Shown here: positions 1 to 64,000 of the stretch, piece after piece
How positions within the stretch are numbered: the first letter of the stretch is position 1
How the letters are laid out: each line of letters begins with the position of its first letter
The notes under the pieces: generated by a model
The model's input: only the letters and a program-made list of their open reading frames with translations
The model's database searches: none
What the model was told of the DNA's origin: nothing
Assembly: GCA_018663505.1 (NCBI GenBank)
Contig: JABJQG010000003.1
Coordinates: 1-64,000, forward strand
Length of the DNA: 64,000 nucleotides
Reading direction: 5' to 3'
Origin: Pseudobdellovibrionaceae bacterium
Lineage (GTDB): Bacteria; Bdellovibrionota; Bdellovibrionia; Bdellovibrionales; UBA1609
Position numbers and translations under genes: made by a program

Positions 1-114
1 CAAATGGGCTCGGCAAGAATAGAAATGATTGCAGGGCCTAAAAAAGCTAAAAGAAAGTCATACAAGGACCGATACTGCCAATATCTAGACTGGGTGGATA
101 AAAAGGCGAGCTAG
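1..114 (+). CDS. C-terminal fragment of an unrecognised protein (runs off the left edge)
   Basis: Frame 1 is open from the first base to a TAG at 112-114, giving 37 residues of a basic, aromatic-rich C-terminus (ending YLDWVDKKAS). The start lies outside the window. No family is recognised; the lysine/arginine-rich composition would suit a nucleic-acid-binding protein, but that is a guess. An open frame this short could also arise by chance. Confidence 0.35.
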   Translation, partial: QMGSARIEMIAGPKKAKRKSYKDRYCQYLDWVDKKAS

Positions 115-274
115 TGTCATCGATGTTCCCGTATTACTCAAAATTCTTTAGCTTTCGTATTATGCGAGAACATCAGCAACACATGAAGCTTTGTAATGTT
201 TACTAATTCATCAGGTTTTGATTTCCAATATCGCCCCTTCAAGCTACTAATTTTAAGACTCCTAGGAGGGATGC

Positions 275-1048
275 ATGAATTATAAATTGATAAACTTTAC
301 ATTAGCCTTATTGACCACATTTATGATGTTGGGAAAAATTAATGCAGCTCAACGCTGTGGATACGTAAATAAAGTAATTATTGAAAACGAATTTTGGCAT
401 GATGTTAGAGTTGTTCTTTACAATAAAGAATGGTCTGAAAAATACATTACAGTAATTAATGATGATTTCACCCATAAGCTTGCGCAAATTATTGTAAGTA
501 AAACCAAAGACTTCTCTGAACAGAGAGAGTTAAATTTTCAAAGTGAGTTTAATTGGTACTATAAAAATATGGTTAGTAAATTGAGAGTCTGTATGAACTC
601 TACTGACCCTAAACTTCAGGCGAGAGAAAACGAATCCAGATATTATATACATGGCCATGTTGATCTGTTAAATGTCCAAATCGATAGCAAGAGTTATGAC
701 GCAAAAAAGCTTTTACTAAGTATTAAAATGAATTCCAATAAGGATCAGCTCTTATGCATGGGGTTTACTGATTACCCAAATCTGCTAGCCAACAACAATG
801 TCCAATCATGTGGTGTTGAAGATACAATGTGCTACACAGGTAATGCACGGAGTACGGTTAGAGGAATATGGTCGTCAAACTTTCTAATTATTGACGATGA
901 ATACCAGCTGGATAACATCGTGATTAGGGGTGATCAAATTCAAGTAGAGATCTTTGACTACATTGCTTACGAAAATGAGGAGTCAGATGAATCCAATAGA
1001 GAATTTTTCGTGCGAAGCTTCTTGATTCTTCCTTGCTCACAACAATAG
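275..1048 (+). CDS. secreted hypothetical protein, cysteine-containing
   Basis: This 257-residue protein starts with a typical Sec signal peptide: a short basic n-region, a hydrophobic stretch to about residue 20 and a likely cut after INA (about residue 24). A strong Shine-Dalgarno (AGGAGG, 263-268) stands just before the ATG. The mature part has six cysteines (RCG, RVC, LLC, QSC, TMC, LPC), an even number that fits disulfides in the periplasm or outside the cell. No enzyme motif or known domain is recognised. It has its own terminator-like hairpin downstream. Its C-terminus (RSFLILPC) resembles the end of the next secreted protein (KSYKIPVC), which hints at a shared fold, but this is weak. 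Confidence 0.7.
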   Translation: MNYKLINFTLALLTTFMMLGKINAAQRCGYVNKVIIENEFWHDVRVVLYNKEWSEKYITVINDDFTHKLAQIIVSKTKDFSEQRELNFQSEFNWYYKNMVSKLRVCMNSTDPKLQARENESRYYIHGHVDLLNVQIDSKSYDAKKLLLSIKMNSNKDQLLCMGFTDYPNLLANNNVQSCGVEDTMCYTGNARSTVRGIWSSNFLIIDDEYQLDNIVIRGDQIQVEIFDYIAYENEESDESNREFFVRSFLILPCSQQ

Positions 1049-1095
1049 GTACAAGTCGGCGGTATTAATTATTGAAACATATTTAACGCATTATT

Positions 1096-1130
1096 AAAAA
1101 GAAGGTCTTAGTATCTCCTCTTTTTATTTA
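1096..1130 (+). terminator. terminator-like hairpin
   Basis: AAAAAGAAGG (1096-1105) can pair, with one bulge, with CCTCTTTTT (1117-1125) and is followed by a T-rich tail. It lies 48 bases after the stop of the 257-residue secreted protein. The rest of the gap, 1131-1416, shows no gene or clear promoter. Confidence 0.5.
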
Positions 1131-1416
1131 TAGTTCAGTATAAATGGCGCCAAAAACACCCAGCTTAAAACCCTTATGAATCTATAAGTATATAGGATTA
1201 CATGACAAAAATTGTTCTTTATATTGAAACTGAAATCGACCTACTTGGAAAATTTCGTCCCTCTCAAGACCAATAATAAATAGAACCTACAGAAATACTA
1301 TTAATCAGGGTGTACACATCTGTGAACGATAAATTCTCCACTTCATAAATCCTCGTTGACCCAACCTGTCCTTGGATTTAGTTTCATCTCAATCAAAAAC
1401 TCCAGGGGGAATTAAA

Positions 1417-1884
1417 ATGAAAAAACTAATTATCATAGCTACAGTATTATTAACATCAACAGCATTTGCTAAACTAAATAAAAATAGTTCACGGAAACAA
1501 ATTCGTAGATCAAATTCGGTCACAGTAGAAGCTCCACAAATTGCATTTTCTGGATCAAGCACACTTTACATGTCGGTTTTAGACGTTTGCCAATCAGCTG
1601 AAAATGAGTTCCGAACAGCAAGAAAGGTAAATGTTTATAAATGGGTTGGTTCAGGCGACAATGCATCTCCAGAACCTGTTGGAAAAGCTTATCGCTATGC
1701 TCCTAGATCATACTCTAAGCAATATTGTTTAAAAGAAAACTGCATGTGGGACGATGATTTTGAAACTGTTGTTACTAAGCGTTCTTTGAGATACAGAATT
1801 GAAATCCTTGGTGAGGAAGTTGGAGATAGTGGCATGTCAGAAGTTCTATTTACTAAGTCTTACAAAATTCCAGTATGTGACTAA
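1417..1884 (+). CDS. secreted hypothetical protein, small
   Basis: The ATG at 1417 is preferred over an upstream in-frame start at 1372 because it follows a good ribosome-binding site (AGGGGGA) and opens with a textbook signal peptide, MKKLIIIATVLLTSTAFA. The product is 155 residues, about 137 after cleavage. Four cysteines (DVC, QYC, ENC, PVC) could form two disulfides. No domain is recognised. A strong intrinsic terminator follows, so the gene is probably monocistronic. Together with the preceding secreted protein it forms a small block of orphan exported proteins beside the housekeeping operon. Confidence 0.7.
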   Translation: MKKLIIIATVLLTSTAFAKLNKNSSRKQIRRSNSVTVEAPQIAFSGSSTLYMSVLDVCQSAENEFRTARKVNVYKWVGSGDNASPEPVGKAYRYAPRSYSKQYCLKENCMWDDDFETVVTKRSLRYRIEILGEEVGDSGMSEVLFTKSYKIPVCD

Positions 1885-1909
1885 TAGTTAAGATTATAAA
1901 ATTTAGAAT

Positions 1910-1943
1910 AAAAAGGGAGACTTCATGGTCTCCTTTTTTTTTC
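1910..1943 (+). terminator. intrinsic terminator
   Basis: GGAGAC (about 1916-1921) pairs with GTCTCC (about 1928-1933) across a short loop; the stem is extended by A/T pairs and followed by an uninterrupted run of Ts. It closes the small secreted-protein gene. Confidence 0.8.
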
Positions 1944-2005
1944 GTCCAATGCGTCTGTCTATGGGTTTGTGAGTGTGGGGGCTTTGGTGCAAAGTTGATA
2001 GCTTT

Positions 2006-2165
2006 CCATCCATGGGAGATCAGGGGCTGGCCGCCCCTGAAACCCGCAATTCTTCAACATCGTGTTGAAGAATCTATAAATAATTAAATATTTATAGATT
2101 CCCCCACACGACGTGGGGGAATTGGTGGGTTCGGGACGCCTTTAGGCCCGATCTCCCATGGATGG
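2006..2165. repeat. composite inverted-repeat element, copy 1 (inverted relative to copies 2 and 3)
   Basis: The outer arms are CCATCCATGGGAGATC (2006-2021) and GATCTCCCATGGATGG (2150-2165), a perfect 16-bp inverted repeat. Inside lie a GC hairpin (AGGGGC/GCCCCT, 2022-2038), a 25-nt hairpin (2049-2073, loop TCG), an A/T dyad centre (2074-2097), a second 25-nt hairpin (2098-2122, loop ACGAC) and another GC hairpin (about 2134-2150). Similarity to copy 2 extends outward past the left arm (TGCAAAGTTGATAGC at about 1988-2002). No coding frame explains it. It fills most of the 575-base gap between the secreted-protein gene and rpsB. It is either a non-autonomous mobile element or a structured RNA/DNA element; the sequence alone does not decide. 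Confidence 0.9.
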
Positions 2166-2342
2166 AAACGTCTCAATGGAAACTCTAAAACTCAAGACGA
2201 CCTACTCACAATCCAATAAAATAAATCGCCATTCCTACCACTTTCAGCTGAAATTTATTAATAAACACAGCTAAATCCCCCAAATTACCCATTGCATCTA
2301 GTTTTCATTAGTGGTACTTATTGATGGCTTTTTAAACAAATG

Positions 2343-2459
2343 CTATGGCATTTTCCATAGATAACGACTCACTTCCCAATCTCTTTTTGACCCTATGTCA
2401 TTAGAGCCTTGGTCCCCTTAAGGGGAATCTGGGGAGGCGGACTAACCAAGGAGGACTTA
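2343..2459 (+). promoter_or_regulatory. rpsB leader with hairpins and strong RBS
   Basis: A candidate promoter (TTGATG at 2321, 17-base spacer, extended TGCTATGGC at 2341-2349) precedes a perfect hairpin, CTATGG/CCATAG (2343-2360). Closer to the gene is a 14-bp palindrome, TCCCCTTAAGGGGA (2413-2426), followed by the strong ribosome-binding site AAGGAGG (2448-2454). Many bacteria autoregulate rpsB through an S2-binding leader. The palindrome could serve this here, but I cannot match it to a known consensus. Confidence 0.35.
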
Positions 2460-3374
2460 ATGGCTCAAATTACCATTAAAGAAATGCTCGATGCCGGTGT
2501 ACATTTTGGTCACCAAACTGCAAGATGGAATCCAAAAATGAAGCCCTATGTTTATACAAACAGAGGCGGAATCCATATTATTGATCTACAAAAATCTGTA
2601 GGCGCTGCCCGACGTGCTGCTGAATTTATTTCAACAGTATCTGCAAAAGGTGGACGACTTATTTTTGTGGGAACAAAAAAACAAGCTGTAGCTCCTATTA
2701 AAGCTGCTGCTGCCAAATGTGGCCAATATTACATGGCAAAACGTTGGCTAGGTGGAACTTTAACTAACTTCACTACTGTTAAAGCCTCTACTGATAGACT
2801 TAAAAAAATTGACCGTATGAGAGAAAACGATGAACTCTCCTATTTTTCTAAAAAAGAACGCTCTAAAATTGAAAAAGAATACATTAAATTATTATCCTTT
2901 CTTGAGGGTATTAAGGACATGAAAGAGGCTCCAGCAGCTATGTTTGTTGTGGATATTAACAAAGAGCATATTGCTGTTAAGGAAGCTAAGAAATTAGGTA
3001 TTCCAGTTGTGGCTATCACTGACACTAATACCAATCCTGAAGAAGTTGATTTTGCTATTCCAGGAAACGATGATGCTATTCGCTCTATCGAGTTATTTTC
3101 CAACCTTATGGCTGATTCCTTTATTGAAGGAGCAAAAAACTATGAAGCTTTCCTAAAAGAACAAGCGGAACAAGAAGCTCAAGCGCCAAAAGAAGAAAAA
3201 GCAAAAGCTGAAGAGTCAGCTAGTCCTGCTTCTGATTCTGGTGTTGATGTGGTTAAAAAAGTCTCAAAAGTAAGAAAATTTGTTGCTGTTGGAACCGCAG
3301 AAGATGTTGAAATCCAAATGGAACTTGATAAGAAAAAAGAGCCTACTGAAGAAACTACTACAACAGAAAGTTAA
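2460..3374 (+). CDS. rpsB: 30S ribosomal protein S2
   Basis: The ATG at 2460 is chosen over a frame opening at 2409 because AAGGAGG sits five bases before it and the protein then begins MAQITIKEMLDAGVHFGHQ, the family N-terminus. The S2 core (TRWNPKMKPYVY, VGTKKQA, RWLGGTLTNF, IPVVAITDTNTNP) spans about residues 1-225 of 304. E. coli S2 is about 241 residues, so the acidic then lysine-rich C-terminal tail, ending in a run of Thr/Glu, is an extension. S2 bridges the head and body of the 30S subunit and recruits S1. It is the first gene of the conserved rpsB-tsf-pyrH-frr-uppS-cdsA operon. Confidence 0.97.
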   Translation: MAQITIKEMLDAGVHFGHQTARWNPKMKPYVYTNRGGIHIIDLQKSVGAARRAAEFISTVSAKGGRLIFVGTKKQAVAPIKAAAAKCGQYYMAKRWLGGTLTNFTTVKASTDRLKKIDRMRENDELSYFSKKERSKIEKEYIKLLSFLEGIKDMKEAPAAMFVVDINKEHIAVKEAKKLGIPVVAITDTNTNPEEVDFAIPGNDDAIRSIELFSNLMADSFIEGAKNYEAFLKEQAEQEAQAPKEEKAKAEESASPASDSGVDVVKKVSKVRKFVAVGTAEDVEIQMELDKKKEPTEETTTTES

Positions 3375-3410
3375 GCTTAATTAATAATTGAATCAAAAAG
3401 GATTAGATTT

Positions 3411-4779
<1,369 letters not shown>

Positions 4780-4797
4780 AGAGAAAAGGACACAACA

Positions 4798-5355
4798 ATG
4801 ATTAGCGAGACTCAAAATTTAGCTTTAGATCAAATGGAAAAATCCGTAGATAAAACAAAAAGCGAACTCTCTAGAGTAAGAACTGGGAGAGCTCAAGTCT
4901 CAATGCTTGATGCTGTCATGGTGAGTTATTATGGCAACCCCACTCCTCTCAATCAAGTAGCCACCATAGCATGTCCTGATGGAAAATCTTTTTTAATTAC
5001 ACCCTGGGAAACTGCTGTAATTAAAGATATTGAAGCTGCTATTTTAAAAGCGAGCTTGGGAATGTCCCCTCAAAGTGATGGTAAAATGGTGAGGCTTAAA
5101 GTTCCTGAACTCACTGAAGACAGGCGTAAAGACCTTGTAAAGCAAATTAAAAAAATCGTTGAAGACGGTCGTATTTCTGTTCGTATGGCAAGAAAAAACG
5201 CCAATGATAAGCTAAAACAGTTACAGAAAGACAAAGATATTAGTGAAGATGAACAGAGCAAGGCAGAAAAAGAAGTTCAAAGGATCACTGATGATCATAT
5301 TAAAAACCTTGATCAAATTTTTGTGGACAAAGAAAAAGACTTGATGACCATATAA
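4798..5355 (+). CDS. frr: ribosome recycling factor
   Basis: Full length at 185 residues. RRF and EF-G split post-termination ribosomes. Family signatures are SELSRVRTGRAQVSMLD near the N-terminus, PDGKSFLITPWE in the second domain, and the long basic helix VRMARKNANDKLKQL. It lies 18 bases after pyrH, preceded by a purine-rich ribosome-binding region (AGAGAAAAGGA), within the translation operon. Confidence 0.97.
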   Translation: MISETQNLALDQMEKSVDKTKSELSRVRTGRAQVSMLDAVMVSYYGNPTPLNQVATIACPDGKSFLITPWETAVIKDIEAAILKASLGMSPQSDGKMVRLKVPELTEDRRKDLVKQIKKIVEDGRISVRMARKNANDKLKQLQKDKDISEDEQSKAEKEVQRITDDHIKNLDQIFVDKEKDLMTI

Positions 5356-5363
5356 GAGGCCCC

Positions 5364-6122
5364 ATGAATCCACGCCCAAAACATATTGCAATTATAATGG
5401 ATGGTAACGGCCGATGGGCTAAAGAGCGTGGCCACAACCGCCTATGGGGACATATTCGAGGTGCCAAAGCGGCTCGACAAATTATCGAAGCAAGTAGTCG
5501 ATTAAAAATAAGACACCTCACTTTATTTACTTTTAGTACCGAAAATTGGAATCGACCAAAAAAAGAAGTTAACTTCCTTATGTCGCTTCTCTCTAGACAG
5601 CTAGACAGGGAGCTACAAACCTTAATGTCAAATAATGTGAAGTTCCGAACCCTTGGAAATCTTAGTCAATTACCTGATAATATTCGAGAAAAAATAAAAG
5701 ATGTAAAAGAACATACAAAAAATAACACCGGATTAACACTCACTTTTGCAATTAACTATAGTGGCCAACAAGAGCTCACTCACTGCTTTAAAATGCTTGC
5801 AGAGAAAGTTCTATCAAAGAAGCTGCATCCTAATGACATATCTGAAAGCCTCATAAACCAATCATTACCATCAGCCTATCAAGACACACCAGAACTCATT
5901 ATTAGAACCAGTGGCGAATATAGGTTATCTAATTTTTTTCTATGGCAGGCCGCTTATAGTGAACTTTTCTTTGTGGAAAAATATTGGCCTGATTTTAATT
6001 CGGAAGACCTGACAGAAATTATAAGACAATACACCCATAAAGAGCGTCGGTTTGGATTTATCACTGAGCAGCTTAAGCAACAAGAAGTTCATACGCCAAA
6101 TACAGTGACACTACTTAACTAA
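5364..6122 (+). CDS. uppS: undecaprenyl diphosphate synthase (cis-prenyltransferase)
   Basis: It condenses isopentenyl diphosphate onto farnesyl diphosphate to make the C55 lipid carrier for peptidoglycan and O-antigen. The catalytic MDGNGRWA motif with its Asp is near residue 13. The downstream IIRTSGEYRLSNFFLWQ block holds the Arg and Ser that bind IPP, followed by AYSELFF. At 252 residues it is normal length. Its start is only eight bases after frr. Confidence 0.96.
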   Translation: MNPRPKHIAIIMDGNGRWAKERGHNRLWGHIRGAKAARQIIEASSRLKIRHLTLFTFSTENWNRPKKEVNFLMSLLSRQLDRELQTLMSNNVKFRTLGNLSQLPDNIREKIKDVKEHTKNNTGLTLTFAINYSGQQELTHCFKMLAEKVLSKKLHPNDISESLINQSLPSAYQDTPELIIRTSGEYRLSNFFLWQAAYSELFFVEKYWPDFNSEDLTEIIRQYTHKERRFGFITEQLKQQEVHTPNTVTLLN

Positions 6123-6152
6123 TGAGCAAACAGTATTTCAATTCTTGTTGAT

Positions 6153-6197
6153 AAACCCATTATTTTTCCGAACTCCCATAATAATGGGTTTGAAGTT
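6153..6197 (+). terminator. hairpin with T-rich tail between uppS and cdsA
   Basis: AAACCCATTAT (6153-6163) is perfectly complementary to ATAATGGGTTT (6181-6191), an 11-bp stem with a 17-base loop, followed by a short spacer and TTTTTT. It could be a terminator or attenuator splitting the long operon after uppS. The large loop and the spaced T-run make a true terminator uncertain. Confidence 0.5.
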
Positions 6198-6279
6198 TTT
6201 TACGAGATAAGCATATAATACTGGCTAATTGCATTTGGTTCGTAAAAACTGTGCGCAATATCACCTTAAGGAATATTTA

Positions 6280-7104
6280 ATGAACGCTCTTGTCACACGA
6301 ATACTATCTGCAGCAGTGGTCATAATAATATTTGCTGCTATTTATATTTTTTTTGGTAGCAAAGGCTTAGCCATATCTGGATCCGCAGTCATTGCAGCTG
6401 GTATCTTTGAATTTGCCAGTTTAAAATATAAAAAACCCTCTCAAATGAAAAATAAAATAATCTTTCTTTTTTTTAGCTTACTAATACTGCCAATTATTTT
6501 TTTATTACCTGAGCAAAGAAGTATGCTAATCACCGCTCTACTCAGTTTAATGGTATCTGTACAAATATGGGTAAATAGAAATCAAATTCATATTGATGAT
6601 TTACTCAAAGATCTAGCATTGTCTCTATTAGGAGTTTTGTACTGCGTAATCTTTTCCTCTTATGCATTGAGAATTCTTTTAATTGAAAATGGTGACCTTG
6701 TTATCTTAGGTTTTATGATCAATGTGTTTGCCACCGATACTTTTGCTTATTTTAGTGGACTTAAGTTTGGAAAAAATAAGCTTATGCCCAGTCTTTCTCC
6801 AAAAAAAACCATGGAAGGGGCATTGGGTGGACTTCTTGGCTCAGTAGGCTGTACAACGATCTATTTTTATCTTATTCCAGAAGTTACCTTACCTCTGGGT
6901 TTTCTCATTATTCTTTCCTTTATAACTTCAATTCTCTCACAAACTGGAGACTTATTTGAATCCTTACTTAAAAGAGTTGCAAAGGTTAAAGACTCTGGAT
7001 CTATAATGCCAGGGCATGGTGGAATATTAGACCGCCTAGATGGGTTTTATTTTGCTGCGCCCGTATTCTATACTTTGTTTGTACTTTTCTCTCAATTCAC
7101 TTAA
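6280..7104 (+). CDS. cdsA: phosphatidate cytidylyltransferase
   Basis: It makes CDP-diacylglycerol from phosphatidic acid and CTP, the branch point for all phospholipids. The ATG at 6280 has AAGGA eight bases upstream and leads straight into the first membrane helix; an earlier in-frame start at 6229 has no such site. The 274-residue protein is almost wholly hydrophobic, with about seven or eight membrane segments. The CdsA signature is near the C-terminus: SPKKTMEGALGG, then QTGDLFESLLKR and PGHGGILDRLDG, which carry the metal-binding aspartates. Confidence 0.95.
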   Translation: MNALVTRILSAAVVIIIFAAIYIFFGSKGLAISGSAVIAAGIFEFASLKYKKPSQMKNKIIFLFFSLLILPIIFLLPEQRSMLITALLSLMVSVQIWVNRNQIHIDDLLKDLALSLLGVLYCVIFSSYALRILLIENGDLVILGFMINVFATDTFAYFSGLKFGKNKLMPSLSPKKTMEGALGGLLGSVGCTTIYFYLIPEVTLPLGFLIILSFITSILSQTGDLFESLLKRVAKVKDSGSIMPGHGGILDRLDGFYFAAPVFYTLFVLFSQFT

Positions 7105-7189
7105 TAGCACATCATTTAGTCCAGCTGAGGCGAGTCAATTAACGGCACTTGTGTAAGACTTCTTGATCAACAATCTGTTCAAATTTAGA

Positions 7190-8929
7190 ATGAAGACTAT
7201 GGAAATTTTAATGTCAGTTATAAGTATGGTCACAGATTACGTCATTCCCTTTTTTTTACTACTTGGGGTGTTGATCTTCGTTCATGAATTTGGTCACTTT
7301 TCGGTGGCGAAATTTTTTAAAGTCCGAGTTGAAGTCTTTAGTATTGGCTTTGGTAAAAAAATTTTTCAATACAAAAAAGGTGATACCAATTACTGCCTTT
7401 CACTTATACCACTTGGTGGTTATGTAAAAATGTTTGGCGATGACCCCTCTAAGGACATTCCCGAGGAAGAAAAAAAATATTCCTTTTTACATCAACCCGT
7501 TTGGCCAAGGATTGCGATTGTCGCCGCAGGACCACTGATAAATTTCTTTTTTGCAATTTTAATATTTTTTGTGATGGGACTTATTGGCGGGCCAACTTTA
7601 CCAGCTCAAGTAGGTGATGTTGACCTCAATTCGGCGGCTTACTCTACAGGTTTTAGATCTGGTGACACAGTAATCTCGGTCAATGGCCAAAAAGTTTATT
7701 TCTGGACTGGTTTTTCGAAAATTATTGAAGAAAATGCTGACCAATCTTTGACTATTGACGTGCACCAAGAAGGCACCCCTAAAGATAAAATACATAGTTT
7801 TCAAGCAACTCCTACTCAGCAGAGTAATCGAAATATTTTCAGTACTCAAAATGTAGTTGGGTCCATTGAGGGCCTTAGCCCCATTTCTCGTTCTTCCCTT
7901 ATTGGCGTAAACGATGTTAAAAGCACAGCCTATATTGGTGGACTTCGATCTCTTGATGTCATCACTGAAATTAATGGAGAAACTGTAGAACAGTGGAGAC
8001 AACTGGCCAGCCTGATCAAAAAGGCACCCACTAGCTTTGTTGTTAAATCTAAACACTTAGATGATGCTCAATCAAAGCGCCCAAAAATTAAATCTTCAAC
8101 AATCTCGAACTGGAAACCAAATTTAGATTTGAGTAATGAAGAGCTTCTTAATAGTTTTGGTTTAGTTTCATCAGAACTTTATATCTCACATCTTGCTAAG
8201 GCAAATAGCTTCTTATTTGTAAAGGGAGACCCTCCTCCAGCAATAATGGCTGGGCTTAAAAAAGGAGATAGAATTTATGCCATCAATGACAAAATTCTTA
8301 AATCCTGGAGTGACGTATTAACTATAATTAAAAACTATAAACCCGAACAGAAAAAGCTCAAATTTGATATTTACAGAGAAGAAAAAAAATTCACCTTTCA
8401 TATGCAACCTGAAATGACTGAGTACGCAACTCCACAGGGTGGCAGAGTTCAAAGCTACAGAGTTGGATTTGCATCAGCACAAGCGCAAGTATATCCTGAA
8501 ACTGTTGTAAAAAAAGCTGGTGGCATTATTGCTGCAGGTTTTTTTGGAGTAGAGAGGGCCGTTCACTGGACCAAATTTACGATAATGACTTTTGTTCGCC
8601 TAGCTGAAAATAAAGTCTCCACAAAAAATATTGGAGGCGTTCTATCTATAGGTAAAATTGCTAGTATCTCTTACGCTATGGGTATATATCATTTTTTAAA
8701 AATGATGGCCATCATCTCAATTAACTTATTTATTCTAAACTTATTACCTATCCCAGTTCTTGATGGCGGACACCTTGTGTTTTTTGGTATTGAGGCGCTG
8801 CAAGGCAAGCCACTCAGTCTTAGAAAAATGGAGATGGCTCAAACTTTCGGTATGGTGCTATTACTCTCCTTGATGGTCTTCTCGCTATTTAACGATGTCA
8901 CAAATTTGTTTTCTGGTATTGGATTTTAA
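7190..8929 (+). CDS. rseP: RseP-type site-2 metalloprotease with three PDZ-like domains
   Basis: An M50 membrane zinc protease that cleaves substrates such as anti-sigma factors within the membrane. HEFGH lies in the first helix (about residues 32-36) and the NLLPIPVLDGG metal-ligand motif is near the C-terminus. Between the membrane segments I see three PDZ-like repeats: about residues 139-196 (STGFRSGDTVISVNGQ), 231-290 (IGGLRSLDVITEINGE) and 336-396 (MAGLKKGDRIYAINDK). E. coli RseP has about 450 residues and two PDZ domains; this has about 579. The start is uncertain among 7163 (TTG), 7190, 7199 and 7211. Confidence 0.93.
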   Translation: MKTMEILMSVISMVTDYVIPFFLLLGVLIFVHEFGHFSVAKFFKVRVEVFSIGFGKKIFQYKKGDTNYCLSLIPLGGYVKMFGDDPSKDIPEEEKKYSFLHQPVWPRIAIVAAGPLINFFFAILIFFVMGLIGGPTLPAQVGDVDLNSAAYSTGFRSGDTVISVNGQKVYFWTGFSKIIEENADQSLTIDVHQEGTPKDKIHSFQATPTQQSNRNIFSTQNVVGSIEGLSPISRSSLIGVNDVKSTAYIGGLRSLDVITEINGETVEQWRQLASLIKKAPTSFVVKSKHLDDAQSKRPKIKSSTISNWKPNLDLSNEELLNSFGLVSSELYISHLAKANSFLFVKGDPPPAIMAGLKKGDRIYAINDKILKSWSDVLTIIKNYKPEQKKLKFDIYREEKKFTFHMQPEMTEYATPQGGRVQSYRVGFASAQAQVYPETVVKKAGGIIAAGFFGVERAVHWTKFTIMTFVRLAENKVSTKNIGGVLSIGKIASISYAMGIYHFLKMMAIISINLFILNLLPIPVLDGGHLVFFGIEALQGKPLSLRKMEMAQTFGMVLLLSLMVFSLFNDVTNLFSGIGF

Positions 8930-9678
8930 TGATTATTCTAACTGTAGAAACTTCCACTCCCACAGGAAGTTTATCTTTAGTAGACACTAAAACACAGGTT
9001 GAATTTCATAAATCATGGAGTCGTACCAACAATAAGTCGCAAGCTAAGAACTCACACTCTGAAGCTCTTACAATAATTTTCCAAGAAGCTTTAAATCATT
9101 TAAAAGCTTCTCCAAATAAAATTGACCTTCTTGTTTCAACCATTGGACCAGGTAGTTTTACCGGCATTCGCGTAGCTATAAATTTTATAAAAACTTTAAG
9201 TTTTACTTGTGACATCCCCATTATACAAGTTAACTCCTTAAAAGCCCTCAGCCTAAATGCGCTATATTCTCCCCAAGCAATATCAACGGTAACATGTCTT
9301 CAGAATGCGCAAAAAAATTCAGTTTTCTTTGCGCAATATTCTTTGGATCAAAACAAGGGTCTATGTAGCGAACTGCTGTCTCCTAGACTTATTACCATTC
9401 AACAACTCAATGAATCTTCAATTCAACCCACACTTTGCCTAGGCGATGGTCTAAATATTTATTCTGATTTTCTAGACGAAGGAATAAAAAATTCTCTGTT
9501 ATGCAAACCGCAGCTTAACGCACACCCTCAAACCCCTTTTATTCACCAATATGTTCATAACAATTTGGAATCCTTAAAAAAAATACGCTGGCCAGACCTT
9601 TCTCCCCTTTACTTAAAAGGCTCAGAAGCCGAAGAGAATCAAAAGCGAGGGTTATTAAAACCTTTGCCACAATTTTAA
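8929..9678 (+). CDS. tsaB: TsaB, partner in tRNA threonylcarbamoyladenosine synthesis
   Basis: TsaB is the inactive ASKHA-fold partner of TsaD in making t6A37 in ANN-decoding tRNAs. The N-terminus ILTVETSTPTGSLSLV and the motif STIGPGSFTGIRVAINF are family hallmarks. Its ATG overlaps the rseP stop (TAATG), so the two are translationally coupled. At 249 residues it is slightly longer than E. coli TsaB. The C-terminal part is less conserved. Confidence 0.92.
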   Translation: MIILTVETSTPTGSLSLVDTKTQVEFHKSWSRTNNKSQAKNSHSEALTIIFQEALNHLKASPNKIDLLVSTIGPGSFTGIRVAINFIKTLSFTCDIPIIQVNSLKALSLNALYSPQAISTVTCLQNAQKNSVFFAQYSLDQNKGLCSELLSPRLITIQQLNESSIQPTLCLGDGLNIYSDFLDEGIKNSLLCKPQLNAHPQTPFIHQYVHNNLESLKKIRWPDLSPLYLKGSEAEENQKRGLLKPLPQF

Positions 9679-9689
9679 AGTAAAGGTTT

Positions 9690-10652
9690 ATGGAACTCAG
9701 GCAAAACTATACTCTACGAGGTAATACAAAACCTCAAAGCCATATTATTACCGTCGGTGGCGGTAAGGGTGGTATTGGTAAGTCATTTATCAGTTCCTCA
9801 ATTGCCATCTTCCTAGCCAACCAAGGGTACCGTACCGTACTTGTTGACCTTGATTTGGGCTGTGCCAATCTTCATACTTATCTTGGTCTCAACAAAATCA
9901 ACAAAGGTATCTCTAATTTTTTAAATTCTAATGATACCGCTCTAGATAACTATATAATTCCAACTTCATTTCCACAACTGGGTTTAATAACCACCAATGA
10001 TCCTGATAATTTTGATAGTTCTCAGATCAATATTTTACAAAAAAGTAAGTTGATGTCGGCCTTGTTCAAACTAAAAGCTGATTATATTATTTTTGATTTA
10101 AGTGCCGGTACCACCGAAACAACCCTGGATTTTTACTTAATGGGTAACTCCAATATTTTAGTAACTACACCAGAGCCATCAAGTATTGAAAATGCATATC
10201 GCTTCTTAAAATCCTCTTTCTATAGAAAACTTAAACGCATTGAAAATCAAATGGGAATAAAAGACACTGTTGCGCATTTAATGAGCAACAAAGAAGCCCT
10301 AAATATAAAAAGCCCATATGATCTCTTAAAAGCTATTTACATGAGTGATAAAGAAAAGGGAGAGCAACTTATGAGGAACCTCAGCCAATTCAGTCCTTAT
10401 TTTATTCTGAATCAAACTCGAAGCCCAAGGGATATTAGCTTAGGCTACTCCATTAAAAGTGTATGTCACAAATATTTTGGTCTTAAAGGGGAATTTCTTG
10501 GCCATGTAGATCATGATAATGCTGTCTGGCAATCCTTACGCAATAGAAAGCACCTACTGGTTGAATACCCGCACAGCCAGTTATATGCTCAACTGATGAA
10601 TATCACACGAGCCATTACTAAAAAAAATGAGTATCTTAATAAAGTGGCTTAA
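9690..10652 (+). CDS. MinD/ParA-family ATPase (FlhG-like)
   Basis: It has a deviant Walker A motif with the signature lysine, GGGKGGIGKS (about residues 23-32), a switch region VLVDLDLGCANLHTYLGL and a Walker B-like strand IIFDLSAGTTETTLDF. These are typical of MinD/FlhG/ParA dimeric ATPases that position cell machinery. At 320 residues it fits the FlhG/FleN-like group better than MinD itself, and no MinC or MinE neighbour exists. It starts 12 bases after tsaB and is followed by the J-domain/HTH protein, so the pair may act together in polar localisation. That role is inferred. Confidence 0.85.
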   Translation: MELRQNYTLRGNTKPQSHIITVGGGKGGIGKSFISSSIAIFLANQGYRTVLVDLDLGCANLHTYLGLNKINKGISNFLNSNDTALDNYIIPTSFPQLGLITTNDPDNFDSSQINILQKSKLMSALFKLKADYIIFDLSAGTTETTLDFYLMGNSNILVTTPEPSSIENAYRFLKSSFYRKLKRIENQMGIKDTVAHLMSNKEALNIKSPYDLLKAIYMSDKEKGEQLMRNLSQFSPYFILNQTRSPRDISLGYSIKSVCHKYFGLKGEFLGHVDHDNAVWQSLRNRKHLLVEYPHSQLYAQLMNITRAITKKNEYLNKVA

Positions 10653-10670
10653 AAAAGATGGGGCAGATCA

Positions 10671-11354
10671 TTGTTTAACGAACAGCAGACATTTTATGAT
10701 ATTCTTGAGATTTCTACCACTTCTAGTGCTGACGAAATCCTAAAGGCCTATTTAAAATCTAAGGAGACTTACTCTACGGATAGTGCTGCTTTATACTCAA
10801 TGTTCACTAAAGAGGAAGCCTATGAGCTACTAAAACTCGTGGAAGAAGCGTACACAGTTCTAAGCAACCCAATTTCAAGAGAACAGTATGATGCTAAAAT
10901 TCAACCTCAGCTTAAACAAGAGGAGCTCCCAGATATAAGCTATAACGAAGTCCAAGAACAAAATTGGAAATCTGAAGCGTCTTTTTCCGACACAGCTCAC
11001 TCTAGTAAAAACCAGCAACTTACTGAAACCGTTCCCGAGGGTTTCAAAAAAACTAAATTTGGGGTATATGAAGTCAAACAGGAAATGGAAGATGAAATCA
11101 AAAATGCACAGTTTTTTGATGGGCCTTTCCTACAAAAAATCAGACTCTACAAAAATGTGACAACAGATCAGGTTATCAAAAATATTCGAATCAGTCGTTC
11201 CTATTTACAAGCAATAGAGTGTAATGATTACGAAGTTCTGCCCGCCACAGTGTTTATAAGGGGTTTTTTAGTACAATTTTCAAAAATACTAGAACTTGAT
11301 GAAAAAAAAGTTGCCGGAACCTACCTGGAACTCTATAAATCTACATTAGAATGA
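10671..11354 (+). CDS. degenerate J-domain fused to RodZ-type helix-turn-helix
   Basis: Residues about 5-68 read as a J-domain (FYDILEISTTSSADEILKAY ... AYTVLSNPISREQYD), but the DnaK-activating HPD tripeptide is absent: the loop reads YSTDS. Residues about 155-225 match the RodZ N-terminal HTH_25 domain (ISRSYLQAIECNDYEVLPA, FIRGFLVQFSKIL). No membrane helix follows the HTH, so it is a cytoplasmic protein, not RodZ itself. The start codon is TTG at 10671. The stop overlaps the next ATG by four bases. A scaffold role beside the MinD-like ATPase is possible but inferred. Confidence 0.8.
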   Translation: MFNEQQTFYDILEISTTSSADEILKAYLKSKETYSTDSAALYSMFTKEEAYELLKLVEEAYTVLSNPISREQYDAKIQPQLKQEELPDISYNEVQEQNWKSEASFSDTAHSSKNQQLTETVPEGFKKTKFGVYEVKQEMEDEIKNAQFFDGPFLQKIRLYKNVTTDQVIKNIRISRSYLQAIECNDYEVLPATVFIRGFLVQFSKILELDEKKVAGTYLELYKSTLE

Positions 11355-12346
11355 CATCAGAAACTGAAAATTTTACTATTGAAGAACAACATCAAAACCT
11401 TCGTATTGACCTAGTGTTAAATCAAGAGTTTTCAGATATTACCCGTTCACAATTTCAAAAACTCATTACAAATGGTTTTGTAAAAGTAAATAATAAAATA
11501 ATCAAATCTTCATACAAAACACAAATCGGGGATGCAGTTCAAGTCTCATTTCCAGAACCCCAATCTTCAGAACTCATCCCCTATGATTTTCCTTTAGATA
11601 TTTTATTTGAAGATGAACACCTATTGGTTATCAACAAACCTGCAAATTTCGTGGTTCACCCAGCCTATGGACACGAACAGGACACCTTAGTCAATGCACT
11701 AATCCACCATTACCCTAACTTTCAAGTGGGTATGAATGAAAATAGACCAGGAATTGTTCATCGCCTAGATAAGGACACCAGTGGGGCCCTAGTGGTTGCA
11801 AAAGATCACCCAACCCTGCTTCACCTTTCACAACAGTTTAAAGAAAAAACAGTTCATCGAGTCTACTGGGCACTATGTCACGGCCCATTTTACATCAATA
11901 AAAAAGATCCTAGACACTATTATGATAAAGATAATAATTCTGATCAATTTACTGTGAATTCTTATTTGGCCCGACACCCAAATGACCGAAAAAGATTTTC
12001 TTCACAGCCACTAAATGAAGATCCTCGTTACCAGAGTGGAAAACTAGCCATCACAAGTTTTACTCACCAAGGTATGCTAGAAAATGGCCTTGTTCTTTTT
12101 CACTGCCAGTTAAAAACAGGACGAACACATCAGATCAGAATCCACATTTCCGAACTGGGCTGCCCTGTTATAGGCGATGCAACTTATGGTGCTAAAAGAA
12201 TTAAAAAAACCTATGGGATTAAAGATTTAAATCGCCTAGGACTACATGCTGCTGAGCTTGGTTTTATTCATCCGAAAACAGGTGAACAAATGATGTTTAA
12301 AACGCCTTCTCCAGATGATCTAAAATTATTATTTGATAAGTTTTAA
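11351..12346 (+). CDS. rluD: RluA/RluD-family 23S rRNA pseudouridine synthase
   Basis: The N-terminal S4 RNA-binding domain (about residues 10-75, RSQFQKLITNGFVKVN) is followed by the pseudouridine synthase domain with the catalytic motif GIVHRLDKDTSGALVVAK, whose Asp is the nucleophile, and TGRTHQIRIH. The 331-residue length and the S4 domain fit RluD, but the RluC/RluD subtype is not certain from sequence alone. It is the last gene of the plus-strand block and overlaps the J-domain/HTH gene by four bases. Confidence 0.93.
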   Translation: MTSETENFTIEEQHQNLRIDLVLNQEFSDITRSQFQKLITNGFVKVNNKIIKSSYKTQIGDAVQVSFPEPQSSELIPYDFPLDILFEDEHLLVINKPANFVVHPAYGHEQDTLVNALIHHYPNFQVGMNENRPGIVHRLDKDTSGALVVAKDHPTLLHLSQQFKEKTVHRVYWALCHGPFYINKKDPRHYYDKDNNSDQFTVNSYLARHPNDRKRFSSQPLNEDPRYQSGKLAITSFTHQGMLENGLVLFHCQLKTGRTHQIRIHISELGCPVIGDATYGAKRIKKTYGIKDLNRLGLHAAELGFIHPKTGEQMMFKTPSPDDLKLLFDKF

Positions 12347-12504
12347 AATGCTTAAAACCACATCTTTCACCTGTGAGCCTTCCTAGCTCTAACCCTTTAT
12401 TAATCTCGGCCAAATGCGAAGCATTTTGCGAGAAAATAAGGCTGAAAAAAATATGATTAAATTAATAGTTACAGCAGCCGCATTCGCCTACACCAATAAA
12501 CTTA

Positions 12505-14037
12505 CTATAAACACTTATGGGCCATTTGATACAAACGGTTTACATTTAGCTTTCGACCATTTTCTACATAATCAAAAATATGTCCATCACTGTCAGAACT
12601 ATTAAGAATATACCACTCTACTAAGGCTGGATCTAAAGTCTTAGATTTTTGCTTGGCAACTGATTTTAGTATAGCTGCCCCCGCTGCTACCATAGGCGCA
12701 GCCATGGATGTTCCATATGAGTAAGTGTAACTCTGGTGATTGTCTTTTGTATTTATATAAGGAACCGTTGAGTAAACATGTATATCTTGGTTAATAGCCC
12801 CTGGTGCAGAAATTTCCAGTAAAGTAGGACTATACAAACTAAAATAGCTAAAATCCCCTGTCTCTGAATCAAAAGAACCCACTGAAACCATACCGTCAAA
12901 CTCTGTGGAATATATAGAAGGCATCAAATGATAACCTGTTTTTGATATCTCACGATCTAATATCTGATCAGTAGAAGTTATGTTACCCACGGAAGTAACA
13001 ACAAATACGCCATTTCTAATGGCATCTTGTATGGCATCTTTTACCACAGCATCCGTATCACTAGCTGACCCCACACTCCCGAGTGACATATTAATAATAT
13101 GAGCTCCATTTTCCACGGCATATCGTATACCAGAAGCGAGCTCAAAAGACCGACCTCCACGGTTCTCTCCGGCTAATACTCGAATGGGCATTATTAAAGT
13201 GTTTGTTGGTGAGATACCCACAATACCTAACTGGTTATTTTGCGCAGCTATAATCCCTGCCACATGAGTTCCATGGTAATCTTCATCCATAGTGTCAGAG
13301 ATATCTTCCTGATAAATAGCATTAAACCCGGCTACACCTTCTGCATCAAACCAAATATTTTCTTTTAAATCTTCATGAGTAAAGTCCACTCCTGTATCAA
13401 TTACAGCTACAATCACTTTTTCATCTAAATCTAAAGATGGAAAATTCTCTTCACCCATAAGTCTAAAAACACCATCAGCCTTTATGGCTCTTAAATAGGA
13501 AAGCTGTTCTCCTATATGTTGATCTTGTACCTGTAATGCCTGAGATTTGTAACGATGACTTTTACCAACACCAACTATACATGGATTAGCATTCACCTCT
13601 GCCTCAAAACTTTTTAATGTCATGGTTTTATCTAATTTAAAATAGATATATTGATAATCTGATAGAGTTATTGAAGGGCTTAAAAATAAGCTTTCATCAA
13701 AGTCACCTTTTGCTATACAGATGTTACTCACTTTAGCACTTAATTCTGTACCTATTTCTAATTCTTGAAAATTTAATTTTTCCGAAGTGCCTGTTTCTTG
13801 AGAAAATAATTGTACTTTCCTTGTTGCAAACACATCATTGTTTTGCATAGTTTTTTGGCTTATCGCTATCTCCTCCGGACAAACTAACTGGGTATACAAA
13901 GTGGAATGCAGATCTAGCGAACCAAAACTTTGAGAAGCCTTAAACTCACCTTCACAGGCATTAAATAATACCGGTAAAACAACTAAACCTAATAGAATAA
14001 TAAAGTAAGACTTCACAAAATACTTATCGGATCTCAT
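12505..14037 (-). CDS. subtilisin-family (S8) serine protease, lipoprotein
   Basis: A signal peptide ends in a lipobox (VLFNAC, Cys about 28), so the protein should be lipid-anchored in the envelope. A long N-terminal prodomain or accessory region runs to about residue 195. The catalytic triad is complete: Asp about 214 (VIDTGVDFTHEDL), His about 255 (DYHGTHVAGIIAA), Ser about 444 (YGTSMAAPMVAAG), with the oxyanion Asn about 352 (TSVGN). At 510 residues it is a typical extracellular subtilase. It is monocistronic and convergent with rluD. A second lipoprotein subtilase lies at 55817-57106. Protein degradation outside the cell, perhaps in predation, is an inference. Confidence 0.93.
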   Translation of the reverse strand: MRSDKYFVKSYFIILLGLVVLPVLFNACEGEFKASQSFGSLDLHSTLYTQLVCPEEIAISQKTMQNNDVFATRKVQLFSQETGTSEKLNFQELEIGTELSAKVSNICIAKGDFDESLFLSPSITLSDYQYIYFKLDKTMTLKSFEAEVNANPCIVGVGKSHRYKSQALQVQDQHIGEQLSYLRAIKADGVFRLMGEENFPSLDLDEKVIVAVIDTGVDFTHEDLKENIWFDAEGVAGFNAIYQEDISDTMDEDYHGTHVAGIIAAQNNQLGIVGISPTNTLIMPIRVLAGENRGGRSFELASGIRYAVENGAHIINMSLGSVGSASDTDAVVKDAIQDAIRNGVFVVTSVGNITSTDQILDREISKTGYHLMPSIYSTEFDGMVSVGSFDSETGDFSYFSLYSPTLLEISAPGAINQDIHVYSTVPYINTKDNHQSYTYSYGTSMAAPMVAAGAAILKSVAKQKSKTLDPALVEWYILNSSDSDGHIFDYVENGRKLNVNRLYQMAHKCL

Positions 14038-14164
14038 TATGAGAACTTTAGACTTTTAGCCATATTTCCTGAAATCAATGCTGATCGTCCGATATTTTCA
14101 TTTTTGCAATTTCACACATGAAAGCTATATACAAATCTCTTATTCTTTGGGTGATTACATACAC

Positions 14165-14758
14165 CTATAGCCAAAACACCCTATTCTCACTTTGTCTTTT
14201 AGCTTTTGGTGGATCATGATCTGGCCACCCTAGGGTCACCGCACAAAGAAGCTCAGTATTGTCTTCTCCCATCAGCTCTTTAACATCAATAAATGCATCT
14301 AATTCATCCTTTATCTCTAGTGGCGCACCCATAGTGCATGCACCTAACCCCTCTGCCACTGCTGCAAGATTTAAATTTTGAATAGCCATATAAACACTAC
14401 CAATACTAGTTAATTTTTTTTCTGTTTCATCATTATTAGAGTAACAGAGCACAACTACAGGCGCTCCACCCAGAGTATAAAAAAATCTCTCTGTAAATTC
14501 GTACAATGACGGCTTTAGTCTCTTTTTAAGTATGTCTTTAATACCCTGCCATGATTTTTGTGAATACTCTAAATACTCATTTTTTTTCTCGCCTGTTAGA
14601 ACAACAAACCTCCAATTTTGCCTATTTTTACCGGAGGGGGCCTCCATAGCAGCCTTCAAAATACGTTCTACCATCAGTCTATCTACTGGCTTATCAGTAT
14701 ATTTTCTAATTGATTTTCTCGTGCGTAATAATTCATAAAATTGATTTTTAAATGTCAT
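14165..14758 (-). CDS. nitroreductase-family FMN oxidoreductase
   Basis: The N-terminal FMN-binding pattern (LLRTRKSIRKYTDKPV, then AAMEAPSGKNRQNWRFVVL) and the later AAVAEGLGACTMGAP segment are those of the nitroreductase family, which reduce nitroaromatics, quinones or flavins with NAD(P)H. The length of 197 residues is standard for this homodimeric cytoplasmic fold. The natural substrate cannot be inferred. It stands alone between the protease and a divergent small exported protein. Confidence 0.9.
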   Translation of the reverse strand: MTFKNQFYELLRTRKSIRKYTDKPVDRLMVERILKAAMEAPSGKNRQNWRFVVLTGEKKNEYLEYSQKSWQGIKDILKKRLKPSLYEFTERFFYTLGGAPVVVLCYSNNDETEKKLTSIGSVYMAIQNLNLAAVAEGLGACTMGAPLEIKDELDAFIDVKELMGEDNTELLCAVTLGWPDHDPPKAKRQSENRVFWL

Positions 14759-14969
14759 AATTCAAACCCTCTGTAAAAAAACTTATCAATTTTCTTTTAT
14801 CCAGTAATATTATATACTTAATCCCTACGGCTTCAAATAAATTGATCATAAAAGTCATCTGTCAATAGTTTGATCAACTGATACTTACATAACTTATTGA
14901 TTTTGCAGAGCTATTAAACACATATGTTGGCCTAGATCTTGTAATCTATATGATAAAAGAGGGGAAACG

Positions 14970-15422
14970 ATGGAAAAATTTGGAAGACTATTTATCATAG
15001 CGTCATGCATATTTTCAGCAGGCTTAGCATTACATCCACAGCTTAATGAAAGCATCAAACATTTAATGACAAATAATTACCGACAGGTTCTTTCCACGGC
15101 TTCAGGTACTATTGTGGATACACACTCATTCACAAAAGTTGTAAAATTAAAAACTAATGAAGGAATATTTTTAGAAATTTATCATGGAAAAAACAATGTT
15201 AAACCACTAATTTCTAAAATTAAACTTCCAGACCAAAATGATGGTTATTTTATATTTCAAGGACAGTCTACTAACTTAGCTTTAGATGACCTAGATGGAG
15301 ATAACAAAAATGAAATCATTGTTCCAAGTTTTGACAGAAATTTAATTGCACACTTAAATGTATATCGCTTTAACGAAATCTCAAAACAATTTGAGCTTTA
15401 CAACAAAAAGGACTCACAGTAA
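14970..15422 (+). CDS. small exported or membrane-anchored protein with an FG-GAP-like Ca-binding motif
   Basis: An N-terminal hydrophobic segment (FGRLFIIASCIFSAGLAL) acts as a signal peptide or anchor. Near residue 112 the sequence DLDGDNKNEIIVPSFD matches the Asp-rich calcium loop of FG-GAP/VCBS repeats, followed by a short beta-rich end. Only one such repeat is present in 150 residues, so it is not a full propeller. No other function is recognised. GGGGAA lies seven bases before the ATG. The stop codon is inside a bidirectional terminator shared with the cheY gene. Confidence 0.7.
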   Translation: MEKFGRLFIIASCIFSAGLALHPQLNESIKHLMTNNYRQVLSTASGTIVDTHSFTKVVKLKTNEGIFLEIYHGKNNVKPLISKIKLPDQNDGYFIFQGQSTNLALDDLDGDNKNEIIVPSFDRNLIAHLNVYRFNEISKQFELYNKKDSQ

Positions 15423-15431
15423 GTCCTTTTT
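15405..15431. terminator. bidirectional intrinsic terminator
   Basis: AAAAAGGACT (15405-15414) pairs perfectly with AGTCCTTTTT (15422-15431) across a seven-base loop, and both ends carry A/T runs, so it can stop transcription from either side. It overlaps the stop codon of the small exported protein and lies 30 bases beyond the end of the minus-strand chemosensory cluster. Confidence 0.85.
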
Positions 15432-15460
15432 ACTTTCAGAATATTAATAAATTTTTATAA

Positions 15461-15856
15461 CTAAGCAAATCGCTTCTTATGTGCAACTTCAAGCTTCTTA
15501 CCTAAAATATCTGCGGAAAAAGGTTTAACTATATAATTATCAACACCACTTGCAACAGCTTCTCTCACCTGGTCTAATTCAGACTCTGCTGTTAATAAAA
15601 CAAATGGAGTTTCTTTATAAGTAGCATTTGCTCTAACTCTTTTTAGAAAATCTAAACCTGTGCAATTTGGCATATTCCAATCAGAAACAATTAAGCCTAC
15701 TTTACTCTCAGAATTATTAAGCTGTTCCCATGCTTTTGCACCATCCTCTGCCTCAATAAAATCAGAAAAACCCAACGTTTTTAAAGACTTCATAACTATT
15801 TTTCTCATTGTTTTCATATCATCAACGACTAAAATTCTTATTTCTGGAGCAAACAT
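15461..15856 (-). CDS. cheY: CheY-like single-domain response regulator
   Basis: A stand-alone receiver domain of 131 residues. The acidic pocket (VVDD, residues 11-13), the phosphoacceptor Asp 59 (IVSDWNMPN), the switch Thr (LLTAES) and the lysine VKPF are all intact. NMPNCTG and the overall length match chemotaxis CheY, which links CheA to the motor switch. It is the last gene of the minus-strand cluster, 118 bases downstream of the REC-CheA hybrid. Confidence 0.93.
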   Translation of the reverse strand: MFAPEIRILVVDDMKTMRKIVMKSLKTLGFSDFIEAEDGAKAWEQLNNSESKVGLIVSDWNMPNCTGLDFLKRVRANATYKETPFVLLTAESELDQVREAVASGVDNYIVKPFSADILGKKLEVAHKKRFA

Positions 15857-15973
15857 TTAATTACCTCTTTTGTTAATCTATTTAATTACCTTACCCTATA
15901 AGTTTATCAAACTTTTAATGTATCAAGAACTAGATAAACAAAAAACCAATTTAAGACTAGTAAAACAAAACAA

Positions 15974-18556
15974 CTAAGCTGCTTGGCTTATGTCTAGCTC
16001 TGCCTCTTTAATGGTTTTCTTTCTATGTAGTCCAATAACATCAAATAAATGAAAAATATTAATAATATTAATAATACGTTCATTGAATCTAATGGCACCT
16101 AAAATAGATTTATTATCAGATAAACCATCATTGATTTCATCATAAACTTTATTTATATCAAGAATGTCTGGAACAACAAATCCTACAAAAATATCCTGTA
16201 AATAAAAAACAATAACTTTAAATTCACCACTTAAATTATTTGGCAAACTTAAACCATTTCCACCATCTACTAAATCAACGAGGCAATATAAGTGTAGAGT
16301 ATTCTCTTTATATGATAATATAGGGGCCCCTACTGAATACTGGATATTTTCTTTTTTAATATTCTCAAGACTATACACTTGACTTAAAGGCAACATATAG
16401 TTTGCTTCAGAGTTCAAGCCAACCTCAATGAAATCTGTGTAATTTGCAACTTCCAAAACTTCATCTTCACCTTCATCGACAGTATCTTCATCTAAAGAAA
16501 TTTGTGCCGCTTCTAAAAGTCCCTTTGTACTCAACACTAAATATAAATCATCACCTTCACCATATGTAACACCTAAAAATACTTCCAGGTCCCTTAAACT
16601 ATGTTGAAGCTTTTTAACTACAATCTCCTCTACATCTAAAATCTCATTTATTAGCACTACACATTGAGTTTCATCATGTCTTAAAACAATTAAAGAAGTT
16701 ACATTTTTCAAATCCTTTTTATCTTTACCCACCTTGTTTAAACCTAATATTTCATCAATATGAATAACTGGTAACAGTTTATCATCTTCATATTTTAAAA
16801 ACATTTTATTATTAGCATACCTCAGGTTCTTCTTAACTTTTTCATCTAGATGAATTACACGATCAATTTCATCTTGTGGAATTGCAAATTTTTTATCTGA
16901 AACTGTAACAAATAAAGAATCTAAAATTAATACTGACTTGGGCTTTGGTAAAATCATCTTAAAACTCGTTCCAAAGCCTACCTTGGATTCAGTAATTATT
17001 TGACCACCCAGTTTCTTCACTGAGGTCATCACCATGTCCATTCCTACACCCCTGCCTGATATATCAGTAACCGCTGCTGCCGTTGAAAATCCTGGATGGA
17101 AAATCATAGAAAGTAGTTTTCTCTTAGACATTTCTGAAATTTCAGCCTCACTAAATGCCCCATTTGATATCAGTTTATTCTTAATAAGTTCTGTGCTAAT
17201 ACCTTTACCATCATCACTGACTTCCACTACAACATTTTCACCCTCTTCATAAGAGCAAATTTTTATTTTCCCTTGTTCAACTTTTTTACCGGAAGCTCTA
17301 TCTTCAGGACTTTCAATGGCGTGGTCCACTGAGTTTCTAACCATATGAACTAAAGAATTCGTGAGTACTTTGGCAATGGAGTTATCTACCCTGAGTTCAT
17401 CACCCTCAAATAATAAAGTGGCTTTTTTCCCCGTGTCTCTAGTTACATCACGCACAATTCGTGGTAATGGCTTATAAACATTCCTAAGTGAAACCTTGCG
17501 AGTTTCAACAATTAAATTTTGCATCTGAGTGGACACTTTGTTCATTTCATTAAGTGCAGTAGATAAGCTTTCAATACTTTTATTATTAGTAAACTCGATT
17601 TGAATATTATTAATCATTTTTACGGCAGTGTTACGAGACACTGTTAGATTACCGCTAAGCTCCATAAAACTGTCTAAAATATCAATACCCACACTAATTT
17701 CTTCTTTTTTCACAAGGCTATCTTTACTCTTTTTGCCACCACTAGCTTGTAGCTCAGTATTAACATCAAGAGACTCGGCCGTTTGCACATCATTATTAGT
17801 TTTTGAAATATCAAGTAATTTTAGATTTTCAGAAATATCAATTTTTTCTGATTCAACAGCATTTTCCATTAAAAATTTTAAATAATCGTAAGCTTTTAAA
17901 AAACCATTTATCAGGTCTACTGTTACCTGTCGCTCTCCTTTTTTAATTTCTGTTGCTAAGTCCTCAAATTTGTGTGCAAATTTTGAAAGTACTTTAAGAC
18001 CTACACATGATCCCGTACCTTTTATTGTGTGTAGTAGGCGCATAAGATCGTCAATATTACTTAACTCAGTTGGCTCAGTTTCCAGCTGCAAGATAATCTC
18101 TTCAATATCTGCTAAAAGGCCCTTAGTATCATCAATAAATCCTTCAATAAGCTCGAGTTCTTCTTCTTTTTCTTCAATAAAGGCAGAAGTCTCTTTATTA
18201 ATTAGTTGTTTTAAAACTTCTTCGTCCTCTGGCTTATCCAGGAAAGCACAAATTTTTAAATCTATCCCTTCAAGTGCCATTTCTTTAGTTAAATACCCTG
18301 AAATGATTGCGAATGGAATCTGACTAAAATCATCAAATATCATTCTTCTAAATTCTAGTCCTTTAGTTCCAGGCATTTCATAATCAGATAGAATAAATAT
18401 TATTTCTTCACCACAATTATTTAGATGGGCAATAGCTTCTTCTACATTAGTAGCTAAAATAGGAGTAAAACCTAAGTCTAAAACAAAATCAGAGCGCAGC
18501 ATGAGAACATCTTTCTCATCATCTACACACATAATTTTATACTGACTTAAATCCAT
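15974..18556 (-). CDS. CheA-type hybrid kinase with N-terminal receiver (REC-Hpt-kinase-CheW-CheW)
   Basis: Domain order over 860 residues: receiver (about 5-120; Asp 58 in LSDYEMP, Lys in LDKPE); Hpt with phosphorylatable His 176 (LLHTIKGTGSC); CheA dimerisation helices (about 290-360); HATPase (HMVRNSVDHAIE, DDGKGIS, DISGRGVGMDMV); a CheW-like domain (about 545-680); and a second CheW-like region (about 700-845). The receiver at the N-terminus is the reverse of the usual FrzE-style order. It probably receives phosphate from the partner kinase or gates its own activity; this is inferred. It lies 23 bases after cheR. Confidence 0.9.
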   Translation of the reverse strand: MDLSQYKIMCVDDEKDVLMLRSDFVLDLGFTPILATNVEEAIAHLNNCGEEIIFILSDYEMPGTKGLEFRRMIFDDFSQIPFAIISGYLTKEMALEGIDLKICAFLDKPEDEEVLKQLINKETSAFIEEKEEELELIEGFIDDTKGLLADIEEIILQLETEPTELSNIDDLMRLLHTIKGTGSCVGLKVLSKFAHKFEDLATEIKKGERQVTVDLINGFLKAYDYLKFLMENAVESEKIDISENLKLLDISKTNNDVQTAESLDVNTELQASGGKKSKDSLVKKEEISVGIDILDSFMELSGNLTVSRNTAVKMINNIQIEFTNNKSIESLSTALNEMNKVSTQMQNLIVETRKVSLRNVYKPLPRIVRDVTRDTGKKATLLFEGDELRVDNSIAKVLTNSLVHMVRNSVDHAIESPEDRASGKKVEQGKIKICSYEEGENVVVEVSDDGKGISTELIKNKLISNGAFSEAEISEMSKRKLLSMIFHPGFSTAAAVTDISGRGVGMDMVMTSVKKLGGQIITESKVGFGTSFKMILPKPKSVLILDSLFVTVSDKKFAIPQDEIDRVIHLDEKVKKNLRYANNKMFLKYEDDKLLPVIHIDEILGLNKVGKDKKDLKNVTSLIVLRHDETQCVVLINEILDVEEIVVKKLQHSLRDLEVFLGVTYGEGDDLYLVLSTKGLLEAAQISLDEDTVDEGEDEVLEVANYTDFIEVGLNSEANYMLPLSQVYSLENIKKENIQYSVGAPILSYKENTLHLYCLVDLVDGGNGLSLPNNLSGEFKVIVFYLQDIFVGFVVPDILDINKVYDEINDGLSDNKSILGAIRFNERIINIINIFHLFDVIGLHRKKTIKEAELDISQAA

Positions 18557-18578
18557 AATTTACCTACAGTATTGCTTG

Positions 18579-19421
18579 TTAAGCAGCCTTGCTCATCCCA
18601 ATTACCGGCTTTCTAAACACAGTCACTTTTTCATGTCTTTCATTTTCTAGCTCACTATCAATTCCTATTAAGCTCTCGCCATTACCTAAAAATAAACAAC
18701 CTCCGGGCTTCAAGCTGTTAGTTAAGTTTTGAATAATTTTTTTCTTATTTTCTACGTTTTGATAAATTAAAACGTTCCTACAAAACACAATATCAAACTG
18801 ACTGATACCATTGGTATCTGTAAATAAATTAAAAGGTTTCACTGTTAAATTTTTCTTGATAAAATCTTTTACTTGGTAGCTTCCATCTTCAATTTGTGTA
18901 AAATATTGCATCAATTTCTTAATTGGTAATCCACGTTGTACCTCTAATTGAGTGTAAACACCACTCTCTGTTTTATCTAAAGCAACTGTACTTATATCAG
19001 TAGCATTTAACTGAACACGCCAACTTTTTAGTTCAGGAAATTGTTCCTCCAAAATCATAAGAATACTATAAGGTTCTTGGCCCATGGAACAACCTGCACT
19101 CCAAATATTTAGTGTTTTAGAGTCCTTATTATTCACAAGAATACTTGGTATAATTTCATCGGCTAGTACCTTAAATGGATGTCCATCTCTATAAAATGAC
19201 GTCTCATTATTAGTGGCTAAATCAACTAGAAGTTGGTGCATTTCGGAGGTTTTATTTTGTGAATACATAAGTCTTAGTTCAGCAAAATCTTTAGCATCAA
19301 AACGAGTACATAAACTTTGCAGACGTCTCTCTAATTGGTAAAAATTCGTATCTGTATACATGATGCCAGTGTGATCATATATATATTTGGCAAAATATTC
19401 TAAAATTTTATCGTCCGTCAT
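18579..19421 (-). CDS. cheR: chemotaxis protein methyltransferase CheR
   Basis: It methylates receptor glutamates with S-adenosylmethionine. The N-terminal helical domain (FAKYIYDHTGIMY) is followed by the SAM-binding motif WSAGCSMGQEPYSILM, then DIVFCRNVLIYQN and LKPGGCLFLGNGESL, all CheR signatures. Length is 280 residues. Its start overlaps the end of the upstream single-receiver gene by four bases, so the two are coupled. It is the adaptation partner of the CheB in this cluster. Confidence 0.94.
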   Translation of the reverse strand: MTDDKILEYFAKYIYDHTGIMYTDTNFYQLERRLQSLCTRFDAKDFAELRLMYSQNKTSEMHQLLVDLATNNETSFYRDGHPFKVLADEIIPSILVNNKDSKTLNIWSAGCSMGQEPYSILMILEEQFPELKSWRVQLNATDISTVALDKTESGVYTQLEVQRGLPIKKLMQYFTQIEDGSYQVKDFIKKNLTVKPFNLFTDTNGISQFDIVFCRNVLIYQNVENKKKIIQNLTNSLKPGGCLFLGNGESLIGIDSELENERHEKVTVFRKPVIGMSKAA

Positions 19422-19783
19422 GCTGCATCCTTTACCATTTCAATTTTTCCAAAAAGAATATCTGGAGTAAATGGTTTTATTATATATTCACTGGCACCTA
19501 GTTCTATGGCTTTCTGAAAATATTCTTTTGAACTTTCCGTTGTCATCATAATCACGGGACATTGGTTATCACGAAGTGACGCATATTTTTCCAAAAAACC
19601 AGGTCCATCAAGAATCGGCATGTTCCAATCCAAAAGTATATAGTCATACTTCGCGCCTCCAGAAATTAAATCAATCCCTTCTTGTCCGTTTTCAGCATGG
19701 AATACTTCATATCCTTGTTCTACAAGCATCTGTTCTGTGAATGAACGTACGACCTTTGAATCATCTATAATTAAAATTTTCAT
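19418..19783 (-). CDS. single-domain response regulator (second CheY-like)
   Basis: A 121-residue receiver. The ATG at 19783 is chosen because GGAG lies six bases upstream; a start four codons earlier (19795) is possible. The acidic pair IIDDS, phosphoacceptor in ILLDWNMP, Thr in MMTTESS and Lys in IIKPF are all present. It differs from the distal cheY of the cluster, so the pathway has at least two free receivers. One may be a phosphate sink and the other the output. Confidence 0.9.
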   Translation of the reverse strand: MKILIIDDSKVVRSFTEQMLVEQGYEVFHAENGQEGIDLISGGAKYDYILLDWNMPILDGPGFLEKYASLRDNQCPVIMMTTESSKEYFQKAIELGASEYIIKPFTPDILFGKIEMVKDAA

Positions 19784-19795
19784 TAGTTTCTCCAT

Positions 19796-20785
19796 TTATA
19801 TAACTGACTTTTTAATATTTTTTAAAAATTGTCTATTTTCTAAAATTATTTGAAACTCCTTCTTCATCATTTCCCTTAAGCTCTCTTTACCCTGGCTTTT
19901 TAACATTTGATCTAAATCTGAATATTGATACATAATGAAATTAATAGACCTGTTTAAAAGTTTCATAGATTGGTGCTTCCTGGAGGCATTTCTTAAAACA
20001 GCATTCAGCCGTTCTTCATCTTGTATGGGTTTATCCATTAATGCATATGCACCAAAACTAAGGGCTTCAATACAAGTATCTTTATCTAAGTAGCCACTAA
20101 GAAAAACCACTGGCACATCTGGATCAATTTGTTGTATTTCTTCTATCATTTCAATACCCGTCATATTAGGCATTTTAATATCTGATAGAACCACATCGGG
20201 TTTTCTCGATTTCAAACTTTTTAATAAATCCATGGCATCAGTAAAAATCACAGTCTCAAACCCAAAGTCTTGAACTAATTCAGAAATTAGTTCTGCAAGA
20301 TCTGGCTCATCATCCACTACATAAACCAATCCTTGTTTATCAACATCAGGTTTAATCTGATTATCTAATTCTACTTGCTCATTAAGAGGATCAACATTTG
20401 CAACACTCTCCTTCTCAACTTTATCTACAACCTTTTCTTCTGCTAACGGATCATAAAACTTAAAATCCATCTGCTCTCCTAGTAGGACAATCTTAGCTGC
20501 ATCCATACCTTTTAAAAAATAATCTACCAAAATACTCGGAATATTTTTATACTGCTTTCGCTTCTCTAACAGCTCTTCTAAGTGGTGAAATATATTTTGA
20601 ACCTCTGTTTGCTCAAACATTCCTGCAGCACCTTTTAAACTATGAAATGCCCGAAAAACCGCTGGATAACATTCGTCAAAAACTTCGCTATTTTGATCAA
20701 TTTTTATTAGAGCGTCTTCAGCTTCATCTAGTGCCTCTTGCGCCTCTTCTCTAAATTCTTCTAATAGGGCTTCATCTTCAGTCAT
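19796..20785 (-). CDS. Hpt-REC phosphorelay protein
   Basis: An N-terminal Hpt domain with the histidine at about 48 (FRAFHSLKGAAGMF) is joined by an acidic linker to a receiver (about 150-270: VVDDEPDLAEL, phosphoacceptor in VVLSDIKMPN, Lys in LMDKPI). A helical tail follows. There is no kinase or DNA-binding domain, so it is a phosphate shuttle or sink between the two CheA hybrids and the free receivers. It lies between cheB and the second receiver gene with gaps of a few bases. Confidence 0.88.
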   Translation of the reverse strand: MTEDEALLEEFREEAQEALDEAEDALIKIDQNSEVFDECYPAVFRAFHSLKGAAGMFEQTEVQNIFHHLEELLEKRKQYKNIPSILVDYFLKGMDAAKIVLLGEQMDFKFYDPLAEEKVVDKVEKESVANVDPLNEQVELDNQIKPDVDKQGLVYVVDDEPDLAELISELVQDFGFETVIFTDAMDLLKSLKSRKPDVVLSDIKMPNMTGIEMIEEIQQIDPDVPVVFLSGYLDKDTCIEALSFGAYALMDKPIQDEERLNAVLRNASRKHQSMKLLNRSINFIMYQYSDLDQMLKSQGKESLREMMKKEFQIILENRQFLKNIKKSVI

Positions 20786-20787
20786 AA

Positions 20788-21858
20788 CTACCCAACCTTT
20801 CTACTCATAAACTGCATATTTACTTCATTAATCCATTGTGAAATTTGCTCGGGTGTTAAAATGCGATCTTGCAAAGACCGTTCATAAACAGCCCCTGGCA
20901 TCCCCCAAACTGTAGCACTTTGTTCATCCTGAATACCCACTTGTACATTATACTGTTTCATGGCCTCAACACCTCTATAACCATCTTCACCCATACCTGT
21001 GAGAATAAAAGCCATTGTACTTTCTTTATAAGTTTTTGCCATTGATTCAAATAGGTAATCCACTGCTGGACGCACAAAGTGTAGCTTTTCTTTTTGATTC
21101 ATTTTTAAAACATAGTTGTTATTAATACTTAATACCTCCATATGGAAATCACCAGGTGCAATGTAAGCTGTATTATTTTTTACAACTTCTCCATCTTCAC
21201 CTTCTTTCACTTCGTAAGATGATAACCCATCGAGCATTCCAGCTAACTGCTTTGTAAAAAGTTTTGGCATATGTTGAGCTATTAATATTGGAATAAAATT
21301 ATTTGCTGAAAAGCTTTTAAAAATAGTTTTTAGTGTTTCAGGACCTCCTGTGGAAGAACCAATGCCTATTGCTTTTGGGTACCTTAAAATATTCTGCTGA
21401 CTCTTTATTCTCCCAATAGTATTCATTGTTGAACTTAAATTAACCGGCGACTTTGATTTAAACTGAATAATTTTTGGTACTAACTCACTTTTTAACACTT
21501 TTATACTCTCATCAAAATCTGCTGCACCAATATTAGACTTAGTTAAAAAATCATCAGCACCGCTGGATAATGCATCAAAAGTTATATTCGCACCACGAAC
21601 ACTTACAGATGAAAAAATCAAAATACGAATATCTTTATTAAATTTACGTATTTCCTTAATTGTTGCCAAACCATCCATTACTGGCATCTCCAGATCCAAC
21701 GTTATTAGATCTGGAGAAAACTGTTTAATACGTTCAATTGCAATTTTACCATTTGGTGCAGAACCAACAACCTCAATGGACGGTTCGTTCTCCAGCGCCA
21801 TAGAAATAGCTTTACGATAAACAACTGAATCATCAACAACTAATACTTTAAACATCAT
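20788..21858 (-). CDS. cheB: protein-glutamate methylesterase CheB
   Basis: An N-terminal receiver (VVDDS, phosphoacceptor Asp in ITLDLEMPVMDG) regulates the C-terminal methylesterase, whose triad is visible: Ser in GIGSSTGGPETL, His in IAQHMP and Asp in TGMGEDGYRG. It removes methyl groups added by CheR and can deamidate receptor glutamines. The length of 356 residues is normal. It sits between the PAS receptor and the Hpt-REC protein. Confidence 0.95.
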   Translation of the reverse strand: MMFKVLVVDDSVVYRKAISMALENEPSIEVVGSAPNGKIAIERIKQFSPDLITLDLEMPVMDGLATIKEIRKFNKDIRILIFSSVSVRGANITFDALSSGADDFLTKSNIGAADFDESIKVLKSELVPKIIQFKSKSPVNLSSTMNTIGRIKSQQNILRYPKAIGIGSSTGGPETLKTIFKSFSANNFIPILIAQHMPKLFTKQLAGMLDGLSSYEVKEGEDGEVVKNNTAYIAPGDFHMEVLSINNNYVLKMNQKEKLHFVRPAVDYLFESMAKTYKESTMAFILTGMGEDGYRGVEAMKQYNVQVGIQDEQSATVWGMPGAVYERSLQDRILTPEQISQWINEVNMQFMSRKVG

Positions 21859-21869
21859 TTTTTCCCTAA

Positions 21870-23426
21870 TTAATTATTTAGCTTTTGTACTAAATCATTT
21901 AAGTTTGTAGCAATACCTTGTAAAACTTCTGCAGAACTTTTTATTTCACCAGAACTAATTTCTGTTCCTTTAGCCATATCAACTACTTTGCTTACATTAA
22001 CAGTAATTCCCTGAACTGCTGTTGCAGAATCAGAAACAATTCTTGTAACTTCATTTGTAGTTGCTGACTGTTCCTCTACGGCAGCTGCTATTGTATTTGA
22101 AATACCACTTAAGTTATCTATTGATGAAGAAATCTTAGCAATAGATTCAACAGCTCCGGTAGAATCCGCTTGAATACTTTCAATTTTTGATGTGATTTCT
22201 TCTGTGGCTTTTGCTGTTTCTTTAGCTAATTCCTTAACCTCATTCGCAACAACTGCAAAACCCTTACCTGCTTCACCAGCTCTTGCTGCTTCAATAGTTG
22301 CATTTAGAGCCAATAAATTAGTTTGTTGAGCTATGGAAGAGATTACCTTAATTACGTTTCCTACATCTGTACTGCTCTCACCAAGGTCAGAAATAATTTT
22401 GTTAGCAGCATGAGCTAGCTTAATTGACTCTGCTGTTTGAGACGAGGATTCATTAGTTTGCTTGGAAATTTCTTTTATGGAACTGACCATTTCTTCCATA
22501 TTTGTTGCCACTGTATTAATTCCAGAAGCTACTTCTTCAGAATTAGTTGCAGCAGTAGTGGACTGAGATGTAGTATCAACCGATGCTTCTGATAATGAAT
22601 CAGATAATAAACTGAGGCCCTGAGCCGAATCAACAAGCTTGCCACTTGTTTCCGTTAATGCTTCCATCAAAGCCACTTTTTCTGTAATCACCGACCATGT
22701 TACCATTGGCCCAATGTACTCTTGATTAGCATTAAACAAAGGGGATACTAACAAGTCTAATGTTTCACCACCTAAGGAAATCTTAGCATTTCTCGGTAAA
22801 TTAGTATGATCTGCAAGTATATCTCTTTGAAATTTAGGATTTTTATGAAATTTATCTATGGAAGAACCCACAATCTGATCCACTGGCATAGGTAAATGCT
22901 TTTGCAGTTCTCCTAAAACATCTCTGGATTTTTTATTCAAATAATTAATATTGTTATCTAAGTCTGTTGACATGATATTAACAGGACAAAACTCAATCAT
23001 TTGCCTCATTCTTACCTGCTCATCTTCTAAAACTTTTTTATCCGTTATATCAAACCAATTTACAATATATCCATTTACAGAATTATTTGATCTAACAACC
23101 TCAATGTTCAACTCCAGAATTCTACCAGCAAATGTAATTTCTGATTTCATGGGAAAATTTGATTCGTTTGATAACATTTTTCGTATAGCCGTTTTTTTAC
23201 TGCCATGAAAAGCATCTATATTTATTCCCATTATTTGATCAAGAGTCAGATCAAATTCTGATTTCACTGCATCAGCTAATCCCTTTAATGCTTCTTCAGC
23301 GTATTTATTCATAAATACTAAATTAAAATCTGTATCTGCATAAAATACATTAGTAGATATACAGTTCAACATTTGAAAATAATCTAATTTTTGTTCATTC
23401 TCTTCTTTTAAAGCTTCCACACCCAT
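21870..23426 (-). CDS. soluble methyl-accepting chemotaxis protein with two PAS domains
   Basis: Two tandem PAS-like domains (about residues 14-130 and 135-250; [20 protein letters not shown] and [20 protein letters not shown] are parallel openings) are followed by the receptor coiled coil. The hairpin tip that binds CheW/CheA ([35 protein letters not shown]) is canonical. There is no membrane helix, so the receptor is cytoplasmic and probably senses redox, light or a small ligand through the PAS pockets. Length is 518 residues. It is the only receptor in the cluster. Confidence 0.93.
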
Positions 23427-23447
23427 TATTCTTCCCCTTATTATTTT

Positions 23448-23915
23448 TTAATTCTGTTGATCATTATTATTATTCATTAACCTGTTTATATCTAATATAA
23501 TTAATAGCCTGTCTTCGAGCTTGTAAACCCCGCTCACATACTGCGCTATTTTTCGACTAATTGTGTCCGGCGTTTGTTGAAAATCTTGTTTTTCTAAATC
23601 TTGTACATCACATATTTTATCTACCATAAATGAGATCAGTTGATCTTCATGACGTACAATAACGTTCATGTTTTCTTCAGTAGATTTTTCTTCTAAGCCA
23701 AAAAGAGTTCGTAAGGATAAACCTGTTACAATTTGTCCGCGTAAATTAATTAATCCCTTTACATAGTTGTCAGAAAGAGGAACCTTTGTTATTTTTTGCG
23801 GTTTAATTATTTCCTGTATGTTTAAAACAGAAATACCAAAGAAATCTTGACCAATTTTAAACTCACACACTTGTAATGTATCTGCTGATACATCTATGTT
23901 TTCTGCTGCACTCAT
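23448..23915 (-). CDS. cheW: CheW adaptor protein
   Basis: It couples receptors to CheA. The 155-residue sequence shows the CheW pattern: CEFKIGQDFFGISVLNIQEI, the arginine-bearing loop YVKGLINLRGQIVTGLSLR (matching the usual INLRG), and the C-terminal MVDKICDVQDL. It lies four bases after the large CheA gene. The two CheA hybrids carry their own CheW domains, so this is the free adaptor that completes the receptor array. Confidence 0.94.
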   Translation of the reverse strand: MSAAENIDVSADTLQVCEFKIGQDFFGISVLNIQEIIKPQKITKVPLSDNYVKGLINLRGQIVTGLSLRTLFGLEEKSTEENMNVIVRHEDQLISFMVDKICDVQDLEKQDFQQTPDTISRKIAQYVSGVYKLEDRLLIILDINRLMNNNNDQQN

Positions 23916-23918
23916 AGT

Positions 23919-26663
23919 TTACCCTGCCTTTTGCAATACACTATTGATTGCTGATATAATGTCTTCTTTCTTAAATTTCTCTAAATAATATTTAAATCCA
24001 CTGTCCTTTCCACGTTGAATATCTTTATCAGAAAACTTAGTGGTCACGGCAATCATTGGGATATGTTTTGTAGCTTCTGTATTTTTAATCTCACATGCCA
24101 TATCAAAACCATTCATATTAGGCATTTCAATATCTGAAACTACTACATCAATTGCTGAATTTTCTTTAAGTTTCAAAAGCCCATCTTGGCCATCAATGGC
24201 TTCAATGACTGTAAAACCATTATCTTTAAGTAGTTCAACTCCCATTTTTCTAAACATAGGGCTATCCTCAACAACTAAAATGCTCTCTTTTCTTTTCTCA
24301 CTTACAATATCTTTTTGGTTTTGCTTAGTAAATTCCTGGCTATCAATCATCGAATATATATCTAATACAGTAACTGCTCTTTTATTATGAAAGAATGATC
24401 CTAGAATATTATTCTGGTCTACTACAGAGCTATCTACATTTGTTTCTAACTCTAAAATATCAAGAATGTTTTCAACAACAAAGCCATATAATTTCTTATG
24501 TAAGTTAACCACAAAAACATTATAGACCTTATTTTTTCGAAGTTCTTTCTCCTTCATATTTATTTGTTCATCTGTAAATATAAGAGGCATAATACCCCCT
24601 CTATAATGTACTACTTTTTGTGACCCAATCATCTCAACCTGAGTTGAGTCGAATTCTTCTAACCGATTCACCAACACTAGTGGGATAGCATATATAGATT
24701 CAGAATGTCTTTCTAAATTAAATAGTAAAAAAGACTGTGTATCGGTTAAAGCATTTTTAGAATCATTTAGATCTACATCTTCTTTATTTGTTCCAGACTG
24801 TAGTTGACTAGCTTGTGCTACCCCTAAAATATCAAGGATCAATGCTACAGAACCATCGCCCATTATTGTAGCTCCAGCAAAAACACTTTCTTTTTTATTG
24901 TGAAACCCTATGGACTTCACAACAATTTCTTGTGTGTCTAGAATGTCATCAACATGTATACCGTAAACACGCCCTTCAGTGTTTACAATAACAATATTTT
25001 TACACGCGAAATTGTCTTCTTGAACTTCTTCTAAAGTTTCATTTTCCTGTCCTAATTGAAGTAAATCATTTAAACGAATTATAGGTATCAATTCACTTCT
25101 TAAACGTAAAAATTCAGAGTCACATGCATATTCAATTGATTGTTTAGATGAATCATCAATTCTAACAAGCTCAAGTATACTATTTTGAGGAATTGCAAAA
25201 AATTCCTCTTGACCCTTTACAATTAGAGCAGGAATTATTGCTAATGTTAGTGGAATTTTAAGTGTTAAAGTTGTGCCCACCCCTGCCACAGAGTCTATAT
25301 CAACATGTCCACCAATTTTCTCCACATTGTTCTTAACAACATCCATTCCAACACCACGCCCTGAAATACTTGTAACTTTTTCTGCTGTAGATAAGCCTGG
25401 ATGAAATATTAATTTTTGAAGTTGTTTGTTGGTCATGTTACTTAACTCTTCACTACTACAAACACCACTGCTTAGAGCTTTAGCCTTAATCTTATCAAGA
25501 GATAAGCCTTTTCCATTATCTTTTATCTCAATAACAACCTGTCCACTTTCGTGATAGGCCTTAACCTCAAGTAAACCAAGTTCTTTTTTACCCGCCTTTA
25601 CCCTATCTTCAGGGAGCTCAATGCCGTGATCTACAGAGTTTCTTATTATGTGAGTCATTGGATCTTTAATTGCTTCTAATAAAGTTTTATCAAGCTCTGT
25701 TTCTTTTCCATAAATTCTTAATTCCACTTTTTTATTATTCTGCTTAGCAATATCTCTCACCAATCGCTCAAATTTATTTAGAACCATTCCAACAGGCTGC
25801 ATTCTAGTGGTCATAATATCAGATTGTAGTTCTGTTGTAATAATGTCTAATTGTGATGCTAAACGAATTAAATCTTGATCATCATTTTCTGTGGCAAATT
25901 GTAAAATTTGATTTCTGTTTAATACAAGTTCTCCGGCTACATTCATAATTTTGTCTAATAAACTTACATTTACCCTTACCACACTATCTAAAACCTTAGA
26001 ACCGGCATTTTTTTTCTTGGTAATATTGTCTGTCACTTTTCCTTCATCCAAATCAATCAAAACTTCAGGTTCTACAAGATCTACTGAAACAGCTTCCTTA
26101 ACTTCAGGCTCTACTGCTTTTTCTACTGCAAGATTTACCTCAGGTAAAACGACCTCTTTTTCAAATTCCACAACTGGTGCCGTGTCGCTATTTACAACCT
26201 CTTCCATACTTAAGTCTGTTTTCGACAATTTTTCAGATAAAACTAAGTCACTACTTAATGTAAACCCAAATTTTTCACTTAATGTTTCCATCTGTTTAAT
26301 TGCAGATTCTACATCACCTTCAGGTTCTTTAGATGTACTTTCAATGGTACTGAGATAGCTTTGGATTAAGTCAGTACCTTCCAAAAGAATATCTACTTTA
26401 TTAGAAGTGAGTTTTTCTCCATCATCTCTAATAGCTCCAAGCAAATTTTCTAAAATATGTGTTATTTTTTCTAATTTAGAGTACTGAAAAAAACAAGAGC
26501 TACCTTTGATTGTGTGCATTGCTCTATAAATTTCATTTACAAGGTCTTCATTATTTGGGTCTTTCTCTAACACAGTAAGGGACTGTATGATTGTTGTTAT
26601 ACCTTCGTTAGACTCAACTAAAAAGTCTTTAACTATTTGGGACAGTTCATCTTCTTTGCTCAT
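23919..26663 (-). CDS. cheA: CheA-type hybrid kinase with C-terminal receiver (Hpt-kinase-CheW-CheW-REC)
   Basis: Domain order over 914 residues: Hpt with His 50 (YRAMHTIKGSSCFF); an acidic linker (about 125-215) without a clear P2; dimerisation helices; HATPase (IIRNSVDHGIELPED, DNGKGLSLDKI, SISGRGVGMDVV); a first CheW-like domain; a second CheW-like region; and a C-terminal receiver from about 795 (VVEDSPMFRKM, phosphoacceptor in VVSDIEMPNMNG). The expected switch Thr and conserved Lys are less clear in the receiver (VTTKF, YLEKF). It is the promoter-proximal gene of the cluster. Confidence 0.92.
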   Translation of the reverse strand: MSKEDELSQIVKDFLVESNEGITTIIQSLTVLEKDPNNEDLVNEIYRAMHTIKGSSCFFQYSKLEKITHILENLLGAIRDDGEKLTSNKVDILLEGTDLIQSYLSTIESTSKEPEGDVESAIKQMETLSEKFGFTLSSDLVLSEKLSKTDLSMEEVVNSDTAPVVEFEKEVVLPEVNLAVEKAVEPEVKEAVSVDLVEPEVLIDLDEGKVTDNITKKKNAGSKVLDSVVRVNVSLLDKIMNVAGELVLNRNQILQFATENDDQDLIRLASQLDIITTELQSDIMTTRMQPVGMVLNKFERLVRDIAKQNNKKVELRIYGKETELDKTLLEAIKDPMTHIIRNSVDHGIELPEDRVKAGKKELGLLEVKAYHESGQVVIEIKDNGKGLSLDKIKAKALSSGVCSSEELSNMTNKQLQKLIFHPGLSTAEKVTSISGRGVGMDVVKNNVEKIGGHVDIDSVAGVGTTLTLKIPLTLAIIPALIVKGQEEFFAIPQNSILELVRIDDSSKQSIEYACDSEFLRLRSELIPIIRLNDLLQLGQENETLEEVQEDNFACKNIVIVNTEGRVYGIHVDDILDTQEIVVKSIGFHNKKESVFAGATIMGDGSVALILDILGVAQASQLQSGTNKEDVDLNDSKNALTDTQSFLLFNLERHSESIYAIPLVLVNRLEEFDSTQVEMIGSQKVVHYRGGIMPLIFTDEQINMKEKELRKNKVYNVFVVNLHKKLYGFVVENILDILELETNVDSSVVDQNNILGSFFHNKRAVTVLDIYSMIDSQEFTKQNQKDIVSEKRKESILVVEDSPMFRKMGVELLKDNGFTVIEAIDGQDGLLKLKENSAIDVVVSDIEMPNMNGFDMACEIKNTEATKHIPMIAVTTKFSDKDIQRGKDSGFKYYLEKFKKEDIISAINSVLQKAG

Positions 26664-26848
26664 AAGTTCACGATTCCTTTTAAAATATAGCTACACTAGC
26701 TTAACAATATTTTCGGCAAACCTGTGGGATATCTGAACGTTTTCATTTAAACATGTTCAAAAGTCCATGTGCTGTCTACCACGTTATTGCAATTACATAG
26801 ATAATTATAATCAACCTCAACTTTCGTCACACTAATAGTGCCAGTAGC

Positions 26849-26877
26849 TTGTTTTTAGAATTAGGATTTAGGATAAT
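26849..26877 (+). promoter_or_regulatory. candidate sigma-70-type promoter in the divergent gap
   Basis: TTGTTT (26849-26854) and GATAAT (26872-26877) are separated by 17 bases, ahead of the STAS-like/cheX/HD operon. The 253-base gap between the two divergent operons should also hold the cheA promoter on the minus strand, but I could not single one out. Confidence 0.35.
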
Positions 26878-26916
26878 TATAGTACGTAATATTTTTAACC
26901 AACAAAGGGATTATTT

Positions 26917-27270
26917 TTGGAATTTAAAAATGAAAAAAAGGGAAATATTCTAGTGATCACCATGCCGCCTTTGCATCAAGATGACTCTTTAAAAAAATTT
27001 ATTTCCAGTTCAAAGCAATGGCTACTTGATGACTGTGATTTATATCTCTTTAATTTTGAAGGCACCTCTTCCTTAGACCAAGAAATATCAAGAGAATTTA
27101 GCCTTTTTAGAAATAAAATTCTAAAAAATTCAAAAGAACTATACTCTATTAATGTATCAGCTATATTAGAAAATGAATTTAAACAAAAAGCTATTGTGGA
27201 CATATTTAAGCCCGTAAAAGACTTAAACCAAGTGATACAAAGAGCAAACCACTTAAAGAGCAAAGGATAA
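26917..27270 (+). CDS. small STAS-like protein, TTG start
   Basis: A 117-residue protein beginning at TTG 26917, with the ribosome-binding site AAAGGGA (26904-26910) correctly spaced. The pattern NILVITMPPL, then a helix, then DLYLFNFEGTSSLDQ and a last strand SINVSAILENE suggests a STAS/anti-sigma-antagonist-like alpha-beta fold. The phosphorylatable serine motif (DSSG type) is not convincing: the loop reads GTSSLDQ. It is four bases from cheX, so they are probably co-expressed. The assignment to STAS is tentative. Confidence 0.55.
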   Translation: MEFKNEKKGNILVITMPPLHQDDSLKKFISSSKQWLLDDCDLYLFNFEGTSSLDQEISREFSLFRNKILKNSKELYSINVSAILENEFKQKAIVDIFKPVKDLNQVIQRANHLKSKG

Positions 27271-27273
27271 AGC

Positions 27274-27774
27274 ATGCCAGAAAATAAAGTTCCAAAAATT
27301 GACCCTGAATTTCTAAACCCATTTATTGCAGCAACAAAGATGACCTTGGAAACTCAAGCAAACACTGCTCTTACACCAGAAAAAGCCTATGTTAAAAAGG
27401 ATAAAACCTTAGAGTCTACTACTGAAATTGCAGGAATTATTAACCTTACCTGCGAACAATTTCAAGGAAGCATCGCTCTTTGTTTTCCAGCTAAAGTATT
27501 CCTAAAAATCTATGAAAACATGGTTGACGAGGTTATCGATACAATCGATGAAGATGTTGCCGATTGTGCTGGAGAATTATTAAATATTATTTTTGGCAAT
27601 GCAAAAACCACACTTATGGCTAAAGGCTACAAACTAGAAAGAGCTATTCCTACTGTTCTAATCGGTGAAAAGCTACAAGTTCAGTTTCGAAGCCCTTATC
27701 CGGCAATTGTATTACCATTTAGAACAGAAGCAGGAAGTTTTGACGTTGAAATCCTAGTGGAACACGGAGACTAA
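27274..27774 (+). CDS. cheX: CheX-family chemotaxis phosphatase
   Basis: The 166-residue protein shows the CheX/CheC core: two strands (IAGIINLTCEQFQGSIALCF) and the phosphatase helix DCAGELLNIIFGNAKTTL, with the Glu and Asn of the E-x-x-N active site. CheX dephosphorylates CheY-P. Its place directly across the divergent gap from two CheA hybrids and their free receivers suggests it ends their signal. It is preceded by the STAS-like gene and followed at eight bases by the HD-domain protein. Confidence 0.85.
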   Translation: MPENKVPKIDPEFLNPFIAATKMTLETQANTALTPEKAYVKKDKTLESTTEIAGIINLTCEQFQGSIALCFPAKVFLKIYENMVDEVIDTIDEDVADCAGELLNIIFGNAKTTLMAKGYKLERAIPTVLIGEKLQVQFRSPYPAIVLPFRTEAGSFDVEILVEHGD

Positions 27775-27782
27775 AACAGATT

Positions 27783-29132
27783 ATGTCTGAATCAACAAAC
27801 AATATGACTATTCTTGGCTTAGCTCTTTCTGAAGAGGTCCATGCTTTGTTAAAATCTATCTGTTCTAACTGTGAATTTAAACTTATAACCAATGAAGAAC
27901 AGTTCGAAGAAGAATTTGACGATTTTGACGACAGTCATTTTGCTGTTGTTGTTTGCTCTACTCAAATGGGAAACTCATTTGCATATGAAGCAGCACAAAT
28001 TTTAAGAAATCAATGCCCTAGAACGCCCTCATTTTTCATCACATTCAATCGCGAAAGTTATGAACCCAAAATTTTAGAAAAAAATGGATATTCTGATACA
28101 TTTCTACTGCCACTGGATAAAGATATGGTATCTAAGGCTCTTATTGAATGCCTCAGCCCCGAAGCTCTTTCTGCAAGAAGTTTTAGGAGCGTAAAAGTAA
28201 TGGATTTAAAACCCGATACCTCTTTAAGTTTTGATACATTTGTTTTTCTTCCGCTTAATCAAAAATACGTAAAGCTATCCAATAAAGACCAGTCTCTTAG
28301 TGAAAAAAAATTTCAAAAACTACAAGACCAAAATGCAAACGATCTTTTTATCGAACAAAAAGACATGGGTGCGTTTTATGACTACACTGCTGAAAACTTA
28401 AAAGACCTTGCACAGGGTACTGGACCACTCAGTGAAACTGAGCGAGAGGAAAAATTACAAGGAGCCGTAAGAGGTTTATTTAACGACATCTTTGATAAAT
28501 CTACAAAATCTGACTTTGAGACTGGTAAAGAGATGCTTTCAAATTGCCAAAATATTGTTTCTACTTATATTACTGGTGACTCGGGAAGTAATTGGTATAA
28601 TCAACTCATTCATACTATTGGTGGATCTGGCGGCGGCTACAGCCACTCATCAAACGTATCTACATATGCGGCCATGTTTGCCATGGGTCTAGGACACGAA
28701 GCTCCTGAGGATCTAGCAATGAGTGGTTTTTTACATGATATTTCCCTCGCCGACTTCCCTGAAGAGTATTTAAACAAACCAGATAGCGAGTGGCCAGAGG
28801 ACTTGCTTAAAAAATACCATCAGCACCCTCTAGATTCTGTAAACTTAGTGAAGTCACGAAAAATGATTCTTACTGAGAACGTAGAAAAGGCAATTCTACA
28901 ACACCATGAAATGTTTTCAGGAAAAGGTTTTCCTAAAGCCATGCCAGGAATGAAAATAAGTGAAGATGCTCAAATCCTATCTTTTGCGGATCAGTTTGAT
29001 GAACTAACCACTAAAAGCATCGGAAATAAAGCCTTTACACCCACTGAAGCTTGCGATGAAATTGAAAAAAATGGCTCCATATCACCTGTATTGCTGCGAC
29101 GCATTAAAAAGTTACTTATTAATCCTCAGTAA
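27783..29132 (+). CDS. degenerate receiver plus HD-GYP-like domain protein
   Basis: The first 120 residues have receiver-like alternation, but the phosphoacceptor position reads VVVCSTQMG with no Asp. A linker (about 130-270) leads to an HD-GYP-like domain: LHDIS in place of HDIG, HPLDS, QHHEMFSGKGFP in place of HHE..DGxGYP, and the terminal Asp motif SFADQFDEL. Most metal ligands are kept, so phosphodiesterase activity on c-di-GMP is possible. The GFP and HDIS changes leave it open. It follows cheX by eight bases and probably acts in the same pathway. Confidence 0.8.
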   Translation: MSESTNNMTILGLALSEEVHALLKSICSNCEFKLITNEEQFEEEFDDFDDSHFAVVVCSTQMGNSFAYEAAQILRNQCPRTPSFFITFNRESYEPKILEKNGYSDTFLLPLDKDMVSKALIECLSPEALSARSFRSVKVMDLKPDTSLSFDTFVFLPLNQKYVKLSNKDQSLSEKKFQKLQDQNANDLFIEQKDMGAFYDYTAENLKDLAQGTGPLSETEREEKLQGAVRGLFNDIFDKSTKSDFETGKEMLSNCQNIVSTYITGDSGSNWYNQLIHTIGGSGGGYSHSSNVSTYAAMFAMGLGHEAPEDLAMSGFLHDISLADFPEEYLNKPDSEWPEDLLKKYHQHPLDSVNLVKSRKMILTENVEKAILQHHEMFSGKGFPKAMPGMKISEDAQILSFADQFDELTTKSIGNKAFTPTEACDEIEKNGSISPVLLRRIKKLLINPQ

Positions 29133-29174
29133 CATCTTGACCTAAAGGATCCATAGAAGATACTTCTAGCATCT

Positions 29175-29870
29175 ATGGTTAGATTCGTTCTCATATTCGT
29201 ATGCTTAGGCTGTCTGTTGATGCTTGTTGGTTGCCACAACAATTCAAGATTAAATAATTACAAATTTGAATACTGTCCCGCAAAAATGGCAACCGCAATA
29301 CCAGTTGCTGGTGACCCCAAAAGTAAAGTTGATAAAAAATTAGAAAAAAAGATTCTAGGCTCCTCAACAATACTTCCGGGTCAATATCAATATAATGGAA
29401 CTGAAACCATTATCACTTCTGGAAAGGGTAAGGATCTCTTTATACTTCAAGCTCAAGAAAATTGGGTTACTCGTAAATCTACGAAAGAAAAGATTTTAAA
29501 TAGCTACGTAAAGTGCGTTCGTGGAGCAGAAAAATATAGAAAAAATGGGTTTGATATTACTTACTCTGAAATGTCAAAAATGGATATCACTGGTAAATTA
29601 CATAAAGTTTCTGCTTTTAGAAATTATCAAATTATCTTTGGATCCTCTCCTCAAGGTGCCGAAGTCTCTTATACTCCCAGCGAAGATGAGAATAAATCTA
29701 TTGAGTCTCCAAAGGATTATTATCAGAAAAAGCAATCTGTCGATAACTATGAATACAGCTTCTATCAAACTGATAAGGCCAAAACTGAATCTGGATACGA
29801 ATTAAGAAGCCAGTTTTCTCACAATGAATTCACCATTACCACACGAGTGAAGTTCATTCTCGTTCCATAG
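29175..29870 (+). CDS. lipoprotein of unknown function
   Basis: The N-terminus is a lipoprotein signal peptide with lipobox LVGC (Cys 20). The remaining 211 residues are charged and beta-prone with no recognised domain. The start codon lies in one arm of a short inverted repeat (CCATAGA at about 29150 with TCTATGG at 29172-29178), which could mask translation initiation; no strong ribosome-binding site is close. It is the last gene before repeat copy 2, 42 bases after the HD-domain gene, and may be in the same transcript. Confidence 0.7.
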   Translation: MVRFVLIFVCLGCLLMLVGCHNNSRLNNYKFEYCPAKMATAIPVAGDPKSKVDKKLEKKILGSSTILPGQYQYNGTETIITSGKGKDLFILQAQENWVTRKSTKEKILNSYVKCVRGAEKYRKNGFDITYSEMSKMDITGKLHKVSAFRNYQIIFGSSPQGAEVSYTPSEDENKSIESPKDYYQKKQSVDNYEYSFYQTDKAKTESGYELRSQFSHNEFTITTRVKFILVP

Positions 29871-29980
29871 TTTATAGTTATTATTTTAAATGAAATTCCA
29901 AGTCTTTGATGCGCTTAAGAAAAACATATAGGTTTATGTATGGGTGGCTTTGAGGTGTGAGACTCCCATTTGGCACCGTT

Positions 29981-30168
29981 CCATCCATGGGAGATCGGGC
30001 CTATGGCGGCCCGAGCCTGCCAATTCCCCCACGTCGTGTGGGGGAATCTGTTGAAGAAAAAGAAATCTGTAGTTACCTGAATAAATTTAACTACCTATAG
30101 ATTCTTCAACACGATGTTGAAGAATTTCGGGTTTCAGGGGCGGCAAGTCCCTGATCTCCCATGGATGG
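29981..30168. repeat. composite inverted-repeat element, copy 2
   Basis: The outer arms are CCATCCATGGGAGATC (29981-29996) and GATCTCCCATGGATGG (30153-30168), perfect complements. Internal hairpins are GGGCC/GGCCC (29997-30012), a 25-nt hairpin (30023-30047, loop GTCGT), a variable centre of 53 bases, a second 25-nt hairpin (30101-30125, loop CGA) and CAGGG/CCCTG (about 30135-30153). Flanking similarity to copy 1 runs on for about 20 bases to the right (AAAGCTATCAACTTTGCAC, 30170-30188). It lies between two convergent genes and accounts for most of the 411-base gap before mltG. Confidence 0.92.
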
Positions 30169-30281
30169 AAAGCTATCAACTTTGCACTAAAAACTCAAAA
30201 ATAAATTATCAACACTTCTATTGCTTATGAGTTTGAGATCTTTCAGGTTTATATATCAGAAAGAATTTTATAACAGAAATT

Positions 30282-31340
30282 TTATTTTTTCTTCTTCAAA
30301 TCTCTCCAAGACTTACCCTTACGAGCAGCCCTATTTAGCTGAAAGCGGCGAACAGCATTTGTATGATCACGGTAATTCTTAGAAAAAACATGCGTCCCTT
30401 GATTACGACTAACGAAGTATAAAAAATCAGTGGGCTCTGGCTGTAAGGCCGCTAAAAGAGCCTCCTTGCCAGGATTTGCAATAGGGCCAACAGGTAACCC
30501 TCGAAAAGTATACGTATTGTACTTATTTGGTTCGCGCAGATCCTTCTTCCTTATATTTTTTGTCATCACCCCAGTTTTATCTAATATCCCATAAATTACA
30601 GTTGGATCTGTTTGCAAACGCATCTTCTTGTTAAGCCTATTGTGAAAAACAGAAGAAATTATTGGCCGTTCCTCTGCAGCACCAGTTTCCTTTTCAATTA
30701 TACTTGCTAAGGTAACTATTGAATGCCTATTTGGTAAAATTGCTAAATCTACCTGAAATCTATTTTCATTTCTAATTTTCTTGTATGTCTTTAAAAACCT
30801 TTGGACCATAGTCGATATTATTTTTTTAGGCTTTTCAAATTTTGTAAATTTGTAAGTATCAGGAAACAAATACCCCTCAAGGCTTTTTTGTTGTTTTCCC
30901 AATAGCTCTTTAATATATTTAGAGTCATAACAAAGATTTAAAAAAATATTTTTTTTAACAAAACCTTTTGAATCTAATAGCTCTGCCATTTCATATATAT
31001 TAAATCCCTCAGGAAAAGTAATTGATCTAGCTATACTTTTTCCAGATTTAAAAATATTTAGAATTTGCCCAGGCATCAATCCTCTATTTAACTCATATTC
31101 ACCTATTCTTAATGACTGAGAAGCTCCCATTATCTTTACGAAGACTTTAAACTCAGTGGTCGTTAATATCAAATTCTGATTTTTAAGGCCTCGAGCAATC
31201 TGACTTACTCCCATCCCTGGCTTAATTTCAAAGATTAATTTATTATCAGCTAAACCACTTGAGTAAGTTAAAAAATAAAAACCACGACCCAAAAGAAAAA
31301 GTAAAGCTAACAAACATATAAAAATTATTTTCTTCATCAA
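30282..31340 (-). CDS. mltG: endolytic murein transglycosylase MltG (YceG-like)
   Basis: It cleaves nascent glycan strands and so sets their length. A single N-terminal membrane helix precedes a LysM-like region (IFEIKPGMGVSQIARGLK) and the catalytic domain with the essential Glu in LASIIEKETG, followed by VFHNRLNKKMRLQTDPTVIYG and GLPVGPIANPG. The 352-residue length is normal. Its ATG overlaps the astD stop by four bases, so this cell-wall gene is coupled to a catabolic operon. Confidence 0.95.
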   Translation of the reverse strand: MMKKIIFICLLALLFLLGRGFYFLTYSSGLADNKLIFEIKPGMGVSQIARGLKNQNLILTTTEFKVFVKIMGASQSLRIGEYELNRGLMPGQILNIFKSGKSIARSITFPEGFNIYEMAELLDSKGFVKKNIFLNLCYDSKYIKELLGKQQKSLEGYLFPDTYKFTKFEKPKKIISTMVQRFLKTYKKIRNENRFQVDLAILPNRHSIVTLASIIEKETGAAEERPIISSVFHNRLNKKMRLQTDPTVIYGILDKTGVMTKNIRKKDLREPNKYNTYTFRGLPVGPIANPGKEALLAALQPEPTDFLYFVSRNQGTHVFSKNYRDHTNAVRRFQLNRAARKGKSWRDLKKKK

Positions 31341-32839
31341 TAACCTAGTCCGGGAAAAGTTTTACTGGCATCAAATGTTCCATGATCTTCTAATGAGGCC
31401 ACGGGTACCGTACAGTAATTAACAGCAAAATGAGCCGATGGACGATCATTTCCTGATTTACCCCTTCCACCAAAAGGCAGTTTAGAACTCGCTCCATTAG
31501 TGGTCCTATTCCAGTTCAACAGCCCTACTTTTAACTCTTCTAGAGCTTTTTGGAATATTGCTTTATCAGATGTAAAAATAGCTGAAACAAGACCATAGCC
31601 TCCCATATTTGAAATCTTAAAAGACTCTTCAAGCTCTTGAGTAGAGTAAACGGCAACATTAGGTCCAAAAATTTCATTATTTTGATAGACTGATTTTTCG
31701 TCCACCTGTTTCACCAAGTTAATACTAGGAGATATATAGTAACCCTCCCTTTCAAGCTCAAGAGCTTTACCGCGCATCAAACTTTCAGCGCCCTCTCTAA
31801 CTGCAATTTCTTGAAATCTAATATATTTTTCACGAGATTCAGCACTAATTAATGGACCCATAAAAGGAGATTCACTCCAATGACCCACTTTAATTTTTTT
31901 TGCCGCAGAGTGAAACTTATCTAGAAACTCTTCTTTAATAGCTTCATGTAGTACAACCTTTGATGTACATGAACATCTTTGCCCACTAGTTAAATATGAA
32001 CCCACAAGGGTTTCATACACAGCTTTTTCTAAATCAGCATCATTCCAAACAATAGTAGTGTTTTTTCCCCCCATTTCTAAGGCCAATATTTTCCAATGTT
32101 GCGATAGAGTATCTTGTTTAATTTTTAATCCAACATCATAAGATCCTGTAAACAACACCCCGTCGATATTCAAATCAGAAACTAACCGTTTACCCGTTTC
32201 CACCGTACCTTGTACTAGGTTAAACACACCTTCTGGAAATCCAGCATCATGGAAACATTGTGCCATTAGCTGACCTGTTAATGGTGTTTTTTCTGAAGGC
32301 TTAAATATGACTGTATTTCCTGTAAGTAAAGCTGGAACGATATGTCCATTTGCCAAGTGTCCTGGGAAATTAAACGGTCCAATAACAGCCATCACACCTC
32401 GGGAAACAAAGCGAATGACACCATCAACATTAGGCAAAGCTTCTTTATGAGTCACTGTTTGCACAAGTTCCATAGAGTGATTCACCGTGATGTCGATTTT
32501 TCCAATCATAGCATTGACTTCACCTGTGGATTCCCAAAGAGGCTTCCCTGTCTCTCGCGAAATCGACTGGGCGATCAAATCAATATTTTTTTTATATTCT
32601 TCTTTTAACTTAAGTAATAAATTCTTTCTTTCTTCATATGAGGTTCTCTTCCATTTTTTATAAGCAAAGTTTGCTGATTCAATGGCCTCACCAACATGTG
32701 AATACTGAACCTTGCCCTGATAAACATGGTCTTTTAAATCTCCAGGACTTGCATTACTAATTTCTTCTTCTGGAGATTGAGGAACTAAAAATTTTCCATT
32801 TATATAGTCACCTAGGTATTCAATATTTTTAATTTCCAT
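31337..32839 (-). CDS. astD: N-succinylglutamate 5-semialdehyde dehydrogenase
   Basis: An NAD-dependent aldehyde dehydrogenase of 500 residues with the catalytic Glu in LALEMGGKN and Cys in GQRCSCTSK. The C-terminal GGRGKSGNDRPSAHFAVNYC is characteristic of AstD rather than other aldehyde dehydrogenases. In the arginine succinyltransferase pathway it oxidises N-succinylglutamate semialdehyde to N-succinylglutamate. The neighbouring AstA and aminotransferase support this role. Confidence 0.93.
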   Translation of the reverse strand: MEIKNIEYLGDYINGKFLVPQSPEEEISNASPGDLKDHVYQGKVQYSHVGEAIESANFAYKKWKRTSYEERKNLLLKLKEEYKKNIDLIAQSISRETGKPLWESTGEVNAMIGKIDITVNHSMELVQTVTHKEALPNVDGVIRFVSRGVMAVIGPFNFPGHLANGHIVPALLTGNTVIFKPSEKTPLTGQLMAQCFHDAGFPEGVFNLVQGTVETGKRLVSDLNIDGVLFTGSYDVGLKIKQDTLSQHWKILALEMGGKNTTIVWNDADLEKAVYETLVGSYLTSGQRCSCTSKVVLHEAIKEEFLDKFHSAAKKIKVGHWSESPFMGPLISAESREKYIRFQEIAVREGAESLMRGKALELEREGYYISPSINLVKQVDEKSVYQNNEIFGPNVAVYSTQELEESFKISNMGGYGLVSAIFTSDKAIFQKALEELKVGLLNWNRTTNGASSKLPFGGRGKSGNDRPSAHFAVNYCTVPVASLEDHGTFDASKTFPGLGY

Positions 32840-32866
32840 TTTTTATCCTTTTTAACGATTACATAT

Positions 32867-33880
32867 TTAAAGTTGATAAATATTTACTTGCTCACTTTCC
32901 TTAATAGACAACATCTGTTTTGTGGCATTAGGTAAGTTTACCTTATTGCTTTTAATTTCAAAATTACTCAAACAACATTTAAACTCATCTCCATCTATTA
33001 CGGATACTAACCCCATTCCACAACTTTCAGACACGCCATCATTAGATACATACAAAGACTGAACTTCCTTTGCAATTTTATTATCATTCTTGCCCACAGA
33101 GTAATGGGGCCCACCATCAAATGGATCCACTTCATCATGATATGAGAAACCTAAGCCCTTCAACATCTTTAAAGCAGGAACAGTTTCCTTCCCTACTTGC
33201 GCTAATGCAAGTCGAGCCTTAGCATCCAGTAAACATACGTAAATATCTTCTTGCGGAAATAAACTACGAATAAATTCTTTGTTTTTTTCAGTAAGAGCAT
33301 CTGCCTCTTTATAAGGAATACCTGTAAATCTTCTCCCTAATGACTCCCAAAAATCACTGCGCCCATCTGGAAGCAAAGGTGGCGCCATTTCTGCTAATAG
33401 TTTCGATTCAAAAAAATCAGGGAAATGTCGAATATACATAAATCGAGCTAAACTAATTAACTTACCAATTTTTTCAGGCCTTCTTCTATAAGCCTTATCA
33501 ACTATTAACCCCCCAATTTCTGAAGGACCATTAGTGTCTATCCTAAGTCTTAATATTTGGTGAATAAAGCCTATGCTTAAATCAGGGCTAAAATGCTCTC
33601 TTTTAAGCACCTTGAAACTATAACATGGTTTATCTTTTGTGCCTTTTTTAGCTTTAATTTGTGAACACGCAACCACTCCGCCTGTTTCAATATCTTCACC
33701 AACAAATAAGAACATAGCATCTTCTTTTGCTACATCTCCCTTAAAAGAGGAAATACTCAATTCTATTTTATCTTTAATGACAATCTCTTCTGCAGGCAAA
33801 CTTAATAATGTAAACTGCTTTGCTAATGACAACAGTGAAGCTAGATCATTACGTCTTACAGACCTTACTATAAAACTCAT
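32867..33880 (-). CDS. astA: arginine/ornithine N-succinyltransferase (AstA-like)
   Basis: The N-terminus (IVRSVRRNDLASLLSLAKQ, then SLPAEE) and the central AEMAPPLLPDGRSDFWESLG block match the AstA/AruF/AruG family, which transfers succinyl from succinyl-CoA to arginine or ornithine. At 337 residues the length is right for AstA. No succinylarginine dihydrolase (AstB) is in the operon, which leaves ornithine as a plausible substrate. It lies 27 bases upstream of astD and overlaps the M20 gene by four bases. Confidence 0.9.
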   Translation of the reverse strand: MSFIVRSVRRNDLASLLSLAKQFTLLSLPAEEIVIKDKIELSISSFKGDVAKEDAMFLFVGEDIETGGVVACSQIKAKKGTKDKPCYSFKVLKREHFSPDLSIGFIHQILRLRIDTNGPSEIGGLIVDKAYRRRPEKIGKLISLARFMYIRHFPDFFESKLLAEMAPPLLPDGRSDFWESLGRRFTGIPYKEADALTEKNKEFIRSLFPQEDIYVCLLDAKARLALAQVGKETVPALKMLKGLGFSYHDEVDPFDGGPHYSVGKNDNKIAKEVQSLYVSNDGVSESCGMGLVSVIDGDEFKCCLSNFEIKSNKVNLPNATKQMLSIKESEQVNIYQL

Positions 33881-35223
33881 TCACAAACTCCTCTTAAAAA
33901 AACCTCATAAATTGCTCTAGATTGAGATAATGTTTTTATATTCACACATTCATTGGGTTCATATATATTGCCCATAGCTATTCCAGCCCCAAACGCTACT
34001 GCTTCAATACCTCTTCGATTTAAAACATTAGCCTCAGAGCAACGAGAGCTCTTAGAAGTTGCAAGAGGCCCTGGCAAGCACTCTACCAGCTCTAATGATT
34101 TTTTAACAAAATGGTTTTCTAAAGATAAACTATAAGAGGGTTTGTAATCCATAATTCTTAATGTGGCGTTTTGCTCATCACAAGTAACTTTAATCTGCTG
34201 AATCCAACTTGAATACAACGTCTCACTGATAGAGGGCGGAATTCGACAGCTTCCATGTAATCTTATATAGTTATCATTTTTCTTTGCACGCCCGATATTA
34301 ATTGTTGGATAGTTAGGTTCAAAACCTTCACAGCTATGATTTTTAAAATCCATTTGTAGCTTTTTAATAGCATCATAAATACCAAGTAATCTCTCTGTAA
34401 CGGACTCTTTAATACATCCATCAACCTCTAGCTCAATATATGCCCGTTCTGGAACTATATTAAAGTGGCTCCCTCCATCTAAATCAACAAGAAGTAAACC
34501 TTTTGGTAATTGCCCCAAGTATTCAAACATTTTGTGTATAGCGTTCTCATCCCAATCGGGACTCAATGGATGAGCAACTTTACCCTGAAACAAACGACTT
34601 TGTGTCTCAAAATTTTCACTATTCAGACTCTTATTTAATTGTACCATCTCTTCATCAGCATATGGGATTGTAATTTCGATATTAACCAAACCAATACTTG
34701 AACAAATAAAGTCATTGGAAGATGGTTCCGCAACTAAGGCATAAGTAAAATTATTTTTATTGTGTTGTAAAAATCTTTTAATACCTTCCATTCCGGACTC
34801 ACGACCATAACTACCTAACAAAGTTACAAGAATAGGCTCACCATTATCTTTTAAACTTTTCATTGCGAGCAGCTTACATAAAAAATCAATTTTTCCGGTT
34901 GCCGCACCTAATCCATATATACTGTCACCACTCAAACTCGCGTTAAAAGGATTAAACTCAGTTTTATCCCATAAAGAATATACTCCAGGATCTACTGTAT
35001 CTAAGTGACTCACAAAAAGAACATTACTTTTACTCTCTAATAGCTTGTCACTCACTATAATGTTTCTTTGAACTACCCCATCAATTAAGCCTTCCTGAAT
35101 TTCTGTGAGAAACCCAAAAGACCTAGCTAAATCATTAAAGTAATCCACAATTTCTACAGTACCCTGAGAAACAGAACTATCTATGGAAATTATTTTTTTT
35201 GCAAATTCAAAAAAACTGCTCAA
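33877..35223 (-). CDS. M20-family amidohydrolase-like protein with altered active site
   Basis: It has the M20 layout: a catalytic domain (LFVSHLDTVDPG, GDSIYGLGAATGK), an inserted dimerisation domain (about 210-320, DLDGGSHFNIVPERAYIELE) and a C-terminal catalytic half ending GNIYEPNE. By position it could be the desuccinylase replacing AstE. But several expected residues are changed: the bridging Asp (usually GRGAxDxKG) is Thr, the general-base Glu of DEE is Arg (YGRESG), and the last His ligand (usually GNIHTPNE) is Tyr. It may be an altered or inactive enzyme. It overlaps both neighbours by four bases. Confidence 0.8.
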   Translation of the reverse strand: MSSFFEFAKKIISIDSSVSQGTVEIVDYFNDLARSFGFLTEIQEGLIDGVVQRNIIVSDKLLESKSNVLFVSHLDTVDPGVYSLWDKTEFNPFNASLSGDSIYGLGAATGKIDFLCKLLAMKSLKDNGEPILVTLLGSYGRESGMEGIKRFLQHNKNNFTYALVAEPSSNDFICSSIGLVNIEITIPYADEEMVQLNKSLNSENFETQSRLFQGKVAHPLSPDWDENAIHKMFEYLGQLPKGLLLVDLDGGSHFNIVPERAYIELEVDGCIKESVTERLLGIYDAIKKLQMDFKNHSCEGFEPNYPTINIGRAKKNDNYIRLHGSCRIPPSISETLYSSWIQQIKVTCDEQNATLRIMDYKPSYSLSLENHFVKKSLELVECLPGPLATSKSSRCSEANVLNRRGIEAVAFGAGIAMGNIYEPNECVNIKTLSQSRAIYEVFLRGVCE

Positions 35224-36599
35224 GAAAACCCCTGTAAGGACTTCTCAATTACTTTCCTTGCAATTTGAATTTCATGTGAAGTTAATGTTGCCGGGAGTAA
35301 AAATCTTACTCTGAAGGGACCTCGGCCACAGCCAAAAGCAATCAGACCATTTTTATACAAAGCCTTCAGTAACCCCAACATCTTTTCTTTACTGCCATCA
35401 AGGGGGGTCATAGCCACCATAAGCCCAAGACCCTCTACATCTTGAATTAAACCCTTACATGTTGTTTCCTTTAAATCTTGCAACATACTTACAAACTCAT
35501 TATGCAGCTTTACCACTCTTCCATCTTTACCCATATAATTATGAGTCTCAAGATAGTTTAATACCGCAAGTCCTGAACTCAATCCAACAGTTGATCCCGC
35601 AAACGTCCCAGCAATTAAACCTGGTTTAGGGTTTAATTCATCTGTATATAAAGTGGCCGCACCTTGAAGTGTTTTAGCGATAGTACAAATATCTATATAT
35701 TCACCTAACCCTAGAGTTTCAAAAGCGAAGAATTCACCTGTGCGACAAAATGTTTGAATTTCGTCCGCCCAAACAGGAACCTTATGCTCTTTGCACAAGT
35801 CTAAAAGAGGTACGAAAAACTCTCTTGGTGCTACCTTAAACCCACCTTCCCCCTGAAGAGGCTCAAACATAAACCCACAAATATCACCTTTGTGCTTTTC
35901 CAAATGTTCTTTTAAAATACTCACTGAGTTTTCTATACTTTTAGGGTTATCCTTATCATAAAAGGGAACTCTTAAAATTTCATTATACCTTGGTAATCCC
36001 ACTCTCATAGTGTCATTATCGGTAACTTCAGCCATCATGGTGGTACGACCAGCAAATGCAGCGTCCATAGCAATTAACATTCTCGATCCATTCGTTTTTT
36101 GACGACACATTTTTAAAGCATTTTCATTAGCCATAGAACCTGAAGTAGTTAACCATGAATGGTTTAATGCGCTATTTTTATTTGCCAAACTCACTAACTT
36201 TCTCTGTAAAAAAATCATCTCCTTGCTTGGCTGTAAATTCCCTTGCATAGTCACATCCTGCAGGCTGCCCTTTAAAGATGCTTTTATTATTTCTGGATGA
36301 GAATGTCCCAAAATATTAATACCTATGCCATTTATTAAATCTAATTTAATACTTCCATCTTCGAGCTCCACAAGGGCGCCCTTACCACTTCCTGAACCAA
36401 TGTACGGATAAAACATTGGTCGTCCTCTGTTACCTTCATATTCTTTTATCAATAAGCCGATTTCATCCCCTAGAATAGCTGAGGGTTCTTTAATATCATT
36501 AATATCTTCAGTAAGAGTGGATATTTTTTCCACTAAATTATCTATCTGAATTTCAAGCTCCGCTGAGGATGAAATCTTTTTCCCATATAAATTTGTCAT
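35220..36599 (-). CDS. class III PLP-dependent aminotransferase (AstC-like)
   Basis: The PLP lysine is in IAKTLQGAATL and the aspartate in VWADEIQTFCRTGEFFAFE, the class III signature. GIGINILGHSHPEI near the N-terminus and TTSGSMANENAL are also typical. At 459 residues it is longer than acetylornithine aminotransferase (about 400), with an N-terminal extension. The operon suggests it converts N-succinylornithine to the semialdehyde used by AstD, or acts on ornithine or lysine; the exact substrate is inferred. It is the promoter-proximal gene. Confidence 0.85.
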   Translation of the reverse strand: MTNLYGKKISSSAELEIQIDNLVEKISTLTEDINDIKEPSAILGDEIGLLIKEYEGNRGRPMFYPYIGSGSGKGALVELEDGSIKLDLINGIGINILGHSHPEIIKASLKGSLQDVTMQGNLQPSKEMIFLQRKLVSLANKNSALNHSWLTTSGSMANENALKMCRQKTNGSRMLIAMDAAFAGRTTMMAEVTDNDTMRVGLPRYNEILRVPFYDKDNPKSIENSVSILKEHLEKHKGDICGFMFEPLQGEGGFKVAPREFFVPLLDLCKEHKVPVWADEIQTFCRTGEFFAFETLGLGEYIDICTIAKTLQGAATLYTDELNPKPGLIAGTFAGSTVGLSSGLAVLNYLETHNYMGKDGRVVKLHNEFVSMLQDLKETTCKGLIQDVEGLGLMVAMTPLDGSKEKMLGLLKALYKNGLIAFGCGRGPFRVRFLLPATLTSHEIQIARKVIEKSLQGFS

Positions 36600-36661
36600 A
36601 ATCGCTCCTTGTTATTTCTTAGTGGACATTTCAATGTGCAATCACTTAATATGAATCACAT

Positions 36662-37495
36662 ATGAAAACATGTAAATATATAAAACTTCGACTTTTTTTT
36701 GTAGCGATTTATCTTATCTCTTTTCCTATATTTGCTCAAGAAATAGAGAAGGAAATATCAGTTTCTCAACCTAAGGATCATTTTTATTCTGGAATCCAGT
36801 TTTACCAAAAAAATGAGTTTCAGAAAGCCTTTAATAGCTTTGAGTTAGGGCTAAGTGCGGCTCCAAATCACCCTGAATTACTTTTTAACTTTGGACTTAG
36901 CGCAGAAAAACTCAAGAAACTTGGTCTTTCTATTGGCGCGTGGCGAAAAGCTGTGTTGCTAGACTCTAGCCTCATGAAGAAATCTCAAGTTTTCGAAAAA
37001 GTTAATAATGACTTACAAAAAAAATACAAGCTACTACCTTTTAAAGACCCTATAACCAAAGCAAATCGGCTTTTTTTAAATAAACTCCACATACAGCTTC
37101 TAATTGGCCTCCTTCTTTTAGTTAGTTTTTACTTTGGGCACCGTGTAATTAGGTTTTTGGCCCAGCAAAAAGAGGCTTATCTTAATAATAATCCACTACC
37201 AAAAATTTTAGCAAAAGATATCTATACCACCTTGCTGTTTGTTCTTCTTCTCAGTTTTGCCGGCTTAAAAATAGCCTTTATTACCTCAAACAAAGCTACT
37301 GTAATTACGGCCTCCACCACTTTAAAATCAGCTCCCTCGAAAGACAGTTCTACCCTTCTTGAGGTTTATGAGAGTCAAAACCTAATATTAAAAAAGGAGG
37401 TCTCTCCTTGGGTTCAAGTTGAGCTTCCTCAGGGACTTAAAGGATGGGTATTAAAGAAAAATTTATTTCAACATTGGGAGAATCCTTTATGGTAA
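36662..37495 (+). CDS. membrane protein with TPR and SH3 domains (BatE-like)
   Basis: A signal peptide or first helix (LRLFFVAIYLISFPIFA) precedes two or three TPR-like repeats (SGIQFYQKNEFQKAFNSFEL). Two membrane helices follow (about residues 138-160 and 178-200), then an SH3-type domain (SAPSKDSSTLLEVYESQ ... VQVELPQGLKGWV). TPR-TM-SH3 proteins of this shape are found as BatE in bat operons, but no BatA-D genes are here. Its 3' end overlaps the start of the next gene by seven bases. Confidence 0.75.
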   Translation: MKTCKYIKLRLFFVAIYLISFPIFAQEIEKEISVSQPKDHFYSGIQFYQKNEFQKAFNSFELGLSAAPNHPELLFNFGLSAEKLKKLGLSIGAWRKAVLLDSSLMKKSQVFEKVNNDLQKKYKLLPFKDPITKANRLFLNKLHIQLLIGLLLLVSFYFGHRVIRFLAQQKEAYLNNNPLPKILAKDIYTTLLFVLLLSFAGLKIAFITSNKATVITASTTLKSAPSKDSSTLLEVYESQNLILKKEVSPWVQVELPQGLKGWVLKKNLFQHWENPLW

Positions 37496-38043
37496 ATTAC
37501 TTATGGGACAATATTTTCAACCCAGATGCAAAAGAAAAACAACACGTCAAAAAACTTAGAGACTGTTTTTTGTTTAGCTCTTTAACAACTAAAGAGATTC
37601 TCTTTCTAAAGGACATTGTCCACATTAGAAAATTTAACATTGCTGAGAATATTTTTAAACAAGGAGAAATGGGTGTCGCTTTATATATTCTAGCTAAGGG
37701 AAATGTTGATATATTTGTGGAAGACATTGACCTTATAACAAAAGAATCAAAAGAAATTTTTGTAACACGGCTAAAGCAAGGTGATTTTTTTGGAGAAATT
37801 GCTCTTGCAGAAAAGGACAATGTAAGAACGGCAACAGCAAAAGCATCTACGGAAGTCCAACTCATAGGCCTGTCTAAACCTGACTTACTTGAAATCACTG
37901 AAAGAAGCCCTTCCATGGGTGTTAAAATACTACTTCAACTAGGTGAGGTTTTAGGGAAACGTTTAAAACAAACTGGTTATAAAATTGAAGAATTAAGAAA
38001 AGAAATGAAAACGCTAAGTAAACACCAAAAAAGCGAGAGTTAA
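37489..38043 (+). CDS. cyclic nucleotide-binding domain protein
   Basis: A 184-residue protein containing one CRP-like cyclic nucleotide-binding domain: IFKQGEMGVALYILAKGNVD and the phosphate-binding cassette FGEIALAEKDNVRTATAKA, with its Glu and Arg that bind cAMP or cGMP. It has no DNA-binding or kinase domain, only a C-terminal helix. The start at 37489 overlaps the preceding gene by seven bases; an upstream ATG at 37444 is possible but lies deep inside that gene. It may regulate its membrane neighbours by protein contact, which is inferred. Confidence 0.85.
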   Translation: MVNYLWDNIFNPDAKEKQHVKKLRDCFLFSSLTTKEILFLKDIVHIRKFNIAENIFKQGEMGVALYILAKGNVDIFVEDIDLITKESKEIFVTRLKQGDFFGEIALAEKDNVRTATAKASTEVQLIGLSKPDLLEITERSPSMGVKILLQLGEVLGKRLKQTGYKIEELRKEMKTLSKHQKSES

Positions 38044-38044
38044 A

Positions 38045-39097
38045 TTGACCAAACATCAGCAAAAAAACCTCAAGGTCCATTTCATCAAACTATTTTCTTT
38101 TCTAAGCGTTCTAGGACTTAGTGTTTTGCTGATCCTTAAGGTGGACAACCTATTGCTTTCATCCCTCCTCGCTTTTGTAATTAGCTATTTACTTGGCCCA
38201 CTAGTAAATTATATGGAGCGTCGAGGCCTCAACCGTGTAGCTTCAATCATGTTCTTATTCTCCGCAATGAGTCTTACTATATTTATTGGGCTCAGCTCAC
38301 TTTACCCTTTAATATCCAGTCAATTAAGCTCTTTAAAGTCCGACCTGCCTAAATACATTACCGGAACCACTCAGTTAATCAAAGATACCGAAGCCAATTT
38401 TTCTTTTTTAACAGCCATCTTGCTTAACTTTGATCTCAGTGAGTATGTAGAATCATTAATGACTACCTGGGCATCCTCATTATTTGAGGATTTTCCAAAA
38501 TATATTTCGAAATCATTAACCACCGCTATGCTAGCCCCGTTTTTAGCTTTTTTTCTTCTTAAAGACGGACAAAGAATCCTCAAAAGTATATTTAGTTTAG
38601 TTCCAAATCGATTCTTTGAACTTAGTATCAATCTTCAACATCAAATCAATGACCAAATGGGAGGGTTCATTAGGGCACGCATGCTAGAAGCCACAATAGT
38701 AGGCTTTGTGGTTTGGGCTGGACTATGGCTTATACACTTTCCTTACGCCCCACTTTTAGCTACATTTGCAGCGCTCACAAATCTTATCCCTTATATTGGT
38801 CCTCTTATTGGCATGGTACCACCACTTATCATTGCACTAATAAATGGCACTCCATTCATTGGCCTATTTTTAGTGCTCCTACCTTATGCTATCGCCCAAA
38901 TAATAGACATGTTCGTGATTATTCCCCTAGTTGTAGCAAAAATTGTGGATTTGCACCCTGTTACTGTCATTATATCCTTTATTATTGGAGCACAAGTTAT
39001 GGGAGTTCTGGGAATGATCATCTCTATCCCTGTGACCAGCATATTAAAAGTCACAACCACAACTGTTTATAAGCATCTTATTGAATTTACACCGTGA
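38045..39097 (+). CDS. AI-2E-family membrane transporter (PerM/YdiK-like)
   Basis: About seven or eight membrane helices over 350 residues, with family features: two N-terminal helices, a soluble region (about 90-150), then LAPFLAFFLLKDGQRIL, GAQVMGVLGMIISIPVTSIL and NLIPYIGPLIGMVPPLIIAL, which closely match the AI-2E/PerM family. Substrates vary among members, so none is assigned. The start codon is TTG at 38045, one base after the stop of the nucleotide-binding gene. Confidence 0.88.
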   Translation: MTKHQQKNLKVHFIKLFSFLSVLGLSVLLILKVDNLLLSSLLAFVISYLLGPLVNYMERRGLNRVASIMFLFSAMSLTIFIGLSSLYPLISSQLSSLKSDLPKYITGTTQLIKDTEANFSFLTAILLNFDLSEYVESLMTTWASSLFEDFPKYISKSLTTAMLAPFLAFFLLKDGQRILKSIFSLVPNRFFELSINLQHQINDQMGGFIRARMLEATIVGFVVWAGLWLIHFPYAPLLATFAALTNLIPYIGPLIGMVPPLIIALINGTPFIGLFLVLLPYAIAQIIDMFVIIPLVVAKIVDLHPVTVIISFIIGAQVMGVLGMIISIPVTSILKVTTTTVYKHLIEFTP

Positions 39098-39148
39098 TTT
39101 TCCGCGTCAAAACTTACAAGCATTTCCCCTCTTCTGTACACTCATTGC

Positions 39149-39895
39149 ATGAAGCTATCATTATTATTATTATTACTGACCATTCCCTTTTTAATTCAAT
39201 GCTCTACTGCTGAAAAATTTAACGTAAACACTGCGAAAGGTGCCTACGAACAAGCTAAAGATTTGCAGAACGACGAGCGCTTTGAAGAAGCAATTGCAGG
39301 CTTCCAAGAAGTCAGGAATAAATTTCCTTACAGTCATTTTGTTAAAAAATCTGAAATCAGTATTGCTGAAATTTATTTTCAAAGAGAAGATTTTCTTGAA
39401 GCACAACACGCATACCAGCTTTACAAAGACCTTCATCCTAAAGATAAAATAATTGATGCTGTAACATACCAACTAGCACTAAGTATTTTTAAACAGCTTC
39501 CTGACTCTATAGACCGAGACCTCTCTCTTGCTCATGAAGCCATTTTATATTTTGAAGAGGTCATTGATTCGCACCCAACTAGCAAATATGTTAAAAATTC
39601 TAAGCAATATCGAATTGATTGCTTTAAAAAATTAACACAAAAAGAATATTACGTAGCTCAATACTACTATAAACAAAAAAAATTCCTCAGTGCATTAGGT
39701 AGATATGAGAATATAGTAAATAAATATTCAATATATGGATACAACCCCAGGGCCCTTAAAGGTGCTATCTTAAGTTCAATGAAAATCAATCAAAAGGAAC
39801 GAGCTAAAAAGCATTTCAAAACACTTTTAAGCACTCATTCGAAAACTTCTGAAGCTTCTGAAATAAAAGAGGAATTTTATAATGAACTCAAATAA
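39149..39895 (+). CDS. bamD: BamD-like outer-membrane assembly lipoprotein
   Basis: Lipoprotein signal with Cys 18 (FLIQC), then TPR repeats in BamD order: AYEQAKDLQNDERFEEAIAG, YFQREDFLEAQHAY and YVAQYYYKQKKFLSALGRY. The first repeat's VRNKFPYSHF and the fifth's YYYKQ are typical. At 248 residues it matches the family. BamD supports BamA in folding outer-membrane proteins. Confidence is limited because YbgF-type and other TPR lipoproteins look similar. It overlaps the next gene by 14 bases. Confidence 0.85.
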   Translation: MKLSLLLLLLTIPFLIQCSTAEKFNVNTAKGAYEQAKDLQNDERFEEAIAGFQEVRNKFPYSHFVKKSEISIAEIYFQREDFLEAQHAYQLYKDLHPKDKIIDAVTYQLALSIFKQLPDSIDRDLSLAHEAILYFEEVIDSHPTSKYVKNSKQYRIDCFKKLTQKEYYVAQYYYKQKKFLSALGRYENIVNKYSIYGYNPRALKGAILSSMKINQKERAKKHFKTLLSTHSKTSEASEIKEEFYNELK

Positions 39896-40643
39896 TGATG
39901 TAAATGGGCTCTTTCATGCTGCTGTTGATTTTTTCAAAGAAAATGATTTCAGCTCTGCAGAACCTCTCCTCAACCAACTGATACTTAAGGGTTCAAAAAA
40001 ACCTGATGTTTTTCATATGCTTGGAACTATTTTTTATGATCAAGGAAAATTTAAGAAGGCTGTTCGCTCATTTAAAAGAGCCTTACAGTTGGACCCCACA
40101 TTCACTGATGCTAGTATAGGCTTAAGTATTATTCTAAATGATTTGGGTAAGTACGATGAGGGTCAGAAAGTTTTTGAAGAAGCTCAAGTTCACATGAAAT
40201 TAAAAAATAAAAAAGAAGATTCTTATATTAACGAACGAATAGCTTTAAAACACGAAGAACTTGCCGAACTGTATTTTCGCTACGAAAGATACAATGAAGC
40301 TTTGGAGCAATACCTGAAAGCATATAAAATTTTTAATCAACGCACACAACCTCTACACAGCGCCTGCGACTGTTTTCTAAAACTAAATTCCACTAGCAAG
40401 GCCATCCATCTTCTCTCAAACCTTATCAAAAAATACCCTAAAGATCTAAATAGCAAAATAAAACTAGGGCAAATTTACTATGACTTAGGAAATATCACTC
40501 AGTCTGTTGAAATTTGGGAAAACGTACTAACAATTGACCCAGAAAACAAGGGCGCAAAAAGTCTTTTAAACCGAGCACATATAACTGAATTTACAAACCA
40601 ATCAATAACTAATGAGGTCTCCCATGAGTCGCTTACTCAATGA
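39882..40643 (+). CDS. TPR-repeat protein
   Basis: A 253-residue soluble protein made of at least five TPR units (for example AVDFFKENDFSSAEPLLNQL, GTIFYDQGKFKKAVRSFKRA, AELYFRYERYNEALEQYLKA, GQIYYDLGNITQSVEIWENV). There is no signal peptide. TPRs mediate protein-protein contact, so it is probably a scaffold. It overlaps the BamD-like gene at its start and the hpt gene at its end. Confidence 0.85.
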   Translation: MNSNNDVNGLFHAAVDFFKENDFSSAEPLLNQLILKGSKKPDVFHMLGTIFYDQGKFKKAVRSFKRALQLDPTFTDASIGLSIILNDLGKYDEGQKVFEEAQVHMKLKNKKEDSYINERIALKHEELAELYFRYERYNEALEQYLKAYKIFNQRTQPLHSACDCFLKLNSTSKAIHLLSNLIKKYPKDLNSKIKLGQIYYDLGNITQSVEIWENVLTIDPENKGAKSLLNRAHITEFTNQSITNEVSHESLTQ

Positions 40644-41139
40644 TATGAATCCATTCATTACCAAAAGTGAAATAGATAAGCTTATCCACGAACTTGCGGA
40701 AAATTTAAATCGAGAATATCAAGGCAAAGAAGTAATCATTATTTGCCCTCTCAAAGGATCCATTCTATTTGTTGCAGACCTTATGAGGAAATTACAGTTT
40801 AAAGTTCAGTTAGATTTTGTTCATCTCACTTCACCAAAAAATGAAAATGTACGCATTTTAAAAGATGTGAGTCTTAATATTTCTAACCAACACCTTCTGG
40901 TTGCCGAAGAAATCATTGATGCCGGACGTACTCTCAGTTTTTTAAAAACACGGCTCTTGGCGTCCCATCCAGCTTCATTAAAAGTTGTCACACTGTTTGA
41001 TAAACCTGCTCGCAGAGAACTCCCCATTAAAGCAGACTACATCGGGCAAACCATCGATGACCGTTATGTTGTTGGCTATGGAATGGATTCTGAAGAGGTT
41101 GGACGTAATTATAAAAACCTTTATACTTACGCCAACTAA
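40624..41139 (+). CDS. hpt: hypoxanthine phosphoribosyltransferase
   Basis: A purine salvage enzyme that joins hypoxanthine or guanine to PRPP. The start at 40624 follows GAGG by six bases. The PRPP-binding loop EEIIDAGRTLSFL has the conserved Asp, and IICPLKGSILFVADLMRKL near the N-terminus and VVGYGMDSEEVGRNYKNLY near the end are family signatures. Length is 171 residues. It is the last gene of the plus-strand block and converges with an outer-membrane candidate. Confidence 0.93.
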   Translation: MSRLLNDMNPFITKSEIDKLIHELAENLNREYQGKEVIIICPLKGSILFVADLMRKLQFKVQLDFVHLTSPKNENVRILKDVSLNISNQHLLVAEEIIDAGRTLSFLKTRLLASHPASLKVVTLFDKPARRELPIKADYIGQTIDDRYVVGYGMDSEEVGRNYKNLYTYAN

Positions 41140-42254
41140 AACATATGAGAAATTCTAAAAGTCATTGTGCTCTCCGCAGAAATGTTAAAAACCTTCTGTG
41201 GACTGTTCATTAGTAGTGAAAGTGAAGTTTTCTCTGCCAGTAAATAATTAACTTTTGCAAACAAGTCTTCGCTATGTAGTTCACTTGAGTTTGCATATTT
41301 TAAATTTAACTTTTTGTTTCTATATAAAGTTTTGGCTTTTTTAAGTACACTGCCCCCTACCTCAAAAATAACTTTTCTATATTTTTTTGAAATACTTAAT
41401 AGGTAATTACTGTCTTCACCGGGAAGCTGTGAATCATTAATATATTTCCACTCTTGTTTTTCATTTTTTAAACCAACGCTAACTTGATTTTGCCAATGAA
41501 TATTTTTGGAACCAGCAATATGTATTTGAATATTTTTTGCTAAATAATATTCATAGTAAACGCCTAAATCTATATTTAAAGTCGGCTCATTGTTAGGGTC
41601 ATAATATATGTCATGGTGACTATCTAGTTTCTCCAATGGGAAGCTCAAAGTATTTAGAAACATTATTCTAGAATTATAATTTGAGCCTATCTGTATACTA
41701 TTTCTAATATCAATATGTTTTACGATCACAGACTCTTCTACTTCACCTGGAAGGTGGACACGTTTCTCTCTGAGTTTTTGAATCACTAATGATTTTTCAT
41801 CATTCTTACTAATATTCAATTCTTTTTTAAAAATGGAATACTGGCTTGAATAAAGCTGTGAAATCGTTGTAGTTCTTTTTTCGTAAGTAAATGGGATATC
41901 CACTGATAAGTTCCAAGTATCAGATAAATTATATGCCATAACAATACCCATACTTCTTATGGTTTGCTGTGAAGATACGTTGTATTTCATAACCTCACTA
42001 TCAATATTGAATGCACCAAGATTATTTGAATTCGACTTTTTAAAACTTTTAACATTTGAACTAAAAAGGTCACCCCAGCTTACAGAGTCACTGAACACAG
42101 ATTTTTTTTTCTCGTTTATAGCTGAACCATTTGCGTAAAAGCTAAGCTGTAACTGCATAATGTTATTTAAGGAGTTTCTATTATAATTTGTCCATTCCAC
42201 AGCATATACAGAAGTGGACAAAAAAATAGAATACATGAATATTAGGAGTTTCAA
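41136..42254 (-). CDS. exported protein, possible outer-membrane beta-barrel
   Basis: A clear signal peptide (LLIFMYSIFLSTSVYA, cut before VEW) starts this 372-residue protein. The rest alternates polar and aromatic residues in short segments, and the C-terminus ends in Phe (TFRISHMF), as in many outer-membrane beta-barrels. It has few cysteines and no enzyme motif. No family is recognised. It is monocistronic and converges with hpt, overlapping by four bases. Confidence 0.7.
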   Translation of the reverse strand: MKLLIFMYSIFLSTSVYAVEWTNYNRNSLNNIMQLQLSFYANGSAINEKKKSVFSDSVSWGDLFSSNVKSFKKSNSNNLGAFNIDSEVMKYNVSSQQTIRSMGIVMAYNLSDTWNLSVDIPFTYEKRTTTISQLYSSQYSIFKKELNISKNDEKSLVIQKLREKRVHLPGEVEESVIVKHIDIRNSIQIGSNYNSRIMFLNTLSFPLEKLDSHHDIYYDPNNEPTLNIDLGVYYEYYLAKNIQIHIAGSKNIHWQNQVSVGLKNEKQEWKYINDSQLPGEDSNYLLSISKKYRKVIFEVGGSVLKKAKTLYRNKKLNLKYANSSELHSEDLFAKVNYLLAEKTSLSLLMNSPQKVFNISAESTMTFRISHMF

Positions 42255-42372
42255 AGGGCCTCTTTCAAAGTGGTGAAAAATTAACCCTATATATAATGAT
42301 TTGACGCGGTGGTCAACTTTCTATATGAATTTGAAATCCGTTCACAAGAAGCAAAAACATATAGATATCTGA

Positions 42373-42558
42373 TTAATTCACAAGAACATTTACTACAAAA
42401 AAGATTACAACCGAATAAACAAATACCATCACTAATTGACCTGAAAACATGAAAAATCCTTTTTTCATCTGCCTACACTGAGGCTTTTTACACACACTCA
42501 GAGATATCTCATCAATAATGAACATTTCTGTCAATTGTAAAGCCTTAATAATACTCAA
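42373..42558 (-). CDS. possible small membrane protein
   Basis: A 61-codon frame beginning with TTG overlapping the rimO stop. Its last 31 residues, from an internal ATG at 42468 (MKKGFFMFSGQLVMVFVYSV then a hydrophobic stretch), look like a single membrane helix. No ribosome-binding site is convincing for either start, so this may be spurious. Confidence 0.25.
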   Translation of the reverse strand: MSIIKALQLTEMFIIDEISLSVCKKPQCRQMKKGFFMFSGQLVMVFVYSVVIFFVVNVLVN

Positions 42559-43898
42559 ATTATATGACCAACTAGATCATAGTCATGGCTTTCAGTGATT
42601 TCCACACTCACCATGTCGCCCTTTGTAGCTTTTCCGTCATTAATATAAACTAGACCATCAATATCTGGACCTTGGAAAAAAGTACGCCCCTGAAGTAAAA
42701 GCTCAGACTCTTCACTCACTCCATCTACGAGAACTTGGTAGGTTTTCCCCAAATGTCCTTGTTGTGCCTCATAAGAGATTTCCTTCTGTAATGCCATTAA
42801 TTCATTAAATCTCTGTTCTTTTACAGAATTCTCAATTTGGCTTTCAAAACTGGCCGCCTTTGTCCCTTCTTCTTTTGAATACTGAAAACAGCCCACATGT
42901 TCAAATTTATTCATCTCAACAAAATCTAATAACTCATTAAATGCCTCTTCTGTCTCTCCTGGAAATCCAACAATAAATTGAGTACGAATAACTGCATCTG
43001 GCATTTTTTTACGAATTTTATTAACTACGTCCTGAATTTTTTGTTTATCCATTCTTCTGTTCATCTTCTGTAAAACACCATCATTTATATGTTGAAGAGG
43101 CATATCAAAGTAATTTAATAAATTACTTTTCTCTTTAAATAGCTGAATCATCTCATCGGTCAAAGCATCCGGATATTGGTAAAGCACCCTAATCCACTGT
43201 GCACCAGATTGTTCAGATAATGCCTTTAGTAACTCATATGGTGTCTCATCAGGAAGATTCTGCTTTTTTCTTAAATCCCAACCATAGTCAGTAAAGTCAT
43301 GAGAAATCACAATAATCTCTTTAACACCACCAGCAACTAACAATTTAGCTTCGGACACTATGGACTTTATTGTTCTAGATTGCAGGCCTCCTCGGATCAT
43401 TGGAATAGCGCAAAATGCACAAAGCTTTTTACAACCTTCAGAAATCTTTAAATATGCACGGTGGCTGGGTTGAGAGTTTTGCCTAGGAGTGCTTTCTTGT
43501 TGTAAAAAAGTAGATTGGTGAAAATAACTTTTCTTTGTCTTATCTATATTATGATCTTTTAAAATCTTAGGAAGGTCTTGAAACGCACCCGAACCTACAA
43601 ATAAATCTACTTCTGGAAGCTCTTTAACTAATTCTTCTTTATATCTTTGAGTTAAACACCCGGCCATTACTAGTTTTTTCAGTTTTCCCTTTTTTTTAAA
43701 TTCAGCCATGTCAAATATTGCTTGTAAGGATTCCTGTTTTGAATCTTCAATAAATCCACATGTATTCACCACAATAACTTCAGCTTCTTCCGGGAGCTCA
43801 ACCACTTGGTAGTTCTCATTCTGTAATGTTGCTAACATAATTTCAGAATCAACTAAGTTCTTGGGGCAACCCAAACTAATAAAGTGAACAGTATTCAT
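42555..43898 (-). CDS. rimO: ribosomal protein S12 methylthiotransferase
   Basis: A radical SAM enzyme that thiomethylates Asp88 of S12. The N-terminal cluster uses cysteines in SLGCPKNLVDSE, VVNTCGFIEDS and MAGCLTQRY. The radical-SAM cluster is CKKLCAFCAIP (CxxxCxxC). A C-terminal TRAM domain follows (about 380-447). SLGCPKNLVDSE distinguishes RimO from MiaB. At 447 residues it is full length. It precedes the LolA-like gene's end by 20 bases. Confidence 0.95.
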   Translation of the reverse strand: MNTVHFISLGCPKNLVDSEIMLATLQNENYQVVELPEEAEVIVVNTCGFIEDSKQESLQAIFDMAEFKKKGKLKKLVMAGCLTQRYKEELVKELPEVDLFVGSGAFQDLPKILKDHNIDKTKKSYFHQSTFLQQESTPRQNSQPSHRAYLKISEGCKKLCAFCAIPMIRGGLQSRTIKSIVSEAKLLVAGGVKEIIVISHDFTDYGWDLRKKQNLPDETPYELLKALSEQSGAQWIRVLYQYPDALTDEMIQLFKEKSNLLNYFDMPLQHINDGVLQKMNRRMDKQKIQDVVNKIRKKMPDAVIRTQFIVGFPGETEEAFNELLDFVEMNKFEHVGCFQYSKEEGTKAASFESQIENSVKEQRFNELMALQKEISYEAQQGHLGKTYQVLVDGVSEESELLLQGRTFFQGPDIDGLVYINDGKATKGDMVSVEITESHDYDLVGHII

Positions 43899-43918
43899 AA
43901 AATCTCTTTTTGGTTATA

Positions 43919-44569
43919 TTAAAAATGCAATAGCTCTGCATTTTTTGGAAGGACAAAATCTAGTTGCTTTAATTTAAACTTAGCATGGAAGTCACTTTTT
44001 GTAATTCTGTAACTAATTTCATTACCTAAATTATCCCACTGACGCAGTAATTCAATTTCAAAACTGCTATTTGTCACTATAGCTAATTTATTTATACCTG
44101 GAAATTCTTCAGCATTTTTTGGACGCAAAACATAACTACTTAATTTATTTTTTTCAGCATGTTCAACAAAAACAAACTTCTTAAGCATTTTATTATCAGC
44201 AAAAAGTAATCCTAAAAGGGTTTGAGATTTTTTTAATACTTTTGATTTTTTTATCTTTGAAACCTGCCATCGACTTTTACCAAATGATTTTACTTTTTGC
44301 TTTAACCAAATATTATCAATATCTATAACTATTTCTGAATTCTCAGGTTTAGAATAAACAAGTTTTAAACGACCTTTGGAGTAAATAAGAGTACCTTCAG
44401 TTATCTTTTCCCTACCCATAAGCAGTTCTTGCTTTATGGTTTTTTTAACATGCATAGAAACTTTGGTACTATTCCAATATTTACTCAAAACCTTTTCTAG
44501 TTCTGTTTGTGAAGCAAAAACGCTTTGGAAAGAAAAGCATAATATAAAATAGGAAACTAACTTTTTCAT
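43919..44569 (-). CDS. LolA-like periplasmic lipoprotein carrier
   Basis: A signal peptide (VSYFILCFSFQSVFA) is followed by an open beta-barrel-like sequence: a first helix (LEKVLSKYWNSTKVSMHVKK), then strands such as GTLIYSKGRLKLVYSKPENS and the late DFHAKFKLKQLDFVLPKN, typical of LolA/LolB folds. LolA carries lipoproteins from the Lol transporter to the outer membrane. At 216 residues the length fits. Sequence identity in this family is low, so related LolA-fold proteins cannot be excluded. Confidence 0.8.
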   Translation of the reverse strand: MKKLVSYFILCFSFQSVFASQTELEKVLSKYWNSTKVSMHVKKTIKQELLMGREKITEGTLIYSKGRLKLVYSKPENSEIVIDIDNIWLKQKVKSFGKSRWQVSKIKKSKVLKKSQTLLGLLFADNKMLKKFVFVEHAEKNKLSSYVLRPKNAEEFPGINKLAIVTNSSFEIELLRQWDNLGNEISYRITKSDFHAKFKLKQLDFVLPKNAELLHF

Positions 44570-44650
44570 AAATTTAACATATATGAGAGAAACACTTTAA
44601 GCAATATTAATGCTGTATCAAGACTTTAGAGATATTTTTTTTAGTATATT

Positions 44651-45295
44651 TTACAGACGGTAAGTTACCGTAATGCATGAAGTTTTCCCAAACATTTTTA
44701 GATATTCGTATGCTTTTTTTGCCGTAGCACCTGTAGTAAGAATATCATCCACAAAAACAATCTCGGAAAATTTATAGAGAAAAGATTCCCACCCTAGCGG
44801 CAGATTGTCTTTAATTTTTAACTTAAGCTTATTTCTCTCAGCTCTATTTTTTTGCTTTTGTTCTAAATCCTTTGAGCGATCAAATAAATCAAAGTATTGT
44901 GTCCCATAGACTTTTGCCAATGCCATGGCCCACTGCCCGGCATGATCAACCTCATGATTCTTGGATGGGGCGGGTACAAAAACCGGATTTTTAAATCCAT
45001 ATTTCGAATGATATAGAGCAAATTGAGAAGCCAATTTGTTAAAAGTAACCTGCGCCCTCCCCCCTTTAATTCCATAAATTAACGAATGAACCAAGCTAGA
45101 GTTATCCCCTTTTTCCCAATCAAATAAATAAAAATGTAAATAACCCGACTTTATCTCACGTAAACCACTAACTTTATGAGTTTTATCTAAAAGTTTACGA
45201 AAGCAAGAATAGCAAAATATATTCTCACCCTGGTAAACATACTCACCACAATGAACACAAAATTGAAAACAAATTAAATCCACCCAATTTTTCAT
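44651..45295 (-). CDS. ComF-family phosphoribosyltransferase-like protein
   Basis: An N-terminal zinc-ribbon (CVHCG, CYSC) is followed by a phosphoribosyltransferase fold with the PRPP motif VFVDDILTTGATAKKAYEYL. The pattern VPAPSKNHEVDHAGQWAMAL is characteristic of ComF. In naturally competent bacteria ComF acts in DNA uptake; elsewhere its role is unclear. Length 214 is normal. Confidence 0.88.
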   Translation of the reverse strand: MKNWVDLICFQFCVHCGEYVYQGENIFCYSCFRKLLDKTHKVSGLREIKSGYLHFYLFDWEKGDNSSLVHSLIYGIKGGRAQVTFNKLASQFALYHSKYGFKNPVFVPAPSKNHEVDHAGQWAMALAKVYGTQYFDLFDRSKDLEQKQKNRAERNKLKLKIKDNLPLGWESFLYKFSEIVFVDDILTTGATAKKAYEYLKMFGKTSCITVTYRL

Positions 45296-45390
45296 ATAAA
45301 ATCTTAGTGCAATTTTCGTGACAGTTTAAAGAGACAATATACATGCTTTCATTGTGAGAATAATTTTGAGAATAAAAACCACCAGTTCAA

Positions 45391-45864
45391 CTATTCATTA
45401 TGATAAGGTTTATTGTTTTTAATCATAATAGCTCTATAAATCTGTTCTAACGCCATAATCTGAGCCACGTGATGATTCATAGTAAGACTAGATAGCTTTA
45501 CTTTTAAATGAGCCCTATTTTTTATGGTATCAGAGACTCCATAGGCTCCACCAATTAAAAAATGTACGGTTGATGCAGAGTTTTCAAATACAGCAAATAG
45601 TTTTTGGGAGAATTCAATTGAGTTTTTAAAGTCATAGCCGGTTTCATCAAATAAAACTAAATAATCTTTCAATTCTATCTTTTTTAAAATCAGCTCTTCT
45701 TCTTTTTTGATTTTTTTAACTTTATCGTCTCGAGAAAAGTTTTTGGATTTAATAATTTTATAATCAATAGGCACATGATGATTGATCTTTTTGACAAATT
45801 CAGTTGTGGCCTCTTCTGCCCAACTCAATTTTTGAGTCATAAAGCTATGAAAGATTATTTTCAT
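45391..45864 (-). CDS. rlmH: 23S rRNA pseudouridine(1915)-N3-methyltransferase
   Basis: A small SPOUT methyltransferase of 157 residues. The SAM-binding knot is FLIGGAYGVSDTIKNRA, and the C-terminus (LEQIYRAIMIKNNKPYHNE) is the RlmH signature that ends almost all family members. It lies five bases after the NadD-RsfS fusion, both ribosome-related, in the obg operon. Confidence 0.95.
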   Translation of the reverse strand: MKIIFHSFMTQKLSWAEEATTEFVKKINHHVPIDYKIIKSKNFSRDDKVKKIKKEEELILKKIELKDYLVLFDETGYDFKNSIEFSQKLFAVFENSASTVHFLIGGAYGVSDTIKNRAHLKVKLSSLTMNHHVAQIMALEQIYRAIMIKNNKPYHNE

Positions 45865-45869
45865 ATACT

Positions 45870-46889
45870 CTAGCCATCAATAGTTAGTTGACGACCTTCG
45901 CTCCAAAGTTCTTCTAGGTTATACTCCATACGAACATAATCATAAAAAATATGGACTATTAAAGAACCGTAATCCATGACTATCCAACGCCCTTCTTCTC
46001 TACCATCCACACTATATGGGTAAAAACCAAATTCATCCTTAATACTATCAGATAAGTGCCTCGACAAAGAAACCACCTGTCTAGTATTAGAGGCCGATGC
46101 CACAATACTAAAGGCAGAGGGTTTATCAATAAGTCTTAAATCATAGGCTTGAACATTAATGGCTTGTTTTTCCGCTAATATTTTTAAACAGCTTAAAGTG
46201 AACTGTTCGTAGTCTTGAATTTGTTTATTTACTGAATCGAATAGGTTTTCATCTCTAATGAACTTTTCTACTTCAGGAACTAAAAACCTATCCACTGATT
46301 TTCCAGACCTTAACCTTTTTCTTATATCACTAGCTGAGACATCAATATCTTTTAAACGAACAAACTGAATAGATTTACCCGTTGATAACAACGCCAGTTT
46401 GCCTTCAAACACTTCAATATATTTTTTTAAACCTTCTGGGAATTCATCTTTTGTAAAAGGCAAACTGTAACCCGGTCTTGTTGTTACAACTAAGTTCACC
46501 TGACTAATTATGTCTTGATAATCTTTCCATTGATCGAAATTATAAAACTGATCTGCACCAATAATTAAGAATAGATTTTCATTATTCAAGGTTTCCTTAA
46601 GCTGCATAAGAGTATCAATTGTATAACTAACCCCATCTCTATTTAGCTCTATCTCGTCGATTTCTAAAAAATCTTGGTAATCATGTAAGCCAAGTTCTAC
46701 CATTTTTAATCTTTGTTCTGCAGATGGACCTTCAATATTCTGTCGTAGTGGAGTTTCTCTAGCCGGAATCACTTTTATACGCTCTAAATCCATTTCGTGC
46801 TTAATAGATAACATGGCATTTAAATGACCATTGTGAATTGGGTTAAAATAACCTCCAAAAATTCCTATTTTATTCGCTTTTTGATCCAA
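45870..46889 (-). CDS. nadD: nicotinate-nucleotide adenylyltransferase fused to ribosomal silencing factor (NadD-RsfS), TTG start
   Basis: Residues about 1-215 are NadD: GGYFNPIHNGHLNAML at the N-terminus, LFLIIGADQFYNF, and DVSASDIRKRLRSG, together forming NaAD from NaMN and ATP. Residues about 225-339 are RsfS (DUF143), ending DYGSLIVHIFYDYVRMEYNL, which blocks 50S-30S joining in starvation. The TTG at 46889 is chosen because GGAGGAGT lies at 46895-46902; an earlier TTG at 46916 is less likely. In most bacteria nadD and rsfS are separate adjacent genes, so this is a fusion of neighbours. Confidence 0.92.
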   Translation of the reverse strand: MDQKANKIGIFGGYFNPIHNGHLNAMLSIKHEMDLERIKVIPARETPLRQNIEGPSAEQRLKMVELGLHDYQDFLEIDEIELNRDGVSYTIDTLMQLKETLNNENLFLIIGADQFYNFDQWKDYQDIISQVNLVVTTRPGYSLPFTKDEFPEGLKKYIEVFEGKLALLSTGKSIQFVRLKDIDVSASDIRKRLRSGKSVDRFLVPEVEKFIRDENLFDSVNKQIQDYEQFTLSCLKILAEKQAINVQAYDLRLIDKPSAFSIVASASNTRQVVSLSRHLSDSIKDEFGFYPYSVDGREEGRWIVMDYGSLIVHIFYDYVRMEYNLEELWSEGRQLTIDG

Positions 46890-47907
46890 AAAGAACTCCT
46901 CCAATTTGATACACAAGTTCAGATAAATTTTGCCCAGTTACTGCAGATATTGTAGCAACAGGAAGCTTTAACTTTAAAAAATAATTCCTCATATCTTCTA
47001 GTTTGTCTTCACTACAAGCATCAATTTTATTTAAAACAACTATAAATGGACGTTCTTGAAGAGAAATATAGTCATCACGTATCTGACTAAATGAACTTTT
47101 ATTGGTTTCTTCAAAGGATTTAAGTTCATTTCTTAATATATCAAAGTCTTTTCTAACATCATTCACATTCAAATCACTAAGGTCCAATACAAATAGAAAC
47201 ATTTTTGTTCGTTCAATATGTTTTAAAAACTGAATACCAAGGCCCAGTCCCTTATGAGCCCCTTCAATTATCCCAGGAATATCCGCCATAACAAAGCTAG
47301 TTTCCCCACAAGGAACAACTCCAAGATTTGGTTTTAAAGTTGTAAAAGGATAATCTGCGATTTTAGGTCGAGCCTTTGATAAATGAGAGATTAAAGTTGA
47401 TTTACCAGCATTAGGAAAGCCAACTAAACCCACATCAGCAATGAGCTTTAACTCCATCCTAATTTTTCTTTCTTCTCCCGGCATACCTTTTTGCGCTACC
47501 GTTGGAGCTTGATTCACACTAGATTTATAAAAAGTGTTTCCTTTTCCACCCATACCACCTTCTAAGAAGGTGGCGTCACCTTCTTGAAGATCAAGTAAAA
47601 TTTCATTAAACTCATCTAAAACCAAAGTTCCCTTTGGAACCTCTAATAACATATCTTGACCATCGAGCCCTGATTGCTTTGACCCTTGGCCTGGTTGTCC
47701 ATTCTGAGCAAGGTACTTTCTCTTAAATTTAAAATTAAGTAAAGTGTTCACACCTGGATCAACCCTAAAGATCACATGACCACCACGGCCACCATCACCT
47801 CCATCAGGTCCTCCTCTTGGTACCTTTGATTCTCGACGAAAACTTACGCAACCAGCGCCACCCTTGCCCGAACCAACTGATATTTCAACTTCATCAATAA
47901 ACTTCAT
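46870..47907 (-). CDS. obg: GTPase Obg/CgtA
   Basis: The glycine-rich Obg domain (about 1-158: VSVGSGKGGAGCVSFRRES, GGPDGGDGGRGGHV) precedes the G domain with P-loop GFPNAGKSTLI, switch DIPGIIEGAHKGLG and the NKID specificity motif. Obg assists 50S assembly and links it to stress signals. At 345 residues it lacks the long C-terminal tail of some family members. A terminator separates it from rpmA upstream. Confidence 0.96.
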   Translation of the reverse strand: MKFIDEVEISVGSGKGGAGCVSFRRESKVPRGGPDGGDGGRGGHVIFRVDPGVNTLLNFKFKRKYLAQNGQPGQGSKQSGLDGQDMLLEVPKGTLVLDEFNEILLDLQEGDATFLEGGMGGKGNTFYKSSVNQAPTVAQKGMPGEERKIRMELKLIADVGLVGFPNAGKSTLISHLSKARPKIADYPFTTLKPNLGVVPCGETSFVMADIPGIIEGAHKGLGLGIQFLKHIERTKMFLFVLDLSDLNVNDVRKDFDILRNELKSFEETNKSSFSQIRDDYISLQERPFIVVLNKIDACSEDKLEDMRNYFLKLKLPVATISAVTGQNLSELVYQIGGVLFGSKSE

Positions 47908-47931
47908 TTAATTAACCATTTTTTTCACTTC

Positions 47932-47966
47932 AAAAAAAAAGGCCATACAATGATGGCCCCTTTTTA
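47932..47966 (-). terminator. intrinsic terminator after rplU-rpmA
   Basis: On the minus strand GGCCAT (47958-47953) pairs with ATGGCC (47946-47941) and is followed by nine Ts (47940-47932). It separates rplU-rpmA from obg, which in many genomes are one transcript. Confidence 0.85.
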
Positions 47967-47987
47967 TTTTTTTATCTACTTAGTAAT

Positions 47988-48248
47988 TTAAGCAGCTTTT
48001 GGGTAAACGCTAATTTTTAGACGTTTTTTATCCACTCTTTCAAACTTTACACAACCATCAATTACAGCATAAATTGTATGATCTCGTCCCATTTTAACAT
48101 TGTTGCCAACATGAAATTTTGTTCCACGTTGTCTTACAATAATGGTTCCAGACTGAACAGGTTGTCCACCAAATCTTTTTACGCCCAATCTCTTGGACTT
48201 ACTATCTCTTCCATTCTTAGTACTACCTGCTGCCTTTTTCGATGCCAT
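47988..48248 (-). CDS. rpmA: 50S ribosomal protein L27
   Basis: An 86-residue L27: the start [20 protein letters not shown] and [20 protein letters not shown] are family hallmarks. Its N-terminal tail approaches the peptidyl-transferase centre. There is no N-terminal cleavage sequence as in Firmicutes. It lies 30 bases after rplU. Confidence 0.97.
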
Positions 48249-48278
48249 AACTTTTCCTCTTCTTAATATTTAAATATT

Positions 48279-48896
48279 TTATTTACTAGTTTTCTTTTTA
48301 GTCGTCTTCTTCGCTACTTTTTTAGTGGTCTTTTTAGCTACTTTTTTTGTAGCCTTCTTTTTAGCAGCAGTTTTCTTTGCTGTAGTTTTTTTCTTAGCGA
48401 CTTTCTTCTTGGCTACTTTCTTCTTAGCTGCTTTCTTTTTAGCAACTTTCTTCTTAGCAGCCTGAGCTTCTTCACGACCTGCCATTTTAGCTTCTTGATA
48501 TTCAAGCTCTTGTTTTTCAAGTCTCTCAATTTTTTTCATTGGATCGTATACAGGAGCTTCTTTCTCAGCACTTGCACTTGTTCCATCGGGGTCTTTAATG
48601 GCTTTGATAAATAACTCCGTATACAACTGACGATGCCCTTGCATTCTTCTATAACCCTGTCTTCTTTTTTTCTTAAAAACAATAACCTTAGGAGCCTTAG
48701 ATTGATTAGTAACTACTACAGTTACTGAAGCGTCCTTTACAATGGGCTCACCAATATAGTTTTTATCTCCACACACAGCTAAAACTTCAGGAACTTCAAA
48801 CTCATCACCTAATTCTCTACCTAAATGCTCAACTTTTAATAAATCACCCGCTTGAACTTTATATTGTTTTCCACCGGTCTTGATAATGGCGTACAT
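48279..48896 (-). CDS. rplU: 50S ribosomal protein L21 with a long lysine-rich C-terminal tail
   Basis: Residues 1 to about 103 are ordinary L21 (YAIIKTGGKQYKVQAGDLLK, KKKRRQGYRRMQGHRQLYT), which binds 23S rRNA. Typical L21 ends here. A further hundred residues follow: a charged helix (about 120-145), then about 60 residues of nearly pure Ala/Lys/Thr/Val repeats (KKKVAKKKAAKKK pattern), like histone-H1 or bacterial H1-like tails. The tail should be disordered and bind nucleic acid. AAGGAG precedes the ATG. Confidence 0.95.
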   Translation of the reverse strand: MYAIIKTGGKQYKVQAGDLLKVEHLGRELGDEFEVPEVLAVCGDKNYIGEPIVKDASVTVVVTNQSKAPKVIVFKKKRRQGYRRMQGHRQLYTELFIKAIKDPDGTSASAEKEAPVYDPMKKIERLEKQELEYQEAKMAGREEAQAAKKKVAKKKAAKKKVAKKKVAKKKTTAKKTAAKKKATKKVAKKTTKKVAKKTTKKKTSK

Positions 48897-48918
48897 GAAA
48901 TTCTCCTTCTAACTCTTA

Positions 48919-48943
48919 CATCGCTATTTTCTATTGCGCGATG
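48919..48943 (-). promoter_or_regulatory. hairpin in the rplU leader
   Basis: CATCGC (48919-48924) and GCGATG (48938-48943) form a six-bp stem ahead of the rplU ribosome-binding site. L21 operons are often autoregulated through leader RNA, but I cannot match this to a known L21 leader; it may be incidental. Confidence 0.3.
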
Positions 48944-49160
48944 GTCGTTCTTATACATGCAAAGATCCACGAATCTGTCATGGGGTCTATATTTTGTCAA
49001 TGAATTGCCTTATTTATAGGGGCTTTTAACGATTTTACAATCTTTGTTACTCTTTAATTATAGGATGCGTCATCTATCTGCTTAATAATTAAAACATACC
49101 CTTCTTTTATGAGTTTATGAGTGGGTAATATTGAACTGTGGATTCCCCATTGGCACCTTT

Positions 49161-49343
49161 CCTTCCTTGGGAAATCGGGCCTAACGGCGGCCCGAACCCG
49201 CCAATTCCCCCACGTCGTGTGGGGGAATCTATAATACAAACTCTCAGTGACCTATAGGAATTTAATTATTAATAGATTCTTCAACACGATGTTGAAGAAT
49301 TGCGGGTTTCAGGGGCGGCTAGCCCCTGATCTCCCATGGACGG
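49161..49343. repeat. composite inverted-repeat element, copy 3 (left arm degenerate)
   Basis: Same orientation as copy 2. The left outer arm, CCTTCCTTGGGAAATC (49161-49176), differs at several positions from the consensus; the right arm, GATCTCCCATGGACGG (49328-49343), differs at one. Inside are CGGGCC/GGCCCG (49177-49193), a 25-nt hairpin (49204-49228), a 47-base centre, the second 25-nt hairpin (49276-49300) and CAGGGGC/GCCCCTG (about 49310-49328). AACCCGC (about 49195) can also pair with GCGGGTT (about 49302). It lies in the 505-base gap between rplU and RNase G, downstream of the latter. Confidence 0.9.
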
Positions 49344-49401
49344 AAGAATATCAACTCTGCACTAAAAGTTCTAAAGTTCCCATTCCTAAACTCATAATTT
49401 T

Positions 49402-50904
49402 TTAAATATTTTTAGAGCGAATCTCAAATTCTTCGATATGCAACTTTGCATCTACTTTAATAGTTACTGAATTCCCCAACTTGTTTTCAACGAACTCAAG
49501 GGTTTCGTTATCTCCCTCGTAGATCCAATCAGCCACATTCGCATGACAGTATACCACTGGCGAACTGCCCTCGGGTTCCACCTCTAAAGCTCTAAATATT
49601 TCGTTGGCTACAGTCACTGGACGTTTTACATAGCCCTTTCCATCACAGTAGGTGCATGGTTCACATAGTGTAGAAACCAAGCTAGGGCGTATTCTTTTTC
49701 TTGTCATTTCCACTAAACCGATTTCTGACATAGTTACAATGGCCGTTTTTGCACGATCTTTTTTTAAATCTGCCTCAAGGGTGCTCAGAACTTTTTGACG
49801 ATTCGCCTCATTTTCCATATCGATCAAATCTAGAATAATAATGCCACCACAGTTTCGAATTCTAAGTTGGTGAGCGATTTCACTCACTGCCTCTAAATTC
49901 GTTTTCAAGATAGTATCTTCTAAATCTTTTTTTCCAACAAATTTACCCGTATTAACGTCTATAACCACAAGTGCTTCAGCCTCATCAACAACGATATATC
50001 CGCCAGATTTTAACCAAACTTTTCTATCTAAAGCATGTGACAACTCTAAGTCTATTTGATAAGAGTCAAATATGGGTGATTTCCCCTCGTAAATCTTAAC
50101 CTTTTTTCTATGTTTTGGCATAAATTGAGAAACAAAATTCAAGACTTTTTTATGCACCAGTTTATTGTCTACAATCACCGAAACTACATCTTCATTTAAC
50201 ATGTCTCGTAAAGTTCTAAGTTCTACAGATAAATCTGAGTATATGATTCCTGGGTTTTTCTTCTTTTGATGATTTTTTTGAATATCTTTCCACAATCTGT
50301 TTAAATACTCCAGGTCTTGTACAAAACTTTCCTTTGTAGCTCCCTCACCAGCTGTTCTTACAATGACTCCACCATCAGGAGTCAGACCCTCAATCAATTT
50401 AGTTAACCGTTCTTTTTCTTCTTCGTTCTCGATTTTTCGGGAAATACCTAAGTGTTTAACCTCGGGCATATAAACTATATTTCTACCGGGTAATGAAATC
50501 TGAGTTGTTATTCTTGCCCCTTTAGTTCCTAAAGGATCTTTTGCCACCTGTACTAATATTTCATCACCTTCAGAAAGAATATCCTGAATTAGAATAGTTT
50601 TGCCGGGTATATTAGTTTTTACAACCTCAGTTTGCTCTGCTCTGTGTGGATCTCCAAGATACGGATCCTCTTCCACAAATAGATTTTCTGCAGTAGATAC
50701 ACTTTCTTTAATATCTCCAATATACAAAAAAGCAGCCCTATCCAAACCAATATCAACAAAGGCCGCCTGCATACCTGGTAAAACTCTAGAGATCTTGCCA
50801 AGGAAAATAGAGCCCACCAAAGTAGGTGAGTTTCTCTTTTCCTGAGTAAAATCAACTAGTTCTTTTTCTTCAACCAGCCACACGAACTTGATTGGGTCTA
50901 ACAT
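49402..50904 (-). CDS. rng: ribonuclease G/E
   Basis: A 500-residue RNase E/G catalytic core: S1-like domain (GSIFLGKISRVLPGMQAAFV), the RNase H-like and DNase I-like parts with metal-binding aspartates in VVIDVNTGKFVG and IIILDLIDM, and the zinc-link CEPCTYC. It cuts AU-rich single-stranded RNA in mRNA decay and 16S maturation. There is no long C-terminal degradosome scaffold, so RNase G is the better name. It is divergent from pilT. Confidence 0.93.
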   Translation of the reverse strand: MLDPIKFVWLVEEKELVDFTQEKRNSPTLVGSIFLGKISRVLPGMQAAFVDIGLDRAAFLYIGDIKESVSTAENLFVEEDPYLGDPHRAEQTEVVKTNIPGKTILIQDILSEGDEILVQVAKDPLGTKGARITTQISLPGRNIVYMPEVKHLGISRKIENEEEKERLTKLIEGLTPDGGVIVRTAGEGATKESFVQDLEYLNRLWKDIQKNHQKKKNPGIIYSDLSVELRTLRDMLNEDVVSVIVDNKLVHKKVLNFVSQFMPKHRKKVKIYEGKSPIFDSYQIDLELSHALDRKVWLKSGGYIVVDEAEALVVIDVNTGKFVGKKDLEDTILKTNLEAVSEIAHQLRIRNCGGIIILDLIDMENEANRQKVLSTLEADLKKDRAKTAIVTMSEIGLVEMTRKRIRPSLVSTLCEPCTYCDGKGYVKRPVTVANEIFRALEVEPEGSSPVVYCHANVADWIYEGDNETLEFVENKLGNSVTIKVDAKLHIEEFEIRSKNI

Positions 50905-51092
50905 TTATCAATATTTCCGAAGACATAAGCTTAATCTAATGGAGCTTCTTCAAATTGCCAAGAAAAGCATAATAACGCAACGAGATGTGTCCTCCGATTT
51001 TAGGGCATCCAACTTAAGGCCAGTTATTTCTTATAAGCTCTTAAGACCTCTCAGCTTTACCGATAAATTACCAACAATAAAAGAGGTATTTT

Positions 51093-52502
51093 ATGGCACA
51101 AATTGATGAGCTTTTTAAATTAATGATCAGTCAAGATGCATCGGATTTACATCTTACTTCGGGAGCACCTCCTTACTTAAGAATCCATGGTGAAATGGTC
51201 AGATTGGAATATAAAGAGCTTACCAATGAAGACGTACAGCAGTTAATTTTTGGAATTCTAAATGAAAAACAAAAACAAAATTTTATTAAAGATTGGGAAC
51301 TGGATACCAGTTATGCTATTGAAGGCGTGGGAAGATTTAGGTGCAACGTTTTTATGCAACGTCGTGGCCTCGGAGGAGTGTTTCGTGTCATACCCACTGA
51401 GTTAAAAACAGTAGAGGAGCTTGGCCTACCTCAGCAAGTGATTAAACTGGCCGATGCTTCTCGAGGCCTTATACTGGTAACTGGCCCTACAGGTTCAGGT
51501 AAATCAACCACACTCGCAGCTATATTAAATACAATAAATCTCACCAGAAAAGAGCATATTCTTACTATTGAAGACCCCATAGAATTTGTCCATGATAATA
51601 AAATGTCCCTGGTAAACCAACGTGAGGTGAGTAGCCATACAAAATCTTTTGCAAATGCTCTAAAAGCAGCTCTTCGTGAAGATCCGGATATCATTTTAGT
51701 GGGCGAAATGCGAGACCTAGAAACCATACAGTTAGCTATGACAGCTGCTGAAACCGGCCATCTCGTTTTTGGAACACTTCATACAAATAATGCAGCAAAA
51801 ACTGTGGATCGTATTATCGATGTATTTCCAGACTCACAACAGGCTCAAATTCGAGTGATGTTAGCTGAAAGTTTACGTGGCGTTGTGGCTCAAAATCTTT
51901 TTAAACGTGAAGATGTTCCTGGTCGTTGTGCGGCTATTGAAATTTTGGTAAATAACAGTGCTATTTCTAATTTGATTCGTGAGGGAAAAACCTTTCAAAT
52001 TCCATCAGCTATGCAAACAGGAATGCAACATGGAATGATCACTTTTGATCGGGCGATGAATCAACTTGTAAAGGAAGGCAAGGTTTCTCAGGACACTGCT
52101 GATACATTCCTAGGCAGGAAAAAGACTGAAGGTAGCTCCAATAGTGAAAGCGACAAACCTAAACAGGCCATAAAAAAAGCAAAATCACCACTTAGACCTC
52201 CCATGGGTTCTGCCGCAAAAATGCAGGCGGCTACACAAAAAAAGCCTATACAGAATAATGCCCCTAAAAAGATGACCCAACCAGGCTCCGTAGTAAACCC
52301 AGCAACTTCTGGGAAAAGTGTCGCCGAAACTCAAGAGGGCATTAAAGTCACAGGGGACCCAAACTATATAGATGATACTCCTACAGTATCAGAAGGTGAC
52401 ATTAAATTTTATGGTACAACATCTGATGGTTCTGATGCTATGAAAGAAACAGCATCGAATATGTTAAAAAACTTTGGTTTTGGAAAAAAGAAATCTGGTT
52501 AA
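51093..52502 (+). CDS. pilT: PilT twitching-motility ATPase with C-terminal extension
   Basis: It retracts type IV pili. The N-terminal domain (MISQDASDLHLTSGAPPYLR) and the Walker A (TGPTGSGKSTTLAA), Asp-box, Walker B (LREDPDIILVGEMRDLET) and His-box (TAAETGHLVFGTLHT) are complete in the first 345 residues. E. coli and Pseudomonas PilT end near here. The remaining 120 residues are Lys/Pro/Ser/Gln-rich and look disordered. AAAGAGG precedes the ATG. No other pilus gene is nearby. Confidence 0.95.
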   Translation: MAQIDELFKLMISQDASDLHLTSGAPPYLRIHGEMVRLEYKELTNEDVQQLIFGILNEKQKQNFIKDWELDTSYAIEGVGRFRCNVFMQRRGLGGVFRVIPTELKTVEELGLPQQVIKLADASRGLILVTGPTGSGKSTTLAAILNTINLTRKEHILTIEDPIEFVHDNKMSLVNQREVSSHTKSFANALKAALREDPDIILVGEMRDLETIQLAMTAAETGHLVFGTLHTNNAAKTVDRIIDVFPDSQQAQIRVMLAESLRGVVAQNLFKREDVPGRCAAIEILVNNSAISNLIREGKTFQIPSAMQTGMQHGMITFDRAMNQLVKEGKVSQDTADTFLGRKKTEGSSNSESDKPKQAIKKAKSPLRPPMGSAAKMQAATQKKPIQNNAPKKMTQPGSVVNPATSGKSVAETQEGIKVTGDPNYIDDTPTVSEGDIKFYGTTSDGSDAMKETASNMLKNFGFGKKKSG

Positions 52503-52888
52503 AAACTCCAGTTATAACCAAGCATTGGCGTTAGCTGCGATGCCTGAAGATTTCGGCCTCGACTATTCATTTCGTATTCACCTAAATATTCATAGGGTTG
52601 AGTGGCTGTTTTATATGTAGTATAACTCGTTCCAACAATAATACCCACTGCAAAACCAATGGCAATATTTGATAATTTATCTTGGGGTCTCCCATAAAAA
52701 CTTAACGTACTTAAACCTAAAATTGCACCAGCAAGACCAGAAAAAATAATAGTAGCTAACTGTCTTCGAGGTCCTGATGTCCTTGCCACCTCTTCGCCCA
52801 CACCCGCCTGAGCCATAGCAAATTGTGGCAAAAACAACTGCATCGATAAGCACACTGTTAAAATAATTTTCAAATACTTTAAGCCCAT
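52499..52888 (-). CDS. small exported membrane-associated protein
   Basis: A signal peptide (LKIILTVCLSMQLFLPQFAMA) leads a 129-residue protein with two hydrophobic segments separated by a polar loop (LATIIFSGLAGAILGLS and LSNIAIGFAVGIIVGTS), glycine-spaced as in small membrane proteins, and a C-terminal Phe. No domain is recognised. It overlaps the acylphosphatase gene by ten bases and the pilT end by four. Confidence 0.7.
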   Translation of the reverse strand: MGLKYLKIILTVCLSMQLFLPQFAMAQAGVGEEVARTSGPRRQLATIIFSGLAGAILGLSTLSFYGRPQDKLSNIAIGFAVGIIVGTSYTTYKTATQPYEYLGEYEMNSRGRNLQASQLTPMLGYNWSF

Positions 52889-53190
52889 AATTGATCTCCA
52901 TCTGGCTTGATCTCATATAAATTATTAAGGTTTCCCGTAAATAATTCTATATCCATTACTTTAGTGGAATCAACTCTAGAAAAGCTAGGTCCATAAGAAA
53001 TTTTCTGTAAAAAATTTAAAACGCAAGGCAGATCACCTTTTGCCAAAATCTCAACTTCTCCCGAACTTAAATTTCTAGTCCACCCCTCTAATTTGAATGC
53101 ATCAGCAAATTTCTTAGTATAATATCGAAAGCCAACTCCTTGAACCTTCCCTGTTACAACTATATGTTTACAAACTTCTTGAGTATGCAT
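52879..53190 (-). CDS. acyP: acylphosphatase
   Basis: A 103-residue ferredoxin-like fold that hydrolyses acyl phosphates. The catalytic Arg is in GKVQGVGFRYYTKKFA and the Asn in GWTRNLSSGEVEILAKG, both at the expected spacing. Length is typical. It shares a short overlapping divergent region with the nucleoside phosphorylase gene. Confidence 0.93.
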   Translation of the reverse strand: MHTQEVCKHIVVTGKVQGVGFRYYTKKFADAFKLEGWTRNLSSGEVEILAKGDLPCVLNFLQKISYGPSFSRVDSTKVMDIELFTGNLNNLYEIKPDGDQLWA

Positions 53191-53235
53191 ATAAAAATCA
53201 TAGCACGTTTTTTATTAAAGAAGAAAGGCCTAATG

Positions 53236-54585
53236 ATGGAACAAAACTCACAATTTATCCCTGCAGAACTTATAAAAAAGAAAAAATTAGGTCAAGAACA
53301 CAGCTTTGAGGAACTTCAATTTCTGATTAGCTCCTATGTTGACGAAAGTCTTCCTGATTACCAAATGTCAGCCTGGCTTATGGCAATTTGTTTTCAAGGT
53401 ATGACGCGAAAAGAAACGTCATCTCTAACTCAGATTATGCTCGATTCAGGTGATAAAATGGATTTTTCTCATTTAACACCGCTTTGCGTAGATAAACATT
53501 CAACCGGTGGTGTAGGAGACAAGACTTCCCTTATTTTAGCCCCAATTGTTGCCGCCTGTGGAGCACCTGTAGCAATGATCTCAGGTCGAGGCCTTGGACA
53601 TACTGGCGGCACCTTAGATAAACTCGATAGCATGGAAGGGTTTAGCACATCACTTGACCTCCCTCAGTTCAAAAACATGGTAGAAGAAATTAAGCTATCT
53701 ATGATTGGCCAAACAAAAGAAATTTGCCCTGCAGATAAAAAGATATATGCACTAAGAGACGTTACAGGCACAGTTGAGTCTCTTCCCCTTATCTGTGCAA
53801 GCATAATGTCTAAAAAAATCGCCGAAGGTATCGGTGCTCTGGCTCTTGATGTTAAGTTTGGAACCGGTGCATTTATGAAAACCAAAGAGGATGCTAAAGC
53901 TCTTGCAGAAAATCTAATTTTCATTGGTCACGATCATAAACTAAAAATTTCAGCTTCACTCACAAACATGAATCAGCCTTTAGGTAAATATATTGGCAAT
54001 GCTCTTGAAGTAAAAGAATGTCTGGAAATATTAGAAGGAAAATCGCATGTGGAAAATAATATTGATTTTTATGCCGACACCAAAGAGTTGAGTCTGCACT
54101 TATCTGCACAAATGATTTTTCTATGTGGAAAGGCGGATTCTCTCAAAGAAGCACGACAACTTGCCGAACAAGCATTAAGCTCTGGAAAAGCTTTAAAGAA
54201 ATTCAAAGAAATGGCCGAAATTCAAAATGCCCCAGATGTTTACAATTTACCTGCAGCTAAATACACTCACGATGTGTTTAGTCAAAATGATGGACATATT
54301 TCCCAAGTGGCCACAGAAAAAATTGGTGTTGCTTCATTAAAGCTAGGAGCTGGTCGTATGAAATCTACTGATACATTAGACTTATCTTCTGGTATTGAAA
54401 TACATTTTAAACTCGGACAAAAAATCAATAAGAATCAGAAATTATTCACCCTTTTTAGCTCTATAGTTTCTGATTTTTCCGAAGTAGAAGGTTTATTATT
54501 AAAAACAATAGAATATTCTGCTGAAAAACAAAAAGAAACCCCACTTGTATCAGAAATAATTTATGGAGATAACTATGGACAATGA
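53236..54585 (+). CDS. deoA: pyrimidine-nucleoside (thymidine) phosphorylase
   Basis: It cleaves thymidine or uridine with phosphate. The signature DKHSTGGVGDKTSLIL and SGRGLGHTGGTLDKLD are intact. The ATG at 53236 is preferred because AAAGG lies seven bases upstream; ATG 53233 is also possible and an earlier start at 53140 lies over the acylphosphatase gene. The 449-residue length fits. It is followed, with overlap, by a purine nucleoside phosphorylase, so the pair is a nucleoside-salvage unit, as expected in a predator or scavenger. Confidence 0.93.
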   Translation: MEQNSQFIPAELIKKKKLGQEHSFEELQFLISSYVDESLPDYQMSAWLMAICFQGMTRKETSSLTQIMLDSGDKMDFSHLTPLCVDKHSTGGVGDKTSLILAPIVAACGAPVAMISGRGLGHTGGTLDKLDSMEGFSTSLDLPQFKNMVEEIKLSMIGQTKEICPADKKIYALRDVTGTVESLPLICASIMSKKIAEGIGALALDVKFGTGAFMKTKEDAKALAENLIFIGHDHKLKISASLTNMNQPLGKYIGNALEVKECLEILEGKSHVENNIDFYADTKELSLHLSAQMIFLCGKADSLKEARQLAEQALSSGKALKKFKEMAEIQNAPDVYNLPAAKYTHDVFSQNDGHISQVATEKIGVASLKLGAGRMKSTDTLDLSSGIEIHFKLGQKINKNQKLFTLFSSIVSDFSEVEGLLLKTIEYSAEKQKETPLVSEIIYGDNYGQ

Positions 54586-55402
54586 AATTCAAAAAGTAAA
54601 TGAAGCCTGTGAATATATTAAATCGAAGTGCAAAATAACCCCGACCCTTGGGCTTACCCTTGGGTCTGGACTAGGCTCCTTTGCCAAAGAAATAAATATT
54701 GAAATGGCCATTTCATATTCTGACATACCTCACTTTATACCACCAACTATCGAAGGACATTCAGGAAAACTGATTTTAGGTCATATTGGTAAAACACCAA
54801 TAGCTGTACTTCAGGGACGAGTGCACTTTTATGAAGGTCACAGTATGAACCAAGTTGTGTTCCCCACTCGTGTTTTGTGTGCTCTCGGTGTGAATACACT
54901 AATTCTAACTAACGCTGCTGGTGGCATTGGAACCAACATGAAGCCTGGTGATTTTATGATTATTGAGGATCACATTAACATGATGGGAACCAACCCTCTC
55001 ATTGGTAAAAACTACGAAAAATTTGGCACTCGTTTTCCAGACATGAGCCAAGTTTATGATCAAAAATTAATAGAACATTTAGAAGAAGACTTTGTGGCAG
55101 CACAAATACAATTTTCCAAAGGCATCTACTGCGCCATGACAGGTCCAAGTTACGAATCCCCTGCTGAAATTCAGTTCCTAAAAACAATTGGAGCCTCTGC
55201 TGTGGGAATGAGTACCGTGCCAGAAGCCATCGCAGCAAAACACATGGGCAAACGCGTCCTTGGAATCAGCTGTATCACTAACTATGCCGCAGGCCTCAGT
55301 GATGACGCCTTATCCCACGATGATGTTAAAGATGTCGCCGCTAAAGTAGAAACAACTTTCAACCACATCCTAACAGACTTCATCACCCACAACGAATTCT
55401 AA
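54575..55402 (+). CDS. punA: purine nucleoside phosphorylase
   Basis: A 275-residue trimeric-type PNP: LTLGSGLGSFAKE, AVLQGRVHFYEGHSM, TNAAGGIGTNMKPG, MTGPSYESPAEIQFL and GMSTVPEAIAAKHMG are signatures of phosphate and base binding. The start at 54575 follows GGAG by six bases and overlaps the previous stop by 11 bases. It converts purine nucleosides to bases plus ribose 1-phosphate. Confidence 0.94.
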   Translation: MDNEIQKVNEACEYIKSKCKITPTLGLTLGSGLGSFAKEINIEMAISYSDIPHFIPPTIEGHSGKLILGHIGKTPIAVLQGRVHFYEGHSMNQVVFPTRVLCALGVNTLILTNAAGGIGTNMKPGDFMIIEDHINMMGTNPLIGKNYEKFGTRFPDMSQVYDQKLIEHLEEDFVAAQIQFSKGIYCAMTGPSYESPAEIQFLKTIGASAVGMSTVPEAIAAKHMGKRVLGISCITNYAAGLSDDALSHDDVKDVAAKVETTFNHILTDFITHNEF

Positions 55403-55450
55403 CCGTATAATATTTTGATGCTTATCAAAAAAAATATTACAAGTTAGAAT

Positions 55451-55599
55451 CCATGTAGCAAGGTTAAAAATTAGTTCCCAAGAAACAGTTTAGCACAAAA
55501 AGCGAGTTCAGCGCGGAGGCCAAAGGCCGAGCACTGCATGTCTGAGCCTTTTTGGGTTAAACTGTTTCTTGGGAATTAATTTTTAACCTTGCTACATGG
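55451..55599. repeat. 149-bp near-perfect hairpin element
   Basis: Arms of 52 bases at 55451-55502 and 55548-55599 are reverse complements except at three positions. The 45-base centre (55503-55547) holds a small hairpin GGCC/GGCC around AAA (about 55518-55528). There are no coding frames and no clear target-site duplication at the flanks. It resembles a MITE-like non-autonomous element. It lies in the 414-base gap between punA and the subtilase gene; the remaining part (55600-55816) shows only a short inverted repeat AGACCA/TGGTCT (55782-55796) ahead of a TATAAT. Confidence 0.85.
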
Positions 55600-55816
55600 A
55601 AATAATTTCTCGAACAAGCCATATAAAAAAAATCTAACTAAAATCAGCTTCCACTTGGTTATCAAATACTAAAACTAGACCATGCATTAAGTCCTGAATA
55701 TAGCTCTAGTATTGGCTCTTAGACTGTCTTAAACAAAAAATGGACTAACCCAAAGGCACTATTCATGACATCATATATATAAGACCAGGATGGTCTATAA
55801 TTGAAAGTGAGGTCTC

Positions 55817-57106
55817 ATGGATGAGGCAAATAAGGGGCTCCTTTTTGGAGCCTTAGCTCTAATCTTTTTGCAAATTGGTTGTAAAAATGAAACTGGTCGA
55901 AGAATTTTTGAGGAACCAAAAAGTGGTTGCCTAAAGCAAGTCATTCCTAATCAATTTCTTGTACAATGGGAAGATGGACAGATATCATTAGAATATGGTT
56001 CATCAAAAGAACAGTTTGAAAAAGAATTTGTAGAGGCACACTTAGACCAAATAAAAATAGTCGAGCAGGATTATCAAATTAAAATACCTTTAAATATTAA
56101 ATCTGAATTGAGTATTCAAAACTCAAGTAACAAACAAGACCCTCTTTGGGGTGTCCATAATATAAACGTTGAAGAAGCATGGGATCAAAATGTTAAGGGC
56201 AGTTATATGAACGCTCAGGGTAATGAAGAACATATTATCGTTGCTGTCTTAGATGATGGCATGGATATATTTCATAAAAAACTACGCAGTCAAATAGCTT
56301 ATAACCTGGGTGAGCAGGGACTGGACGAAAATGGAAATAACAAATCATCCAATGGCAAAGACGATGATAACAACGGTTATGTAGATGATTTTGCAGGTTA
56401 CAACTTTGCACAAAATTCAAATATAGTTAATGATACTTCAAGCCACGGAACCCATGTTTCTGGAATAATAGCTGCGAAACATGATGAGTTCTCAAGTGAC
56501 GTTATTGGTGTAGCACCTGCTGCAAAAATCCTACCCTTAGATTTTATGTCTAACGGAGGTGGCAGTATTAGTGCTGCAGTGGATGCCATTGATTATGCCG
56601 AGATGATGGGAGCAAGAATTATTAATGCTAGTTGGGGTGGATCTCAATGCTCCAGCATTTTAGAGGAAAAAATCAATTCTCTATCTTCTAAAAATATACT
56701 TTTTGTGGCTGCTGCTGGAAATGAAAGCCAAGATATTGATCACCAATTTGTTTACCCGGCTTCATTCGATGCTCCTTCATTAATTGTGGTGGGCTCCGTA
56801 GAGTATGATTTTTATATGGCCGGCCATTCCAATTTTGGGGAAAATCATGTGGATATCTTTGCTCCAGGCGAAGGCATAATGAGCACTCTTGACAGCCGTA
56901 CAAAAAGAGTAGATGGCAATATGACAGGAACATCTATGGCCGCCCCTTTTGTATCTGGAGCCCTAGCTCTTTTGTGGAGTGCCAACCCTGACGCAACGGC
57001 TAATGAGATAAAATCTGCTTTGTTATCAGGTGTTTACAATGATGACTTCTATAATAATAGCTCTCGAGGTCGACTGAATGTAGGGGCTGCCCTAGGCTCG
57101 TTATAG
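55817..57106 (+). CDS. subtilisin-family (S8) serine protease, lipoprotein
   Basis: A lipobox (FLQIGC, Cys 22) makes this a lipoprotein. An inhibitor-like prodomain (about 35-100) precedes the S8 domain with Asp 146 (VAVLDDGMDI), His 210 (SHGTHVSGIIAA), the oxyanion Asn 302 (AAAGNES) and Ser 373 (GTSMAAPFVSGA). An Asp/Asn-rich loop (about 170-191) looks like a calcium site. At 429 residues it is shorter than the 510-residue protease at 12505-14037 but has a similar plan, so the window has two lipid-anchored subtilases. Confidence 0.94.
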   Translation: MDEANKGLLFGALALIFLQIGCKNETGRRIFEEPKSGCLKQVIPNQFLVQWEDGQISLEYGSSKEQFEKEFVEAHLDQIKIVEQDYQIKIPLNIKSELSIQNSSNKQDPLWGVHNINVEEAWDQNVKGSYMNAQGNEEHIIVAVLDDGMDIFHKKLRSQIAYNLGEQGLDENGNNKSSNGKDDDNNGYVDDFAGYNFAQNSNIVNDTSSHGTHVSGIIAAKHDEFSSDVIGVAPAAKILPLDFMSNGGGSISAAVDAIDYAEMMGARIINASWGGSQCSSILEEKINSLSSKNILFVAAAGNESQDIDHQFVYPASFDAPSLIVVGSVEYDFYMAGHSNFGENHVDIFAPGEGIMSTLDSRTKRVDGNMTGTSMAAPFVSGALALLWSANPDATANEIKSALLSGVYNDDFYNNSSRGRLNVGAALGSL

Positions 57107-57208
57107 CGCGTCGCAAAATGTGGTTTTACTTATCCTTTTTTACTCTCCATGATAGTTATTTACAGTATAAAAAAACCGCAGAAACTGTGACATGGGGAAT
57201 GCCATCTT

Positions 57209-58810
57209 ATGACAAATTTCGAAACCTTATCAGACAAAAAAAAATCAGAAAAAAATAAGAGCTTAAATCAACTTAAAATTGATAAAATGAATGCTCTCAA
57301 CGATGAAGCCATGGCGGGTGGTGGCGCTGACCGCATAGCTAAACATAAAAAAGATGGTCGTCTTTCCGCACGAGAACGTATTGACGTTTTGTTAGATCCA
57401 GGGAGTTTTGTGGAAATGGACCGTTTTGGAATTCATCGCTGTAAAAATTTTGGTATGGAGAAAAAGCATTTCCATGGTGATGGTGTGGTCACTGGTTACG
57501 GTAGAGTTAACGGCAAATTAACCTACGTTTATAGCCAAGACTTTACCGTATTTGGCGGGAGCATGTCTCGAACTCAAGCAAACAAAATTTGTAAGATCAT
57601 GGAATTAGCCATGAAAACAGGAGCTCCGATCATCGGTATTAACGATTCCGGTGGAGCACGTATTCATGAGGGTGTTGAATCCTTGGGTGGCTATGCAGAT
57701 ATTTTTTTAAAAAACACATTGGCATCAGGTGTTGTTCCACAAATCAGCGCAATTATGGGTCCATGCGCTGGTGGTGCTGTTTACAGCCCTTCCCTTACAG
57801 ACTTTATCTTTATGGTAAAAGACACTAGCTATATGTTTGTTACTGGTCCGGACGTAATTAAATCTGTTACTCACGAAGAGGTTACAAAAGAAGAACTTGG
57901 TGGAGCACTGACTCATAACCAGAAATCTGGCGTAGCGCACTTTGCTACGGAAAGTGATAAGAATTGTTTGTTAATGATTCGCGAGCTTCTTAATTTTCTT
58001 CCTTCTAATAATATGGATGACGCTCCAATTCTTCCAACTAAAGATGATCCAAATCGGATCATTGATGAACTCAACGAATTTATTCCTGATAATTCCAAAA
58101 AACCATATGACATGAAAGAACTTATCCAAAAAATTGTAGATGAGTCTTATTTTCTTGAAGTGCAACAGCACTACGCTAAAAATATCCTCATAGGTTTTGC
58201 AAGATTCAATGGCCGAAGTGTTGGCATCATTGCAAACCAACCAAAAATCCTAGCTGGTTGTCTAAATATTGAAGCCTCAAAAAAGGCGGCTCGGTTTGTA
58301 CGCTTTTGTGACGCCTTTAGTATTCCTATATTAACCTTGGTAGATGTCCCTGGATTTTTACCTGGAACAGACCAAGAGTGGGCTGGAATTATTACTCATG
58401 GGGCTAAACTTCTTTATGCTTACGCAGAGGCCACAGTTCCAAAGGTTACACTTATTACAAGAAAAGCATATGGTGGAGCTTATGACGTAATGTCTTCAAA
58501 ACATCTGCGTGGTGATATTAATTTAGCTTACCCGTCCTCAGAAATTGCCGTTATGGGCGCTGGTGGCGCTGTTAATATTATTTTCAGAAATAATATTAAA
58601 GAAGCAAAAGACCCAGCTAGAGAGTTAGAAAAACTCACTGAAAACTATGAAGAAAAATTTGCTAATCCATACCGAGCGGCTGAAGTTGGTTATATAGATG
58701 AAATCATTGAGCCCGCTTTAACTAGAAAGCGAATTGTTGATTCTTTTGAAATGTTAAAAAATAAAAAGGACACAAACCCTCCTAAAAAACATGGTAATAT
58801 CCCACTTTAA
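57209..58810 (+). CDS. pccB: acyl-CoA (propionyl-CoA) carboxylase carboxyltransferase subunit
   Basis: A 533-residue carboxyltransferase: [38 protein letters not shown] in the first half, and the acyl-CoA-binding [20 protein letters not shown] and [18 protein letters not shown] in the second. It transfers carboxyl from biotin to propionyl-CoA or a related acyl-CoA. The next genes are biotin carboxylase, biotin carrier and an acyl-CoA mutase, which support propionyl-CoA as substrate. It starts a plus-strand operon. Confidence 0.93.
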
Positions 58811-58830
58811 TTTATCGAAGGAAATTTTTT

Positions 58831-60335
58831 ATGAATATTAAAAAAGTCTTAATAGCTAATCGTGGTGAAATTGCAATTCGAGTGATACGCAGTTGTAGAG
58901 AAATGAATATCTCAACCGTTGCCGTCTTTAGTGAGGCCGATAGAAACTCTTTACACGTAATGTTAGCCGATGAAGCCTACTGCATCGGCCCGGCACCATC
59001 TAACGAATCTTACTTAGTCATAGACAAAATTATCGAAGTTGCAAAAACATCTGGAGCTGACGCTGTTCATCCTGGCTATGGTTTTTTAAGTGAAAATGCA
59101 TCTTTTGCTCGTAAATTAAAAAAACAAGATATTATTTTTATTGGCCCCACTGAAAAAAACATTAAAGATATGGGAGATAAGCTATCCGCCCGTGAACTTT
59201 TTAAAAAAGCTGGTGTTCCCATAGTTCCTGGTTCACCAGGGCCTGTAGAATCAGAAAAAGACGCCATTAAAGTTTCTAAAGAAATTGGTTTCCCTGTTAT
59301 TATTAAAGCTTCAGCTGGTGGTGGTGGTAAGGGAATTCGAGTCTGCCTTGATGAAAAAGAGCTCCCAAGTGCCTTCAGAGCTTGCCAATCAGAGGGTGAA
59401 AACTACTTTAATGATTCAAGAGTTTTATCGAACGTTTTATTCAAAACCCAAAGCATATTGAAATTCAAGTTTTTGGCGACTCACATGGGAACGCAGTACA
59501 CTTTTTTGACCGTGAATGTTCTGTTCAACGCCGCCACCAAAAGCTTATCGAAGAAGCTCCTAGTGTTTCTGTTCCTGAAGAGGTTCGACAAAAAATGGGA
59601 GAAATCGCTGTAACTGCAGCTAAATCTATCAAATATGAGGGTGCTGGCACTATTGAATTTATTTTTGATAATTCTACTAAAGAATTTTTCTTTATGGAAA
59701 TGAATACACGTCTTCAAGTGGAACATCCTGTAACTGAGATGATCACCGGTCACGATTTTGTTAAAGAACAAATCAAAGTGGCTCAAGGAAAAAAACTTTC
59801 TGTAAAACAAGAGCAAATTGAAAAAAAGGGGCATTCTATAGAAATTCGCGTTTGCGCAGAAGATCCAATCAGCTTTATTCCCTGTCCAGGTAAAATAAGA
59901 CGTTATCGTTCTCCTAAAGGCCCATTTATTAGAGTGGATGGTTATGCCTATCCCGGTTACAAAATCCCCATATACTATGATCCAATGATTTCAAAATTAA
60001 TAGTTTGGGGAAAAGACCGAAAAGATTGCTTAAAAGTGTTAAATAGAGCCTTACAAGAATATATGATTACAGGGATTAAAACAAATTTAGTTCTACACAG
60101 AAATATAATTGCTCATCCTAAATTCAAAGATGGAACCTATACCACTCAATTTATTGAAAATGAATTTGGCGAGAGAAAACAAAAAGATTTCTTTATGTAT
60201 GTTGATGAACATGTCTTTTTAATATCAGCTGCCATTACTGCTTATAAAGAAGAAAAAAGAAAAGACATATCTAAATATAACTATCAAAGCCAGTGGAAAA
60301 ACACTGGCCGAGCTCAATCGATGAGGACTCAATAA
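58831..60335 (+). pseudogene. accC: biotin carboxylase subunit, frameshifted
   Basis: Two frames together encode a normal biotin carboxylase. The first (58831 on) covers the ATP-grasp start (VLIANRGEIAIRVIRS, IIKASAGGGGKGIRV) to RVL at 59427. From 59430 a +2 frame continues the homologous protein (ERFIQNPKHIEIQVFGD, FMEMNTRLQVEHPVTEMI). Only two bases (59428-59429) stand where one codon is expected, so one base is missing. Unshifted, translation runs on to 59613 and stops after out-of-frame sequence. The joined product would be about 500 residues, the normal length. It could be a sequencing error or a genuine loss. Confidence 0.88.
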
Positions 60336-60856
60336 TGTTATTTGAAGCTGAATCTAATAAAAAGAAATATACTATTCATGTTAATGAAGGTGTTTTAGAT
60401 TGGAAAATTAAAATTCATCAAGACAAAAAAGAGCCTATTCAGTACATAGTTTCAAAAAATGACTACCAAACTCTAGATAAAACAATCAGCTTTATCTTTA
60501 AAAATAGTTCTTATCTCATTGACGTAGTTGGTGATGGTATCAATTATGACGTTTACACCAGAGGTTCTTATAGATCTATTAAAATTTTCAATGACGAAAT
60601 GCTGCTACATGAAAGCTTAAGAGGCGGTGATTCTCTATCTGATGACAAAGAATTAAAGTCAGGAATGCCCGGGAAAATTTTAAAAGTACTGGTAGACAAA
60701 GGTGACCAAGTCAAAGCTGGAGAGCCCATTTTAATTATGGAAGCAATGAAAATGGAAAATGAAATGCTAGCTACAAAAGATACTAAGATTAAAGCTGTGC
60801 ATGTTAAAGAAGGGCAAACCGTAGAAGCTGATGTTAAATTGATTTCCTTTTCATAA
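60335..60856 (+). CDS. biotin carboxyl carrier subunit
   Basis: A 173-residue protein whose last 70 residues form a biotinyl domain with the biotinylated lysine in MEAMKMENEM (SGMPGKILKVLVDKGDQVKAG before it). The first 100 residues are a BCCP-type linker/BT-like domain that may bind the carboxyltransferase. Its ATG overlaps the TAA of the biotin carboxylase (TAATG). It should accept CO2 from biotin carboxylase. Confidence 0.9.
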   Translation: MLFEAESNKKKYTIHVNEGVLDWKIKIHQDKKEPIQYIVSKNDYQTLDKTISFIFKNSSYLIDVVGDGINYDVYTRGSYRSIKIFNDEMLLHESLRGGDSLSDDKELKSGMPGKILKVLVDKGDQVKAGEPILIMEAMKMENEMLATKDTKIKAVHVKEGQTVEADVKLISFS

Positions 60857-60921
60857 CTCCAAACATATTAAACACCCTCTCCAGGTTCTCAAATTTAACT
60901 CTAGTTTAAAGAAATAATTTT

Positions 60922-62520
60922 ATGGGTAATGCAAACTTAAGAAAAGAAAAATTCACCAACCTTTCTGATATGGAGATTGGAGCTTTTTATACAGCCAAAG
61001 ACTCTCCAGCAACAGAGTCTCCCCTGCCGCTTCCTGGTGATTACCCCTATACTCGTGGTGTCCAAGAGACCATGTATCGCGGACGCCTTTGGACTATGAG
61101 GCAATATGCAGGCTTTGGATCAGCAAAAGATTCTAACGAGCGATATAAACATTAATTAAAACAGGGAACAAAAGGATTATCTGTAGCCTTCGATCTTCCT
61201 ACACAAATGGGTTATGACTCAGATCATGTTATGTCTATTGGTGAGGTTGGTAAAGTAGGTGTGGCCATTTCTTCCATCGAGGATATGGAGATTTTACTCA
61301 ACGATTTACCTTTAGATAAAATTTCAACTTCCATGACAATCAATGCCACTGGGGGAATTTTACTGGCTTTATATGCGGCCGTGGCTAGACGAAGAGGAAT
61401 CTCTTTTAATGATATTCGTGGCACCATCCAAAATGATATCTTAAAAGAATACATAGCCCGAGGCACTTACATTTTCCCACCAAAACCCTCTATGCGTATA
61501 ATTACAGATATTTTTGATTATTGTTCCTCAGAGATTCCAAAGTGGAATACAATTTCAATATCTGGTTATCATATTCGTGAAGCAGGATCCAATGCCATAC
61601 AAGAAGTGGCATTTACTCTTGCTAACGGCATGACCTATGTTCAAGCTGCCATTGACAAAGGGCTTGATGTAAACACTTTTGGGCAACGACTAAGTTTCTT
61701 TTTTAATGTGCACAATGATTTTTTTGAGGAAATCGCTAAGTTTAGAGCCGCCAGAACACTCTGGGCAAAAATTATGAAAGATCATTTTGGCGCAACAAAT
61801 GAAAAAGCTTTAAAGTTAAGATTCCATTCTCAAACCGCAGGTTGCACTTTAACTGCCCAACAGCCAGAAAATAATATTGCACGTGTAACCATACAGGCTC
61901 TAGCTTCAGTTCTAGGGGGAACACAATCATTACATACAAACTCCATGGATGAAGCTCTGGGTTTACCCACAGAAAAATCAGCAACTATTGCCTTACGAAC
62001 CCAACAAGTAATTGCTCATGAGTCTGGTGTCACTAACTCCATTGATCCACTTGCAGGATCGTATTATGTTGAAAACCTAACAAAAAAAATCGAAGATGGC
62101 GCTAAAAACTACCTTGATCGTATTAAAGATCTAGGCGGAGTAATAAAGTGTATAGAAACTGGATGGATTCAAAATGAAATCCAAAATTCTGCTTACAAAT
62201 ACCAGCTCGATGTAGACAACAAAGACCTAACTATTATTGGTGTTAACGATTTTGTACAAACAGAATCTGAAAGCCTGGATATTTTAAAAATTTCTGAGCA
62301 AACAGCAAAAGAGCAAATTCAAAGACTCACTACTTTCAAGAAAAATAGAGATGCCAAGCAGGTTAAATCATGCCTTGATAAAATCCAGAATGCAGCTAAA
62401 GGAACTGATAATCTACTTCCCTTATTTATCGAAGCTGTGGACAATAATGTGACTATGGGTGAAATTTCAGATGCATTGAGAAAAGTCTTTGGGCAGTACA
62501 AAGAAAAAGTCATTTTTTAG
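60922..62520 (+). pseudogene. acyl-CoA mutase large subunit (methylmalonyl-CoA mutase family) with an in-frame stop
   Basis: The frame is continuous from 60922 to 62520 apart from one TAA at 61153-61155. It sits where a Leu or similar residue is expected in RYK-x-x-[12 protein letters not shown]. Before it is the CoA-binding region with the Tyr of TMYRGRLWTMRQYAGFG. After it come the TIM-barrel core ([47 protein letters not shown]) and the C-terminal helices. The joined length is about 532, without a B12-binding domain, so a separate small subunit is expected, as in two-part mutases. Restarting at 61207 would lose the active-site Tyr. Confidence 0.88.
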
Positions 62521-62559
62521 TAACTAAAAATATTATTTACCTACTAAATTTAGATGCTA

Positions 62560-63309
62560 TTAAACCAAAGTTTCCTTTTTTCCGAAAATACCCACTAAAA
62601 TCACTGAAAGCTCGTACAGCCCAATCATTGGCACCATCATCATGGCCATTGATATTACATCTGGAGGAGTCACCATTGCTGATAAAGCCGCGAGCAACAC
62701 TATTGCGTACCTACGTTTTTCTCTAAGAAAATTTTGTGAAACAACTCCCATGCGTCCCAAAATAGTGAGCACGAGTGGCATTTCAAAAGCTAATCCAAAA
62801 ACTATAGTGGTAGTAATAAAAAATGAGAGGTATTCCCCAATAGTGATCATAGGTTTATCTACCCCACCTGCAAAAGTCATAAGAAATTTAAAAGCCATGG
62901 GGAAAACCATAAAATATACAAAAGTTATGCCTGAAATAAACAAAAACGAACCAAAGCCAATAAAAAATAAACCTGCTAATTTTTCATCTTTATATAAGGC
63001 TGGAGCAATAAATGCCCAAAGTTGATACATAAGAAAAGGACTCATAATAATAACTCCACCTAAAAATGAAACCTTAATATGAGCTAAAAATTTATCCATA
63101 GGGGCCGTAAACACCAAACCCCCTTCACCTGTCACTAGGTATGGGGATATGGGTTTTCTTACTATATCAAATAAAATGTCGCTAAACCCCCAGCAAACTA
63201 AAAAACCAAGACATATAAAGAGTGCTGAATACATGAGTCGCTTTCTCAGCTCCCCTAAATGTTCCACTAGGCTTTGATTTTCAAAATCCTTATCATTATT
63301 TTCACTCAT
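62560..63309 (-). CDS. tatC: Sec-independent translocase TatC
   Basis: The polytopic receptor of the Tat system: six membrane segments, N-terminal SLVEHLGELRKRLMY (the twin-arginine-binding face carries the Glu), and the periplasmic FSDILFDIVRKPISPYL. The ATG at 63309 overlaps the tatB stop by eight bases; an earlier in-frame start lies inside tatB. Length is about 249 residues. Tat exports folded cofactor proteins. Confidence 0.95.
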   Translation of the reverse strand: MSENNDKDFENQSLVEHLGELRKRLMYSALFICLGFLVCWGFSDILFDIVRKPISPYLVTGEGGLVFTAPMDKFLAHIKVSFLGGVIIMSPFLMYQLWAFIAPALYKDEKLAGLFFIGFGSFLFISGITFVYFMVFPMAFKFLMTFAGGVDKPMITIGEYLSFFITTTIVFGLAFEMPLVLTILGRMGVVSQNFLREKRRYAIVLLAALSAMVTPPDVISMAMMMVPMIGLYELSVILVGIFGKKETLV

Positions 63310-63640
63310 CGCTGTCTTTATCATCCTTGGTGTTTGCTGCATCAACCTTCTGAACAGTTTCTGAAGCTACTTCTTCTGACAAATGTGTCGCCGCCTGGGG
63401 TTGCCCCTGAAAACCTTGATTACTTGGTTTTTTTGGAGGTTTTGGGCCTTCGCCTTTAAAAATATCATCAGCCTGTTTTTGTGTTTCATGAAAAGCACCA
63501 GATATATCACCAGTTGCTCTTTTAAATTCATTAAGTAATCGGCCTATGGTTCGTGCAATTTGGGGTAATTGTTTTGGACCAATTACCACCAATGCTATTA
63601 CTGATAAAAATAAAATCTCAGTAAAACCCATATTAAACAT
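63302..63640 (-). CDS. tatB: Tat translocase TatB-type subunit
   Basis: One N-terminal membrane helix with a Glu near residue 8 (GFTEILFLSVIALVVIGPKQL), then an amphipathic helix and a charged tail. GPKQLPQIARTIGRLLNEFK is typical of TatA/B; the early Glu and the longer tail (112 residues) favour TatB. No separate TatA is adjacent. It overlaps tatC. Confidence 0.85.
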   Translation of the reverse strand: MFNMGFTEILFLSVIALVVIGPKQLPQIARTIGRLLNEFKRATGDISGAFHETQKQADDIFKGEGPKPPKKPSNQGFQGQPQAATHLSEEVASETVQKVDAANTKDDKDSDE

Positions 63641-63691
63641 ATAATACCCTTCTGTGTTGCTTAACCATTCTACCTGAGTCTTTATAAAAAT

Positions 63692-64000
63692 CTATTGCTT
63701 TTTAATTTTCTGCTTGGACTGTGCATTTAATATACCCTCTTTAGCTAACTGCTCTTTCGCCAGCTCCGAGCCTGTAGATAAATATTTATCATATAACTTT
63801 AAAAGGTCTTTATTTGACTGGATCATGCTATTTTGGCTAATTAAACTAAAAGCATCCATAAATTCCACGAATCTATAAGAAATCTCTTTGTATAATCGAC
63901 TGTAAATATCATCTCTAGTAATAGTCGAGAGATCTCCATAGGCCGCTCCACCCATATCTACATAGTAATCCAAATCAATAATTTTCTTAGATAAGGAATC
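63692..64000 (-). CDS. C-terminal part of an unrecognised protein (runs off the right edge)
   Basis: The minus-strand frame is open to the window edge, so the start is missing. About 102 residues are visible, helical and charged (ITRDDIYSRLYKEISYRF, LLKLYDKYLSTGSELAKEQL), ending KQKIKKQ. No family is recognised. It is upstream of tatB by 52 bases and may be in the same transcript. Confidence 0.65.
   Translation of the reverse strand, partial: DSLSKKIIDLDYYVDMGGAAYGDLSTITRDDIYSRLYKEISYRFVEFMDAFSLISQNSMIQSNKDLLKLYDKYLSTGSELAKEQLAKEGILNAQSKQKIKKQ

Follow-up and report, generated by a model that had tools for sequence, protein, structure and literature searches.

The hairpin pair analyzed here appears to form the core of a REP/BIME-like element that is dispersed and non-autonomous and belongs to a Y1 (HUH) RAYT-like transposase system, a reading to which we assign a probability of about 0.6. 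The pair lies near the start of the window (the whole 64,000-nucleotide stretch of Pseudobdellovibrionaceae DNA that was analyzed), and its parts, together with two further copies in the window, are as follows.

2003–2021, minus strand: left inner inverted arm, TTTCCATCCATGGGAGATC; read outward, GATCTCCCATGGATGGAAA, which includes the conserved GGATG tag
2020–2040, minus strand: left outer hairpin (HP2), TCAGGGG...CCCCTGA; the helix 35–41/49–55 covaries
2049–2073, minus strand: left 25-nt hairpin (HP1), stem class B; read outward, ATTCTTCAACACGATGTTGAAGAAT
2074–2097, no strand: AT-rich centre, with a 9-bp hairpin here; length and sequence vary in other copies
2098–2122, plus strand: right 25-nt hairpin (HP1), stem class A, ATTCCCCCACACGACGTGGGGGAAT
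2131–2151, plus strand: right outer hairpin (HP2), TCGGGACGCCTTTAGGCCCGA; site of an IS481-family insertion in other copies
2150–2168, plus strand: right inner inverted arm, GATCTCCCATGGATGGAAA
29978–30171, minus strand: second window copy, stem classes A/B
49158–49346, minus strand: third window copy, stem classes A/B

Comparison of the two HP1 hairpins, which read ATTCTTCAACATCGTGTTGAAGAAT (2049–2073) and ATTCCCCCACACGACGTGGGGGAAT (2098–2122) in the sequence of the window, reproduced the gap-free match over 25 positions between the second hairpin and the reverse complement of the first that a preliminary description had reported. The mismatches were located, as claimed there, at positions 5, 6 and 8 against 21, 20 and 18, and every one of them keeps the base pair. 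The hairpins of this first copy also differ at the loop edge (position 15, T versus C), and the same pair was found again in the second and third copies. Each half of the element consists, from outside inward, of a variable outer arm of ~60 nt, which in some copies can pair with the arm of the other half, the TTTCCATCCATGGGAGATC arm, HP2, a linker and HP1; the halves are joined by the AT-rich centre, which measures ~45–50 nt in most copies and 24 nt in the window copy. Compared with dinucleotide shuffles, the window copy folded with a z-score of −11.7 for DNA and −11.4 for RNA, and these values, together with two-sided stem changes and with pairing above the level of slid controls, indicate that the structure of the window element is not due to chance.

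The folded repeat is present in ~58 dispersed, intergenic copies in the genome of the window. Searching this genome with a covariance model of the half-unit (R1) detected 117 half-units, made up of 54 inverted pairs and 9 singles and spread over the contigs. The 5′ flanks of HP1, read by eye, were WTAG in most units of this genome and GAAC, TTCC, CGGA or others in the related genome G073, and a shared head tetranucleotide (GTAG/GGAG or CGTC) at the hairpin foot was absent from the flanks in both. We found no account of such repeats in Bdellovibrio relatives in the open-access literature. An IS481-family element (L114 54–1208, minus strand) splits HP2 in at least 8 half-units (in G000: C3:170447, C26:68, C34:4254, C38:66263, C56:1269, C64:52, C64:33235 and C6:92). 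Because most of these interrupted half-units sit at contig ends, this insertion breaks the assembly too; insertion sequences are also known to enter REPs (PMC1525189).

Analysis of the HP1 stems in 40 distinct half-units revealed that 94% of cells were paired and that two-sided changes occurred at 8 of the 11 pairs; slid controls had 32–48% paired for the whole structure. Most of the 112 scored HP1 copies fall into four stem classes (CCCCC, TTCAA, CTAATGG and TCCC), changes from the consensus of a copy's own class were rare (1.7% of stem sites in the 112 copies), and the tip CACGA[T/C]G was retained in 103 of them. The genome-wide hairpin alignment that the preliminary description had proposed as a check yielded an excess of two-sided, pair-keeping changes: 8 distinct changes in 11 cells of the 112 hairpins, 100% of them pair-keeping, against 0.31 cells expected by chance (~36-fold). 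The interpretation offered there, selection on structure and on recognition of the central motif, is supported in that paired change about a fixed centre holds in 112 hairpins here and also across 10 genera. The outcome was mixed for the finding that it had named as refuting, stem differences that break pairing as often as they keep it. The stem differences that set classes A, B, C and D apart preserve pairing, whereas within classes the one-sided changes comprised 10 distinct breaking and 5 wobble changes, mostly single-copy, against 8 distinct two-sided changes. Since breaking one-sided changes are as common as two-sided changes within classes, the constraint may be only partial, or decay may affect many copies; pairing is maintained, yet copies decay too.

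The two HP1 hairpins of one element belonged to different stem classes in 54/54 paired elements of the window's genome, whereas random re-pairing of the same halves gave a mean of 17 like-stem elements and never fewer than 6 in 20,000 trials, a contrast (0 versus 17 like-stem elements) that is inflated by shared ancestry. Unlike stems were also present in 25/25 paired elements from other genomes, with a difference of 1 to 7 stem pairs. Folding computations predicted that, in a hypothetical class A/class A element, one long duplex would be 18.8 kcal/mol more stable than the two-hairpin form, and that the native hairpin pair is without such a trap. On this folding model, the long-duplex trap offers a reason for the unlike stems noticed in the preliminary description: like stems would anneal into one long duplex, destroying both hairpins, and the stems are probably kept unlike in consequence. 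Kissing of the two tips was considered separately and dropped, as the tips of the window copy are complementary save for the loop edge but those of the GGA-tip elements in G073 are not.

In related genomes, the R1 search detected two weak half-units in G030, and BLAST from these led to G073, which contains dozens of half-units; their HP1 stems include CCAGACGACC, CCTCCTGAGC and CCTTCCGACC, and their tips read CACGATG, CCGGACG or CTGGATG. A joint model (R2) revealed two-sided changes at 9 of the 10 HP1 pairs, and a search of 144 genomes of the class with this model located half-units in 19 of them, which represent 10 genera. Every HP1 checked elsewhere was 25 nt long, with the tip C-N-[C/G]-GA-N-G and with stems that were different almost everywhere; a 25-nt template was used to seek HP1 and the searches favour the 25-nt, C-N-[C/G]-GA-N-G form, so that the constant length is partly built in, the stems having been left free. 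The GGATG tag of the inner arm is common to G030 and G073, where it occurs as CAGGATG. Copy number was patchy: two genomes have tens of copies, whereas most relatives have a few or lack them. In addition, the short sequence GATCCGGAAAAGCGACCTGGTACC is found repeatedly beside several elements and Y1 genes of G073 (L095, L144 and L175).

The preliminary description had also suggested a search for a RAYT-like Y1 transposase, and such genes were found beside or between half-units in G073 and G030, but no cognate was found in the window's genome. A half-unit lay near 8 of the 12 Y1 matches of G073: at both L174 and L176 the Y1 gene is situated between two half-units, and six other Y1 genes have a half-unit ~250–290 nt upstream. 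These six similar loci are copies of one another, and the association therefore amounts to few independent events. Both ends of L162, in the same genome, correspond to those of the L176 element, and L162 keeps the last 24 nt of the L176 ORF, the remainder being missing, and a further copy of the Y1 gene adjoins it; judged by its sequence, L162 has the expected form of a non-autonomous derivative. In G030, a half-unit is located ~75–90 nt upstream of one Y1 gene. The Y1 genes associated with half-units form a subfamily in alignment A2, in which HxH is invariant and YxxxN is found in 9/10; this subfamily scored above the Pfam cut-off for PF01797 and is homologous to solved IS200/IS605 transposases in the PDB, and its scores with the NCBIfam IS200 and RAYT models were far below the cut-offs.

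The window's genome contains ten Y1_Tnp matches at nine loci, none of them a gene of the A2 type. No half-unit was located within 1.5 kb of these loci (0/9), and the genome's own Y1 genes were rejected as partners of the elements for this reason. Eight diverse Y1/RAYT-like genes of G000 (L050–L057), with an FxLMxNHYH-type motif, are each without flanking half-units. A general association of A2 genes with the hairpin was likewise rejected, as a hairpin was near 0/80 A2-type Y1 loci of other genomes and the flanks there were unconserved; the transposase link thus rests on G073 and G030. The A2 subfamily occurs in many copies without conserved flanks in several Bdellovibrionales (G004, with 31 matches, G006, G011, G036, G039 and G032). 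A Y1 gene inside the G006 elements was considered and discarded, the inner sequence there being something else. Two A2-type Y1 genes of G036 have close to them another kind of large palindrome (L212 687–780 and L213 1499–1592), which reads about TTAACTTAATTGTCTTCCTTGTAAAAA ... TTTTTACAAGGAAGACAATTAAGTT, hinting at another palindrome family linked with A2-type enzymes.

ERIC and NEMIS are MITE-like intergenic imperfect palindromes of 100–200 bp that fold when transcribed. The present elements resemble this description as intergenic imperfect palindromes that fold, but they are built of modular fixed-tip hairpins, no link to a DDE transposase was found, and no target-site duplications were evident by eye around the elements. 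With the IS200/IS605 Y1 (HUH) transposons they share, in the relatives, a Y1 domain with HxH and YxxxN and hairpins near both ends, and the internally deleted L162 is comparable to the non-autonomous derivatives of that group; the ends here are inverted half-units, however, whereas the left and right ends of IS200/IS605 are unlike. Similarity to REP, BIME and REPIN repeats with RAYT (PMC2817692, PMC3116915, PMC3733652) extends to short inverted-pair palindromes in tens of intergenic copies with changing stems. The flanking of a rayt gene by two inverted units, as in REP/BIME, was observed at L174 and L176 of one relative (G073); six other G073 genes and one G030 gene had one half-unit each, and the nine Y1 loci of the window's genome had none. 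REP dimers include heterodimers with unlike stems (PMC3733652), and the described REP superfamilies are defined by a GTAG or CGTC head (PMC3733652, PMC2817692). Unlike REP/BIME, the present elements have no GTAG/CGTC head; their constant features are the C-N-[C/G]-GA-N-G tip and, on the outer arm, the GGATG tag. The half-unit is a 25-nt hairpin with an optional second hairpin, and the window's genome is without a cognate Y1 gene. Because this head is absent, we do not file the elements within the described REP superfamilies, and on present sequence grounds they would best be called REP-like repeats of a variant type without the described head.

Analysis of the outer arms revealed a mean own-arm complementarity of 11.2, compared with 6.5 ± 0.6 for permuted arms, and a bimodal distribution: in nine copies the own arm was the best match, whereas many copies were wholly unmatched. 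In L032 the arms form a near-perfect palindrome of ~60 bases with one mismatch, and the arms of other copies are unrelated. This bimodality looks like occasional overwriting of one arm by its partner, as expected from templated copying, and mainly because of it we kept such correction as a rival: a polymerase strand switch would self-correct palindromes and produce two-sided changes in one step, so that covariation would be a mutational by-product. The rarity of G-T intermediates agrees with this proposal as well, but we consider it rather unlikely, as it explains neither why size (25 nt) and tip stay fixed between genera whose stems differ nor why an element's two hairpins were never made alike (0/79), and an A·C mismatch at the tip was retained in nearly all class A copies. 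Templated copying within palindromes, rather than selection, could nevertheless account for part of the compensation.

Action at the RNA level, in which the element would lie in 3′ UTRs and end or protect messages or bind a protein such as CsrA through the GGA of the tag and of some tips, is distinctly improbable in our assessment. The neighbours of the elements were convergent in 23/45, tandem in 18/45 and divergent in 4/45 of those with both flanking genes read, a gene context that rests on simple ORF calls, and this 3′-side location would suit such a role, as would the very stable RNA fold. However, the window copy is situated past a terminator-like hairpin that belongs to the upstream gene (~1916–1933, with a T run after it), and an intrinsic-terminator scan found no terminator-like site within the window copy. 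The elements are palindromic and hence give nearly the same fold from either strand. G-T pairs made up 5/1120 in the HP1 stems, about as many as random one-sided mutation would give; because they are no commoner than this expectation, the tolerance of G-U that an RNA helix should show is not apparent, and their scarcity fits DNA hairpins rather than RNA. As for CsrA, one gene for this protein is present, GGA tips occur in several genomes, and the tag CAGGATG resembles the CsrA consensus, but most tips are CACGA and not GGA. Rfam contained no family for the element at the gathering threshold; a permissive search gave sub-threshold matches only, mostly to long microRNA hairpins, and one of these, to TwoAYGGAY, is in line with action at the RNA level. 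Sites for a chromosome-organizing or recombination protein, spread by ordinary duplication, would account for palindromes of a constant 25 bp whose centre is fixed and for genome-wide dispersal, but the patchy copy number among relatives and the Y1 genes inside or beside elements make this very improbable.

We therefore return to a REP/BIME-like element of a Y1 transposase system as the preferred reading. The element would consist of two inverted half-units, each built from a 25-nt hairpin with the constant tip, a linker and a GGATG-tagged arm, with or without a second hairpin before the arm, and these half-units would derive from a mobile system driven by a Y1 (HUH) RAYT-like transposase. The enzyme probably reads, in single-stranded DNA, the geometry of the hairpin together with its tip and the tag, and the letters of the stems would drift solely in pairs. 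We infer that the transposase recognizes the tip, that the elements transpose, and that they were mobile in the window's genome, where the copies would have moved in trans or may be relics. The elements are probably what is left of a mobile element that reads hairpins, or its passengers. More tentatively, these transposase-linked palindromic repeats of the Bdellovibrio-related order may make up a superfamily that has yet to be described. Its signal would be the tip and a 3′ tag, in place of a head tetranucleotide, and selection would keep the hairpins of an element unlike against annealing.

The family provides a natural covariation experiment, with dozens of stems around one fixed tip and, in relatives, elements that enclose or adjoin Y1 genes. 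For REP biology, this makes it testable whether a RAYT-type enzyme reads the tip, the length or the letters of the stem, and it suggests a simple cause for unlike stems in the paired palindromes of one element. The covariance models may be used to annotate this assembly-breaking repeat family in relatives of Bdellovibrio.
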